Assembly (NCBI GenBank): GCA_004764695.1 | Contig: SMSO01000032.1 | Coordinates: 5,455,483 to 5,519,482 of the forward strand | Reading direction: 5' to 3' | Origin: Schizochytrium sp. TIO01 | Lineage: Eukaryota; Sar; Bigyra; Thraustochytrida; Thraustochytriidae | Length of the DNA: 64,000 nt | Shown: one piece after another, positions 1 to 64,000 of the stretch | Position numbering within the stretch: the first letter of the stretch is position 1 | Layout: the number at the start of each line of letters is the position of its first letter | Notes under the pieces: model-generated | The model's input: the letters and a program-made list of their open reading frames with translations, nothing else | What the model was told of the DNA's origin: nothing | Databases searched by the model: none | Position numbers and translations under genes: made by a program

Positions 1-1015
1 CGACGGATACAAACAACTCGGACTGACTTGCTGTGTGAGTGTGTTCTTCACAGCAAGTGCCTGCTGTCTATTAGGCACTCCTCGCCGTGGAGCAGGCGAT
101 CAGTGATTGATCCGGCAGGAAGACCCTTCGAGCCCGCAGGAGATCTCGGGCAAAGGTACCGCCCGTCATGTGAAGCGGTGGATCTCGCCTGCTAGAGAGA
201 TTCACGCACACAAGTCTCGGATGCGGCCGCTGAAGACTGTACGGCTGCTGCTGCTGCTGATGATGATGATGGTGATGATGGGAGAGTTCGGGCCTGCGGG
301 CTCTGGAGCAGGGCGCAGGCGAGAGGCAGAGGGCGAGGTTGGTTGGGAGAATCGAGGATTTTGGACATAGGTATAGGAAAATTAGCTTTTGAAGTATGTT
401 ACATCATTTTAAAAGGAGAGAGTATGTTCAACATTACATGTGTATAGAGATTGGCTGCGCCCACGTAGAGCAGGCTCGCGAAGAAGCAGGCTCAGTGTAA
501 ACTTGCCAGAGTGACAGTGGCTGCTTCCAGAGCAACCAGCGTCACCATTTTGTTTGTTTGTTTGTTTGTTTGTTTGTTTGTTTGTTGAGAAAGATTAAAC
601 ACCTTCCTAATAAGTACAGGGCGTCAAAAAGGTTCTTCTTGTAAAGAATTTTCTTACGCAGGACACTGGTTCGTCATTTTCGTTGAGAATGTAACTGCAA
701 TGACGAAGTCCAGCAGAGGTCAACAGCGTGAGGCTTTACGAAGCTTCTTGTCTTTTTCATTTGTTTGCTTGGTTTGCCTGCTTGTTTGTACATTTTCGAA
801 AGAGTAAGAGAATCCATGTTGTGGTCTTTTGCTGCCTACCGTCCGGGACTCCACCATATGCTTTTACCATGGTCAGTGATCTCGAGAACCCCCCTCAAAA
901 AGTTTGTTTTTGAGATAAGGTGGCTCTGGTCTGTTTTGTTCAATTTAAACTGTTGTAAGCGAAATTGACCAGCCACTCTTTGAAAAACAAGTTCCTAGGA
1001 CCAACGTAGTATCCC
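1..1015. other. No gene seen; simple repeats
   Basis: No convincing coding region. A trinucleotide tract (CTG running into ATG) lies at about 244-280 and a TTTG tetranucleotide run at about 549-586. The short open frames here are products of these repeats. Confidence 0.6.
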
Positions 1016-1717
1016 TCATGGCGATTCAGGTTTAGCACCAGTGAGAGCTTCTCTAATCTCTCGAGTAAGAGCGCCAATGCTAGCGCCTTCGCGTAGCAAG
1101 CGGCGCACGTCCTCTTGAAGCACCGATGTATTGGATGAGCGGTTCTTGGTGAGCTGGTGAGTCCTCGCACGAGAGATTGTGGACTCAAGAGAGTAGACTT
1201 CCTGGTCCTGCTCAGGTTGCTGAAGATCCTCCCTTTCGGGGTGATCTGAGGCATCCTCTTCATCTTTACGCTCCTCTTCAACACTCCGCGTAAGGTCATT
1301 TTTACTTATTTCCAAGTCTTGGTTGTCAATATTTTGACGAAGTCTGGCAAGCCAGTTATCCTCACGGGCGGGAAGTGGCTTTGGAAGTGTAGCAATTCCA
1401 ATCGGCGCCTGGTCAAGATCTTGAGGGCGCAGGATCGGGTTTTTGCCCCGTCGCAGCGAAGAGTTTGCATCTGTTGATTTGAAAATTTCAATCTCCTCGA
1501 GCCTCGCAAGGACTGCATCAACCTGGCGAGCGCTTACGCTCGCAATGCGGTCGATCATGCTAGCCAGCCTCCACGCTACGTTGTACCCTCCACCCTGGCC
1601 GTCCAGCTCAGGTGCGCTTGTTTTGGCCTCCACGACCTCCCCGACGCGGGCTCTTGTGTCGTCGTGGCCGATCATCACCTCCTCCGTTCTCGCCACCTGC
1701 ACGCTCTCACGAGTCAT
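1016..1717 (-). CDS. Small coiled-coil protein, possibly WASHC3/BRK1-like
   Basis: A single open frame of 233 codons starts at a true ATG (1717-1715). Residues about 45-85 form a predicted amphipathic helix rich in heptad-spaced I, V, L and A (RIASVSARQVDAVLARLEEI). The middle is charged and low in hydrophobics, with a Glu/Asp/Arg/Gln-rich stretch, and a second short helix lies near the C-terminus (VRRLLREGASIGALTREI). A helix followed by a disordered linker and a C-terminal helix with a G-x-x-P-like end resembles WASH-complex subunit 3 (CCDC53), and the first helix also resembles BRK1. This is a shape-level resemblance, not a recognised family. The frame is intronless and well kept over its whole length, so I accept it as a gene of uncertain function. 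Confidence 0.55.
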   Translation of the reverse strand: MTRESVQVARTEEVMIGHDDTRARVGEVVEAKTSAPELDGQGGGYNVAWRLASMIDRIASVSARQVDAVLARLEEIEIFKSTDANSSLRRGKNPILRPQDLDQAPIGIATLPKPLPAREDNWLARLRQNIDNQDLEISKNDLTRSVEEERKDEEDASDHPEREDLQQPEQDQEVYSLESTISRARTHQLTKNRSSNTSVLQEDVRRLLREGASIGALTREIREALTGAKPESP

Positions 1718-4700
1718 CGTGCTCTAGTCTAGTCTCTTGTGTTGTCCTTTGCCCTGACTCTTGCGCGCGTGTGTCTTTATGGGCTAGCTGTCCCTCTTCT
1801 CAAGTGGACTCGCCGCCGACTTGAAGTTCTGTTCGCCGCTCGCGTTATCTGCATTCGGGTTCTGCTTTCCCCAAAAATTCAAACTCAACTTTTCCAATTC
1901 CAATTCCATTTCTATTTTCAAATTCCAATTCCAATTCCAGTCTCAAAAGTTCTTTTCTTCCAAGAAAAAAAAGAAAAAGAAAAAGAAAAAGAGAAGAAGA
2001 AAAACTTTCACCCTCTCTACCCTTTACTAATAAGACTACACTACCGTTATGCGCCAGAGAGTCTCTCGCTTTTGTGCAACTAACAGAAAGGCCATTATGC
2101 TATTGATTGAGGGGAGAACGACTTTTTCTTTATCTTTTCTTTATCTTTTCTTTTCTTTTCTTCTCTTCTCTTCTCGTCTTTTCTTTTTCCTCTCTCTGTT
2201 CTCCTTCTCCTTCTTCTTCCAAAGCTTCCTCGTGGGAAGGAACCCAAGTTGAAACCAGGGTAGAAAGAAGCCTCGCCAGCCCTCGTCTGGGGCTCGCGAG
2301 ATCTCGAGGTGGTCTTGGGGACCACGCCCTGTCTCGGCTGCGACCGCCAGACCCCGCGCCTTTCGCACGTTCGCTTCAGTTGCCGTGCATCATCGAAAAC
2401 GAGACCTTGAAAAACTACCATCGCACTTTTCTACTTAGTTCTCTTTCGCCATATGATTGATTTTGCTCTTCTTTCTTTCTTTAAAGTTAAAACTAAATTT
2501 AGTTAGAAAATGAAGAAGGAGAAGCAAGACTCACTTTAAGCCGCATAGCAGTAGCTATAGGGGCCTTAGCCCCAGAACAGTTTGATAGAATTACTACAAT
2601 AAAGTGAAGTGAATAAAGTAAAGTGAGACACAGACAGAGCGAAAGAGAGCGAGGGCGGGGTCCTATCCGGGGATAGGGATTCGCCTAGGTGGACACCGTT
2701 CTGTTCTCTCAGGAAATCCGTTCTGTGGACAGGTCGGTTGCGCTGTGAGATTTAGACTCTCGTCGTCATCGCGGATGTCTGAGAACCGAGCGCGAAGCCA
2801 GGCCTCGGAAACAGTTCATTCCAGGTAGAAAGCCGCGAATGCGACTGCTTCGGGGCTCAAAGCTGGCCTCGAAGACCCTCGATAAGCCCTCAGGCATGGT
2901 TTTCGCGCATTGGCCAATGCACACACGCGCTGAGGCTGGCTGAGTGACGTGGTCTGTGGAGGTGAACTGGGAACGGGGCACCGGTACCCCACTGCGCCTT
3001 ATCGGCCTTTTAGCGCTCGCTCGTGGCTCTGTCGAGACCAGGCGGGCCCCACTCAAACGAGTTGAAGATGAAGAAGACTAACACAACTAACTGCACCGGA
3101 GCCGCTTGCGCTCGAGGTGAAGATTGAAACAGAGCCGAGGCTCTGAGCCAACCGCCCGCACCCAGCACGAAACCCGAGGCTTCAGCGGTGCAGGCGCACG
3201 CCGAATGGGACCTGCGTTAAGTCTCGTTGCAACCGGGAGGTGTGACAGGTCCCATGAATTTCCGCACGCGCGGTGGATGAGTGAGCGCGCGGGGACCCCG
3301 TGTGTAGTGATAAGTGCACACCCAAAGTGGTTTTTCTGCATTATAACATTCGGTGCACACCATCATAGCGGGTTCCCACATAATGATCCGGGGACTCGAA
3401 GTGGAGTTTCGGGCTAGCAAGAATTTTTTACTTTATTTCCAAAAAGAAAGGAAAAGGAAAAAAAGACGTCGATTCTTTTTTTTAGTTCTCGCTCTTTTCC
3501 TTCGCTTGATGCTGCTGAAGGTAGCATTCTACTAAGCTTTGTTAGGATGATGATGATTGTTTTTAGTTTAAAATGTTTTTAATTAATAGTAGTCGTAGTA
3601 ATAATAATAATAAACTTCGAAGACATTCACAATTAACAGAGGGCTTGTTGACAAAGTGGGGAACTGTGCATCTCACTGGAAACTGGCGCACGACCGCTCA
3701 CCTGCGTTTCGCTTGACTTCTCTAGAGGCGCGTTTCTGGCCGCAGTGTGTGGATCATGGGCGGGGCTGGCTTCGCCTCCTGCGGCATCTTGCGCCGAGGT
3801 CCGCCTTTGTTTGTTGCATTGCCTCCCGATACGACAGCCAAGAGTCACGTTGACGTGAACCATTCTCACGATTTCGTCAACATCCTGAACGAAGGACCCT
3901 GTTATAACTTGGTATTTGTTTTACTCTAATCAAGAAAATCATCAGAATCATCAAAATCATCAAAATAAATAGATGTATGTAAGAGGACTATTACTCTCGT
4001 AATAATAGCAGCAATGGGCCTATATATAAATATATATATAATATTTTAAAATTAAAGTGGTAATTGTATATATAATTAATTAATTAAAGTTAAAAAGGAG
4101 GAAAAGAAAAGGGTGAACATGAACATGAAAATAGGCGATTAAATAGGTATGTATGTACTATCAGAATAAATGATAAATTGGTTTTCTTTTGTTTTGGTCC
4201 GTTTCGTTTTCGAGCGTGCGGCGCGTCGTGAGAACTCGACGTGTACCGTAGCGCGCTCCAGGTTCTTTTGCGAGGCAGCGGCAACCGAAACTCAGGCTTC
4301 GAGCGCCTGGGTTTCGAGCCTTCCGTCGAGGCTCTAAGCTCCAAGCTAGATTGTCGTCGTACGGGGTGGCGGTCTAGCTCTCAAGCTCGCGTCTAGCTGG
4401 AACGAAGTTTGGCGAGGATGCGGCTTCAGCCTGGTCGAGGAAACCATGGTCTTGAAACAACCTAAACGAGCCCGCGTTCTGCATTGGCGCCAAGCTCGAC
4501 GTCATCGATGATGTGCGGTGCAGGCGCCCGATATCACCGCATCCCAGCGAGGCGAAGAGTGGCCAGCCAGTTCGTTGTTCAGACCTGCAGGAGCGAAACA
4601 CAGCAGCCATGCGCTGGAGGTCCTTGAACTAACTGCGATGCTGATGGACCGACCGCCTGCTGCCACTCACTGACTGCTCTGCTGCGTTCTGGCCTGGACT

Positions 4701-6190
4701 AGAACCTCGCTGTCTAGCCGCCTGATGCCAGGAGCGGCGAGATTGGCTGCGGCAACTGCCTGCCGAGAACGAGCTCGCCTCAGCTTGGCAGCGCTTTGGG
4801 ACATTGCTCTTAGGAAAGAGTTCATGCCTCAAGTTGGTCTGACGATCTCGGCTGCCGCTCCGCTCCGCTGACTTGCTTGCTTGTTCCTCAGTCGGATATC
4901 GCGGCGCGGCGACCCTCGTTTCTGATGCCCGGCGGCGGTGCTGGAGGCGGCGGGAAATGCGGCAGCGGTCGAAGGAGGACAGTTCTTACTGTCGAGCGCG
5001 TCGAACAGGAGCCTGAAGTTACCCTGAGCTGGAACTCGGATTTAGATTGATAGACGTGTATCAGCAAGAGCACCTATTGCATCCATCATGTCATGGTGGT
5101 ACGAATTTGATCAAGAGGAAGGAAGCTTGTTTTCAATATTTTAGAGAGATCGTTGTTGTTGTTGTTGTTGCTATTATTATTGTTAATTTAGTTTTTATTT
5201 TAATAAAAGTGCGACCACTTATAACATTTGATAAAGTGGCACCACCCTTGCCGACTCCATCTCTCAATCCTTGGTCTGGACACCGCTGCGCAGACTCTGC
5301 CACAGAGGCCCTTGCCAGGTACTCCTGCCTGCCGCGAAAGCATGGAGTTCACCGAATCCTAAGTTTGCGCATACGCAGAATTGAGGGCTTGGTAATGCTT
5401 GGGCGTTGCAGGGTGGTCAGCGCGTTCACGCTAAGCTAAAGCACCCTAGCTCCTATAACCCAACAACCATAGATAGTATCCCTTTGTGCTGACTGATAAT
5501 AGTGATAGCACCTGGTCCGTTAAGAAAACAAACAGGGACCCATCTTGGGTCGCGAGAGACCCTAAGGAGAGACTATGCAGGGGACAGCAAACAATATCCA
5601 TGTATCTAGACGACCGTCCCGTAAGGGCTAGATTATTAAAAGGAATATGGACATTTATTTCATGCACATTTTATTTTATTTTTTTGTTTTTGTTTTGGTG
5701 CTGGAATGGCCGCATATCAGAACCACCTTTCGCCTGGCCGCTTCTGCCACCACCGCGGGTTCGCTGCTGCTTCCGAGGTGCCTTATCAGAGAATTTAACA
5801 TAAGCTTGGAAGCGAGGATCTACAGGAAGATTCATTGCTTTTGAACTTTAGTCTAGTATTATCAAAGACTTTGGTTACCCTGAAAGATAACGAATTTGTA
5901 GATCAGGCTTTGAAGAATGCAGCGGACGTTGCCAGCAGAATTCCAGTAAAGCGTTGTGGTGAATCCCAACACAATTTCGTGCGCAATGAATTTGCTCGAT
6001 GAAATGATGGTCAAATCGAAAGCCGAAACGAATGTGGATTTGCTGATGTAGAGACTATCTATGAAGTCGTTGAAGTAAAGTCTGTGTCTTAATGGATGCA
6101 TGGTTTGGGCCAATCAGTTGCATATGCCACTGCAATTAAAAAAAGGCCCCGACTTATTTTTTTTGTGAAAATACTCCTAATGATATTTAT
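1718..6190. other. Gene-poor spacer with GC-rich patches and purine/pyrimidine tracts
   Basis: No open frame here reads like a protein. A purine tract lies at about 1965-2005, a long C/T tract at about 2120-2222, an A/T tract at about 4020-4085 and a GTT run at about 5148-5170. GC-rich patches at about 2640-3330 and 4190-5040 produce open frames on both strands. These have arginine/serine-rich, repetitive translations and no splice-supported exons. Confidence 0.55.
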
Positions 6191-7080
6191 TTAGAAACGT
6201 GCTAACACAGGATAGCAGTTCACGATTGACTCCTTTTCTTTAGCCTGCAACTTCTCAAACTCCTTAGGGTCTTTATGTTGGGTGGCGCTGCCAAAGTCGA
6301 TCAGATGCGCAGTCTTGGACTCCAGGTTGAGTGCTATGTTGCGCCAGGCGATGTCGCCGTGCAAGACGCCCGCTTGAGCAAGCGATTCTCTGATCGAACG
6401 AGGTGCCCAACCACGATGAGTGACCATCAGCTCTTCCGTTGCAGTTACACCCGAAGAGGTCGTGGCGATGACTACTTGGCTGTAGAACACGCCGCCATAC
6501 ACCAAGAAAGGGATGTAATTTCTGCAGGGGGGGGCTTGTAGAACTCAACTTCTTTGAGAAAAGACTCCTTGCTCTCTGCCAAAACCCAGCTCGGTCAATC
6601 CTTCGAAATTTGCATAGCCTTGACAAAGACGTTCCATGTCAAACCTTTATAGGAAATCCATGGAATCCGAACCATGGCTTGCGCCACAGGCTTAAAATCC
6701 TCGTCCCATGGCAGAGGTATGCTGAATGCCTCCTCGCTCAGGGGTAGGAGGCTGGCGACTCTATTGCGGAGATCCTCGGTCTCATCATCTTCCTGACCAG
6801 ACTGATTGGCCACTCTCTTTATCGTGGATCTGATGAAATCATCGCAAGCTTTTCCGATTATCTTCTCCAAAATCTCGAGGATGTTACTCTTATCGACCTT
6901 AGCTTTCCTGACACATTTGATACAACGCCTGTACTCCAACCGACTGGCTCTCCATGAACGGGTAGGAGAGCCTTTTGTCTTTGTCGTGAAGGATTTTATA
7001 GACGAATGCGGCCATCGCCAGATTGACGCCAACGTCGCCATCATTCTGGATTCCGTAGAGTCCCTTTGAAACCCATATCT
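6191..7080 (-). pseudogene. Broken protein-kinase-like gene
   Basis: Minus-strand coding sequence survives in three pieces in different frames. The N-terminal piece (about 7080-6900) reads as a helical region ending near residues YPFMES. The central piece (about 6900-6597) is in another frame. The C-terminal piece (ending 6191) carries a kinase-like C-lobe core: HGDIAWRNI, matching the HxD...N catalytic loop, followed 15-20 residues later by IDFGSA, matching the DFG metal-binding motif. Stops and frame changes separate the pieces and no GT-AG introns bridge them, so I read it as a pseudogene. The HGDI..RNI form of the catalytic loop resembles fungal FunK1-type and heterokont Crinkler-associated kinase domains more than ordinary Ser/Thr kinases. 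Which of these is closer cannot be decided by eye. Confidence 0.65.
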
Positions 7081-7459
7081 AACCTTTCCCGTTACGCTTG
7101 CAGAGTACGTGAGCTCAAACGATTTTAAAACTTCGTACTAAAGAAAGAGAAAGAGAAAGAGAAAGAGAAAGAGATTTTTTGTTAATTTTATTTTTAAATC
7201 ACAAATCTCACTCTTTTTTTAATAGTTCGGAAAAGAAGAAATCTTGCTGTAAGGAGTTAAGGATTGGTCATGATGTTAGAGAGCAGTTGCCGGCAGAGAC
7301 AGACCATTCAATAGATAGCAAATGCAGAAATCGGTTATCAATATGTCCCTGAGAAGAAGGCAGAGGAGTAATAGGTGAAGGTCGTCAGTCAAGAATAGTA
7401 TATTTAGAAAAACGAAGAAGAAGAAAACAAGAGGGAAAATTATTGGTGATAGAGAGTGA
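7081..7459. repeat. Spacer with AAAGAG hexamer repeat
   Basis: A run of AAAGAG-like units occupies about 7140-7173, followed by T-rich DNA. The rest, up to the 3' end of the Rab gene, shows no coding signal and probably includes its 3' untranslated region. Confidence 0.6.
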
Positions 7460-9125
7460 TCAACAGCAAGAATCTTTGGGAGGTTTGCCGGCGTTCCCGT
7501 TGCCGATGACTACGGATTTGCCGTAGTCTTCCTCGTCGTCCATGGTTTTAAAGTGGTTGTGCACGTTGATGACGAGCTCCTCAAAAGCCCGCGTCACGTT
7601 CTGGCCAGTCTTGGCTGACGTTCGCATTGATAACAGGCCGTGCTCTTCGCACGCACTCGTGTGAAGAGCCTCTGAAATGTACTTGCCTACCTCAAGTTCT
7701 GCTTCGAGATCAATCTTATTGCCCACAAGCATAATGCATGACAAAAAGCCTCGCTCCTTGTCTGCCGCTTCTTTCAAATCATTCAACCAGGTGTCAAGAG
7801 CATTCTGGAATGACTTTTTGTTCGCCACGTCGTAAACTAGAATTGCGCCTGCTGCTCTCCGGTAGTGTGAGGTTGTGATCGCGCGGTACCTCTCCTGGCC
7901 AGCTGCGAAGACCAAAACCATATCCCCATGGCATATACAATGGTCAAAATTATCCAAATGTCAATCGAATCATATCTGTTAGTCAACTTCTGTTGCACAT
8001 TGTCGAATCCCTGAATTTGTCGATAACGTCTAAACGTTCTGACTCAAAGACAGGCATGGAATTTCTGTAAGCGGATTTGTTAAACACGCCTAAATAAATA
8101 AAGATCGGTAGGGTAACATTTGTGGCTATTCCTTGATGAGACTTGCCGCCTTTTACCAATCAAGATATTAAGTACATATCTATACTTACCTGTGTCCCAA
8201 ATCTGCGTGCGAATTCGTGTGCCGTCTGGGTGCACGATGGTCTTTGTGCCAAACTCGACGCCAATTGTAGGCTTGCGCGTCTCGTGGAAAGTGGAGACCA
8301 CCTTTCCAGGTTCATATGAACCATTTTCTGCGTTTCGCGTGAAACATGCGAGGAGGTTTGTCTTGCCTACACCCGCATCTCCAACGAGAACAACTGAACA
8401 TTACAAAGTCAAGATGCAACACAAGCAAAGAGTGTAGAGTGTTAGTAATCGGAGTTGAATTTTTCTAGCCCAACCAAATGCATGAACTTCAAAATGTGAG
8501 AATCTCCAATGATCATCAGCACATTTCAAAACAACATTTCAAAATTTGTGTACAATAAGCAAGAAAATCTTGCATGAGGATGTAGAAGACCAGACAAACC
8601 AAAGTCACCTCAGCATAGTCCTGTAGTAATTGACACGCCATGCGACACAATCCTTCCTTGTTTTACCAGCAACGTTGCACTTGTAGGTATAAAAGGTGAA
8701 AGAAAGGTTTTTAGTGTCTGCGTGACCAGCCCCTCCACTGAGCCGAGACTGGAAGAAACTGCTAGAGAAAGTACCTGGTCGTTGGAAACGTTGGAGGTTT
8801 GATGAGGAGGCTTCCAGTGGCTGCCACGATGCATTTTTGTCTCCCAGAGTTTCCCCATTGGATCAAATTTATGAGATGAGTCATCTCACATTGTCATCTA
8901 CCATTACAGCACTTAATGTACAGGCTATGTATGTGCAAGTTTGGCAAAAGCAATTCATGCTTATGATAAATACAATGCAATCAGAGCTTCCCTCACAAGC
9001 TTGAGCAGATATTAATCCTCACGGACCCCAACATCCAGGGCATATATATCCCTCCAGGCAGGAATACACAATTCATGTAAAACGCGGAACAACTTACTCT
9101 TGTACAAGACGTCAAATTCGTCCAT
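7460..9125 (-). CDS. Rab11-like small GTPase, three exons
   Basis: The model joins 9125-9098, 8393-8190 and 7902-7460 on the minus strand, with GTAAGT/GTAAG donors and TTCAG/CGCAG acceptors. It gives 224 residues in frame. All five G motifs are visible: P-loop GDAGVGKTN (about residues 14-22), switch [10 protein letters not shown], switch II WDTAGQERYR, NKIDL, and TSAK. The [19 protein letters not shown] stretch is typical of Rab11/RabA, which acts in recycling-endosome and trans-Golgi traffic. The C-terminus ends in CC, the usual double geranylgeranylation site. About 13 extra residues sit between the FTRN of helix 1 and switch I compared with animal Rab11. No intron fits that stretch. The first exon encodes only nine residues plus one base. 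Family assignment is firm; the subfamily is likely. Confidence 0.92.
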
Positions 9126-12100
9126 GGTGGGTGGTGGTTTCTGTTCTTTGCGATCTCTAAGGTACCTTGCCTCAGAAAATCTATCTATCTAGCTCGTGTG
9201 CGGCTTAACGCCTCTGGCTTGTCTACACCTTTTGAGACACCAGCTGAGTACCTACAATGCTTGGTGAGATGAGCGGCTTCGCGAGCAATATCTCGCCTGT
9301 ACTAAAGGTGAGTATGGATAGATAGATAGTCAGATACGCCTCTTGAGGCAATCGAAGGACGCGCTTGCTCGCAGGAAAGAACTCGAGAACCGGGATCGCC
9401 GAGGGAGAACCGAGCGTTGAAGACCCCGTCAGGACGCTCTCTTATGCGCTTGGAGCGGCGTCGAGGAGCGAGCCTGGCCGGCTATGGATAGCAGGCGATC
9501 TAGCGATTCGGCTAGTTCGGGCGTAGGCGCGGGCACGTAGGCGTGCGCGATGGCGAGCCTTTGGGCGCGAACAGCGACGTTTAGGCGGTCGTTACTCCTA
9601 CCGGAATCCTACCGCTGCCTGTTGTGTCGGCCCGCGAAATCAAAGCTTCGCGCGTCCTCCGCGAGCGGCTCTTGCGGCGCCTTCTTGAGGTTTGGCGGAG
9701 CCTCGTCTCGCCAGAGACTCTTTCTTTCTCCCGCCGCGCCGCTCATTAAACCCGTATTCGACTGTCAGACGCACAAACTTTCATTCATTCGATCATTCAA
9801 TCTATAATCTTCTGCAGTGCAAGTGAATCTATCACAACTCTGTAAATAGACAATCCTCGATTGCCCTACTTACATCTCTTCACCTCCACTGTAGGTTATC
9901 CTGGCATATCTTTCTTTCCCTATTCTCCCTACCACTCCGTTATCCAGCTCTAGCCCTGCTTTCATTTATCGCCGAGAGATACGGAATACAGGAAGGAAAG
10001 GAGTGATGCACTTTTTCCCTTCTTTTCTCTCTCTTCTCCTTCTATACGACGTGAATAGAATACTGAGGAGATAACAGTAGCTATCCGAGGCTTTAGGACT
10101 ATCCGACCATGTTCTCTTCAGGAAAGAACGAAAGGATGAAAAGAAGGAGGCTAAAAAGTACAGTCTTTATGATCTATCTATCCGAGTCGAGTCGTGTCGT
10201 GTTTACTTATCTATTTCTATTTATCATCATGATGCAAAAAAGTCAACGTTTCCTATGTATCATTTTACAGAATTCATTATTTTTTATAATTCATTATTTG
10301 AGAATAATAGCTTGGATATCATCTATTAAATTATACTGTATTTTATAGAAAACGAAATAGGGAAGAATAGCTAGCTCCTACACGTTTAAATGAGGATGAA
10401 AATAAAATAGATATCTAGGAGATACGTACAGTTGAGAGGAAGTAGTAGAAGTACCTCTTACAAATTTTAAATTAAAAGAAACTTACAGAAAATCAATTAA
10501 AAAAGCTTCAAAAAAAGGTTTCCCACGTGATTTTCCTTGAACGTGATTGCTTCCCCATACCACCGTCGCTCCAATACGCACCCATTGAATGATGATTCAC
10601 GGTTCACACAAACCGAATGGGGGAGTGAGTTCCCGCTCTTCAAGCTTGAGCTTATCCAGGCTCTTCGCGTGTGTACTTCAGCCCTGAGCATCTGCAAACG
10701 AGGCCTCAGAAGACGAGCGAGCAATCGAATGCTGGACAATAAATAACTCATGTAAAACATAACTAGGCTCCTAGCTACCTACTAGCCTGCCAGCTACTGC
10801 CTAACAGTTAGTTAGATAGCCAGCTAGGAGTCTATCGTCATCACGGCCTTATGAAATCACTCACCATGGGGACACCTTAGGGAGGACTGCGGTTAAGCAT
10901 AGAAGGCCACCGTCGAGATGGCGGCGGTGCCAATGATGATGATGAGATGATGATGATGATGATACGATGATGCCGATGAACAATCAAAACGACGACGAGG
11001 CCAATAAGACAACAACAAGACGAAGAAGAAGATAATGATGCGGGTCTTGTCTTCATCTGCATCATGACGAGAAGACGGGCTCAGTCTCCAAGGTTGCGTG
11101 TTTTGAGCGGAGCGAGGGCAAAGCCAAAGCCTCCATTCAATGGAAACGCCACGAACGACATGAGATGTAAAGAGACATCAATGAGGTGCTCTCTTTGAAG
11201 ATGAAAACCCCTGAAAGCCTTCCCAGGGACATACATCACAGAAGGCGGCATCAAAATCTAAGAAGAACTCCTCGAAAGGAAGTTCGACCGGTGTGCAATG
11301 GCCATGTTCTTGAAGTATGAAAATGCTGGGCCTGCGTCTGCAAAGGAACCCGTCATCCACTCCTGTCGAGCATGCGAGTGCTGGCGCTCAGGTATTTACT
11401 TCCCTTCAAACTCATGCACGACTTACGCATTACACTCCAATTCATGGCTATGATTTCTTTCTTCCTTTCCTTTCTTTGGCCTGGCCGCCTGCTCATGGAT
11501 GAGATAGCAACGCATAGGTCGTCTGGTGTGAGTCGTACCATACTAAGTAGATAGATGCAAAGAGCCGTGATTACTTCCTTTGGTTTTTTATTAATTATTA
11601 TTTTTGGGTATTTGTTCTTATTGGTTGAAATAAGAAAGATGATCTCAGAGTCAATCCATTTTGCGATTGTGATAACTTTGTAAATCAATGCTGCTATGTA
11701 AAATAACTACTGTGGAGTTTGCGAATCAATCTCTGTGAGAGGCAGTCGCGTCAGTGCATTGGCGATGCCGCGGTTTGGTGTGCGGCGGCGGCCTTCCGGT
11801 CTAAGGGAATGCACGGCTTCGTGCAAAACGAACCCTTTTAAAGCACGAGCGTCTCTCTGTAAAATCGATTGCACAAGAATTTGAGACTAAGTCCGTTACG
11901 CCAGCACGTCACTGGTTGTTCAACGTGGCGGGAACTGGCAGGGACGGGAACTTCGTTCTTGGCACAAGTCCGGGGAAAGCTGGCAAGGTGTTCCACGCGC
12001 GCAAGTGGCGCAAAGCACTGCGTGAATCTACCCCAAGTTCAAGTCTTAAGGTGCTCCGAGGGCGGCTTTAAATGGCGTTCTCACTGTCTTCTCTCGCTGT

Positions 12101-13730
12101 TATCGCATCTTCGCTGAGTTTTTTAATTCATTTTACATATTTTATTATTAGTATTATCATCTTGGATAATAAGTAGTTAGCTCTAGCTAGAGACAGTGAA
12201 TAAGTAAAATTTGACCTAAATGTTTGGGCGCCATCTTGGATTTTAAGCAACCACTACTTTGCTGAATTAACCTTTAAGTCAGGATGGTCTCTGATTAGGT
12301 TGACAAAGGGGTGTGAGAAAGACGAGGAAAATCGTTTGATGGAGATCCTCTTACGGTGCTGCAGATCCTGCTGTCGTAGAATTTGTGAAGGCAGCCTTGA
12401 CCTTCAGGAACCCATATATGTACTTTGGTATATTCACTTTACTTAGTATTTAAGAATTTCCTTCAATTAAAAAATAAGGTAATTTTTATTTTAATTAATC
12501 ACAATTTATTTTATTTAAAAAAAAGAAAAAAGCTTTGAAGGTCGAATACACATTCAAGCCTTGAAGCGGAAGGGTAAAAAAAGAGTTATTTTTCTTTAGA
12601 ATGCACCCGATACCTTGCTAACAGAAAAACAACTCGTTTATAGCACTGTCGATTTACTGATTGAACACAACGAATATCTTCGTTTGGGAAACTGAAGCGC
12701 AGTGATTAGGCCTTCTAGAGGAAGCAGAATGATAAGATTGGAATGGAACATGAAAACTAGCCACTATCTAGATGCGACCTTTGTCCTCTATGGAGAACAA
12801 GCTTTGTTTGTCTAGGCTAAAGAAATTGTGCATTTTTGGTTAAGACCTAGAATAAATGTCAGATTGTTCATATCACTCCGAAATCTCTTGAAAACGAAAC
12901 GTATACCAAGAGAGAACTAATTATACATCGAACAAAATGTTAGTAATATTGGTACTTAGTTTTCAATGAAAATTACTAAGCCCTCCCCAGGAGCTCTCAT
13001 CAAAAGAGCCTTGCGAGAAAATAAAGCAACCACTCCAGTCGCGCCGCGAATGGGTTTATTTGTGGCAGGTAACTCGCTGTGGCAATCCAAATCCCAAACA
13101 GCAATTCTTTTGCAAGAAGAAGCGTCAACAATACCCTTCCTGACTTCTTTTGAAGATGTACAAGATCGTACTCATGAGGCCAGTGGTTTTTAATAAGAAA
13201 GACAAACAGCAGTGCGATAATCTTGAGATTTAACATCATATCTGATACATATATCCGCACGAGGTAATTTGACAAAGTACTTGGGAAACATATTCATAAG
13301 TAACATTTATCAATAAGAGAATGAAAGTAAAAACCGCATCTCTGTTTTACAAGAAAGACAACATAAAAAATAAAGCTGAAGATAAAGTAATAATAGCAGA
13401 AGTGGCATGAACATCTGAGTGTAAGAAAAAGAAAATGAAGGGGGAGTTTAAAAGAAATAAATTTGAGAATAAAAATTAAAACAAAGATAAAACAATGGGT
13501 TCCCCGTCGGATGCTCTGCATCCCACTTTTAAGGAAGCTGAGTTAATTGACCTTAATCGTTCTGTTCTTTTGATGTCACAGTGTTCTGTTTTGCTGCGTG
13601 GCAGAGAATGAATGAAATAGAAGTAATGCTATGAGCAAAATGTCTAGAAAGGTAGACTAAAGAATTGTGAATCAAAACTAGAAAAGAGAATTGGCGTGTG
13701 AATCCCTCGCAATCGAGATCGAGATCAAGA
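9126..13730. other. Gene-poor spacer; one weak exon candidate
   Basis: The best candidate is a short plus-strand exon at 9239-9289 (ATG to a GTGAGT donor), divergent from the Rab gene. A possible second exon after the CAG at about 9375 has basic, low-complexity content, so I do not call a gene. A GATGAT tract lies at about 10932-10971 and GATA repeats near 9316-9330. The A/T-rich DNA from 12100 to 13500 has no coding signal. Confidence 0.45.
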
Positions 13731-14105
13731 ATGTCGAACCCCGAAGGTGAAGACAGCAGTGCCTCTGCCCAGCAGAGCTTCCGTGACTGGAATGCTCGCA
13801 TGCACGAGCGTCTTGAGGGTGCCAAGGAAGACGTGGCACGGCAGAACCAGTCGAACCAAAACGCTGTGTACGCGCAGCTTCAAAAGGCGCAACCGCACCC
13901 ATGCAATGGTCTTGCGGAAGACTTTGTTCGTGTGCTTACATTTGCCAGCAACGAGAAATTCACTGACACTGCTAGTGAACTTTACACGTGCATGTTCAAG
14001 CCTGAAGAACGTCAAGAGGTGCTCGACCGCCACCGCGAGAAACTCAGGATACGTCTTGAGCAACTCGAAGCCCTTCGTGCTGAGCAAGCTCAAAACGAGA
14101 ACTAA
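13731..14105 (+). CDS. Conserved-looking 124-aa protein of unknown function
   Basis: The frame is open further upstream only from a GTG; the first ATG is 13731, preceded by an in-frame purine-rich leader, and I use it. The protein is soluble and mostly helical. It has an acidic Ser-rich start, a long charged helix (about residues 18-50), a compact middle with Cys at HPCNGL and YTCMF, and a C-terminal charged helix rich in R, E and L. There is no signal peptide or membrane segment. I do not recognise the family. The clean single frame, amphipathic helices and distinct codon use against the flanking A/T-rich DNA support it as a real gene. Confidence 0.65.
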   Translation: MSNPEGEDSSASAQQSFRDWNARMHERLEGAKEDVARQNQSNQNAVYAQLQKAQPHPCNGLAEDFVRVLTFASNEKFTDTASELYTCMFKPEERQEVLDRHREKLRIRLEQLEALRAEQAQNEN

Positions 14106-14686
14106 ATTAATCTATGCAAGAGGATGAGCCTCGCCCTGATTTCGATTTATCAAGGTTAAGAACGCTTGTTTAACAGCTCCTCGATTGGATCTTCGGCAGC
14201 TGTCATGTCCGAGTGAGCACTCTGCAGGGGTCCAAATCATATGCACAACATCCACTGCGGCAGGTGTCGTTGCACTGCTCAATTCATCAACTTCAAAAGA
14301 ATGCTATTGCTAGGACAGTAAATAGCAAGTATTCAAATATTTAGTATCCAACCCCGTTGATCATTTGCTTGAAAAGTAAACAAGAACTATCGCACAGGCA
14401 AATAACTATACAAAAACAAACCATTAAACAAACAATATGTAGTTAGAGTCATGAGTTACCCTTGAAAACTTGTCCACGAGATTATCTTCAGTAGCTTCCT
14501 CCCACATGTATCTTCTATTAGAAATTGAAAGGCCGTTAATGGTACCTTTACCACAAAAGTCACTGCATATTTATTTGTATTTTTAGAGCGAAAATGAACG
14601 TTAAACACTAATACTGAGAGTAATACATCTTTGGATATATTTTACTATGCTTAAAAAATTGTAAAACAAGGAAAGGGCTAAATTCT
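14106..14686. other. Convergent intergenic region
   Basis: A 580-base A/T-rich gap lies between the ends of two convergent genes. It shows no coding signal and presumably holds both 3' untranslated regions. Confidence 0.6.
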
Positions 14687-17498
14687 TTAGCGAGTGAAAA
14701 GTTCCTCAGTAAACGTGACGTAGTTGCCATCGCTCATGTTGGTCTGGAGGTAGTTTGCAAGGTCCGGGTTGGACGAACCAAAGCTCTGCTGGATCTGCTC
14801 GGGAGATACAGAGCCAGTACTCGAAATAGCTTTGAACGCCTCAATAACATCCTCCTTCGAGTCTCCTGTTTTAAGCTCGTCGACAAAAAAGGCAATAAAG
14901 TCATCGAGAGTAAAGAGCATGTTCGAAGAGCGAGCACGCATGCGCGACTCAAGCTCGCGGTCATCAAGATCAATACCAGCAGCAAGGCATGCCTCACGAA
15001 GATCACCAAGACGAAGCTTACCATCCTGATCCTGATCAAAGACGTTGAAGATCTCCTGCATCTCCTTGAGTTGTTCAGGGGGGATTTCAAGAGACTTTTG
15101 TGCCATGAGCTGAGCAGAAAGAGCTTCGTCAGCACGCTTCATATCCTTCAACAGCTGATCATAGTTGTTACGCAATGAGAAGATGGTGTGTGTTGTGTAC
15201 CTGTTGGCAACAACCTGAGCATCATCACACTCCTGGGAGGCCTTCTCAAGCTCAGCAAGTTTGGCTGCTCCAGTGGATCCCTCTCCAGTAGTATCCGCAC
15301 GAAGTTTAGCAATTGCCTCCTTTTGCTCCTCGAGCGATCCCGAGACCCCACCAAGCGCGCTGCGCTGGCCATCACAGTAATCAGCAAATGCTCCTGCAAG
15401 GTTGGCAAAAGTCTGCGAGAGCTCATCGCGGCGCTGCTCAGCTTGCAGAACAGACCCAAGATCACTCTGAAGCGTGCCCATCTTGGATCGGAGACTTTCA
15501 AGACGGCTTCGCTGTTGCGCACAATGGTCTTTGGCGTCCGGTCGCTTGCTAGAAATCTCTTCTGCTAAAGCTGACACTTCATCGAGCGTGATCTGTGCCC
15601 CTTGTACCTTTTGTTCAATCGAAGCCAGCTCCTGCTCAAGCTCGTCCATCTCGACCTTTGTAGCACCGGTGATATCTTCTCCGGCACGCTCCTCAAGTTG
15701 ATCAATGGTAAAGTCAAGCTCGTCAATTCGGGTCAAGTAGATCTTCTCCTTGGCCACGAGTGCCTTTTCGGTCTCGAGGGCAGCTTCAAGAGCAGTCCGG
15801 TGTTGGTTACCATGCGTCTCACAAGTGGACATTTTGTCCTCAAGAGCCCGCATTCCCTGGCTGGCCTCGGCCACTCCGGCGTGGCCCTCGACTGCCTCTG
15901 CCTTGGCAACAATCTGGCGGAGGTCCTCTACCACAGACTGGTACAACTTGAGACGGTTTTCGTAGCTCGCATGAACCTCGAGTTCAGTCTCGAGCTGCGG
16001 CACAGAGGATCCTGTCACACCTTGCGCAAACACTGCCAGCTTCTCATCGAGCCATACATTTACGGTTGCGGATTTTGCCTTGAACTTAGCCACGGCATGG
16101 TCAGCAGCTCTAAAATTCAGGTATCTGTCGAGCATCTTGCGTTCGTATGCCTGCTCAGTCTCCTCAAGGCCCTCCCAGGATGAGTTGAGCTCTGCAGGGG
16201 CAATGTCTGCATGAAATTCGGGGCGCTTGTTGTTACGTTTGCTACTCACAAGCGTTGTGTAAACTCCTTCAGCTTCGGCTCGCTTCGAGGCCATCGTGGG
16301 TTTGGTGTTGTTCATGTACGAAGAGAACTCGTCAAGAGCGGCCTTGACATCAGCAGTCGATGTTGGCAACTCAGCACCATCAAGTTGGTCCTTCTTGTTG
16401 GCAACGAAGCTCTTGACTTCCGAGGACAAATTTCCATACTGGCCCATCCAATCGTCGTGGCGACGAGTGACCTCAACAGCATTCTTAATGGCTTTCAGCT
16501 TGGACTCCATCTTGGCTTGGCTCGCAAAGAGCTTGAAGAACTGGCTCAAGTATGCGACTTGAGACTTCTCATCGGGGTGGGCCACAACATCTTCCGGGTC
16601 CAAAAGACGCGCGATGTTGAGCTTCTCCTCGGCAACAAGAAAGGCATTCTCGCAATTTGAGAGTCCATCGGCACTCGAAAGGCTATCAAAATCGATGAGA
16701 TCGGGGCGGTAGCGGTGGATGAGGGCGTTGAAAGCAAGACCGTCTGTCCACGAAGAAGTGAAATCCTTTACGTCAACGCCGGCGTAGCCCTTGGTTGAAC
16801 GCTGCAGCCAGAGCAACAGACCAGCCTTGCCATCGGCACCTGCCACCTCGAATCGAAGAATGATGGTCCACAGGAGACCGAGAATGAGTTTTTCGTTACC
16901 CTTGAGGATATCCGAAGAACCAATGTTCACAAGCTGGATATCGTGATCACGGATAAACTGCAAACACTGGTTCAAGTTCTCCAGCTTTTGAATGTCGATC
17001 TTTGGTTTCTTGTTAATGCGACCCACATTCTCATCAGAGATCCGACCAAGGAGAGAGGCGAGGACAGTGCCATCTGCAAGGTCTGTGACGAGCTCCTCGA
17101 TTTTGCCGTCAGGAGGCAAGTACTGGTTCGCCCTGTATATATCATATCATTCATTTGTGTTAGTGATCCAAATGTTTCAATTTCTTGTGATATCTTCACA
17201 GCCGCCCTAGAAAGGAAACTTCACGACTGAAATTTGCTTGCAATTGCAGTGAAGCCTTGCGTACATATACAAAGATTGCCAAGAAGATAATCATAAAGTA
17301 CTCGACGGCATAATTTCATGATTTCATGATGATTTCCTACAAATTGAATGTCGAATGTATCTTGTGCTCATACTCCATCTTGCTCAGAATACTCGCTTAT
17401 TCATTGACACAGAAGGTAACTTACCAACGAGTGAAGGTCTTGCGCTGGACGCCAATCCACGAGTCACGGTCCTCGGTGCTGTGGACGGGGTGGCTCAT
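14687..17498 (-). CDS. Alpha-actinin (two exons)
   Basis: The model joins 17498-17425 and 17132-14687, with a GTAAGT donor and a TACAG acceptor. It gives 839 residues, close to the usual 860-890. Exon 1 encodes the start of the first calponin-homology domain (DSWIGVQRKTFTRW) and the exon junction falls inside the conserved W codon. Two CH domains (about 10-240) form the actin-binding head; LKGNEKLILGLLWTIILRF and the second CH motif DFTSSWTDGLAFNALIHRYRP are diagnostic. Residues about 250-690 are helical and of a length for about four spectrin repeats, forming the antiparallel dimer rod. The C-terminus is calmodulin-like: the first EF loop is DQDQDGKLRLGD, with Asp instead of Glu at position 12, and the second is degenerate. 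It cross-links actin filaments. The intron is 292 bases. Confidence 0.95.
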
Positions 17499-18781
17499 GA
17501 TGCTTCTCAGGCAGGCAATCCGACGATGAACCACCTCAAATGTTTACTCTCCACAACACAAGGACGCAGACGAAGCCTGTGAGAGGTCGAACGAAAGAAG
17601 TAAAGTGGAGACGTTGGCGACCACCAGCAAGCTCGTGCAGTCGAGAGGAGGAGCGAGCTAGGCGCGAAGCAAGGCTTGCTTGCGTTAAGGGTTTACAGTC
17701 TGGAGCAAGAATCCTGCAAAGAGGAGGGCACCTCTCAGGAGCCAAAAAAGGAGACTATCAAATAAAACTTTGTTGGCGAAAAGAGCCAAAAAAGGCCTCG
17801 AAAGCTGAAAAGGGCTTCGAGGTCGGTCAAAGCGGCTCAGCTCTCACTCACTCACTCACTCACGTTGCGTAGCGACTGGCCGGCGGGCCATGGGCCAAGT
17901 GGGCAGGTGGAGCTGCGTCGCGGAGCCGCGAGAGCTTCCGTCCAGATGGAGAAGTGGATTCCACGATGGGAAGTGCCCTCGAGAGAGAGAAGACGCACAG
18001 AAGCGGAAACGAAAACGATGATTTGCCAAAGATAATTTAGCATTCAATAGAACAACAATCAATGCGAAAAAAGATTTCCATTTATTTTCTATCTGAACTT
18101 CATTGTTCATCGTTGAGATTATGAGGGAAAGCGGAAAAGAAAAAGAAAAAGAAAAAGAAAAAGAAAAAGAAATCAATTTGAGATCCTTTTACAACAGTCT
18201 CTAAGGCGCGTATAGCGGTGGCTAATAATAGAAGTCGAAGGAAAGAGTTACGAGATTTTCAAGAGAGAAGAACAGATAAAGAACAGAGTTCAAGTTGTGA
18301 CGAATGGCAGACTGCAGCTTTCTTTGCTTTGATGGATGTAGAGACGAATGAATTAAACTTCAGCGAGCGTCCGCAGGATCTGTCGGAGGTACGTTTCGCA
18401 AAGCTCCAATGCGAAAAGAGAAGAACTCTGCCTCTAGAGCGGACTTGAAGAACATCTTGAGATGGACCGCCCTGAAAAGTTTCTCACATGATTTTAATTT
18501 ATTATAGACTCGCTTTCTTTTTTAATTAAAATTACTTGAAAACGTTTTCACAACAATGAATTGAGTTTGAGGGAGAAAAACAAAATTGTTCCATACGTTC
18601 CATAAAATCTCAATGGTCTGAAAGTTCTGAAAGTACGAGGATGCAATCTTAGTCTTCGTGACCACCACGCAAGCGATTGGAGTCTCTACGTCGCTGAGAA
18701 TCTGCAAACCTGTAAGCGTTTGGAGCCTTGCGAAGAGGTTCACGTTGGCGCGTACAAGGATCTTGAGGGAAAGAGCTTAAG
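17499..18781. other. Divergent promoter region with simple repeats
   Basis: This gap lies between two divergently transcribed genes. It holds a CTCA run at about 17843-17863 and an AAAAAG-type purine tract at about 18133-18172. The short frames here are basic and repetitive, and I see no exon. Promoters for both alpha-actinin and the FAM185A-like gene should lie here. Confidence 0.5.
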
Positions 18782-20436
18782 ATGCAGTCCGTATTGAGAC
18801 TAGCCCGCGGGCTTGGGCCTGCCAACTCTGGCTGTTGTGGTGTTGCTGGTTTTGCTCAGAAGAAGCCTGCTTTGAGGGCCTCTGCCCTACAAAGTTTTGG
18901 CGTTCGTAACGTGCACACGGACGACGGGGAGGGGTCTGAAAAGGAACAGGAGCCGAAAGACCCGTTTCGTTTTAAGGTACGTAGGAGAGTGAGGGATCTA
19001 TCATAGTCATGATTTGCAGGATCGATCATTGCGTCTGCAATGTCATCCTCGTGCTGTTGGGGTATGATTCGCTCCAAACAGCGCCAGGAACGGAGAACGT
19101 CAAGGCAAAATTTCTGGAGGAAATCGGTGAAGGTAAACTGGGTGGTGCTTCGGTTTTCATCTTCTGCTTCTGCAACAGATACTGCGTTGCACCTTGATAG
19201 CAGAATCCTTTATGCTGGAGCATTCTATTTTTTACGAATATGCAATTCTCAAAGGAGGAGTTAGAGTTGGTATTATGGGTTTTCTATTGTTTGTTACATG
19301 GGCTAGTTGCTAACATGGTAACCTTTCGTGGTTACGTCCTGAAAATATCAAAACACATATTAAATTTATTTCTGCATGCGTAGAACAAAGGCGCTGGCAA
19401 GCTCGAGGCAAACTCCCTGGGATCCGCATCACTGCGTATTACCCCTGGCGAAAATCAAGACACAGTAATCTCTTTCGAGAATGGCGCATCATCTGAAAAA
19501 TGGGCAGCTCGCTTCGACGAACGGGGGGCTGTTGTAAATCTTTCAGGCAATGATAATACAGGAACCGCAGTGGTGGATATGCCTTATCGATCTGACATCA
19601 TCCTCAAGGCTCCACTCGGATCGATTGAGGTCAGCGAGTATCTCGAAGGTGATCTCCTTGCACACTCTGGTAAGGGCATTCGCGTAAAAAAGGTGCGCGG
19701 CAACACAGTGGAACTTGAATGCTCAGGGGCCGCCGAAGTAATAAAAGACTTGGAAGCTGTCAACCTCTCTGTGTTTTCTAAATCCTTTTCCACGCGTAAA
19801 CTCTTAGCCCAGTTCGCAGAGGTCCTTTGTTCTGAAGGCAATGTCAAGATCCAGGCGGCTTATGTGGATGATGCAACCATCAATGCCCAAGGCGATGGCA
19901 ACGTGAGTGTCAAGGGCTTCCACGGTAGCTTGGTCGTGAGAGGAAGGGCTGATGTGGAACTTCTTGGTGTGAACGGTGCGCTGGACCTTGAAATCGAAAA
20001 GGGAAATGTAGTTGTTCAATTTGACTCACTCTCCGAGTCTACCCCGTGCCGTATTGTCACCAAGTCTGGCAGCGTCAACGTAACCTTGCCGCTTGATCAA
20101 CAAGTGTACATTGAGTCCGAGAGCGAGTCCGTTGAAAAGTTGCCCAAGGGTATTGAGGTTTCAGGCAACCTTGCGCGTGGAACTTTTGCAGGTACACCCG
20201 AGCCAAACCGAGCAACACACCGTGCAGCCATGAGCGGTAAAGTGAACATTGATGAGACCAAAACTCGGGAAGCACTTTGGGGCATGCCAAAGGGTAGCGA
20301 TCTGGACGGTGGCTCTCTTGAAAATGATGGGGCTCAGCTCTTCATTACAGCGCCAAAAGGTAGCGTAAAGATTGAGGCCATCAGTTGGATTGAGCGTATC
20401 CGCAACCGCTTTATCCCCCCCTCAGAGACTCCTTAA
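18782..20436 (+). CDS. FAM185A-like protein (DUF4097-type beta-repeat), three exons
   Basis: The model joins 18782-18976, 19020-19061 and 19384-20436 (donors GTACGT and GTATGA, acceptors GCAG and GTAG) and gives 429 residues. The N-terminus is Arg/Ala/Ser-rich without acids for about 45 residues, like a mitochondrial presequence. The short middle exon supplies RLQCHPRAV, similar to the LPCH segment near the start of animal FAM185A. The bulk is a run of short beta-strand repeats (G-S-V/N-V patterns: GDGNVSVKGFHGSLVV, KSGSVNVTLP), as in DUF4097 domains. The end, TAPKGSVKIEAISWIERI, matches the conserved APKG...SW ending of FAM185A. The family's biochemical role is not known to me; location is probably mitochondrial. 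The last exon is certain; the 42-base middle exon is likely. Confidence 0.8.
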
Positions 20437-20447
20437 ATTGGGGTAAT

Positions 20448-22247
20448 CTACAGTTGACGATAACGACGCCGGGCATCAGGTTTGGCGGAAAGTACAGACA
20501 TGTTGACCCCACAATCGCTGGAAGGAATCCACAAATCATCTAAATGCTCAAGCACGGGTACTTGATACCCCAGTTGACGAATAGTTTCCAGCACCTTCTC
20601 GCGCACGAGACTTCCTTTATTCACGCTTGTGCGCTCAAGAGCACTGAATTTCCTACCACAAAATGAGGCATTATGCTTAGCAAAATTTTGCGCTTGCTCC
20701 TGGAGCGTCGCGTAGGGCGTCTCCCACCCTGCATGGTCAAGTTTAATAAAATCAATGATTCGCTGTAAACACTTTTCATTCCCTGTATTGACGAGATCCT
20801 CAATTCGAGTGACGAGATATTGGTTAGCCTGGAGGTTCCTTGTAAGCCATTCAACAGCCTCCAAATTGTACCGAGCATCAAATTCGAGACGGTTTCTGAT
20901 ACCTCCATTGCACTGGCGCAAATCCTGTAGGCTGTCATAAAAATATCGACATAAGTCGCGATAGAACTTGGGAAAAGTACCTGCCGCAAGGTCTCGAGGG
21001 TCACGTAGCAGGTGAATGTAGCGAAGCTGGTGTCCAAAGATTGTTTTCATGAATGGGAGGAACAAAGTTGAACGTGGCTGCTTTAAGGAGATGAATGGAG
21101 CGTCATTGGAACTTAGTCTAAGCTGCTCCAGCATAATTCTGAGGGTAATTTGCAACCCTGAGTACCAAATAGTCCTGTTTTCCCCTGAAAATTCGTCAAA
21201 GTTCATAGCAAAAACGCCGGGCTCCCCCATGATGCCTGTATAGATATCGCCAGCTTTTGTTCGTGAGGTGTTAACAACAGAACATGAGTCTAAAGTATAG
21301 TACTTCATAAAGGCTACTGAATCTCGGGAATATGTTCGCTTGCCGAAGCTGACGTTGAAAGCCTCCAAGAAATCTACAAGAGAGCGCGTGCCAGAGTCTC
21401 CAATTCCACCGATAATCAACGGAATACCTGTTTTACGTTTCTCTAGCTGTTTGTGGAGTCTGAATGCCAAATTTAGTATGGTATCTTTGCATGGAAGTGT
21501 GCCATTATAAGCCACAATTGACTCTCGAAATGTGTTGTAGTTTTCCCAAATGACATTCTTTCCCGCGACTCCCTTGCCACTTTCGCGCTTTGAATTCTTT
21601 CTCCTTGTCTTTGGTGGCTTTGGCTTTGTCGGCCTTGGCTGAGGTGTAAGTGCCACCGCAATATCATCCTTGGAAATACTATTGTATGAATTGTTTGAGT
21701 AGTCGTCATTGTTGGTGTTTGCCAAAGACGTCTTATTAGAATTCTCATTACTGCCGTACTGGTCCTCTCTCCCAATCTGATTGATAGTATTGGAATCTCC
21801 AATATCATTATTTGCGCCAGAACTTAAATCAGGATCAGACTCAACTAGATCAGAATTCGATGATAACGAACTCGATGGAGGATCAACCCTGCCATCATCC
21901 AAATTAGACTGATCTTGCTCTTGCTCTTGCTCTTGCTTGCCATAATCTTTTCCACTTTGCCCAAAAGATTGCTCTGAATTTGGCACATTTATAGGGGAGT
22001 TTTCGACCTCTGTTTTGAGTGTCAGGAGGTTGTTACCACTGTCTTTGTTGGCGGCACCGAGAGCTTTGACAGAGCCATCAAAGCGAACGTAGTTTAGGAA
22101 CGGCAGAACGGCTTCACTTTGTGCCCCAAACCATAATACAATAAAGATGACGATTCCTAACACAAAAGCCGAAAGCGCCAGGGCTCTGTTGTGGCGGCTC
22201 ATGGGTAGCGACTGGGGACTGCCCTGTGCCTCCAGTCTCTTCGCCAT
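20448..22247 (-). CDS. Type II membrane sulfotransferase-like protein
   Basis: A single exon of 599 residues starts at ATG 22247. Residues about 22-42 form one membrane anchor (FVLGIVIFIVLWFGA) after a short basic tail, giving Golgi type II topology. Residues 45-250 are a low-complexity stem rich in N, S, D and Q, followed by a basic Pro/Lys segment. The catalytic region begins at IIGGIGDSGTRSLVDFL, a P-loop-like 5'-phosphosulfate-binding site, and contains LLRDPRDLA, which fits the 3'-phosphate-binding motif of PAPS-dependent sulfotransferases. Several N-glycosylation sequons are present (NVS, NRT, NAS). A transfer of sulfate from PAPS to a glycan or protein is inferred. The gene is convergent with the FAM185A-like gene, with only 11 bases between the two coding ends. 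Confidence 0.75.
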   Translation of the reverse strand: MAKRLEAQGSPQSLPMSRHNRALALSAFVLGIVIFIVLWFGAQSEAVLPFLNYVRFDGSVKALGAANKDSGNNLLTLKTEVENSPINVPNSEQSFGQSGKDYGKQEQEQEQDQSNLDDGRVDPPSSSLSSNSDLVESDPDLSSGANNDIGDSNTINQIGREDQYGSNENSNKTSLANTNNDDYSNNSYNSISKDDIAVALTPQPRPTKPKPPKTRRKNSKRESGKGVAGKNVIWENYNTFRESIVAYNGTLPCKDTILNLAFRLHKQLEKRKTGIPLIIGGIGDSGTRSLVDFLEAFNVSFGKRTYSRDSVAFMKYYTLDSCSVVNTSRTKAGDIYTGIMGEPGVFAMNFDEFSGENRTIWYSGLQITLRIMLEQLRLSSNDAPFISLKQPRSTLFLPFMKTIFGHQLRYIHLLRDPRDLAAGTFPKFYRDLCRYFYDSLQDLRQCNGGIRNRLEFDARYNLEAVEWLTRNLQANQYLVTRIEDLVNTGNEKCLQRIIDFIKLDHAGWETPYATLQEQAQNFAKHNASFCGRKFSALERTSVNKGSLVREKVLETIRQLGYQVPVLEHLDDLWIPSSDCGVNMSVLSAKPDARRRYRQL

Positions 22248-23180
22248 CGACTTCTGACAAGCAGAGCTCCGGCCTACAAACGAGGCCTCGGCAGTGTGAG
22301 CTGGAAGGATTTGTTGCGCTCCACGCTCCCCGCGGAAGCCCTGGGCAACGTTTCCCCGCGGCTGTTGGGCAGTTTGGTTTTGGTTTTGGCGTTGCTGTTT
22401 TGTATGTACCCTTTTTCTTTCTTACCCGGTTATTCTGTGTCAACTTTCTTATTGTGTAATAAAATGTAATTTATTATAAAAAAAATAAAAAAATATATAT
22501 ATAGTAACTAAACTAGCACGCATCTCAATCAAAAGAAAACCACGCAGGCTCAGAAGCAAGGCAATCAAGCCCAAGAAAGCGATGTAAACTCGATTGATAC
22601 GGTCCAACTTAAGAAGCCAGGGTATGTTCTGCATTGCATATCGTGATTAAATCCGAACGAGTGTGATCAAGGCACGCGTACTTTTTTGTTTTTCTCGCAT
22701 CAAGTTTCCAATTCATTTTTCGTTTTCTTCTTCTTCTTCACCCTCTGCGCTATCTCATGAATGTTGTTGTTATCATTAGTCTAAAGCCTGAAGCTTCAAA
22801 CGAATCGTCTGCCCATTAGAACTAACTGCCTACTGGAGCGCAACATTTTCCATAAAGCTGACTACTATTCCTCCCACTTCTTCTTCTTTCTTTTGCTCTC
22901 TTCACTGCTGTTCTGGCGCTTCGAAGTTTCCGCCAAAAAACGTCGGAGCGTTTTTAACTACTGCGAGCTGGCACGCCCGCCGCGTACGTTGTCTGAAAAG
23001 GGCTCCCAGCCTGCACCAGGCACGACGATGCTGCTCTCCAGAACACTGAATTGCCGGTTCGAGCCCTCGTGAGACCTAAAGCTCCAAAGAAGACGCGACG
23101 AACCCAAACAAAACAACCACAGCGAATCAGCCAAAAGAATGGTATTCAATGAATTACCCATTCGCGCCTAACGCCTTATT

Positions 23181-23211
<31 letters not shown>

Positions 23212-24325
23212 GTTAAAATCAAAATTAAAATTAAAATTAAGATTAAAATACCAAAAATTGATTAACAAAGTTCCTCATTGAGGGTGATTATTCTCAACAA
23301 TAATAAGAATATCAATCAATCAAATTTATTTATTTATTGATGCAGCATAGTAACTTATGTACCATAACTTACTTTAAAAGAAAGGTCATCCATCAATCCT
23401 CAAAGATCATCGTCGTCGCTGCTTTCAATGAGCTAGCTCGTCGAGAGCGTGGACCTGTCCGCACGCAGCGCTGTTTAAGACAGGAGGCTCTGAAGATCTT
23501 TCGGGCGGGGCCAAGGTGGGTTGAAGACCTTCGGCCTCCATAAAGTCGCCTCGCGAAGAGAAGTCGTCGTCGTCGTCGATTCGCGATCATGATTCGATGG
23601 CGGTCCACAATGAAAAGGGAGACCCGGGTGGAACAGCGATTCAGGCGGGAACCGGCTACAATCCACGATCGCAAGAACCATCGCGAGAAGAGGGAAGGCG
23701 GCCTTGGGGACCATGAACTTCGCCGGGAACGCGAGGGCAGCCCTGGCTAAGTCGGGAGAGGACCAGGGCCCTCGCCCTCCAGCCAGCTAGCTAGCTAGCT
23801 GTCGAGCTGCGTGAGCTCATGGAGAACATGGGTGCCGATGATCTTTGACAAGGAAGGCCTCGCTCCTTGACCTCGGCGACGCTTTCAAGACGACTCGAGC
23901 GCATGGCATTGACACTGACAGCCTGCGCGGGATGGTGCAGGAGGGTGTCCTCGAAGAAGGGTCATGCACAGAGCGACGAAACCCCCTTCCGCGTACCGAA
24001 GAGTCAGAATCCCCTCGCTCGATGTCTGCGTACCAGGTAGTCGAGCAGCTGTTTCATGGAATGGAGCGCACTACACTTGGAATAATACACTCCGTTGAGC
24101 ACACGCGTGGTCGACGGTTTCTACTCGGAAGAGAGGGCAACATGCTCAAGGCGGCTGCAGCTGGTCTCGCGTGTTTCTGCTGCGAGGAAGGACTTCGCTG
24201 ATGCGCTTGAAGCAGGGAAGCAAAGGCGCGAGTCTTCTCAATTCGCTGCTCACGAGACTTGGTTGCAATGCCCTCGTTTCCGCAAATGGCCCTGACACAC
24301 GGTGTCTGGTAATATATGGTAATTT
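22248..24325. other. Spacer with ATTT and AAAATT repeats; weak plus-strand frame
   Basis: An ATTT tetranucleotide run (about 23176-23212) is followed by AAAATT units (about 23214-23247). A CTAG run lies near 23788-23800. An open frame at 23845-24201 (plus) lacks an ATG start and is only weakly protein-like, so I do not call it a gene. Confidence 0.45.
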
Positions 24326-24535
24326 ATGGAGGTCTCTGCACCGTGGAGGTATAAATGGCACAATCTAAAGTTGAAAGGCGCTTGCTTACAAGTCGTGGAA
24401 ATTTGCAGAACATGCCGGCCTTTAGAAAAGCAGTTCGGAAAGACCACCTCGGCGATCCTATGGACCATCATGCTTGCGAAGGAAGCCAACTCTTTCGCAA
24501 AATATGCTCTCGCAGGACAAGACATTCTCGATTAG
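24326..24535 (+). pseudogene. Short coding remnant, C-terminal piece
   Basis: About 60 codons read like the end of a helical protein (CLQVVEICRTCRPLEKQFG, then an alanine-rich helix ending GQDILD and a stop). It has a CRTC pair but no recognisable family. No upstream exon in frame was found, so this is either the last exon of an unresolved gene or a remnant. Confidence 0.35.
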
Positions 24536-24848
24536 TTAAAATAGAACGAACATATTTCTATTTTTTAATTCTGAAAATTGGCAAAATAACAGGAACTGTA
24601 AAAGAAAAAGAAAGAAAGAAAAAAGGAAAGAAAAAAGGAAAGAAAAAGGAAGGAAGGGAAAGCATGTTTAGTCGAAAGGGCGATACGAGCAAGGGAACAA
24701 ACATGCCTAGGTCCGATAATTGAGAACACACATTCACACACCCAAGTAATATGGACGGACAACGTTCATGAGGTCAGGGCTTCTCAAGCTAGAGTGATAT
24801 CACCTAACCTGCCGATATAACCAGGCATCTCCACCTGCGTGATATCAG

Positions 24849-26600
24849 TCACATAATTCCGCTCAGAGTGTTGAGCATCGCGATCTGCTTCACGAGCACT
24901 GAGTCGAAGAAGTGTGAAATACGATCTTGAAGGACGTTGGAAGTATCATTTTCACGAATGACTATCGTTATCACCGTCAGAAGATCATTCGGAATCATTG
25001 TTTCAATGCTGCCCATTATTGTGCGAATATTGGAAAAGGGAGACATTCCATCAACATCCGGTGCAGCAGAACGACGGTTGGCCACAAAAAATGCAAGGCC
25101 AGACAATTTAAGGCCTAGATCTTCAATTTCCACATCGTAGAAAGAATCGGAGTTTTCCACTCGAAAGAGTAACACGTTCTTTTCAAGACAACCCTCAGCA
25201 CTAATTGGTATCATGGGAGGTCAGGACTCTTCACGTTTGGATCCATAGGGTAACCACAGTTATGTCGAGGTCAAATCATGTACAAGAAGGTGGATCGGTT
25301 CCTTCTACTTCGCAGTTCCAAAACTTGGACAACAAGCTGAGAGCGTAAAGCTTCGACACCTTCCACAGCTGGATGCGCATGTGAGTGTATGACCACCCAC
25401 CACACCAACAATCTCGTGAGGTGCAGAAATCAGCAGGGGAGGCATCTTGACCAAATGACCGGTGTAACTAGATATCTGGTAAAGTCCTGCATTGACACCT
25501 AAGCTGATCGTAAGTGGATTCAAGCGAACAAATCCCTGAATCGTATTGATACTCCCCAAAGGCGATTTTAGATATATCTTTGTTTCAGTTATTGTAAGGT
25601 GTAGAAGCATTCTCTTCAATATCTCCAATGCCTCTTCGCAGTATGGAAACCATTTGGATGGTTTTTAATGACGGGATCCACACGTAATTAAAGCAACTGA
25701 GGACATGCACGTATCAAGAGAAAAGTAAGTAGATACATCCTCCACTACCGCCTCGCGAACAATTTGCATCTCCTCAAAACGCTCACTTGCGTCAAGAAGA
25801 ACCAACCTTTCTTGTATAGATAGATAACTTTAGTGCGAACTCATAAAAACAAGGATTTCCATCAATATCATTCAGGGAAGCGCGTAGATTCAGTCATTCC
25901 TGAATACAAAGGCGATCGTTCACCGTGCCCAGCGATGACTCAGACGAGTCGAGATGACGAGCAGCACGGATAAGAATATGCATGTAAAAACTGCCTCCGA
26001 ATCGAGTCATAACATCAGGATAGTTACGCACAGCATGAAGTAACTGGACCATCGCATTTGGGATAGCATTTGTAACCGTAGTTTTTTAAGTAACGACCAG
26101 CAAAGATGGACATAGGCCTGTCAGGTGACACAGAGATTGTCTTACCAGTGATCTCTTCCTAAGAAGTGGTGTATCTTTACTTCGTCTGACGTAGAATCCG
26201 GTTCTATACCTTCAAATAAAGAAGCGATGCTAGTAACCCAAATGGATTATGTGTTCTTGAGATGAGGCAATCGAACGATTGCAATCGAAACATTGCTTCT
26301 TTTACCGACTCATCCATCTTGTCAAAGTTTGCCTTCGGTCTGTTTGTTGGAGATATCCAACGAATGTCATACTTTGGTTCGCCAACTAGTCCTATTATAT
26401 CTCCTGTCAAGGTCTGAAAATTGTCCTTGGCGAGCGGGTATCGATCTTTCCAACCTAGATCAAACCAGCACAACTTTTGACTTGCGTGACCGAATGATGG
26501 AGGGACAGGGGGAAGAGGCAAATAGATTCATGGACACCGGCCACGGCCCCGGCCATCGCAATATTAAAAAAATGCATTCTGCAATTGAGTGCCTGTAAGG
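24849..26600 (-). pseudogene. Heavily eroded, unidentified protein gene
   Basis: At least five minus-strand segments read convincingly as protein but lie in different frames, separated by stops: about 26590-26207, 26130-25890, 25850-25660, 25640-25307 and 25235-24849. Recognisable pieces include CWFDLGWKDRYPLAKDNF, AMVQLLHAVRNYPDVMTRFG, FEEMQIVREAVVEDVSTYF and PLLISAPHEIVGVVGGHTL. They keep one strand and one order, so they look like a single ancestral protein of roughly 500-580 residues. No consistent GT-AG introns explain the frame changes. I do not recognise the family; no reverse transcriptase, transposase, polymerase or kinase motif is visible. A long-dead captured gene or viral insertion is possible but unproven. 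Confidence 0.6.
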
Positions 26601-29540
26601 TGTCAAATTTTCGCTGCAACGAGAAGGTGTTGAGATCGAAAGGCTTATTCAGGCCTTTAGCACGGATGTTCCCGATATACCCAGGAGGTCTTTAGCTCGT
26701 TTCCAGTAAGTTCATGGACTATCTTCATTGCAAGTTATTCGCGATGATGAATGCTCTGTATTTATACGCCTCTCAGCCAATGTTAGGAGAAGGGCGCATA
26801 GAGAATTTACAGCACTTTTGCGCAATCAGGGCATCCTTTTTATTTTATATTGGACGTCTTAGCGATGGAGATCCTAATTGCCAGGACGATGAATGCGATC
26901 CCTTCTTTAAATCTCAGCACGAGCAGTACATCGGTTACGCAATTAGGTTATGAAACGATATGTTGCAGTTACAATGTGGGACGAGCTATCCAACCCCATG
27001 CGGTTTTTGTTTCTTGAGGAATCGTATCGAGCTTGTTTTAGCCCTTCTATTGCATTGTGAGCACAGAAGACTTGTACTTCACTGGTGAGGAGATTCGCTC
27101 GGGCAACCTGGGTCATGTGACCTAGAACGATATGCCGAGACCAGTCTGTTCAAGTCGATTTTTTTGATTTATTTTTTAAAACAATTTTAATACCTATGTA
27201 GACCTACTTCGGATGGTTTCTCAGCTGCTCGATACCGCCGGTTGCAACGCATTGTCTTGTTCTAGGCTAGAGCGTCATATTGCATGTTTACCTTCGAGAA
27301 CTCTGCGGGTACAGTCTGGCTGACTGTGTCAGCCTCAATATTGTCCATGAAGTAATCGGAGTTTTACTTTAACATGACGTTCTCAGAACATGTCTTATGA
27401 GCATGATAGCATATGATTTACACCTCTCTCCAGCAATGCGATGGCAAAGAGGTCCGAGAAAGCGCTACGCTCAGAAAGCGATGGTACAACGAATGGCAGA
27501 ACGACGAAGTTGTGAGTGCTTATGGATCTGGGTTTCCTCGTATTACGACTCTCTGTTCACCACCATGATTGCTGTTCACGGTCTCACCTCAGCGCAGCAA
27601 CTCGCAAGCAAAGTAGACCAAGTGAAATTCCTGTGTGACTCTTGCTTTTGTTGCTGGCAGTGTTCACGGTTTTACATCTTGCCACGTCATCCCTAGCAGA
27701 CATCTCCCGTTCGCTTGCATGGGCTCATCATCATCGATGAGTGCTTTGTCACCATCTAGCAGGTCAAAGTGCTGGCAGCGGTGTCGAGATGTGCTTTCTG
27801 TGCTGTACAAGACCAACCAATCGCACAAAGCAAATTGCAAGATCATAATCTAAAATAAGCATCTCTAACTAAAGCAGTAACTAGTGATTGCTCTGCACCT
27901 GAAAAAGTCCCGTGGCAACTGCTGATGACTTGCCAAATCTCCCGATCGAGCTCCTTGCGAACTCCAAAGCAAAGCCTAAGAAGATGCGATTGTTGTATAT
28001 ACATACACGCATCACATAGTTGAATTAAGGTTAGGCATCCAAGTTTCACATTGTGCTGCAATGGCATATTTTAGACACTCTCATAATGTAGTTCATCGTC
28101 ACAGTGTCATTGGACGCACTTCGCTCTCCCACATACATTCTAAAGCGTCCATAACTGCACAAACACAGCGGTAACTGCATCCTCCAAAGCCCTCTTCAAC
28201 CTCACGTCAATGCAAGAATAGCAATAGTAGTGAGTTCACGAAAGTTTATACAAGTTCAAGTTGGTTTTCACCTCCTGCTGAGGCGTCATATATCAATACA
28301 TACGCTTAGAAGCGCATTTCTTACGACTCTTAGTGTTTAGGACAGTAGGCCTAGGACCCGCGAATTCACCAACCGAGTCCGATGTGACCACCAATAAACC
28401 CCCTGGAACTGCCTACAAGTAACATGGATTTCACATATCGCGTATACTATATTCATAATAATCTGTATTTATCTGTACTATGCAATTAATGTTCTGTTCC
28501 CAAATGCGAGCTTTGGGACTGTAGTGGAGAAAAGCAGAGGAAAACAAGGAATGGGAACTTGCTAGGAAATGAGAAAAGTTAAAATCGAAGAAGGGTTAGT
28601 CACTGCTATGTGAGCGCCTAGCAAGCAAAAATGTTTAAAGCCTTATGGGTAGCAGCACATAGCACTAGGATACGTACGGGTACCTCTAAGGAAATGAAGG
28701 AAATGAAGAGTCGAAGAAACGTGGGGAAAGTATGAATGAATATGGGAAATGAATGAGTGAATGAGTGAATGAATGAATGAAGGAATGAATGTGATCAAAG
28801 TCGGCAGCAAATCCCAATCAAATTGGCGGAGAAAGGTCTCGAGCAAACCAGGTACGTTTGGGACGTTTGGGACGGGAGGAGAGAGGGAATGCACACGGTT
28901 CTTGTGCTGATCAGCGTTCGTAGACCCTGGGATTCACGAAAGCTGCCGGTGCTGGTCTTGGTTTCTTTCTTTCATCGATGGTGCACGCTGAGGTCTAGTT
29001 CATGGTGCTTTTTTGTTATGTTGGTTTTGTTGTTTCTGAAGGACGTATAATATGGGCGTAACACCAGCGTCTCAAGAATTACACGAGGCGATGGAAGAGG
29101 GAGCGGAGACTCGATTATATTTAAGCGCACGTGAAAGGAACTCGGACCGGGGTCTCGCCATGTTGTTGTTTTCATAAGCATTGCATACATTGATAATAAG
29201 GAGGTAGGTAGGCCTACCATGAAGCTCTAATCAACTGAAAGCAAGATGGCCCATCAACAGAGACCGCACACAAAAGAAAAACAATGTAGGGCACACTGGG
29301 GCGGCGAGGTGGCGAATATACATACGAGGGGCATCATGTACTCCTGGGGACGTTCAGTATGTATGATCGAGACACGTAAAAGCATGAAAACTGACGGTAA
29401 ATTACTGTTGTTTGGGTTTTATTTATTTATTTATTTATTTATTTATTGAATTCATGAATGAATGGAATTACTTGCGGACGGATAGAAAGTCACACGAGTA
29501 AGTGCTTCATTCAAACATAAGGACAAACATCGAGGTCAAC
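26601..29540. other. Gene-poor spacer upstream of the H3 variant
   Basis: No supported gene. Short frames at 26714-26953 and 27397-27696 lack starts, motifs or splice support. A GAATGAATGAGT tetranucleotide array lies at about 28747-28791 and a TTTA run at about 29415-29447. The latter sits 95 bases before the H3 start codon, within its likely promoter or leader. Confidence 0.45.
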
Positions 29541-29960
29541 ATGGCACGAACGAAGCAGACTGCTCATAAGTGGGTTGGCGCAAAAGCCCCTCGGATGCAA
29601 ACTATGCTTGTAAGTCCCCTCAAACACAACCTTGAGGGAGGTGTGCGAAAGGACGAAGAATACTACTGTGGCAACAATGTAGTCGTGTGCAGTGATAGCC
29701 ATAGCGCAATGTCTTCAGACTTTTTGATTCGCAGACGCGCCTTCAAACGCATTATCCGCGTGCTTATGGAACGCTACACCCATGATGAGGACATGAAATT
29801 CCAAGGAAATGCCGTTTTGGCTATTCAAGAAGCCACAGAAGACTACCTCATCGGTCTTTTTGAAGATGCAAATTTGTGTGCTCTCGCAGACAAGCGCGAA
29901 ACAATTCAACCCAAAGATATTCAGCTGGCACGTCGCATCCGTGGGGACCCTTGCTGGTAA
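29541..29960 (+). CDS. Divergent histone H3 variant
   Basis: ATG 29541 opens a 139-residue intronless frame; the frame extends upstream only through a TTG. The first eight residues, MARTKQTA, equal canonical H3, so K4 is kept; K9 and the GAKAPR segment around K14 are also recognisable. Beyond that the tail diverges: the ARKS motif around K27 is gone, and the alpha-N segment is replaced by a Cys/Ser-rich stretch (VVVCSDSHSAMSSD). The histone fold resumes at LIRRRAFKRI and is well kept at ATEDYLIGLFEDANLCAL and IQPKDIQLARRIRG, ending DPCW instead of ERA. Loop 1 has the ordinary length, which argues against a CENP-A-type centromeric variant. The GGV(R/K)K signature stays in register, so the divergent part is exon and not an unspliced intron. 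Confidence 0.9.
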   Translation: MARTKQTAHKWVGAKAPRMQTMLVSPLKHNLEGGVRKDEEYYCGNNVVVCSDSHSAMSSDFLIRRRAFKRIIRVLMERYTHDEDMKFQGNAVLAIQEATEDYLIGLFEDANLCALADKRETIQPKDIQLARRIRGDPCW

Positions 29961-31719
29961 TGCTGGTGACGGTAGCCTTAGATGTTCTGCTATGTGCCAT
30001 GGAAACGATACTAAATGTACAAAAGTCTGATTTGGGTTCCTGCTGAGGTATTCTGCACCATCCACCGCAACCACCTCATCATATAGATAACGCTTAGCTA
30101 CTTGACTGTCTAGCGTCGAACATCGTAGCCTCTTTAGCTCCTTCTTTGCTAATGTAAAATGTCATATTTGGCTGCAATTAAACATTAGCCAGACCCAATT
30201 ATTGTCAAATCAAAGAAAAAATTATCGTACCGAAACCTCAATAATTATCTCTGAGTCATTTTAAGCTTTGATCAGCACGTAGTATTTGAGTTTTCTTTCT
30301 TTAAAAAGCAGAAGAAACACTTTCAATTATTTTGTTTCAAATTCGAAAGACATATTGCTGAGCTCTACTGTAACAGAAAAAGGAATCTTATTCGTGGAGT
30401 TTTAATGCAGGGTATTCATTTATTGTACTAAGAATTTGTGTTACATCAAATGTGACACAAATGCTTATCTCGAATTCAAAAAACAAAATCTTACTATAAT
30501 ATTACGCATCGGGGCCATGGGGTGTCTTAAATCTTGTCTCAAATCAATTATTTGATTTCAAAATGCATCATTCCTTCAAATGAACATGCATTATTTTCTG
30601 CTTTGGATTATGAGACTATCATAGTAGTGAAAGACAACACGCAACAGTACACAATGACAATTTTGTTCATGTTTATTTAGTGTAAACATACTGCAAGACT
30701 GTCTCTTAATGCTTAATCTTTTTACAAAATTACTGCATCTTTGGCAAACTAAAGACTTTGCGACTTAACTTTTCCCATTCTCCCCTTTGAAAAAACGTCG
30801 GAAAAGAAGAAAAAACTCATTCAAACTTTAAGATGTAAGCAACATTAACAGCTTCACAAGATCCCACAAGTCTTATCACAGTTCCAAGTCAGTCCGGGTT
30901 CAGGAAACTCGACCAGAGTGAGGGGTAGAGTAAGTCAATTACCTACGACCGATTAGATGGACTTTCAAGTTCCCATATTATGATATGTGAGGTGTTTCTA
31001 AAACCAGACTCAAATGATTCTTCCAAATAATCAAACGTATATAATACCCCTATTACCAGATTTCTATGCCTGTGTCAAATCTCCGTTGAAAGGAATACCA
31101 TGGCACTGCAGGAATAGTACAAAGCATTCATCGTCACACGAAAAGACATGCTGCTTGATACACCAAATAAGCTCCACCAGAGGGAACTGGCAATAGGAAG
31201 TGAATGCCGATGAAAACGGCTATCGCACACTGCCAACTTAACCCAGCATCTATAATCTTGGTAGCAGAATCATTTATGATATTCCAGAATTGCTTATCTT
31301 ACAAATTATAAGCCTTTAGGATCTATAAGAAGGCAAACGAAGATCAAGTTGATGAAGTTTCGATTAGCGCATGATCTTCTTTTCTCCTTTCTCCTGTTTC
31401 CTTTTTTTGTTTTATTATTATTGTTCTAGTTTAAAGAAGAAGAAATGGCTTAGGCCCTCTGGAGTCTTTTGAGAGCTCTAAGATATGATCAAGAAAAAAT
31501 CCTTAAAATCGTTTCAAACAACTAATTTTTGTATTGAGTTAATGCGCGCAGGTAATAGTTAAAGCCTTAAAATATTGCAAACTGTGAATCAACGTTAGGA
31601 AGTATTGCAAATCTGTTGCGACGCTCACACAAAGAGTTGCCAAGTGGTCTAGTAACCTCGTGGTTGCATAATGCTTCGATTTGAGACTCCCGCCCCTTGC
31701 CAAGTGAGCACTCTACATT
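29961..31719. other. A/T-rich non-coding spacer
   Basis: About 1.75 kb of A/T-rich DNA. I see no open frame with protein character and no strong repeat. Confidence 0.55.
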
Positions 31720-33012
31720 CTAAGGATTCGTAGACCGCATACGGAGACCAGCTCGAGTAGCTATCATCTTAACTTGCTTTTCGGTCTGTATGGAGTGACC
31801 CGTAAACCAAGTTTTTACAAATATTTCTCCAGGTCGACGCTCTTCTCCTCTGCGTTTACCCATCTTGCAGTATTTGTCTGGGTTTGGCTCATAGCTTGTC
31901 AGTACGACATGACTTTGGACGATATATTGATTTTTAATTTGACCATCACCATGTTGACTCTTTTTTAGAACAGTCCATGCTTCTCCGACTGGTGTTACAT
32001 ACCTAAGATACGAACGAATATGTTCAATTCGTTTCTGAGTTCTACTGTGGAGCGTGGAGAGATCCGATGACCAAGCCTGTGTTCTTCTAATGTAAACATG
32101 TCTTGTGCTTTTGTCCATTTTGCTATGGTCGCATTCTGCAACATTCTTTGTGGCACTCTCGATAGTACTTTGATCTTTAGACTCGTGCTCTAAAATATCC
32201 TGATTCTTTTCTTTGTAATGGGCTAGTTCGCATTTGGGGTTTTTGATTCTGGCTTTAGCCCTCTTAGTTGATCGGCACGGACTAGGCTTTCTTTTCACCC
32301 CTGTTGTATTGCATGCTTGTTGTTTCGGAGAGCTCTCTAGAACATCATTGTTGCCAGATGCAATGCACTTGAAAAGATCCAATGCTTTCTTCGCACTCGC
32401 GCGCCTTGGTCGGCCCGAAGGCACTTCTATATTATCACTAACATGTGACTGAAGAGACGACAATCGGCCATTGTCACTACAGCCTTGGGTGTTATGAATG
32501 ACTCTAACCAGATCTCTTGATTTTACCTCATCACATGCATCATCTTGGCTGCCGAAGTGTGGAATCTGTTGACTATGCTCTGGATTGGTTTTCCTATCAA
32601 CTTCAGGGGGGCATTCTTCATTGCTTTGGGGAGGCAGCGTGTGTTTAGATCTCCATTCCTCATGGCGATTGTAAAAAAATTGCAAAGCGCACGAGAAATT
32701 GTCTGGGAGAAGAATTTGCAAATACGCGGTAAGTTGGCTTACTTCGTGAAAATTCATTGCAGCGGTCTCTTTATTGGCCCCAACTTTGTCAGGATGGCAC
32801 AAACGCAAACATAATCTACGAAACCTGCCTTTGCTCTGAAGTGACTGGTATATAGTTTTTTTAAGCTGCTCTTTTCCTAGAATATCCACAAGCTTCTTGA
32901 TGCGCAGTTGGATCTGATTCTCCATGCGCAAGGTGCTTGTCGTAACTGGTGTGTTTTCATATTGAGATAGGACACTCGCCCTAGCCTTGCAGTCACTCTT
33001 ACTCTGCAGCAT
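31720..33012 (-). CDS. J-domain-like nuclear protein
   Basis: The frame is open from about 33160 to 31720 without an ATG until 33012, which I use as start (430 residues); an upstream exon supplying an earlier start is possible. Near residue 73 the protein has CHPDKVGANKETAAMNFHEV, which fits helix II-HPD-helix III of a DnaJ domain, the part that stimulates Hsp70 ATPase. The usual YxxLG helix I is weak. The middle is polar and basic with nuclear-localisation-like clusters (GRPRRASAKK, KRKPSPCRSTKRAKARIK). The C-terminal about 130 residues are more ordered, with Y and W residues (RHVYIRRTQAWSSDL, ILVKTWFTG-like). A co-chaperone or clathrin-uncoating-type role cannot be inferred beyond the HPD motif. 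Confidence 0.65.
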   Translation of the reverse strand: MLQSKSDCKARASVLSQYENTPVTTSTLRMENQIQLRIKKLVDILGKEQLKKTIYQSLQSKGRFRRLCLRLCHPDKVGANKETAAMNFHEVSQLTAYLQILLPDNFSCALQFFYNRHEEWRSKHTLPPQSNEECPPEVDRKTNPEHSQQIPHFGSQDDACDEVKSRDLVRVIHNTQGCSDNGRLSSLQSHVSDNIEVPSGRPRRASAKKALDLFKCIASGNNDVLESSPKQQACNTTGVKRKPSPCRSTKRAKARIKNPKCELAHYKEKNQDILEHESKDQSTIESATKNVAECDHSKMDKSTRHVYIRRTQAWSSDLSTLHSRTQKRIEHIRSYLRYVTPVGEAWTVLKKSQHGDGQIKNQYIVQSHVVLTSYEPNPDKYCKMGKRRGEERRPGEIFVKTWFTGHSIQTEKQVKMIATRAGLRMRSTNP

Positions 33013-33869
33013 GTCCGCCAACTGTTTTGCGTAGGGCTCAACCTTCGCTTTGGGATGAGTGATGGCGAGCCTCACTTGCGTTTGAGGGCACGCGTGGGTT
33101 GTCTGTATTCCCTCAAGGCTGACCTGGACTCCTGACGAGGTTCCCGTCAGATTGGGCTAATCAACCTGTTCTTCTTCTTCTCCTAGTTTAGTCGTGGAAG
33201 GCGCTCGGTTCTATGCTTGCCTTAACGTACTATCGCAAATGAGGTCAGCCTGATCTCAATGCGGTCAGAGTTGTGTAATCTGCCGCACCAAAACATGCTA
33301 TACCTCATCACAGTTTGCGACCCTCATCGCTCTCATTATAATTATTTTAATCACTCATAATATGCTACTCTAGGAAACTATATAGTAATTTTTTTTTAAT
33401 CTTGTTCTAAATGTTCCTTTTGATAATAAAACGCTCTCAATGATTTGGCTTGCAGAGAAAATACTCCGACCGCTCCAGCAGACGACTCCGCCCACCTTCT
33501 GCTCCCTGAGGAGACTCGGACCGACTCTTGTAGCTTAGCATAAACCCGTACCTATAGAACGCTCCATGACAAAATAAAACAGCAACGCTCTCATCCCCCC
33601 AGGCTAGCGGCTCTTATCTAAGTTCTGTTGACCTCAAATAAGTAAACGCAATCAACAAGTTCGCCCAAACAAGAGACGTTTACAGGGTATTCGAGAGAGG
33701 TTCTGCCACAACCTAAGTCGCAGAACCATTGGAGGCATGTAGGCTATGGTGTCCAGTACTCCAACAGCACAAGAAGACCGAGGTTTTATGCTCAAACAAG
33801 CCAGCTCAGGAAAGGCTTCAAGAGCGCTCTCAAAATTGAATGAAGTTCCAAAGGTTCCACTAAGCCTCT
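33013..33869. other. Divergent promoter region
   Basis: This region lies between the J-domain-like gene (minus) and the first coiled-coil gene (plus). The open part upstream of 33012 may be coding or leader. A separate ATG at 33746 opens a 99-codon frame overlapping the next gene in another frame. I treat it as a possible upstream frame, not a gene. Confidence 0.4.
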
Positions 33870-35300
33870 ATGCACAGTCTAGGAATCACTCTAAATCAAG
33901 TTGTGAAGAAAGCAAATCGAGTTGGAAACCAAAGCAAACCCGAAACGAGAATAAAGCGCGGAGCTCTGGCGAACATAGCAGCGAGGAAGATGGTTGCACG
34001 TACGCCACGTGGCAAAAACGAGAGGCAATCCTCCCGCGCGCGTAGCAATGCTGACCTTGAGGGACCAGACGATCCCAGCCCACGCTCGGTGGCATCGATG
34101 AGCACAGCGGACTCGCCTGCCACTGTCGGGTCGAGTGCGCAAAAGCGAAGGGTTGAGGCAGACCATGCGTGGGATGAAATCACGCAGAGATCTGAAGAAT
34201 CGGCGGGGAAGAGACCCAAAAACCGAGATCCTCGGATTGTCGATGAAGAAGGAGAAAGAACTAAGGAGGCCCACTTGAAGACAGTATATGGAGAATTCTA
34301 TTCCGAGCTTCAAAATACAGAAGATGTAAACTCCAGTGTGAAAAAAGATCTTGAACGTGCGCTCAGCGGTATTCAAAAACAAGAAAAGTCTATTGGGAGA
34401 ATGCATGTCTTGAGTAAGAAGGCTATGAGACTGGCTCGAACGGATACAATTGAATGGAGACACAGATTTGAGCAACTGATCGCCTTCTTCCATAAGCAGA
34501 CGGACCTGGTTAGTAAGCTTCACGAAGACATTGATCGCCTCAACAAGGAGATTGATTCGGCAGAGCCCGGTCAAAATGAGAACTCTGATGATATATCTGC
34601 GCTCAATCAACAAATTGTTGATCTGACCAATGATAAAGAGACTCTCATTCGGGAAAACAAATCCCTGGAAGGGGACAAGGAAAGGCTTATCGAGCAACGC
34701 GACACCTTGGAGAAGCAGCTTGCGGAGGAGAAGGAGAAGCTTGAACGTGCGAGTTTGGACCTTGCCAAGGTGGTAGCTGAGTCCAATCTCCCCAAGAATG
34801 TGGATAGCGTTTTTGCGCACGCGTTCTTTGAAAACCGACGCAAGGAAAATGACATGCTAAGCATTGGAAATCGTCTTTCAAATGATGCCAAGGACTACGA
34901 TGAGTTGTCCGTAGAGTACGTCAAAATGATCTATTCTGACAACTCACCTATTTCAATGGAATCATCTGACAAAGAGATCCTGCAGAAGCCTATTTGGAAA
35001 TGCGGCGAACAACTTCAAGGTCCCCAATTTAAGGTTGTTCGCGAAATCATTTTGCGCACTGGTTGCATTCCTGGCCGAGGTGGTTATGTTTGGCTCTGTA
35101 AGAACAAGTTCGACAACAATTCGGAAGATCTTGAACGGTTTGTTGCCGAGAAGATTCTTACTGATGCCAATGTTGATCTTAGTGAGAGGGCTTCGAATCA
35201 GAGGTTCAAGACAATTCAAAAGGTGTTTACCTCTCTCAGAGTCGAGCCCTTGTTACTTTGCGATAGGGAGTCTCATGCCTCTTCATCCTCTTCTTCTTAG
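33870..35300 (+). CDS. Coiled-coil protein with C-terminal globular domain
   Basis: ATG 33870 gives 476 residues; ATG 33990 is an alternative start that would drop 40 basic residues. Residues 1-125 are basic and Ser/Pro-rich, probably disordered. Residues about 195-300 form a long coiled coil (QQIVDLTNDKETLIREN, LEKQLAEEKEKLERA). The last about 170 residues look folded, with WKCGEQLQGPQF, ILRTGCIPGRGGYVWLCKNKF and a final helix; they end in a poly-Ser tail. I do not recognise the family. Its C-terminal region differs from that of the neighbouring coiled-coil gene, so the two are not obvious duplicates. A scaffold or cytoskeletal role would be a guess. Confidence 0.75.
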   Translation: MHSLGITLNQVVKKANRVGNQSKPETRIKRGALANIAARKMVARTPRGKNERQSSRARSNADLEGPDDPSPRSVASMSTADSPATVGSSAQKRRVEADHAWDEITQRSEESAGKRPKNRDPRIVDEEGERTKEAHLKTVYGEFYSELQNTEDVNSSVKKDLERALSGIQKQEKSIGRMHVLSKKAMRLARTDTIEWRHRFEQLIAFFHKQTDLVSKLHEDIDRLNKEIDSAEPGQNENSDDISALNQQIVDLTNDKETLIRENKSLEGDKERLIEQRDTLEKQLAEEKEKLERASLDLAKVVAESNLPKNVDSVFAHAFFENRRKENDMLSIGNRLSNDAKDYDELSVEYVKMIYSDNSPISMESSDKEILQKPIWKCGEQLQGPQFKVVREIILRTGCIPGRGGYVWLCKNKFDNNSEDLERFVAEKILTDANVDLSERASNQRFKTIQKVFTSLRVEPLLLCDRESHASSSSSS

Positions 35301-35887
35301 GCAAGCTCCACCACGCAGACTTTGCTTTTTCTGGCCAACAGTAAGCCGGTACTGCCTTTGCGGATCGCCAGAGGCGTTCTAAATCTCGCATTATAACGAT
35401 AAGATATGGTTCTTTTTTTGGTTTTCTAAAAGATATGAGCGTCATTATTTCTAACAACTTCTTTTAATTCGGGCACTACCTACCCAACTACCTGCTGTTT
35501 AGATTCGGTCCTCGCCAGACATCAGTTGCCTCTCTCATCAAGATTAGTAATGCGCACTCAAGTTGAGCACAGTAATGGGCACTATTCCTCTTTTTTTTTT
35601 TTTTTTTTTTTAAATTAAAATTAATTAATGAAAAGGTATTTTTAATGTTCTCCGCGCAATAGATAAATAACAAGGTAAAGAGGGGAAGCGCGCGGAGTCC
35701 AAGAACCTTGAATAGAAAAATGACGACGGGGCCATTTTTTTTAGAAACTTAGAAAACTGCACCATTGGATCTTGAGCAACCTGGGTCATTCAGAGTTTGC
35801 ATGGTGTACCTATGGTGGCCTGTGTAACCAGATTTCCAAGTGATTGGTGTTCGCGGCTACAGCAAGTAAAGTCCTTACGAAGTGACG
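35301..35887. other. Short intergenic region with poly-T run
   Basis: A run of 21 T residues at about 35591-35611 is followed by TTAAAT-rich DNA. No coding signal. It separates two tandem plus-strand genes and should hold one 3' end and one promoter. Confidence 0.55.
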
Positions 35888-37531
35888 ATGGCGGCAGGGT
35901 CGGTGCGTAAGGCGCCGAGCTCACGTAAACTTGTAAGCGCCGGGAGCACTGCAACGACAGGTGCACGGAGCTCAACAGCATCAAAGACGTCAACTCGTCT
36001 CAGCGGTGCTGTAAAACGTGCGTCAACAGTGAGTGTACTTAGTGCCGCTAGCTCAAAGTCAACAACTTCGAAATCAGTTTTAAAGCGCTCCGCTTCAAAG
36101 TTGGAGCGACAGAAGACTGTCAAAGGCAGCAAACTTAAGGAAAATGAAGAAGCATTACATGCTGCTGAAGAACGTGCAGCAGCAGCTACGGAGGAGCTAG
36201 AACGGTACAAAAGTACTATGCAGATGGCTCTAGCTGATGCAGAATCGCAGCTACTCAGGGCTCAAGAGCAACAGGAGAAGGTTCTCGAGCAGAAAGCTCA
36301 AATGTCCTTAAGCATTCAGGATCTCGAGGGTCAACGGGAATTTCTTCGTCAGAGCCTGGAACAAGCGCAGCAGGTTGCTGAACTAGCAAAGGCAGAACGT
36401 AAGCAAGCTATTCAAGTCCGGGAGGCAATGGAGAAAGAGCGACAAAAGGCTGTTGAAAAAATGGAGGACGCAATAAAACATGCTGAAGCCATGGAGGCAC
36501 AGTGCTCTATGGCTCATGAAGCCAATGACAAAGCACAGATACTGATGGAAGAAGCAATGAAACGCGATCGCCTTCGGGAAGAGGAAGCGAACCAACAACG
36601 TATGGCAGCTGCTCAGCAGGAAAGTGAATTGCGAAAATCACGGGAGCTTGTTCGAGAAGATCTTGTTGAGTTACAGGCCCGGGCTGCAGCTGAACGCAAG
36701 GCATTGCAAGGCAAACTAAAACATGCACAAAATGAAATGACTCTTATGCAAGACCAGTTACAAGCACACAGGGAAGAAGTTGAGAGTCTTTCAGAGAAAC
36801 TAAGACAACCCAAACCTGCACTTGAGCAGGTTCGTGATGAAATGCGGTCAATTATTCAGTATCTGTTACATGCTCTTCGGGAAAAGGTTGAAGAAAAAGA
36901 TGCTTTACGTGGTGGGGAGACCTTGCGGTGGAAGATCATACGCACGAAGATGGACACTCTGACAGATCAAATTGGACGACTCTTTGATATCCTTTCAAGT
37001 CAAGTATATGATAAAGAGGCACAAATCCAATCTCTGCGTGCAGAACTTGATCAGCAACGCGATGCACATGATGAGACTAAGAAGACAGCAATTGTAGTTA
37101 AAACAGAGCAAAATATGCTGTCGTTGCTATTTCATCCAGAACCAAATCTGGTTCTTCGCTCTGGGTATAATCCCCGAAGTGGAGCATCTCGATTTGGTGC
37201 TTTGATTACCAAAGGAGTTCCTAGAGAGCAATATATGAACAAGCCAAATAACCCAAACCAGCAATGCATCCCTATGCGAGCTCGGCTTCTGATCAGTGCA
37301 ACACGATCCGATGAAGTCGCTAAAATTATTGAAAGAAATCGTACATGGGATGATGGAAGGTCTACCTTGCTATTATCTTGCTGCATTCATTGCGGCGGTT
37401 TTTTCCTGGACGCTGATATGGCGTGGCCTTGTAACTGTGCGTCGACGCATGCTTTGACAACGGAACATGAAGAGTATACAGTTCTAGTTGACCATCATCG
37501 CTCGCCGCTTATGCCTGGGCTGAAGCGATAA
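35888..37531 (+). CDS. Coiled-coil protein with C-terminal cysteine-rich domain
   Basis: The ATG at 35888 gives 547 residues; the frame is open six bases further upstream only from a GTG. Residues 1-80 are basic and Ser/Thr/Ala-rich. Residues about 80-315 and 370-405 are continuous coiled coil rich in E, Q, A, K and R. The last about 150 residues are folded: FHPEPNLVLRSGYNPRSG, a region with RNRTWDDGRSTLLLSCC, then CCIHCGGFFLDADMAWPCNC. The spacing of these cysteines (CxxC and CxC) suggests a metal-binding knuckle. I do not recognise the family. The length of the helical rod suggests a structural or cytoskeletal protein. Confidence 0.8.
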   Translation: MAAGSVRKAPSSRKLVSAGSTATTGARSSTASKTSTRLSGAVKRASTVSVLSAASSKSTTSKSVLKRSASKLERQKTVKGSKLKENEEALHAAEERAAAATEELERYKSTMQMALADAESQLLRAQEQQEKVLEQKAQMSLSIQDLEGQREFLRQSLEQAQQVAELAKAERKQAIQVREAMEKERQKAVEKMEDAIKHAEAMEAQCSMAHEANDKAQILMEEAMKRDRLREEEANQQRMAAAQQESELRKSRELVREDLVELQARAAAERKALQGKLKHAQNEMTLMQDQLQAHREEVESLSEKLRQPKPALEQVRDEMRSIIQYLLHALREKVEEKDALRGGETLRWKIIRTKMDTLTDQIGRLFDILSSQVYDKEAQIQSLRAELDQQRDAHDETKKTAIVVKTEQNMLSLLFHPEPNLVLRSGYNPRSGASRFGALITKGVPREQYMNKPNNPNQQCIPMRARLLISATRSDEVAKIIERNRTWDDGRSTLLLSCCIHCGGFFLDADMAWPCNCASTHALTTEHEEYTVLVDHHRSPLMPGLKR

Positions 37532-38126
37532 AATTACGCCAAACGATAATTGCTTTCGAATGAAAGCTATGCCTGCTTCATTAAGAGTAAAAACTTAGTC
37601 TTCCGTAGTACTTCAGCCTACACTCCTGTGTGTAACTCAAGTGGAAATTGTATGATACCAGAAAGAAAAACAAACAATAAACTTCATGAAATAGATTTAA
37701 GCTCCTAAGAACTTTGAATCTGCAAATTATGACAAACTAATTCCACCCTAAGTCTCTCACCTTCCCTTGTCTTTTATAGTCATTGTAGACACGCATGCGC
37801 AAAAATTGGTCCATAAACCACACCAATCAACACAAAAGTAAACAAAATAAACATTGAAGAGCGCACAGGTAAACGAGAAAATTGACATAGAGGAAGTACC
37901 CTTTCAGCCGCATTCGCAAAGCGATATATACTGAAGTCTCCAGGATCTGGTACATAGAAACACTGAATAAAAAGAGATATAGAGATCATCATTAAGATGA
38001 AGGAAACACCTGTTTAGATACTAGACATAGACAAATGCAAATGTACAATTGTGCAGGCATCCAAGGATGAGCCACACATATATGGGTCATTAGCGAAAGT
38101 AAGCTGATGTACAGCTAAGCACTAAA
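37532..38126. other. Convergent intergenic region with a small membrane-protein frame
   Basis: A 70-codon minus-strand frame (37992-37780) starts at ATG and has one membrane segment (FILFTFVLIGVVYGPIFA). A TATTCAG just inside it could instead be a splice acceptor. It lies downstream of the formin stop on the same strand. It may be a small gene or chance; I leave it uncalled. Confidence 0.35.
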
Positions 38127-41100
38127 TTATGCCATGTCATAGTCTGCGTTGGGCACAGAGGATGGAGCCTTCTTCTTCTTCTTCTTGAGCTTGACCTTCT
38201 TAATGATGACTTCACCATCTGGACCAACCGTACGAATGATCTTGACCTTCGTCTTCTTCTTGCGGCTTTTCTTAGATGAAGAACTCGCACTGCTTTCACG
38301 ACGAGAAGGACGACCCCCGGAAGCACCCTGGTTACGCTGACGGAAGCCTTGCACTATGTCCTTAGCATCCCCCTGATTCGCTTTGTGGAACGCAGCGAAG
38401 ACGCCCTCTTCAGCCATGCCCTGCTCACGCAACTTCTTGAGCGTAGCACGACGCTGCTTCTCTTCAGCAAGACGACGGGCCCGTTCTTCACGCTCGCGCT
38501 TTTCCTCCAAAAGACGCTTTGAGCGACGCAAGCCCATTTCGAAGCGCACAAACTTCGCAAAGAAGGACTCGGGCTCTACGGATGCGCCGGTTTCTGCATA
38601 TAAACGTGCAAGGTTGAGGAACTCTGAGCGCGTCTTCTCGAACTCAGTCTGCAAATCAGAGACCTGTTTGGAAGCCTTCACCTCAAATCCAGTCATCACC
38701 TTTGCAAAGTTGTCGCGCTTGCTGATGGCTGGCGCTGCAACCTCCTGCTTAATAGCACGAACCTGAGATGCGAGTTGGTTGAGATCTGACATGGTGTCGC
38801 TCAAAGAAACATCCATGGCCTCTTTACAGGCGGGAAGGCTAAAATCGCAGAGCTTGGGGTAGTCTCTCTCAAGCATAGCAAAGAGGTAGTCCATCAGAGT
38901 AGACTTGTTGGAATTATCCTTGATCGTATCAAGTTTGCCTAGAGCATCGAGTTTGAAACCCCAAGCAGCACCACGCGGAGTATCACCGTTCAGGTAGTTA
39001 CCAATGGCAAGCACAATCTCAAGGATCTTTTGGAGATCAGTGGATTGGTTAATCTCACGACACGCCTCGTGAACCAACTGGACTTTCTCCATGACACGAG
39101 AATAATCATTCTCAAAGTTCTGTTTGCAAGCTACTGCTTCTAAGCGGCCCTTGAGACGCGGGATGTCAGCCATAGCCATGAGGAACTGATCTTCACGTGC
39201 TAGTTTATGGATATCACCATTTGTATCCTGGAAGTTTTTGATGAGTTCAATTTCGTCTTCTGTGGGACAAGCCGTGAGAAGAACTACAAGATGTTCGGAG
39301 GTGAGAAGGGTTTCGTCCATTGCAATGATGGCCTCTGCGATTTCACTGTCGCTGGCTCGGATTTTAGAGAGAGCAATACCAACGTTTTGTTGGCGTTTAC
39401 CTGTCACAAGGTGAATCTTACCCAAAGATTTTCGCTTTGCATCCTTGGCTACAAGTGCCTTATCAGCCTCCGGGTCTGTGCCAAACTTGCGCTCAAGGCG
39501 CTTAATGTCAATTTTGACACGCTGGTCACTGAGCTCAGGCCATACAGTTCCTTCCAGCTTATCCACAGGAACTGGGGTCCAGAACAAATGCTTCATCTTC
39601 ACTGAGGGGTGGATGGCCTTCTTGCGAGGCAGGTTTAATCGCTTACGGATCTCAGCTTCCGTTTCTTTAGCTTTAGCTGCCATAGCCGCAGCAGAGGCTG
39701 CACCATCCTCGGCCACTCCACCGGGTCCATTCGGGTTTAGTTTCATAGCCGCAGCACGTGCAGCAAATAAACTACTCAACGAACCTCCAGGAGTTGGGGG
39801 GGCTGCAGGGTCCTTTGCTGCACTCTTTAACCCAATAGCAGCAGCGGCGGCGGCGGCAGCAGCAGCTGGCATGCCTCCTCCTGGTGCTGCTCCTCCTGGC
39901 GCAGCCGTAGGCGGGCCAGACTTTGTCGGGGTGTATTTGGTCGGGGCACCGCTCTTGGCTGGAATTGGGGCCAGTTCGAGAGAACCGGGCATATTTGGAA
40001 GGGGGCAGTCGGGGATAGGTACCGCCTTGACACCAGGGGCAATGCCAGCAGGTACAAGACCTGTGGAGTCAAGCTTACCAGTGTAAGGAACTCCTGAGCT
40101 TCCACCAGTGCTTGTCTTTACAACACCGTTGGGATCTTCAACATCGTCTACAGGTCTACCATTGCGAGCCTCGGTCAATTTTCGCTGAAGAGCAGTAATT
40201 TCCTCTCTCAATTGGGCTACCTGCCCCTGAAGGATGGAAACCTCCTCTAGACCAGCACCGTCACCACCATCTGCAGCACCGTCACCCTTCTTTTTGCTTG
40301 ATCGTTTTGTGGATGTTCGAACAGTCTTAATTTGGGCTTCGAGATCCTTAATCTTGGAGCGCTGCTGACCGATAATATCTTGACCCGAGCTCATTTGGCT
40401 CAACCGTTCATCAAGCTCAGCGCGCTTATCGAGTAACTCGGAGAGAATTTGATAGTTGAGACGGACACCTTTACCAGTCTCAGAGCGACGAGCATAATCA
40501 GTGGCTTCAGACACAAAACGTGCTACACCTTGCCATGTAGGTGCAGCTAATGTGCGCTCAGAGGGAATCAAAAGCAGGGTCTGTGTAGTTTCAAGCAAGA
40601 GATCTGCGCAACCCGCTGCCTTAGCAGAACGCTGGAGGTAGTCGAAGACATCATTCTGGTTGGAAAGGTCGATCTCTGCATCTTCCAGGCTTGAGGTACC
40701 TGCTATGAGGGCGAACGTAACTTCTTTGTGATCTTCCGCAAGCATGTCTTCAAAAACCTGGAATTGCGTCGCAATTGTGGCATATGAGTCATCATCCTCA
40801 TCACTGGCCTCCTCAAGAACACGTTCAAACACTCCCATAATGTCGAGACTCAGAAAGTCATTGCGCACCCGCACGCGGTCTTCAACTCGTGATGCTGAGT
40901 TCACAACAGTGGTGATAAACATAGATACTGATGCACGGAATTCGTTGTCACTACACTCGGAAAATGTTTCAACAAGACTTTGAAAGCGTTGCTTTTCTCG
41001 CCAGCGGAGGCGTAAATCATCCATAGCCTTAACTACCATCTCGCGTCCTTCGGGAGAATAAAAGCAAGTCACTGCGAGCAGCATGACGACCTCTTGGGCA

Positions 41101-41729
41101 GTTTGAAGGTGCTCAGGATCGGATAGATCCATGCCAAGTGCAAATGTAGTGATTGAATCGGGAATGGAGAGAACAGCTTCCATGCCAACACGGTTATTCA
41201 TGAGTGCTTTGTAGCAGCTCATAATTTGAGGAAGAATGTGCGATTCCTTATCGTTCATGCCATCCCGACCAGTGTACCAACGAGTAAGATCTGTGAGAAT
41301 GGTGATACCATCCTGGTCAACGAAATCAATAAGAAATTGCTTGTGGGCTGTGCGCATGACCGCAAGCAGTTCACTTGCTTCAGCAAGCGTGATAACAGGT
41401 TCGTTGGACACGTTACGCCTTCGTGAAATGAGGTCAACCCAGTAGCCGGCATTACGCTTTTCTGCCTGAACTCCGGTATGAGAATGGTTTTGTTCGTTCT
41501 GCACCATTTGCTCGTGTGCTTTGATGAGGTCCCATTTCTTGTTCGTGGTCTGGTCGCGCATCATGTTGGCTCGCGTAGCTTCTGGGAGAGCCATGGCCTC
41601 CAAAACTTCGGCGAACTTTTTGTCAACTTCAGCATCTGAGGGTCGGTCATTGTCGTCTATTGAGGTTGTCCTCGCGCGAGACAACCTTTTGCTAGTGCTG
41701 CTCGCCACGCGGGTGAACCTTTTTTTCAT
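38127..41729 (-). CDS. Formin (GBD/FH3-FH1-FH2)
   Basis: A single exon of 1200 residues starts at ATG 41729. Residues about 30-420 match the GTPase-binding/FH3 armadillo region of diaphanous-related formins (NKKWDLIKAHEQM, LLAVMRTAHKQFL). Residues about 430-530 are coiled coil. The FH1 segment (about 560-690) is unusual: it has single or paired prolines, a run of ten alanines near residue 620 and glycines, but no long proline runs. The FH2 domain (about 700-1065) begins with MKHLFWTPVP and keeps the lasso Trp and the GNYLNGDTPRGAAWGFKLDAL core that encircles actin. The tail is highly basic, ending in a run of lysines. The family nucleates and elongates unbranched actin filaments, usually under Rho control. 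Confidence 0.95.
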   Translation of the reverse strand: MKKRFTRVASSTSKRLSRARTTSIDDNDRPSDAEVDKKFAEVLEAMALPEATRANMMRDQTTNKKWDLIKAHEQMVQNEQNHSHTGVQAEKRNAGYWVDLISRRRNVSNEPVITLAEASELLAVMRTAHKQFLIDFVDQDGITILTDLTRWYTGRDGMNDKESHILPQIMSCYKALMNNRVGMEAVLSIPDSITTFALGMDLSDPEHLQTAQEVVMLLAVTCFYSPEGREMVVKAMDDLRLRWREKQRFQSLVETFSECSDNEFRASVSMFITTVVNSASRVEDRVRVRNDFLSLDIMGVFERVLEEASDEDDDSYATIATQFQVFEDMLAEDHKEVTFALIAGTSSLEDAEIDLSNQNDVFDYLQRSAKAAGCADLLLETTQTLLLIPSERTLAAPTWQGVARFVSEATDYARRSETGKGVRLNYQILSELLDKRAELDERLSQMSSGQDIIGQQRSKIKDLEAQIKTVRTSTKRSSKKKGDGAADGGDGAGLEEVSILQGQVAQLREEITALQRKLTEARNGRPVDDVEDPNGVVKTSTGGSSGVPYTGKLDSTGLVPAGIAPGVKAVPIPDCPLPNMPGSLELAPIPAKSGAPTKYTPTKSGPPTAAPGGAAPGGGMPAAAAAAAAAAIGLKSAAKDPAAPPTPGGSLSSLFAARAAAMKLNPNGPGGVAEDGAASAAAMAAKAKETEAEIRKRLNLPRKKAIHPSVKMKHLFWTPVPVDKLEGTVWPELSDQRVKIDIKRLERKFGTDPEADKALVAKDAKRKSLGKIHLVTGKRQQNVGIALSKIRASDSEIAEAIIAMDETLLTSEHLVVLLTACPTEDEIELIKNFQDTNGDIHKLAREDQFLMAMADIPRLKGRLEAVACKQNFENDYSRVMEKVQLVHEACREINQSTDLQKILEIVLAIGNYLNGDTPRGAAWGFKLDALGKLDTIKDNSNKSTLMDYLFAMLERDYPKLCDFSLPACKEAMDVSLSDTMSDLNQLASQVRAIKQEVAAPAISKRDNFAKVMTGFEVKASKQVSDLQTEFEKTRSEFLNLARLYAETGASVEPESFFAKFVRFEMGLRRSKRLLEEKREREERARRLAEEKQRRATLKKLREQGMAEEGVFAAFHKANQGDAKDIVQGFRQRNQGASGGRPSRRESSASSSSKKSRKKKTKVKIIRTVGPDGEVIIKKVKLKKKKKKAPSSVPNADYDMA

Positions 41730-44700
41730 GGTGAGGGCGTGTTTTTTCGGCCACAGTTTTCTTTAGTGATTCACTCCTGTTCAACCAAATGCTCCACCGT
41801 CAATGGATTGGTCTTTTCTTCGCTTCCTTATAAACCCCAAGAACTTAGCAAAGCTTGGCGCTGGCAGACGCCTTTGCTGCTTTGTAAATTAGGATTTCTT
41901 TCCTACACTCACTAAGACCTTATATGCACTTAGAGTTTACAGTTCGCTCGATCACTCCCTCAGGAAGACAGAAAAAGCACCACTTGGGCAAAGGGGAGAG
42001 TAAGTTTAGAGATGCGCAACGACAGTCCGCTGCGGTCACGTGTCTGAGTTCTAAAGCCTAGTGCTCCGTGAGGCTCAAGTCCGTGGTGGGGGTTGTGAAA
42101 GTACACGCCGACCTCTGGGTGAAATTCCTCGATTGAAGATTGTTTGTCGCAAATGTGTTGATGCTAGCGACCTCCCTCGCAGCAACAAGGCCAGGAAGGA
42201 GGTAGAGCCACCTCTTATCCCTCCACAGGCCCGCTGCAACACCGGGCGCGGGCCACGTGCTCCCGCTCGGCGTCTGCCCGCTGCCTCGCCTCGAGGCGCC
42301 GCACGCAGCTGGGATTAAGTAATGGATTGATCGAAGAGGGAGCGAAGTTGATTCTGCATCCCTCTTTCCTTTAGCCTCTTCCTTTTTGTTTTTGTAAGTC
42401 AGTCAGTGTGAAAAGAAAAAATATTTTAATCAAAAGTAAACAGAGATGATAAATGAAAATGCGGTGGAATCCCCTTACACCTGCCAAGACCCTTCATCCG
42501 CGACTTTATCCTGTCCGTGTGGTCCTACACGAAACCTCGCACGTGGAGTGAGGGAGGGTTTTACGAAGGTTGGTGGACAGCTGTCTCTGGAATAATGTAT
42601 ATAAGCGCGAATTGGAAAGAGCGTGCTTCTGCGAATAATCTGTGTTTCTTTGTTTGGTCCTTTCTTTTATAAATTAAATTTGTAGACATATACATACACC
42701 ACTCAATAGGGGTTCGATAGGGGTTTTGAGAGTATAATGGAAAGGAAGAAACAATTTTAAAATACTTTTTGAAAAGTGAAGAGACCACGAATGAGGAGGG
42801 AGGGAGCGAGGGAAGGTGATGGCTGCGCCGCATGCTAGCAGCCACAGCCGCTTGATCAGGAAGGAAAGGGGTTGATGGATAAGAATGACATAAGTGATTA
42901 CGATTCCTCGGGCGCCATGAGCTGGTAGGGCTTTCACTCTGCCCAAGTCAGTCGTTGATGAATCAGCCACACGTGCTGGTATAATTTTTACTTATGGAGA
43001 GAAAATTCTCTTCTTGAATTTTCTCTCATCGAAAGAAAAGAAAAAGGCAACCTCTATATTTGTATAGGAGTAGCTTAGAGAAATACACACTTTTTGGGGG
43101 CACGCGCTGCAATTTGCAATAGCTTTAAGTTGTTATAATTACAGGGTAATCACCGTGTGCCAGACCTATGTACTGAAAATTTCTACGTAAACGCCTTAGG
43201 GCACAGCAAGAATGTAGTGCTTGGAGTCGGAGCAAGCCCCCGTGCGTGCTCCATCACTAGGCCTTAGGCATGGTTTTCCTGCACTTGGTGCCGCCACCTG
43301 CTATTATTAAAATTTGTGTAGAAAAGTGAGTGTGAATCGTTTGCATTTATCATATGATCATCATTAAAAAAAAGAAAAAAAGACATAAAAATATAAAACA
43401 TAAATGTCTTATTATGTAGGTAAGTAATTTTGTTCGTGCTTTAGTTTCTAAGGTATATGAAAAATAGAATGCTTTGTAGCGTTCGTTCACAAAAGCAAGG
43501 AGAAGACCACCTCAGTGGCGTTTCCTCTCGCAAATCCTTAGTAGCAAGCCAACATCTGGTCATCTTTCAAAGCTGCTGAGTGCCTTGGCGTTTGAACCTG
43601 CATGTCATAAGGTATCGACAGTAGGTGAGGGAGTACGTGTGCGTGCGCTACAGAATGACCCAAATGACTGTATTTTCTTCTTCTTAAAAATAAACTTTTC
43701 GTACCATCTGCTTTCAGTAACTTTAAACCCATACAATTGAATATTGGGTAGAAGGTAGGTACCTAGCACACCGACTTCTTCATCAACTTTCCAGGATAAT
43801 TGTCAGCTTAGATCAACTAGCTGGTAGGATACCTAGCTTTCCTCGGCTATGCTGCGTGTGGACGACGAAGATCAATCTGCCAGTGCAATCGTATGTATAG
43901 GTGGACTTGGGCCTAAGTTGTACGCCCGGTTTTCTTTATTTTTTAAGAATAGCAGCAAGTTTTATCTTTTCCCCTTATTTATCACATATATACTATTTAC
44001 ACAATATCTCAGGGATTTTGAACTCACGCTCTTTTATTGGTAAGAATAGCGTTATTTATAAGACCGGGGGAAAGAACGAATTAATGGAGGCTCTTTATGA
44101 AAAGGTGTGTGTATCTTGCCTTTTTTGGAGGAACTTGAGCATCGTTACCTCGCAAAGATTTAAGGGGATGCGCCGCGCTGGCTTCGCAAGTTGAGTTGTA
44201 TTGGATGACATGATTCTCATGATCTTCAGGATTATGACTTGCAGTTGATTGTACATTCTTGAGAATTCCGTCTTGGTAAAGATTGGTCGAGTCTGGAAGC
44301 TTGTAGGAGGAGATTAAGCGATGTGATTACTGATTCAAGCGGCAGGTGTTGGGCACGGACACTTGAAGGCCTTGTGGGAAAGATGTGCAGAGTTATGATA
44401 TAAATTCCTAATGCTTCTGTCCTCAATAGGCACGGGCGGGGGCCGATGACTTAACAACGACAAACCTTAACCTTTGATACTTCAGATTGGTCACACAATC
44501 TCAGAGTAATATATCATACGAGTAGGTACAGTAGCACCACAAGGGCCTTGGATGTTTTTGCGAGGGGTGTAAGCGGGTGATGGCAAATAAGCGACGAGTT
44601 GGTTTTCGAAGCTTCACATTCGAGTCCTTGATATTCAAGTTCTTGAGCCATGGTAGGTAGCCCAGTTAGATAATTAATTTGCGCTAGCAGCAAATAACCT

Positions 44701-46228
44701 GCAAGTCATTGTTCAACTTGATCACAGCTAACATGTCGTGAGGGGGAAAACTCTGCAGGCACAAAGCAATCCATACTCGTGGCAATCGCGCCGCGGTGCT
44801 TGTCCCAGAAGCTAGTTGGCTACACCACGATTACGACTACGAGCTAGATCGCTAGGTAGAGAAGTCATCGTTTGGGAGATGCAATCTCGTCCAAACCGTG
44901 ACTAGCATTACTATCATCCCCCTTGATCACACCAACCTTGCAGAAGTTCTTAGCGAGATCTTCTCTAGCTCCTTCTCCATCTCCAACCTATCATCTATCA
45001 TCATAATCATAAGTCCATAAACCTCAAGTCCAAGTCCGTCGATCTATGCTGTGCAGAGTAAACCTTAGAGAGGTCACTTTTTATGAGCCAGAGTTAACAT
45101 CTTCACTAGAAAATAACACCATTGTTTTAAAACAGCCCTCAGCAGCTTTTTATCATGATCACGATGATTATTATGATATGACATTTCTTCATTAAAGAAG
45201 TTAAGAAGAAGAAGAAGAAGAAGAAATAGAATCGAAAGGAAATTCAAGTTCAGGTTCAAAGTGAAAAACATATATTGAGTTTAATCTTGCAAACCTCTTC
45301 ACTTGCAAAACCTGTAACGCAATCCTATGAGTAGATGTGTGCCGACGGGGATATTTGCAGGATTTGCAGTGTTAAAGAAAAAGAGATTGACCTTTTGTAT
45401 GGTCAAGTCTGCGCCATCCGCTGGCTTTGGTCTGAAGGAGTTGCATCCTCGCTCAGAAAAAAGTATGCTAAAGAAAAAACACACTCACACAGAAGAAAAG
45501 AAAAAAAGCAAAAAAAAAAGCAGCGTTATTATTGTTTTTTTAAGATAAAAGAAAAAGAAAAAGAGCGAAAGGAGAAGTAAAGAATTATGGCACGAGGATG
45601 GGACTCTGGGTTTTGCTGAGTTGATTTTCACAGTGCACGAGACCACCTCTGCTTACCCCCTCTTTGGAGTCTTCAGTCTCTGAATTCCAAAACACTCAAG
45701 AGCACATTGCCATCGCTGCTGCTACTGCTGCTACAAGCTACTTTCTAACTTAGAGAGCAAAAGTGCGGGGCCTAGACGGGTCACGGAATTCTGGCGTTAT
45801 TCAACTGGACACCTTCACACGCACATTTGCTCTGAAGTGATAGTAAGAATTTCCCAGCAACCATTATCGCCTTGGGTCCAATCTGCAATTTCCTTCTGAT
45901 CAATCAATCATCGCATACTCAACAGTATCGTTCGACTGAGGTCCGTGGGGTCCAAATGGTGCAAGTACTTGTATAGGCCTGATTAGCAAGATGTTGACTT
46001 TCTCTGGAATAGAATTAACATAGACCATACCCCCAATATTTATGTATTACTGGAATGGGGAGCACAGTGAGCTTAAGCGCAGGACCAGAACTTGGGGTAC
46101 GTCGAGCAGAACTCGGTGCAATAGGAAGTGCGTCGAGAACCGTGCAAGTATCACACTGTTCAAGGCCAACTTGCGGTTGACAGAGTCAAGAGAGTCCGGG
46201 TCCTGAGAAGGAGGTGGTCCAGCTCAAG
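41730..46228. other. Long gene-poor spacer; weak multi-exon candidate near 44 kb
   Basis: About 4.5 kb without a supported gene. A plus-strand candidate starts at ATG 43849 with a GTATGT donor after 42 bases. Further exon-like pieces lie near 44013-44104 (IYKTGGKNELMEALYEK) and just after 44230. The phases do not join cleanly, so I do not call it. A purine-rich tract at about 45450-45580 creates Lys/Glu-rich frames. Confidence 0.4.
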
Positions 46229-46720
46229 ATGATTGACGTCGTTCTGGTGGAGCCCGAGATTCCTGGCAACACTGGCAACATCATTAGGCTCTGTGCCAAC
46301 ACAGGAGTCAGGCTGCACCTGTGCAAACCACTGGGGTTTAGCTTGGATGAGAAAGCGGTACGACGCGCTGGTATTGACTATCACCGGGAGTTTGTGGATA
46401 ATGTCTTCGTTCACGAAAGTCTTGAAGACTGCTTAAACAATGGCGTTCCCAAAGCTGCTCAAGAAGGCCGTGTTTTCGCGCTATCAGCTCGCGCGTCAAA
46501 TAACGTGTACCAAACTTCTTTCCGCCCAAATGATTGCTTCCTATTTGGCTCAGAGTCCAGAGGCCTTGCGCAACACATACAGTCTGATTTTGCCTCTCGT
46601 GGGCGTCTTCTACGCATCCCAATTTTGCGTAGTACGCGCAGCTTAAATCTGGCCAACGCTGTTTCGATTGTTGCGTTCGAGGCGCTCCGCCAAAATGGGT
46701 TCCCAGGCTTTACAATGTAA
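46229..46720 (+). CDS. trmL: tRNA (cytidine/uridine-2'-O-) methyltransferase, TrmL family
   Basis: The ATG at 46229 gives 163 residues, the size of bacterial TrmL (about 155). The SPOUT knot motifs are clear: EPEIPGNTGNIIRLCANTG at the N-terminus (motif 1), FGSESRGL (motif 2) and RSLNLANAVSIVAFEALRQ (motif 3). TrmL methylates the 2'-OH of the wobble nucleotide (position 34) of tRNA-Leu isoacceptors using S-adenosylmethionine. The frame is open for about 16 codons before the ATG, back to a TGA, and a CAG acceptor-like site lies at 46181-46183. An upstream exon coding for an organelle presequence is therefore possible but was not found. The bacterial-type sequence suggests an organellar enzyme. 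Confidence 0.92.
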   Translation: MIDVVLVEPEIPGNTGNIIRLCANTGVRLHLCKPLGFSLDEKAVRRAGIDYHREFVDNVFVHESLEDCLNNGVPKAAQEGRVFALSARASNNVYQTSFRPNDCFLFGSESRGLAQHIQSDFASRGRLLRIPILRSTRSLNLANAVSIVAFEALRQNGFPGFTM

Positions 46721-48322
46721 TCTAGATAACCTATACGTTTGCAACACCCATGCCCCATGCAGCGGCTGTTGATGCTCTAAACGATTTACATTTTGCGTAT
46801 TACTAGGATAGTTCACTTCATATTTTGCTAGATTCCAAGCGCTGGACTCAGCTTGATAATTTAAGATATTCAATGCAAGTAGAATAAAGTATGATGCAGG
46901 AATGCTTCGCTAAGCAGAACACAAAATAGTTTGAATGCCCCGCTAAGTAACAACCAACATAACTTCTCAGTTAATTTCTGAATTCACCATTACATTGAGA
47001 AGAATTTAAACTGATCAGGAAGCGTTATTGGATTGCATTGCTTTGGCCCTGAGTAACACTATTTCTCTTCTCTGTACGTTTAATTGGCTGGAATGTAATT
47101 CCATTTATATTCACAAGAAGATGCTAATACGATAGCCTGGCTGTTGCAGTACTTCAAAGAGTTACAAAGCGGTGGCAACTAGGATGATGGTTCAACAAGC
47201 TGATTAGTACGGACTTGGATGTATGAGCCAATTAAACGCTCTCTATGTATTTGCTAGTCATGCGTTTCCAAGATTAACGATTTAATTAAACTTGCAATGG
47301 AAGACACTGTTACCGAGTACCCAACTTCATTTTGTTTTCTTAATTCTTGTTCGTGCACCTCATTTTTAATAGCAATGACAATTCACATCTGCGATCAGAC
47401 ATAAATTTATTCCTTTTTTGACTCAAATGTTTAGAAATTTGAAATAGTATTGATTATCCAACGATGGCAAGGGAAGTTGTAATTCCCTTCCATTTCATCG
47501 CTAGCAATTTGTATCTGTTCAATTGTATTATTTACTTTTAGCCTTTGCTAGGAATAAAATTTGAAGGTTTTTTGAGTCCATTTCCTGCATATAGATATAA
47601 ATTATGACAAAATCATAGGCAACTATCAATGATATCAGTAGTAATCTGTTTTATTGAGTGGAAAGGAGAGAAGATAGGGATGGGACGGTTCAAATTAGTT
47701 TAATATCTTCGCCACCCAGAGTTTATCCCATTATCCATTAGCATAAATACATAGCCTTAAATTTATACCAACCTCCCGTAGACCAAATATCAGACCTGAG
47801 CAGCTGCCACCGATGTATACAGCCATTCTTTCTTCATGATACAGCCCGGATCAGATCAGCTGTCCCAATCTTTTGTGCGTGTCACAATTTGGTTAATATC
47901 TGCACTGCCTACCTGACCTCTTCAATGCAACGGACTGCGTGTATTGTTACCCTAACCCTGACCGGAAATCCGGGATAAAGAGGTCTAAAAAGAGGTTTAT
48001 TTGGATGGGTGGCTTTGGCTGGAAGGCGAGCGAGTATGTTTTAGTATACTTGTAATGTCTTGTATAGTTCACTTGTACGTTTAATCTCTATTGTTTACCA
48101 TTTTATTTCCTATTTTGATGTGTGACATTTTACTATGAATTATTTATATTACACAATATGGTGATTTGGAGGGCTTTGGATGGGAAGCAAACGGAGATTG
48201 TTGCTGCCTTCAGGTTATTGTCCTCTGGTATCTGTGCTCCGGAGGCCCTCGAGGTAGCTTTTGCAAAACATTATTGAAGAGTTCTTGTTGGTCTCGTCGA
48301 TCAGACAAAAGACATCATTACC
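46721..48322. other. A/T-rich spacer and uS10 promoter region
   Basis: No coding signal except the leader of uS10. A short CCCTAACCCT stretch at about 47949-47960 is too short to be a telomeric array. The last about 200 bases before 48323 are presumably promoter and 5' untranslated region of the ribosomal protein gene. Confidence 0.5.
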
Positions 48323-49057
48323 ATGGAGAAGGGAGGCAAGCTTGCAGGCGCTGGCGGTGAGGAGCTCTACCGCATCCGCATCACCCTCACCAGCCGCAAC
48401 GTGAAGAACCTCGAGAAGGTCTGCACTGAGATCAAGCGCTCCGCCAAGGACAAGAAGCTCAAGGTCTCTGGCCCCGTGCGTCTCCCCACCAAGGTGCTCC
48501 ACCTCACCACCCGCAAGTCCCCGTAAGTTTACATCGAATTCAACACAAATGAAACCTTCGACCCAAAGGAGTGTGATTGGATCACACAACCAGTGGTTGG
48601 TTGGTCTTTGTCTGAGGAGGCATGTTGTACTTTCCCTCATCAACGGCCGGCACCCATAAATAAGTTCGAGTTTCCTAAGGAGTTCCGGGAGCTAATTCTG
48701 TCGCTGCAGCAGGCCCTTGCCTGCGCTGCGAAGCATCGGCCCTGATTAATCTTCTTGGATAATCGACTAGCTGGTGGCTTAGCTTTGATGATAAATAAGT
48801 GCAACGTCGAGATGCTGCATTAGATCAAAATGTAAAAAGTACATATCACATAGATGACTGACAGTATGCGCTGATGTTTAATAAATTGACTTTAATTTAC
48901 AATGAACAGTTGCGGTGAGGGTACCAACACCTGGGATCGCTTCGAGATGCGCATCCACAAGCGTGTGATCGACCTCGTCTCCCCCCAGGAGGAGGTCAAG
49001 CAGATCACCTCTATCTCTATTGAGCCCGATGTCACCGTCGAGATCTACTTCAAGTAA
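48323..49057 (+). CDS. rps20: 40S ribosomal protein S20 (uS10), two exons
   Basis: The model joins 48323-48522 and 48910-49057 (GTAAGT donor, AACAG acceptor) and gives 115 residues. [58 protein letters not shown] (in two pieces across the exon junction) and [16 protein letters not shown] match eukaryotic uS10 almost residue for residue. It is a small-subunit head protein. The intron is 387 bases and splits the Pro codon of KSPCGEG. Codon use is strongly biased to C/G third positions (CTC, ATC, AAG, ACC), unlike the neighbouring genes, as expected for very high expression. Confidence 0.97.
48786..48861 (+). ncRNA. Candidate C/D-box snoRNA in the uS10 intron
   Basis: Inside the uS10 intron a TGATGA C-box (48786-48791) is followed 66 bases later by a CTGA D-box (48858-48861), a spacing typical of C/D snoRNAs. 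Introns of ribosomal protein genes often host such RNAs. The flanking terminal stem is weak (two or three pairs) and I could not check for rRNA complementarity upstream of the D-box, so this is a hypothesis. Confidence 0.3.
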
Positions 49058-49475
49058 ATTGTTGATAGGTTAAAAACGATCTACGGACCACCATAAAAAT
49101 AAGGGATTTTCTGTCTCCCGCGAAAGCATGATTTGTTTTGTTTTACCTTGTCTCTCCCCTTGTGTTTCGACTTGCAGTGAGCGGTTCTTGCATTTTTACA
49201 TCATCTAGTATGACTTTTGAAATGTAGGCACCTAGCTATTTTAGATCGCATGGTCTTTTTCTCTGTGCGGAGTGTGCGAGTTCTGGTTGACTTCTGAAAT
49301 TCATGCGATGAGTAAATACTTGAATCTGTGGTTATATTTATTTTCATGGGTTAAGAATGGATGCGTGATTTTGGGCAGGCTCTTGTGTATATAAGCGTAT
49401 AGGAGAAAATAAATTACAATTTGTTGGGGGTGCGATAGTGATACATTCATTCAATTGCGCGCATACGGCGCAGGT
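49058..49475. other. Convergent intergenic region
   Basis: A 418-base gap holds the 3' ends of uS10 (plus) and the following minus-strand gene. A/T-rich, no coding signal. Confidence 0.6.
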
Positions 49476-50280
49476 CTATTCAGATCGCTCGTCGCTACTT
49501 GAAGAGCCAAGACTGTCGTCCTCCTGTTCATGGTCACGGTCGGCGAAGTGCGAACTGTGCTTGGACCTACTCAAAGATAGACGATGGCGAATCGACCGAG
49601 GACGTGCCTTCTTAGCAACAGAAAGCCTTCCGCGTACGTGCTGTGCTGGGACTTTTGAAGTCCCGTCTTCGTCGTCCACATACTTGTCCACAAAAAACTC
49701 CCTGTTTTCATCATTATAATATATTAATTCATCATAGGGTTAGTTGCTACTTTAACCTAATACACAAATACGTATGGCGCTTTTATTTTCATGATAACTG
49801 AAATCAAGTTGAAACTTACAATGGAATATCCTCCCAAGAGTATAACTTTCGCATGACAGAGAGCTTGCCATTCCAAACGCCATCTGTGCTTCCGAGTGAT
49901 GAAGATGCTGCAGAAGGAGCGCGCCGGCGATGCTCATGTTGGAAATCATCCCTTTCCTCCTCATCATCGATGTCTACATCTTTGATATCGCTGTCCACAT
50001 GAGAGTCATCAGAACCCCGCGTTTTGCTACGGCGTCTGCCAACTGAGAGGCGCTTCATAGCGCCTGCTATGGTGGGCATGGGACTCCTTTGTGAATCTCC
50101 TGCTAAACTCGCTGAAGATTCGGATAGCCCTGTTGATGTGGACTCTGTTGAATCTTCGCTTCGTGAGAGAATGGGTTTTGCTGATACAGCAAATGGTTCG
50201 TCTGCTTTATGTGCTGTAACCTCGGTACTATTACCAAAAGAATTGGTGGATGTTTCTGGCACTGAGGAAACGCAGCCCAT
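49476..50280 (-). CDS. Putatively acylated Ser-rich protein (MGC N-terminus), two exons
   Basis: The model joins 50280-49820 and 49701-49476 (GTAAGT donor, ACAG acceptor; intron 118 bases) and gives 228 residues. The start MGCVSSVPE fits N-myristoylation at Gly2 and palmitoylation at Cys3, as in SH4-type membrane anchors. The rest is mostly disordered: Ser/Thr/Glu-rich to about residue 75, a basic patch (KRLSVGRRRSKTRG) and an acidic stretch (VDSDIKDVDIDDEEERDD). A short ordered segment (VWNGKLSVMRKLYSWEDIPLEF) spans the splice site. A second basic Ser/Arg/His stretch follows, and the end is acidic. The ordered motif around the exon junction is the only likely conserved part. Membrane-attached adaptor or signalling substrate is a guess. 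The family is not recognised. Confidence 0.7.
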
Positions 50281-52906
50281 ACGAAGAGAACTAGAAGTAG
50301 TCTACACAATGGTAACCACTAAGTACTACCTAGGACAGCGGCGGCGGGATCGCTCTTTCTTTGAGGATCGGTTTGCGTATGTTGTGCAGTGGTGTGGGGG
50401 GTCTAATCTCGGTCAGACTGGCGATGAGGAAAAGGCGAAGCCAGCTTTGCGTATTCTGGCAGCCAATCGATCGACTTGCCAGCTGGGTTCAAGGCAGCGT
50501 CCACGGCAGCTTGGCTCTCAATGACTTGTCACTTTGCGAATCTCAGGGTCCTTCTTGCCGCTACCACCCACCCGTTTTACAGGTGCACTGCGTCTGTCTC
50601 CACGTAATACAGCGAGATATCGAGGTACCTATATTGAATGATTCCAGCTTTCTTCTGGAGGCAGATAAAGCACAAGAGAACTCGAGAACCTACAAGTTTG
50701 CTTTTTATGACTATTTGTCTCGTCTATGTAGCCCGCCTTAGTAGCTAGCGAGCTAGCTTCAGGCCGGCTGGTGGCGGCGGCAGCCACAAGGTCGTAACCT
50801 GCCCCGCTTTGTTCACGCCCGTCAGTCGCTGGTTACGACTCACCCACCGCAAGAATCTCTTGGAAAGAATCCAGTTTGCCAGACCCAATAGCCGAGCTAG
50901 ACGACTAGTTTGATTTCAATGGCGGTGCTTGTGTTTCCAAGTTTTCAGGTTCGTCCGGGCTGGAGACGACAGCAGTAGCGTTGAAGAAGGTCGCAGGGAG
51001 TTAGAGTTCTGCTCCCAGTTTGCTGTCCGCTGTCAGAACCACAGCGAAGGCAAGAACCAGGTTCCTTTCCTGCAGATAGTAGGAAAGCTGTGGCTACCTA
51101 AGCTAGCACCTACCGAATTGCGCGAAGCGGAAATGACCGTTCTTGCGAAGTTGCGATCGTAAGTACCCTCAAAACTTTGTAAACGGGTTCCCTTCACAGA
51201 CTCACAGATTCACGTGCGACCAAGTTTTTTCTTTTTTCTTTTTTTACTTCTTTTCTTCCTTTCTTTCTTTTCTTTAGGTTTCTTTTCTTTTCTGCTTCTC
51301 TGTTTTGTTGATTTCTTTGTCAGCTCCGGTTCTTTCGAAGACGATCGAATCGATTTAATCAGACTCACGCAAAAACTAGGCAGTCAGCAGCGGTGAAGCA
51401 GTGGTGCCGGGGCCTGTTTCTTTGGGAGCAACGACGGGTCGGTCAGCTTGGAGTTTGCTTGTTCCATCTGCAAGCTTGCTTCGTCTGTTCTTGCGTCGTG
51501 TTTTACTCACTCACTCGCTCAGTTTATGGGTATGTTCAAAGAGAAGCTCACGGCGAGTGGCGCTCGAATGAATGAGCCTATATGGACCACCTCTGCCCGG
51601 ACCACGGCAAGGTCGGTTACTTCGCAGCAGCAGGCACACGGAGGGGCGCAGCAAAGAGGCCAACCAGGGCGAACGGACGTAACGTCTGTTGAAGACTCAG
51701 CGTCTTGCTGTAAGCCAGGCCTGCTTGCCTGCGGTAGAAGTAAGCCTTTAGTCTTTCCAAAGAACTCAATGGTGGCTCAACCTGAATGAGGGAGCTTGGC
51801 TCTCGCGCTCCCAAAGCGAGGGTGGGCGGCAAAGAGGGTGACAGCACAGGAGAACTTGAGTGCAGGCTCGGCCGTCATAGACGCGGAGAGTATTGTGGAC
51901 ACTACGGATGGTGTTGTCGGGGCGTCGTTGACGCACGGAGAGACTTGCGGAAGGATGAAACTTGCGCAGCACGTGCAAAATTAACTCTTGTCTATCTATG
52001 CCAATAGGTAAAGTATTTTGAAAGAACAAGAGAGAAGACAGAAAGAAAGAAAGAAAGAAAGAATGGACAGGAAGAGAACTTCAAATGGTATGTTTAGCGC
52101 GTCCACCGATAGACGAAAACAAAACCCTACTGGTGGATCACCTTGTGCGCAGATTTGGAAGGCCTTAGAATCAGTTTTGCTGCCGCCTCGAGTCGAGAAG
52201 AACCATGATCTTTTGCTCAAAACATCGAACCTGCTCAAACATCAAGGAACTGTTTACTTTTCATGTGTTATATATATATACACCTAAGCTCAGCACGTGC
52301 ATGATTCCCAAAGGGGGTAGTGCTGGAGGCCTTCGAGGAGACTATACAAATGGGGGGGGGGAGAGGGGGGTGGGAGCTTTGCTGGCGAGATGCTTGGCGT
52401 GCTGTTAATGCTGGTGCCGGTGCTGGTGTTGGTGCTGGTGATGCGAAGGATTGGGGCGGTACGTAGTCCGAACTTCGCGGATTCCATGCTTTGAAGAAAG
52501 AAACTGCTTCTTTATTTTTTTAAATTAAAAAATAAAATAAAATCTAAATAAATGTTTAGCTATACAGTCAGTTACATCCATCTTCAAAGAAGCAAACGAA
52601 TTAAGAAACAGTTGCATTAGAGTAAACCGAAGCGCAAAATCGGTATGGAGAGAAAGCACTGCACTGGCAGGAGTCTGGTTTAGAGTTCATACTACCCACC
52701 ACCTCTAACAACGCCATTATGGCACGGCAATGGATGGCAAGGTGGAATCTACACTCTTTCCATGTTTCAGTTTGTATTCATGATATGATGAGAAAAAAGG
52801 AACTAAAACTGGGCTCCTTTTGTTTCATTCATAGTTTCATAAAAATAATGGCATAGTAGGTTCCTACATAGACACCTTCCTAGGAAATGTTATTTTGGTT
52901 TTAGCG
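50281..52906. other. Exon-like pieces, plus strand, gene model unresolved
   Basis: One convincing internal exon spans 50949-51158 (TTTCAG acceptor, GTAAGT donor), ending KLWLPKLAPTELREAEM and LAKLRS. Further protein-like stretches lie at about 51523-51780 (MGMFKEKLTASGARMNE) and 51825-51985 (SAGSAVIDAESIVDTTDG), but they do not join to it in frame. A GGTGCT-type minisatellite lies at about 52409-52442 and T-rich DNA at 51222-51310. I believe at least one real multi-exon gene is here but cannot place its start or end. Confidence 0.45.
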
Positions 52907-53266
52907 ATGGCCAGTTTCCTTCACGCAGAGCTTGCGAGATTCGGGGCTTCGGAATCCGTCGGATGCTTGCTTGATCTGGAGAAGAAATGTTTAGGGCCGC
53001 TGCTGCAGGAGGCTCAGCATTTCAACGCTCGTTCTGTGCTGGAGAAGGTGCTGGAAACGCAATTCACCATCAGCATCGAGGTTGCGGCAATCTTCAACTT
53101 GAAGAGATCTCACACGTGTAAGTGAAATTAGCCGACCCTTCAACGTACGTGCATGCAACAATAAGTGGACTTTACAGCCTCCGCTCCCGGCGAGAACAAC
53201 TTGGACTTGGACGGGATGGATGCCAATCGTTTGGACAGACGACGACGTGGGTTTCAGGGAAGTTGA
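52907..53266 (+). CDS. Small helical protein, two exons, unknown function
   Basis: ATG 52907 to a GTAAGT donor after 53117, then 53178-53266 after a TTTACAG acceptor, gives 99 residues. Residues 1-70 are helical with a Cys at CLLDLEKKCLG and a long amphipathic stretch (SVLEKVLETQFTISIEV). The end is charged and disordered (LDRRRRGFQGS). The intron is 60 bases. I do not recognise the family. The second exon lies opposite a protein-like minus-strand frame, so one of the two readings may be wrong. Confidence 0.45.
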
Positions 53267-53760
53267 GGCGGGAAGACACTCAATCAGTCGTTCGATTGTG
53301 CCTCCTCTGTCGGGACGCTGTAGCAGTGATTTCTTTGGTACTCCTTCCACTTGCATTTCTTTACCTAGTCCTTTCTTGATTGCAGCGTCCACCCATTGTC
53401 CAAGTTCTTGCAAGGCGTTCATCAATAACTTTGAGATCAGACCTGTTAAGGCAGGTAGGTCGCTAGCATTGAATTTGGGCTGGCCCAACGATTTGAGGAC
53501 AGTAACTTCGCGCTCCTGATCGCTCTGATGTGAAGTTTAGCACTCTTCACATTCATTCATATTTGAGGGTCGCTTCCTTCAATTCTCCGCAATCGTCGAA
53601 GCACGCGATACATATACCATCATTCGCGCATTGCAGAGTTGGTTCGGTGAACGGAAGGCCCAATATATGCTTCATGAGATCGTTAACGTAAATGTGCCAA
53701 TGGGAAACCTTCAAAGTTCGTTCGGATCAGAGCATCTCCTTTGATGAAACTGGTACGGGT
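53180..53760 (-). pseudogene. Minus-strand coding remnants
   Basis: Two stretches read as protein on the minus strand. One, about 53740-53566 (HIYVNDLMKHILGLPFTEP, with four cysteines further on), ends at a TGA. The other, about 53530-53200 (LPALTGLISKLLMNALQEL, then a basic helix), lies in another frame. A CAG just before the second could be an acceptor, but no complete model fits. They could be exons of one gene or a decayed gene. Confidence 0.35.
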
Positions 53761-54183
53761 AGCAAACGATAATAGATTAAGAGGAAAAAATAAAAATGAA
53801 AGGGAAAAGCTTTGCATGAGCAGAGGTGGTAAGTAATAGGTAGCCAGCCATTGATTGGTACCTAGCGATGAAAGGAATATCAGAGGAATTGGCTTTTGGG
53901 TTTCTTTGAGTGAGATTTGCGCCCGAGTGGTCGAAATGTGGAGGACAACTGTACTTCAAGCTGCACGTGATGATGGTGATGGCTAGTTACGCCGAAGACA
54001 ACTCGAAGCACATAACGCGCGTAAACTGCGCTGGGCTGGCTGTCGGAAGAGCTCCGCTGGCCCAGCGCTGAGCGCAGTTCCTATCACCTGGTCCGTTTCG
54101 ATGTAGCCGCGGATCAGGACACTCCAATCGAGCGCTGGCCACCGCAGTGACTACGGCAACGAAACGAAGAACTGGAAACGAGC

Positions 54184-54433
54184 ATGACAATGAGCCACTC
54201 AGAGCCTGAGGAAGCCAAGGTCATCAAAACCTTCGAAAGCCTCAGCAGAACGTGAGTGGGACTAGATAAGACTCTCCTGCAACCTTTGAGCTAGCCATGT
54301 CCAAGTTCAACTTCAAGGAAAGATTAATGTTCGCGCGATTGTTTCCAGGCCCGTCGTGCCACTCAGCATGAACGCCGCTATCATGCTGTTACGAAAAATA
54401 CCTCTTAATCATCGACTCGAATCTTACTTTTGA
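54184..54433 (+). CDS. Small two-exon protein or damaged gene
   Basis: ATG 54184 to a GTGAGT donor after 54251, then 54349-54433 after a TTTCCAG acceptor, encodes 50 residues (EAKVIKTFESLSRTPVVP). From about 54390 a second frame becomes strongly protein-like and runs to a TGA at about 54499 (LTFDAEEGIPVKFFLPKLF). A single-base difference would fuse the two into a longer protein. Either the gene is frameshifted, the sequence has an indel, or the short product is real. Family unknown. Confidence 0.45.
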
Positions 54434-54499
54434 TGCTGAAGAAGGTATTCCTGTAAAGTTCTTCTTGCCAAAACTCTTCAACGCTTGGGTGATTTGAGC

Positions 54500-56232
54500 A
54501 GATCTATCAGGTCACAGTCAGGTCATCTAGACGAATACAAACGCTCCGAGTTTGGGTTTAGGGTCGACTCGAGTACCTCTAAACGAGGTTCAAGCTTCTT
54601 GACCAGACCAAAACTAGATACAGCCCCCAGCACAAGCGGGTCCCTGGCCGTTGTAGCGTACAAAGGTTTAACAGACGAGATATCGTATGGTCTATCATTG
54701 ATACGGGGTAAAGAGCAAGATTCCAGGTACGGACATGCCAAAAATATATCGGCGTTGTACATAACCTCTGGAGAAATATCGACATGCAGTAAGGATTTTC
54801 AGAATTCCTGGTCACCCGGACTTGCACTGTTAGAGGGGAGATCTAGAACGCAATTCGGACCTAATGGTAACTAAAACTGAACTGTTCTTGCGACTTTAAC
54901 TTGCAGGTGCTGGAGAAAAGATCTTTTGGCTCATTGCCAACAGACTAAGCTTCGGCCTAGGTAGCGTTTCTTTAACTTATCATTTTCATATAGTTTCTGT
55001 CAGCAAGAATTGTATGTAGCCAGAAATCTGATTTGACTTTTTCTTTTTAATAAATAAAGATAAAGTAAACCTAGCAGTTGGAACCTAGCATATACTACTA
55101 TTGGGAGTGATAGGCCTCTATATCTATGTAGCTGCCTATCTCCTCAAGGTGTGCTGTATTGTTTACATAGCATGCTCTTCAATTAAAATCTCTAGGTCTT
55201 TAGGGGCTTCACGTTGTCGAAATGGCTCGAGTTCTTTAAATTGGTGACGGATAACTTAGTGTGTAGCAACGTTTTGGGTATAAAAACTTAGTTTGCGCCG
55301 GCCAACCGATTGTCTTTTCTTCAAGTGTCCAGGGGACAATGTCTTGCACTTCTAATGATTATTTGCAGGTCACGGTGTTTGCTAATACCTTCTTTATTTT
55401 AAAATAAAATTTAAAAATACAAGATGTAAGCTAGGTACAGGGTTTCTAATACTTCACAGTGTGTGTTAAGGCAGCTTTGAACGCCTGCACACTGCTCCTG
55501 CATTTTCATAAGACCTGATATCCTGCAAAGCATCAAGTCTTGACATGTTATTCGTACCACTACCAAACCGTCAATTCATTTGTTCCATACATCTATTCAA
55601 TCAATGCGATTTTCTGTGGTTGGCGGGATAATAATCTGGCGAGCCCTGTAATAAACTTCAGAACTTTTTTTCATCTGAAAACACTCACCACAGGTGTAAG
55701 CTAAAAGCCCTGGCTATATTAAACATCTTACCCTCCCACGTTGTGCACACCTGCACATTCTTGCTCCAAAATAATTAATACATGACATCTGAGAATAGAG
55801 ATACCAGCATCAAACTAACTGAATTTGTCCATTGTGATTCTGTGCAGAAGTATGCATAGTTGGCAAAGAGAAGAAAGGGCGAGGGCGAAGATATCTGACA
55901 TAATAGTTTATAAAAACGTGTTGAAACCAAAACTGTGTCATTACAAAGGCTTTCGTCGTGCTTGGAAAAGCAAGGCGTACACAAGCATAATAGATAATAA
56001 TTATTAAAGTAAAAGAGAAGGAATCGAGGTGAAATTACATGATCAAAATACAAAATCAAAAGGCTCCAGTACATCGTAGTGCAAAATCGAAAGAACACGT
56101 TTCATGCAGAAGGGTAGCTGTTTAGTACCAAACAACCGCTGATCATAGAACAATTTGACAAAGTACTGCCGAAAAGGCTCAAGATCTCGCAAATGCAAAT
56201 GTTTTGCTTTTGGCTGACTTTAGCGTCTGCTT
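54500..56232. other. Spacer without supported genes
   Basis: Overlapping frames on both strands at 54485-54874 have no motif or splice support. From 54900 to 56230 the DNA is A/T-rich with no protein-like frame. Confidence 0.45.
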
Positions 56233-57184
56233 TTATTCATGAATCAATCTTCGCTGACTAGACTGCATAGCTAAAAGCTCAAAAGCCTTCAGTGCATTAA
56301 TACAAACATCCTCCTGGCAGTACAATCTAAGAGAAACACAGCAGGTAAATCGAATGGGCACAGGTTTCAGAGTTGGATCCCAGTTGTCGGTTACGGTCTG
56401 GGTGATCTCTTGCAAGCCACATTAGATCAACTTTCCATCGCAAGTTGGCAAAGACTCGATATTCACCTGAACGAGTTGGGCTATCTACCTCGTAATACGG
56501 TGCCAAAAGTCCAATACGCCTCGGACAGTATTGCCTTATTTGCTTCTGAGGAAGGAAGACGCCAGCATCACGAAAGGAGCAATGCCAGCAAAGAGGGACA
56601 TTAAGCTCCTTTGTTGAGGCTTTGGCTCCACAATTCGCACAATGGTCACTCAAGAGCATTGTGAGAAAGCTCCGAGGAGAAAACGTTGGCGGCGGGAGCT
56701 GAACAGGCATATTCTGTCGGCGTTTCATAAAATGCTTGACTATCTGCGACGTCTGCATGATATGGGGCCACTCTAAAGCAAAAAATTGGTCATGCATCTT
56801 GCAAACCATGGAAACAGCAAGGATCGTTTCTTCATCAAGGTACTGAACTACGTTTGCCAAAAGAAAATCTGAGAACCCTGAGCTCGCACATACTGCGTCT
56901 TTCTGCTTTCCTGAGGTATGCTCTATCATCAGCTCGTGATTTAAGGATGCCACAGAGCTAGTCCGCGTTGATGATGCGAGACTTCGCACTGATTTCAGTC
57001 TCTTCACGTCCTCTTCTTGGTCATCGTCATCCACAGATCCCAGTATTGTAATATCTCCTCGAAATCCAGCGTCCTCGTCCTCATCATCTCTCTCACGCTC
57101 AACTATAGCGTTCGCAACAGTGCCACCCGTAACGGCAGGAAGTCTGTCGCGCTTTCGCTTTCGCTCTGGGACTGTCTCTCCCAT
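56233..57184 (-). CDS. F-box protein with zinc-ribbon-like motif, apparent +1 frame change
   Basis: ATG 57184 opens a frame whose first 85 residues are basic and acidic low complexity. FSDFLLANVVQYLDEETIL then fits an F-box, the Skp1-binding helix bundle of SCF ubiquitin ligases. It is followed by a Cys motif (CANCGAK...PLCWHC, two CxxC pairs) that could bind zinc. At about 56414 (CTT-G-CAA) the protein-like reading moves to the +1 frame and continues as TDNWDPTLKPVPIRFTCC and CINALKAFELLAMQSSQRR to a TAA at 56233, giving about 316 residues. Without the shift the protein ends at 56327 in a poor tail. No intron explains it. It may be a sequencing indel, a real mutation, or programmed frameshifting. 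Confidence 0.6.
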
Positions 57185-58911
57185 GACTTTGACCTTTTCT
57201 GCGCGTCCTCGCCAGTGCCTTGATGCAAAAAACAACGCAACAGGTAAACCCCGTCCCTATGTCCAGAGGCGCTCCAAGACCGAGAGCAGCGCTGATGACT
57301 AGTTTCGTGTTTGCCGCTACTGTTTTTCACCTGCACTCGCAGCGTCCTCCTTTTCACTGAGGTCACTTCAGGCCCAGCGGAGACGCGTGTGAGTGCGCTA
57401 GAGTGTACGTGGCTGCCTGTCGGCCTGCCTGCCTGCCTGCCTGTGTGCGTGCGTGAGTACCTAGCTAGGTGGGCAGGTAAGTTAACTCGAGTGAGCCCGA
57501 GGCAGGCCCAAGAGCGAAAGAGTATTGCCTTGGCCAGTAACAAACTTTCACCCCGCCGCTCTCTCTAAACCTCCCGACCTGCTTCTGCTGCTGCTTCTCT
57601 TGTGGCAACTGCTGGACAGCTTGTGGTCTCCCTAAAGCAAGTTTTCGGAAAGAGCTCGTTAAAGTCTGGCAGGCAAGGCGAAGATGTGCTGTGTTGTGCT
57701 CCTGGTCCCACCATCAATCGGCCAGCCAGCCAGACAGCTTAGCTCGAGGCTGCTTGGAGTCTTCTCGCCGTGCCGTCCTTGGGAGGAGTGCCACCAGGGA
57801 TTGTCGAGGCATACATGGCTGGTGGCAGGCCAGCCAGCTAGAGCTTTCGCGTGGCGGCGTGGGCTGTCAGACAGCCATCCTGAGGGATAGCTCGCGTTTA
57901 GAGTGGCCAGAGCAGGCTACTAATAGTGCCTTAAATTGGAAGGCGGCCGCGAGCAGCAAAGGACCTTCAGTCACAAGCGACCCTGTCGAAGTGACGTCAT
58001 CATGATCTACAATTGAAGCCAACCCCACTCCAGCCCGCTCAAGCTCTGCCGTGCGCCTGCTGTGAGAGGATATACTTGGGCGTTTTTTTTTTTAACTCGA
58101 GTGGGATAACCTTCTTCTTCCGTCGCGGCTGTGTGCTTCGTACTCGCAGCAAAGCTGCACGGGGCCGTCCCTGAGGGCGAACGTCCTCTCGCCGAGAGCG
58201 GCTCAATAACTAAGTTTCTATTCTAATCATTTTGTTTGTTTCTTTCTTTCTTTCTCTTCAATTTGCCAAAATGACTTAGGAGCGCTATAGTTTACCTTAT
58301 TTGGACTGGGTACCTATGATTTTTTAATTTTGTTATTTCTTAGTATTAAAAAAAGAAAAAAGAAGAAGGTTACATTACATTTTTTCTACCGACACCACAA
58401 TACCACAATATGGTAACTTTTGATTTTAAAAGAGCAATAGGAAACGACAAAGACCAACTTATCTTGTTTGCTTAGAGAAAAGAAATACTGTTCAGCAACT
58501 TCAGTTTTTTATAATGCAAGGCATCGAAAATGCCGCCGAGTTATTACAACCTGACGTAAAGACCTCCAAACCCCCAGAAACACGAACACTAAGCTCTTCG
58601 CCAGCCCCTTTCGAGCAGGTCTCCCTCTGTCGCGTTCGCTTTCCGCGTTCGCTTTCTGGCCGCTGGTCCTGAGGTCTCCGGTAGCTAGCTAGCTAGCTAG
58701 AAAAATTGTGTTTAATGTTTTCATGGAACGAAGCTAAGTAGCAAGCAAAACATCAGTTAGCAGAAGTTCGAAGTTCGTCATTAAACACATATCAAAGAAG
58801 AAAAATGCAGAGGCTCACTAAGACGCTCAACGTTCTGAGTTTCGACTGTGGTATTAGGAACCTGAGTTTCTGGTTATTGTGCCAAAGCGAAGAAGGAGAT
58901 AGATAATATGA
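57185..58911. other. Spacer with GCCT and CTAG repeats
   Basis: A GCCT run lies at about 57423-57442 and a CTAG run at about 58680-58701. Short plus-strand frames from 57311 to 58005 are Ser/Cys/Arg-rich and unsupported. No gene is called. Confidence 0.5.
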
Positions 58912-58929
58912 TTAAATTATTCTGGCCCG

Positions 58930-59039
58930 GCAAAATATAAATTTAGAAGCGGCAAAAGGAGCATAGCTGCAGATCGACGTGTCCGCAAAATATAAATTCA
59001 AAAGCGGCAAAATGAGCATAGCTGCGGAGCGACGTGTCC
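58930..59039. repeat. Tandem duplication of a 55-base unit
   Basis: Two adjacent copies (58930-58984 and 58985-59039) begin GCAAAATATAAATT and end CGACGTGTCC, differing at about six positions. The unit length is not a multiple of three, and no gene is needed to explain it. Confidence 0.85.
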
Positions 59040-59277
59040 AGGATTTAGATGCGAGACCCTGGACGAGATTTGTGGACCCCGTATCGATCGAGAACCAGCT
59101 GCTGGAAAACGCACCGATAAATCCAACAAAATGCAAGTGTTGTGCAAGTTCCTAATTCTAAACAAAATCTTCAATTTATCTCTTTGCTTTATAAAGAAGG
59201 TTATGAAGGCTAGTAGTCATGCTATTCAAACCTATTTTCTGGTCCGCACCTGTGATCGAGTCATGGATGCTCCTCGG

Positions 59278-59342
59278 CAGAATGAAAATGCAGAATGAAA
59301 ATACAGAATGAAAATGCAGAATGAAAATGCAGAATGAAAATG
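59278..59342. repeat. Minisatellite, five 13-base units
   Basis: Five head-to-tail copies of CAGAATGAAAATG with a single A/G change in the second copy. It lies just downstream of the damaged Ser/Thr-rich gene. Confidence 0.9.
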
Positions 59343-59374
59343 AAGGTGAGACAAGCGTGGTGATTCCTGAAGAA

Positions 59375-60054
59375 CTAGGCGCACCAAAATAGTTTACAGC
59401 AGAAGAATACACAAACCTTATATTTCCAGCAGATTCCGGGGAGCTGAAAATGTATGCACCCGTCCTCGGCTATTTGTAAATCGATCTGATATTGAAGGGT
59501 CCCCCCCCCCACCTTATTCACCAACAGAAAGACATCCTTGTTCGAACTTGTATCAGTGGTGGCCTCAAAATGCCAAAGCTCTCCGTCTTTAGGTGTTGTT
59601 AGGCTCCCTGACATGGTGGTGTATTTTGAGCCGTCTTAAGCAAAATACATGTTTCTCCCCAATTTGCGTAAGTAAGATCTCTTAGTCTGTAATGAGCGGT
59701 AGTACAGAAGGAGATCGAGCTGTTTGGCTGTTGAATGCAATCAGGTGAAGGCGCGGCTGTGGACTTCGGAGTCGCTGTAGTTAAAGTACTGGATGTTACA
59801 GTGGATTGGGTGTTTCTTGATTGGGTGGTGGGCAAAGTAGATGATGAAGAGACAGAAGGCGTGGAGGTGGAGTCACCTGAATCAACAGAGGAAATGGTTA
59901 CTGTTGCTGTTGATGAGTCGCTAACATTACCACCTATACTACTTCCATTTGACTCATTTGATTGCTTCAATGAAAGACCTCCATATATCGTAGAGAGCAC
60001 GGAGAAGCAAACAAAGTATACCAGCAGAAGACAAAACCTTACCTCCCCATGTTC
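59375..60054 (-). pseudogene. Damaged Ser/Thr-rich surface-protein-like gene
   Basis: Two minus-strand pieces lie in different frames. The first (about 60045-59645) starts with a hydrophobic stretch without an in-frame ATG (LLLVYFVCFSVLS, signal- or anchor-like). It then has a long Ser/Thr stalk of the kind that carries O-glycans, followed by a Cys-containing ordered segment (YANWGETC). The second (about 59640-59375) continues as a beta-rich domain (GELWHFEATTDTSSNKDVF, then a Cys/Trp/Phe-rich end). A stop and frame change near 59640 separates them. A run of nine or ten Cs at about 59500-59510 lies within the second. I read it as a secreted or cell-surface protein gene that has decayed or contains assembly indels. 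Confidence 0.5.
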
Positions 60055-60273
60055 TTAAACTGTGTTGATTTTTATTTCACCTTTTAATTAAATGCTAAAA
60101 TAGTTTGAAGGGAAGAGAAGAAAAACGAGGTGTGCTTATTATAATCGAAATCTCAGCTTGCAAAGTTAAAACAAGAACACAATACAAGCTAGATAACAAA
60201 ATGCAAAAGGACTAATCAAGAGATACAAAATAAGAAGAATGTTACTAAAAGCAAAGTGCCGTGCAAGACGTTA

Positions 60274-61785
60274 TTAAGGAGGTGTTGGTGTCGGCCGGTG
60301 CTCAATATTGCAAAATTCCAAGAGACTAGCCATACTTGAGACTGACTCTTGATTTCCAGACTGAAGGTGTTTAACAGTGAGATTAAATGGCCCTGCTTTT
60401 GCCTCCTCAGCGCCAACGAACCCAACGAAATCAGCCTTTGCACGTTCCGCTGCGCGAAACGCCTTACGCATGGCCGACCGCGTGCCAGTGGGAGAGTCAA
60501 GGCCGTCAAGCCAGGTCTGTACAACCATACCTGGTGTTGCCCTACGCAGCTGAGAAGCAATTTCGCGAACTCGGCGGTTGACAAGTTCAGGATGATCACT
60601 TTCAGACATAGCAATCGGCGCGAGAAACAACATTGGGGTGGTGTTCGCACCACCTGCCGGAATGCCAAGACGAGCTCGCTCTAACACCAGACGCTCTACG
60701 CCTGCAGCCCAGCCAATGCCTGGGACATTGTCTTTGAAGCCGAGAGTTGTCGAGAGGCCGTCGTAACGGCCACCTGCGAGGATTGCGGAAGGTCTCTGTG
60801 CCGCATGCGAAGGCACTACGAATTCAAAAATAGTGTGCGTGTAGTAATCCAGGCCACGGACAAGCAAGGGATCTACCTCGTAGTCAATGCCGATAATCTC
60901 GAGGCTCTCCTTGACCTGGTCAAACCGCTGGCGAGCACTGTCTGTAAGGCTATCCTGCAAATGTGGGGCAGAGTTCACAGCCTCCATATCAGCCTCGTCT
61001 TTAGAGTCAAGAACACGAAGGTACCGGCCCTGTTCAACTCGACGTTCGCTGTCCTCTGAAAGAGATCCCCGAAACTTTTCGAGGTGTGCCGATAGTTTGG
61101 CGTGGTAGAGCTCACGACTCTCCGGGTCGCCGAGGGAGTTGATCAGCAGTCTCGTTTCGAGGCCTGATGCTTGGCCCCAAAGGCCTAGGCGTTCAAGAAA
61201 GAGACTCGCAAACTCGATGACATCCACGTCAGCACTCGGCCCCTGCGATCCCAGGAGCTCTACACCAAGTTGCGTGAATTGGCGCTGGCGACCATGTTGA
61301 GGTCTTTCGTATCGGAACATTGGTCCATAGTAAAATAATCTCTGTACAGTCTCAGCATCTTTACGAGAAAGCGCTGCTCTGCATACGCCTGCGGTTCCTT
61401 CAGGCCTGAGCGTGAGCGAGTTATCTGAGCGATCCGCAAATGTGTACATTTCCTTGCTTACGACGTCTGAGCCGTCGCCAAGAGATCTGGCAAAGAGGTC
61501 TGTGAACTCAAAGATGGGCGTACGGATTTCCTCGAAACCGCAAATTGAAGCCACAGAGCGACCTTCACGCTCAACAAGAGCGTGATCGAGACATTCGGGG
61601 CCAACAACGTCCATAGTGCCTCGAGGCCTTGCAAGGCGTTGCCGCTTCCCACCCTGAGAGACTGCCATTGTCCGCGTCCACTGCTGCCCCAAGGCACCAT
61701 TTATGCGCATTTCACTTGCGTTCAAGGCGGTAGCACCCGCTCGAGATCTACAAGAGCACAGCGGCACGCGTGAGAATGAAAGCAT
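60274..61785 (-). CDS. hisS: Histidyl-tRNA synthetase, bacterial/organellar type
   Basis: A single exon of 503 residues starts at ATG 61785. The first about 50 residues are rich in Arg, Ser, Ala and Gly with few acids, like a mitochondrial or plastid presequence. Class II motifs are in order: motif 1 (FEEIRTPIFEFTDLF), motif 2 (FYYGPMFRYERPQHGRQRQF), the histidine-binding LVRGLDYYTHTIFE, AGGRYDGL, and motif 3 (GIGWAAGVERLVL). The C-terminal about 90 residues form the anticodon-binding domain. It attaches histidine to tRNA-His. The length beyond the presequence (about 450) fits bacterial HisRS, which supports an organellar enzyme; dual targeting is possible. Confidence 0.95.
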   Translation of the reverse strand: MLSFSRVPLCSCRSRAGATALNASEMRINGALGQQWTRTMAVSQGGKRQRLARPRGTMDVVGPECLDHALVEREGRSVASICGFEEIRTPIFEFTDLFARSLGDGSDVVSKEMYTFADRSDNSLTLRPEGTAGVCRAALSRKDAETVQRLFYYGPMFRYERPQHGRQRQFTQLGVELLGSQGPSADVDVIEFASLFLERLGLWGQASGLETRLLINSLGDPESRELYHAKLSAHLEKFRGSLSEDSERRVEQGRYLRVLDSKDEADMEAVNSAPHLQDSLTDSARQRFDQVKESLEIIGIDYEVDPLLVRGLDYYTHTIFEFVVPSHAAQRPSAILAGGRYDGLSTTLGFKDNVPGIGWAAGVERLVLERARLGIPAGGANTTPMLFLAPIAMSESDHPELVNRRVREIASQLRRATPGMVVQTWLDGLDSPTGTRSAMRKAFRAAERAKADFVGFVGAEEAKAGPFNLTVKHLQSGNQESVSSMASLLEFCNIEHRPTPTPP

Positions 61786-62538
61786 TTTAATGAGCCCAGA
61801 TCTAGAACCTCAGTAGGTGCGTCCTGGGCGCCTGTTTCGAGGCTTTCTTGTTTCGCAAACGAGACTGCCATAAGTTGCAATTCAAGTGCAGCAAAAGCCA
61901 ATAAGAGTTATCTAATACTTGCTAAGAGTTCCAGTGGTGGTCAGTTCGTACCAGCTATCGCTCAAGAGGAGATCTGTTGCGAGAATTAAATTTGTATGGG
62001 TCTTTCCTCTCATGAGGAAGGCAAACATGACTGCCGAAGACATTACGCCAAACATAAGTAACTACGGTAACGTTTTAAAAAGGGTGATTAATTTACAAAT
62101 TGATTATCGAGTGCAGACATTTGATGATAATAGAACAGAAATAGCAAGATTGAAAGAGTTATGGTCAGATACGTAATGGCCAATTCTTGAGTGTTTCAGT
62201 TTTTGAACTCTAGTGTACGACACATTCGTTCCCCTTTTCTCTTTTTTTTTAATTTTTACAAAAAACCAAGTTGCCCACCTGAAAGCTAAATCTTCACATC
62301 ACATATGCTTCCACCAAAAAACAACTTTACAGAAAAGTTATAAACCTCTGAATGTAAACATGAAAAGAGGAAATAAGATGGCAACTTAAAACAAGAAGAA
62401 AAAAAGGGGTTCTGTACTTAACTGGATTACAGGTATTGAATAGTTTCTTCTTTCCTTGAAGAAAAAAATCAGAGCTGTCGAAGTATGAAATCTGTCCTGT
62501 TTGATGAATCAGAGCAGAATTATCATATGTATTACAGT
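61786..62538. other. Spacer with a short plus-strand coding-like frame
   Basis: A plus-strand frame ending at 62176 has protein character over its last 50 codons (NVLKRVINLQIDYRVQTF, then EIARLKELWSDT). It has ATGs at about 62011 and 62026 and no clear upstream exon. It may be the end of a small gene. The rest is A/T-rich 3' flank of the BAP31-like gene. Confidence 0.4.
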
Positions 62539-63506
62539 TTACTCGGTCTTAACCTGGTCAAGAAGCTGGTTGTAGCGTCTCTGGAGGCTGCGGAATCGGT
62601 GCAAGAGTACCCAGAGCACCCATGCGGATCCGGTAATCCAGACATTGCGCTCGGCTATGGATAAACGGAAAGCAGTATTGTAATAGACGTCAACAATCGC
62701 GTTAAAAAGCAAAATGAAGTTAGTTGGCTACGTTGCAATAACCAGAATCGGATGGGCTGTGGTTCTTCTCTCTCTCTCTCGTTCCTTTTTTAAGATTTTT
62801 GTTTTTTGTTCTGACAACGTTAGTTTTAGTTAGAGGAAAACGTACCTGCGAGAAGTTTTACGCGGGGCTCAAGAGCATCACCGGCCACACCACGAACCAT
62901 GACGTAATGTTCACGAGCCTTGTGCATGCTCATGACCGCGAAGAGGAAGGCACCAACAGAAATGAGAAGGTAAAGCCAGAAAACAGACAAGTTAAGGTAA
63001 GGGTGGGGCCTGAGGAAGAGCATCTTATCGCAAACTGTCACAAGCACGTTTTGCACCTTGCGAGGCAAGGGCATCAACAAGAGCAGCAATAGGGCTCCAG
63101 GGACCACCATGGTCATTACGAAAAACTGTACATCGCTTCCAACGCCCTTAGCACACTCGTGAAGAGATCAAGATCTTTGTTAGTGTCATTCTGATTTTGA
63201 CATGTGATTTGCTCATTCTTTCCTCCTTTCCACGCTGGCCTGGTCGGACGAGCGGTTCTTCGTCACTTCAACTGGGTGTAAAAACCTCATTCCAAGTAAT
63301 TGCCAAGCACAAGGGATTCTCCGAGTAGATAGACAGAAGGATCAAACCTCTAGAAGGGGCGACTTCGCAGATCATCCTTGTCGCTTTCCGCCCGCCCAAT
63401 CGACAATGATATCTTCGTCCCACCGTGAGAGCTTCATCATCCATCCAATCCCACTCCAGCCTTGATCGCGCTGTCGCTGCGTGGCACGTACGTTGATAAG
63501 AGACAT
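62539..63506 (-). CDS. BAP31/Yet-like ER membrane protein, three exons
   Basis: The model joins 63506-63492, 63125-62846 and 62654-62539 (GTACGT donors twice; ACAG and ATAG acceptors) and gives 136 residues. Three membrane segments are visible: ALLLLLLMPLP near residue 15-25, VFWLYLLISVGAFLFAVMS in the middle, and ITGSAWVLWVLLHRF near the end. The ERNVWITG...LLHRFRSL stretch matches the conserved RNLYIAGF...LLRRLVTL segment of BAP31/BAP29 and yeast Yet proteins, which sort membrane proteins at the ER exit. It ends shortly after, so the usual C-terminal coiled coil and KKxx retrieval signal are missing; only a stub (NQLLDQVKTE) remains. The 15-base first exon is inferred from a good donor and frame. 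Confidence 0.8.
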
Positions 63507-64000
63507 GATTGCGTCAGATGTTTGCGGGTCAATGGCCAGCCAGTCACACGCAAGCAGTATCGTTCGAGGGTTGCTGAAGAATTTCGCAAGCGAGTTAACT
63601 CGAGTCGAGTTCGAGGTCTGCAGCTCTATCCAGGTTCAAGAGAAAAGCTCACTAAGATCATTGTAAACACTCCAAGCGTACGCTTCTAGACACTTGCTAA
63701 TGACTGCTACCACAGTACAAGAGAAACAGTGTGAGAAGCCGGAGCTCGATATGGAATAGTTCTGCTCTCACCAATTGACAGAGGCTATTCCTCCAAGATC
63801 TTCGCAATGTTGGATTCAACAAAGCACACGCTTTCCAAATCGTGGACCTCCATGGTGCCTGCTTCGAATTGAGTTCCTGCTCGAGTCAAGCGAAGCAGCG
63901 AGAGAAATAGCCTTCATGCTTCATGAGAGTGAAGCCCAGCGGAGAAGAAGAACTAAAGTGCCCTTAAGCGCCTCATAACATAAGAGCCATTTTTTATTAC
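63507..64000. other. Window end; no supported gene
   Basis: Open frames on the plus strand at 63462-63689 and 63775-63978 lack motifs and splice context. The first part should contain the promoter of the BAP31-like gene. Confidence 0.45.

Follow-up and report, generated by a model that had tools for sequence, protein, structure and literature searches.

A histone H3 variant of Schizochytrium sp. TIO01 that combines an H3-type tail tip with cenH3-like sequence marks

The stretch of Schizochytrium sp. TIO01 DNA analysed here (the window, 64,000 nucleotides) encodes, at 29541-29960 of the plus strand, a product of 139 amino acids (the window H3 variant) that joins an unaltered H3 tail tip to several of the marks of centromeric H3 (cenH3). 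Judged from the sequence, this is a real and apparently constrained gene, and its mixture of H3 and cenH3 features is unusual, but the gene belongs to a kind already known. We consider it on balance probable that the gene is a functional, fast-evolved variant of an ordinary H3 gene, whose product would form loose-ended nucleosomes that are K4-competent and K36-refractory, its cenH3-like features being convergent; the sequence features themselves, the purifying-selection pattern and a codon usage unlike that of bulk H3 are the directly observed part of this explanation. Genes for cenH3 are usually identified from a short list of sequence marks. If functional, the window H3 variant shows these marks uncoupled from the tail and would be a natural test of which of them define a centromere and which do no more than loosen the nucleosome.

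The coding sequence is intronless and has no internal stop; it starts at the first in-frame ATG downstream of an in-frame stop at 29499 and ends with TAA at 29958-29960. The product matches the Pfam Histone family (PF00125) with 91 bits and the best PDB H3 chain with an E-value of 1.3e-32 over residues 1-136, and these matches, together with the neutral simulations described below, show that the resemblance is not due to chance. By homology of the histone fold, whose retention an earlier note on this DNA had claimed correctly, the protein belongs to the histone H3 family. It lacks the near-identity to bulk H3 that would be typical of canonical H3 or H3.3: only 67 of 135 residues are identical to H3b, the product of a canonical H3 gene on contig C33 of the same genome, and the variant departs from this type also by two additional residues in loop 1, by the alpha-N helix and by arginine at position 36. 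Identity to H3b is complete in residues 1-8 (8/8) and falls to 14 of 38 columns in the other tail and entry region and to 1 of 12 in alpha-N, with 44 of 79 in the histone fold; the fold is identical at 46 of 79 positions to H3a, the second canonical protein of this genome, and at 39 of 79 to the organism's own cenH3. Insertions in comparison to H3 are found after residue 44 (one), in loop 1 (two) and at the C-terminus (one). The net charge is +3 for the whole protein (H3b: +20) and -3 for residues 37-58 (H3b: +7).

All H3 numbering is from the alignment to the organism's own H3; residues 1-8 include the initiator methionine and thus end at A7. The tip MARTKQTA (29541-29564, plus strand, as are all following features of the gene) is identical to canonical H3, including R2, T3 and K4, as the earlier note had stated. 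The remaining N tail (29565-29645) can be aligned to H3 over the full tail length; it retains K9 and K14, neither mentioned in that note, as well as R17 and a lysine at 27, and carries the substitutions R8H, S10W, K18M, K23V, R26L and S28H. The proposed loss of the K27 ARKS motif is thus half right: the ARKS context has disappeared (R26L, S28H), but the lysine is still aligned at 27. In the segment from K36 to alpha-N (29646-29714) the changes are K36R, P38D, H39E, R40E, R42Y, R49C, R52S, K53H and K56M, with K37 and Y41 unchanged; here, the described losses of K36 and of the alpha-N residues and the gain of cysteine and serine (R49C, R52S) were all confirmed. Within the fold, Gln68 of alpha-1 is replaced by lysine (29745-29747), loop 1 reads THDED and exceeds that of H3 by two residues, both in the PDB alignments shown and in the alignments with the organism's own H3s (29778-29792), and Thr107 is replaced by alanine (29868-29870); all three are changes of the cenH3 type. 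Further substitutions are K79T, H113A, A114D and V117E, while R63, R69, R72, F84, C110, K115, R116, Thr118, K122 and D123 are unchanged. The protein ends in DPCW with a terminal tryptophan (29946-29957), again in agreement with the note.

The same note had described loop 1 as being of normal length and had concluded that the protein is not of the CENP-A type. The length was misjudged and the argument fails, as loop 1 is extended and both Gln68 and Thr107 are lost; loop 1 length calls for measurement, not for judgement by eye. According to the text available for human CENP-A, its loop 1 likewise has two extra residues (PMC7475651). Two sets of cenH3 criteria were taken from the accessible parts of the literature: in one of them, loop 1 has an insertion, tail and fold are both divergent and alpha-1 lacks its glutamine (PMC7052976); in the other, the loop is extended and Gln69, Phe85 and a threonine are missing (PMC4359364). 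The window H3 variant has four of the six marks, namely the loop 1 extension by two residues, Gln68K, Thr107A (position as we read it) and the divergent fold; as its tail tip is of the H3 type and its phenylalanine 84 (85 when counting the methionine) is retained, it cannot be filed as a cenH3. For this count we take the threonine printed as position 118 in the second set to be Thr107; with a literal position 118 this mark would be absent.

A protein search for H3 across the genome (64.06 Mb in 37 contigs, with no match to the light-harvesting family) returned seven places, including the window H3 variant. Canonical H3 genes, which the earlier note had suggested looking for, are present in three copies: two genes on C32 and C34 with 390 of 411 nucleotides identical encode one identical protein (H3a), and the third is the H3b gene. 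A further H3-like variant gene on C33 (H3c; L005, 2569374-2569775, minus strand) has a canonical tail up to about residue 25, followed by NDDSKKPRR, a loop NKDVRF and an extra C-terminal YDK. The genome has its own cenH3 on C13 (L012, near 4115552-4115896, minus strand), a protein of 228 amino acids from the chosen ATG with a long divergent tail. It has Gln68 replaced by alanine, a longer loop 1 containing FRW, Phe84 replaced by tryptophan and Thr107 by alanine, contains the motifs PFARVV and DANLCALHAK and ends in RGD without a hydrophobic tail; its best four PDB matches are Cse4 chains, one of which carries a gene-model name only, with the same sequence. Given this fully marked cenH3, and the H3 tail tip and Phe84 of the window H3 variant, the latter is probably not the main cenH3 of the organism.

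It could instead be a second centromeric H3, that is, a cenH3 paralogue that has kept or regained an H3-type tail and contacts CENP-C/CENP-N-type partners with its loop 1 and DPCW end, perhaps at one life stage; we regard this, the chief alternative, as possible, but doubtful. Besides the loop 1 extension, the losses of Gln68 and Thr107 and the divergent fold, it would account for three sequences common to the organism's cenH3 and the variant, namely DANLCAL, RGD and, ahead of the loop, ERYT, and a CENP-C-type domain is encoded on C34 (40.1 bits; cut-off 29). There is also a precedent for duplication, as Caenorhabditis elegans is described, in the part of the source at hand, to have two cenH3-type genes in one species, HCP-3 and CPAR-1 (PMC4412405). 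It is less easily reconciled with the existing cenH3 on C13, with the retained tail tip and Phe84, and with the alpha-N sequence, which is H3-like in the organism's cenH3 but not in the variant.

Phylogenetic trees point in both directions. The full-length tree (14 rows) does not resolve the position of the variant: in the best tree it groups with the cenH3s at low support (67/31) and on a long branch of 1.6, and AU tests reject neither a grouping with the organism's own cenH3 (p 0.065) nor one with its own H3s (p 0.145). The tree of the histone fold (12 rows) argues against a cenH3 paralogue and places the variant, with weak support, as sister to H3a (88/83) and inside the H3s (86/85); here too, AU tests reject no grouping, be it with the own cenH3 (0.231), with the own H3s (0.373) or with every cenH3 included (0.28). 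Co-diverged fold sites common to the window H3 variant number 7 of 17 for the organism's cenH3, 3 of 14 for Cse4, 3 of 20 for human CENP-A, 1 of 23 for HTR12 and 1 of 25 for CID. The difference between 7/17 and the 8/82 of the four other cenH3s (Fisher p 0.0037; p 0.07 against Cse4 and human CENP-A) fits a relation to cenH3 better than one to H3, in a count that was made post hoc, in which several of the common sites adjoin loop 1 and are partly one block, and for which three of the five cenH3 rows were entered without a database record and one was read off a printed alignment. Taken together, the variant reads as H3-derived and converging on cenH3 features, with an origin from cenH3 as a possibility; the H3 origin is something we infer.

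Several known proteins share part of this combination. With cenH3/CENP-A (the protein on C13, Cse4 and human CENP-A) the variant has in common a loop 1 extended by at least two residues, the loss of the alpha-1 glutamine, a divergent fold and a non-H3 C-terminus, while loss of Thr107 is shared with the organism's cenH3 and human CENP-A and not with Cse4; it differs from all of these by its H3 tail tip, its Phe84 and its placement with H3 in the histone-fold tree. Paradiplonema DIPPA_03805 is, from the text available, likewise H3-like with a longer loop 1 and exists beside a separate CENP-A candidate, but it has retained the alpha-1 glutamine that the variant has lost (PMC11633173). The H3 variants of dinoflagellates (PMC4751559) and Stylonychia (PMC2939574) also mix conserved and divergent tail motifs; the comparison is by description only, and the accessible parts of these papers do not describe the present combination. 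In trypanosome H3V the alpha-1 glutamine is also absent, but in the portion of the source consulted this protein is defined as having a tail that diverges and no insertion in loop 1 (PMC7052976); the window H3 variant has a canonical tail tip and a longer loop 1. Among the papers listed from the open-licence PMC literature, as far as their text was accessible, no description of this feature combination was found; there was none on thraustochytrid histone variants by title, none that joins CENP-A, loop 1 and histone H3 with stramenopiles, none on CENP-C together with a CENP-A tail and, among the titles listed on non-centromeric or duplicated cenH3, none on this combination.

Substitutions in the window H3 variant are consistent with purifying selection. 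In comparison with H3b, pS is 0.83 and pN 0.34, and the identities at the three codon positions are 0.62, 0.68 and 0.34. Neutral simulations (n=4000) to the same amino acid identity, run without indels, under a single mutation model and with H3b as stand-in for the ancestor, accumulated a mean of 3.3 stops; 133 remained open, one was as conservative by BLOSUM62, five retained residues 1-8 and none had both an open frame and residues 1-8. That the gene is a decaying pseudogene is therefore hardly credible: the GC content at third positions is below that of the organism's H3 genes, and a degenerate, stop-containing H3 copy does exist in the same genome, but the frame is open, pS is far above pN and none of the simulations retained both frame and tail tip. 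The degenerate-looking copy in question is an H3 fragment on C24 (L006/L013, near 4151508-4151825) with an internal TAG. Splicing, which the earlier note had named beside pseudogene decay as a way in which its reading could fall, was addressed by removal of candidate GT/GC-AG introns: of 583 pairs, 49 were excluded with a product of 20 amino acids or less, and none of the 534 that were scored improved the match to H3a. A consensus GTAAGT is present inside the coding sequence at 29610, but its best in-frame use lowers the match score to H3a from 301 to 273. As far as sequence allows, neither objection is supported.

On the reading that we prefer, a functional variant of H3 descent, the protein would pair with H4 in a nucleosome with a weak grip on its DNA ends, since basic residues of the entry/exit region and of alpha-N have been lost. 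The available text of PMC7475651 relates the flexible DNA ends of CENP-A nucleosomes to a shorter alpha-N and to weakening at residue 49, and that of the mouse H3mm18 paper relates residue 53 to the same flexibility (PMC8855299); in H3mm18 itself, positions 40 and 53 are among those changed, and the entry/exit DNA is disordered (PMC8855299). The window H3 variant has Glu, Cys and His at 40, 49 and 53, and thus has lost the basic residues at 40 and 53 like H3mm18; by analogy, disordered alpha-N and entry/exit DNA are expected. The likeness is by description only and has limits, as Arg72 is lost in H3mm18 and retained here, and a loop 1 insertion is not mentioned in the accessible part of the source (PMC8855299). 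AlphaFold models, of low confidence (mean pLDDT 53.7 for the variant and 58.8 for H3b, from alignments with the same five genes each), have an alpha-N helix at residues 44-59 in H3b and none in the variant, where the first helix spans residues 59-81. A Foldseek search with the weak model of the variant returned no match at E ≤ 0.001 and no histone among the best 50 listed, and we draw no structural claim from it.

The tip A1-R2-T3-K4 would be available to writers and readers of K4, and the arginine at position 36 would not be methylatable by the SETD2/NSD-like SET protein of this genome. SET matches number 20 in the genome, eight of which were translated and two compared with PDB: a Set1/MLL-like protein has the K4 enzyme KMT2A as best match (1e-47) and the SETD2/NSD-like protein the K36 enzyme SETD2 (5e-42). 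With both proteins encoded, the K4 tip intact and the K36 acceptor replaced, modification at K4 but not at K36 is chemically plausible; this part of the chromatin state envisaged by the earlier note agrees with the sequence. At K27 the lysine itself is still aligned. Searches for the PRC2 VEFS-Box and the Set1 N-SET domain gave no match in this genome and none in the control genomes either, and are thus uninformative; Haspin was marginal (26.8 bits; cut-off 25), and we place no weight on it. The longer loop 1, the losses of Gln68 and Thr107 and the hydrophobic C-terminus would have been acquired in parallel with cenH3 and may expose a non-canonical nucleosome face. Incorporation into nucleosomes, opening of the DNA ends and the modification state are all inferred in this explanation. 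In a bolder version, which we think unlikely, the protein is a hybrid histone with the K4/T3 tail of H3 and a centromere-type face that marks an open-ended, K36-methyl-free domain capable of K4/T3 modification, perhaps at or beside centromeres, alongside the normal cenH3.

Improbable, in our estimate, is a histone-like protein that forms no stable nucleosomes and serves as chaperone-bound H3-H4-like dimer or as decoy for K4 readers. Positions 113, 114 and 117, which we take to be the H3-H3' contact, are all changed (H113A, A114D, V117E), which would weaken this contact, and the low net charge of the whole protein would also fit; but PKDIQLARRIRG matches the organism's own H3 in every residue and a large part of alpha-2 is also conserved, which is what a nucleosomal fold would require.

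The gene also differs from bulk H3 genes in codon usage: GC3 is 0.49 for the window H3 variant and 0.52 for the organism's cenH3, in comparison to 0.68-0.93 for its own H3s. The 8-mer GAGGGAAA was found upstream in five of the seven own histone regions examined and in none of six other window genes; it is absent upstream of the window H3 variant, the cenH3, H3c and one H3a copy. The motif was discovered in the very regions in which it was scored, and these are of unequal length and partly include coding ends; it is therefore a lead only. GC3 and the absence of GAGGGAAA suggest that the window H3 variant is not co-regulated with bulk histones, and its expression may be low or separately regulated. 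Upstream of H3a, H3b and putative H2A/H2B pairs, GAGGGAAA (5/7) and CAGCAAACCC (3/7) may constitute a histone-gene promoter motif. The histone 3' stem-loop of Rfam was not found at or above the gathering score at any of nine histone loci, including that of the window H3 variant. About 115 bases past the stop of the C32 H3 gene, on the same strand (L002, 1337-1383, minus strand), there is a sub-threshold stem-loop match (19.2 of 34 bits, E 0.75) that contains GGTGTTAATCAACACC.

Acquisition of the gene from a virus or from another eukaryote is very improbable. An extended loop 1 is indeed described for the H3 of a giant virus (clandestinovirus, in the available text of PMC9145170), but two scans of viral contigs found no relatives among 8 and 61 pattern stretches, and the neighbours of the gene within the window include ordinary eukaryotic ones. 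The viral scans are weak evidence: neither included a positive control, and the second came back empty as well, with a pattern that also drew on ordinary H3s. A scan of prokaryote genome contigs returned 11 loci that look like eukaryotic contaminants: eight read as standard H3 whose loop 1 is of the usual length (L027-L033, L035) and two match residues 1-20 of the query only (L036, L037), so that neither the viral nor the prokaryote contig scans contained an orthologue of the window H3 variant. The remaining locus (L034), in a public record of a prokaryote metagenome-assembled genome and probably a eukaryotic contaminant too, encodes a two-exon cenH3-like H3 variant with FEDANLCTGHAKR and FEDANLC that ends in RGDKY; its loop 1 lies at the apparent exon junction. 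The genes neighbouring the window H3 variant include a formin, a CH/spectrin/EF-hand protein and HisRS. An open reading frame of 451 amino acids at 31720-33075 (minus strand) has a short J-domain-like stretch with HPDK and no Pfam match, and at 28726-28791 the window carries a short GAATGAAT-type repeat with at least 72 further matches across the genome.
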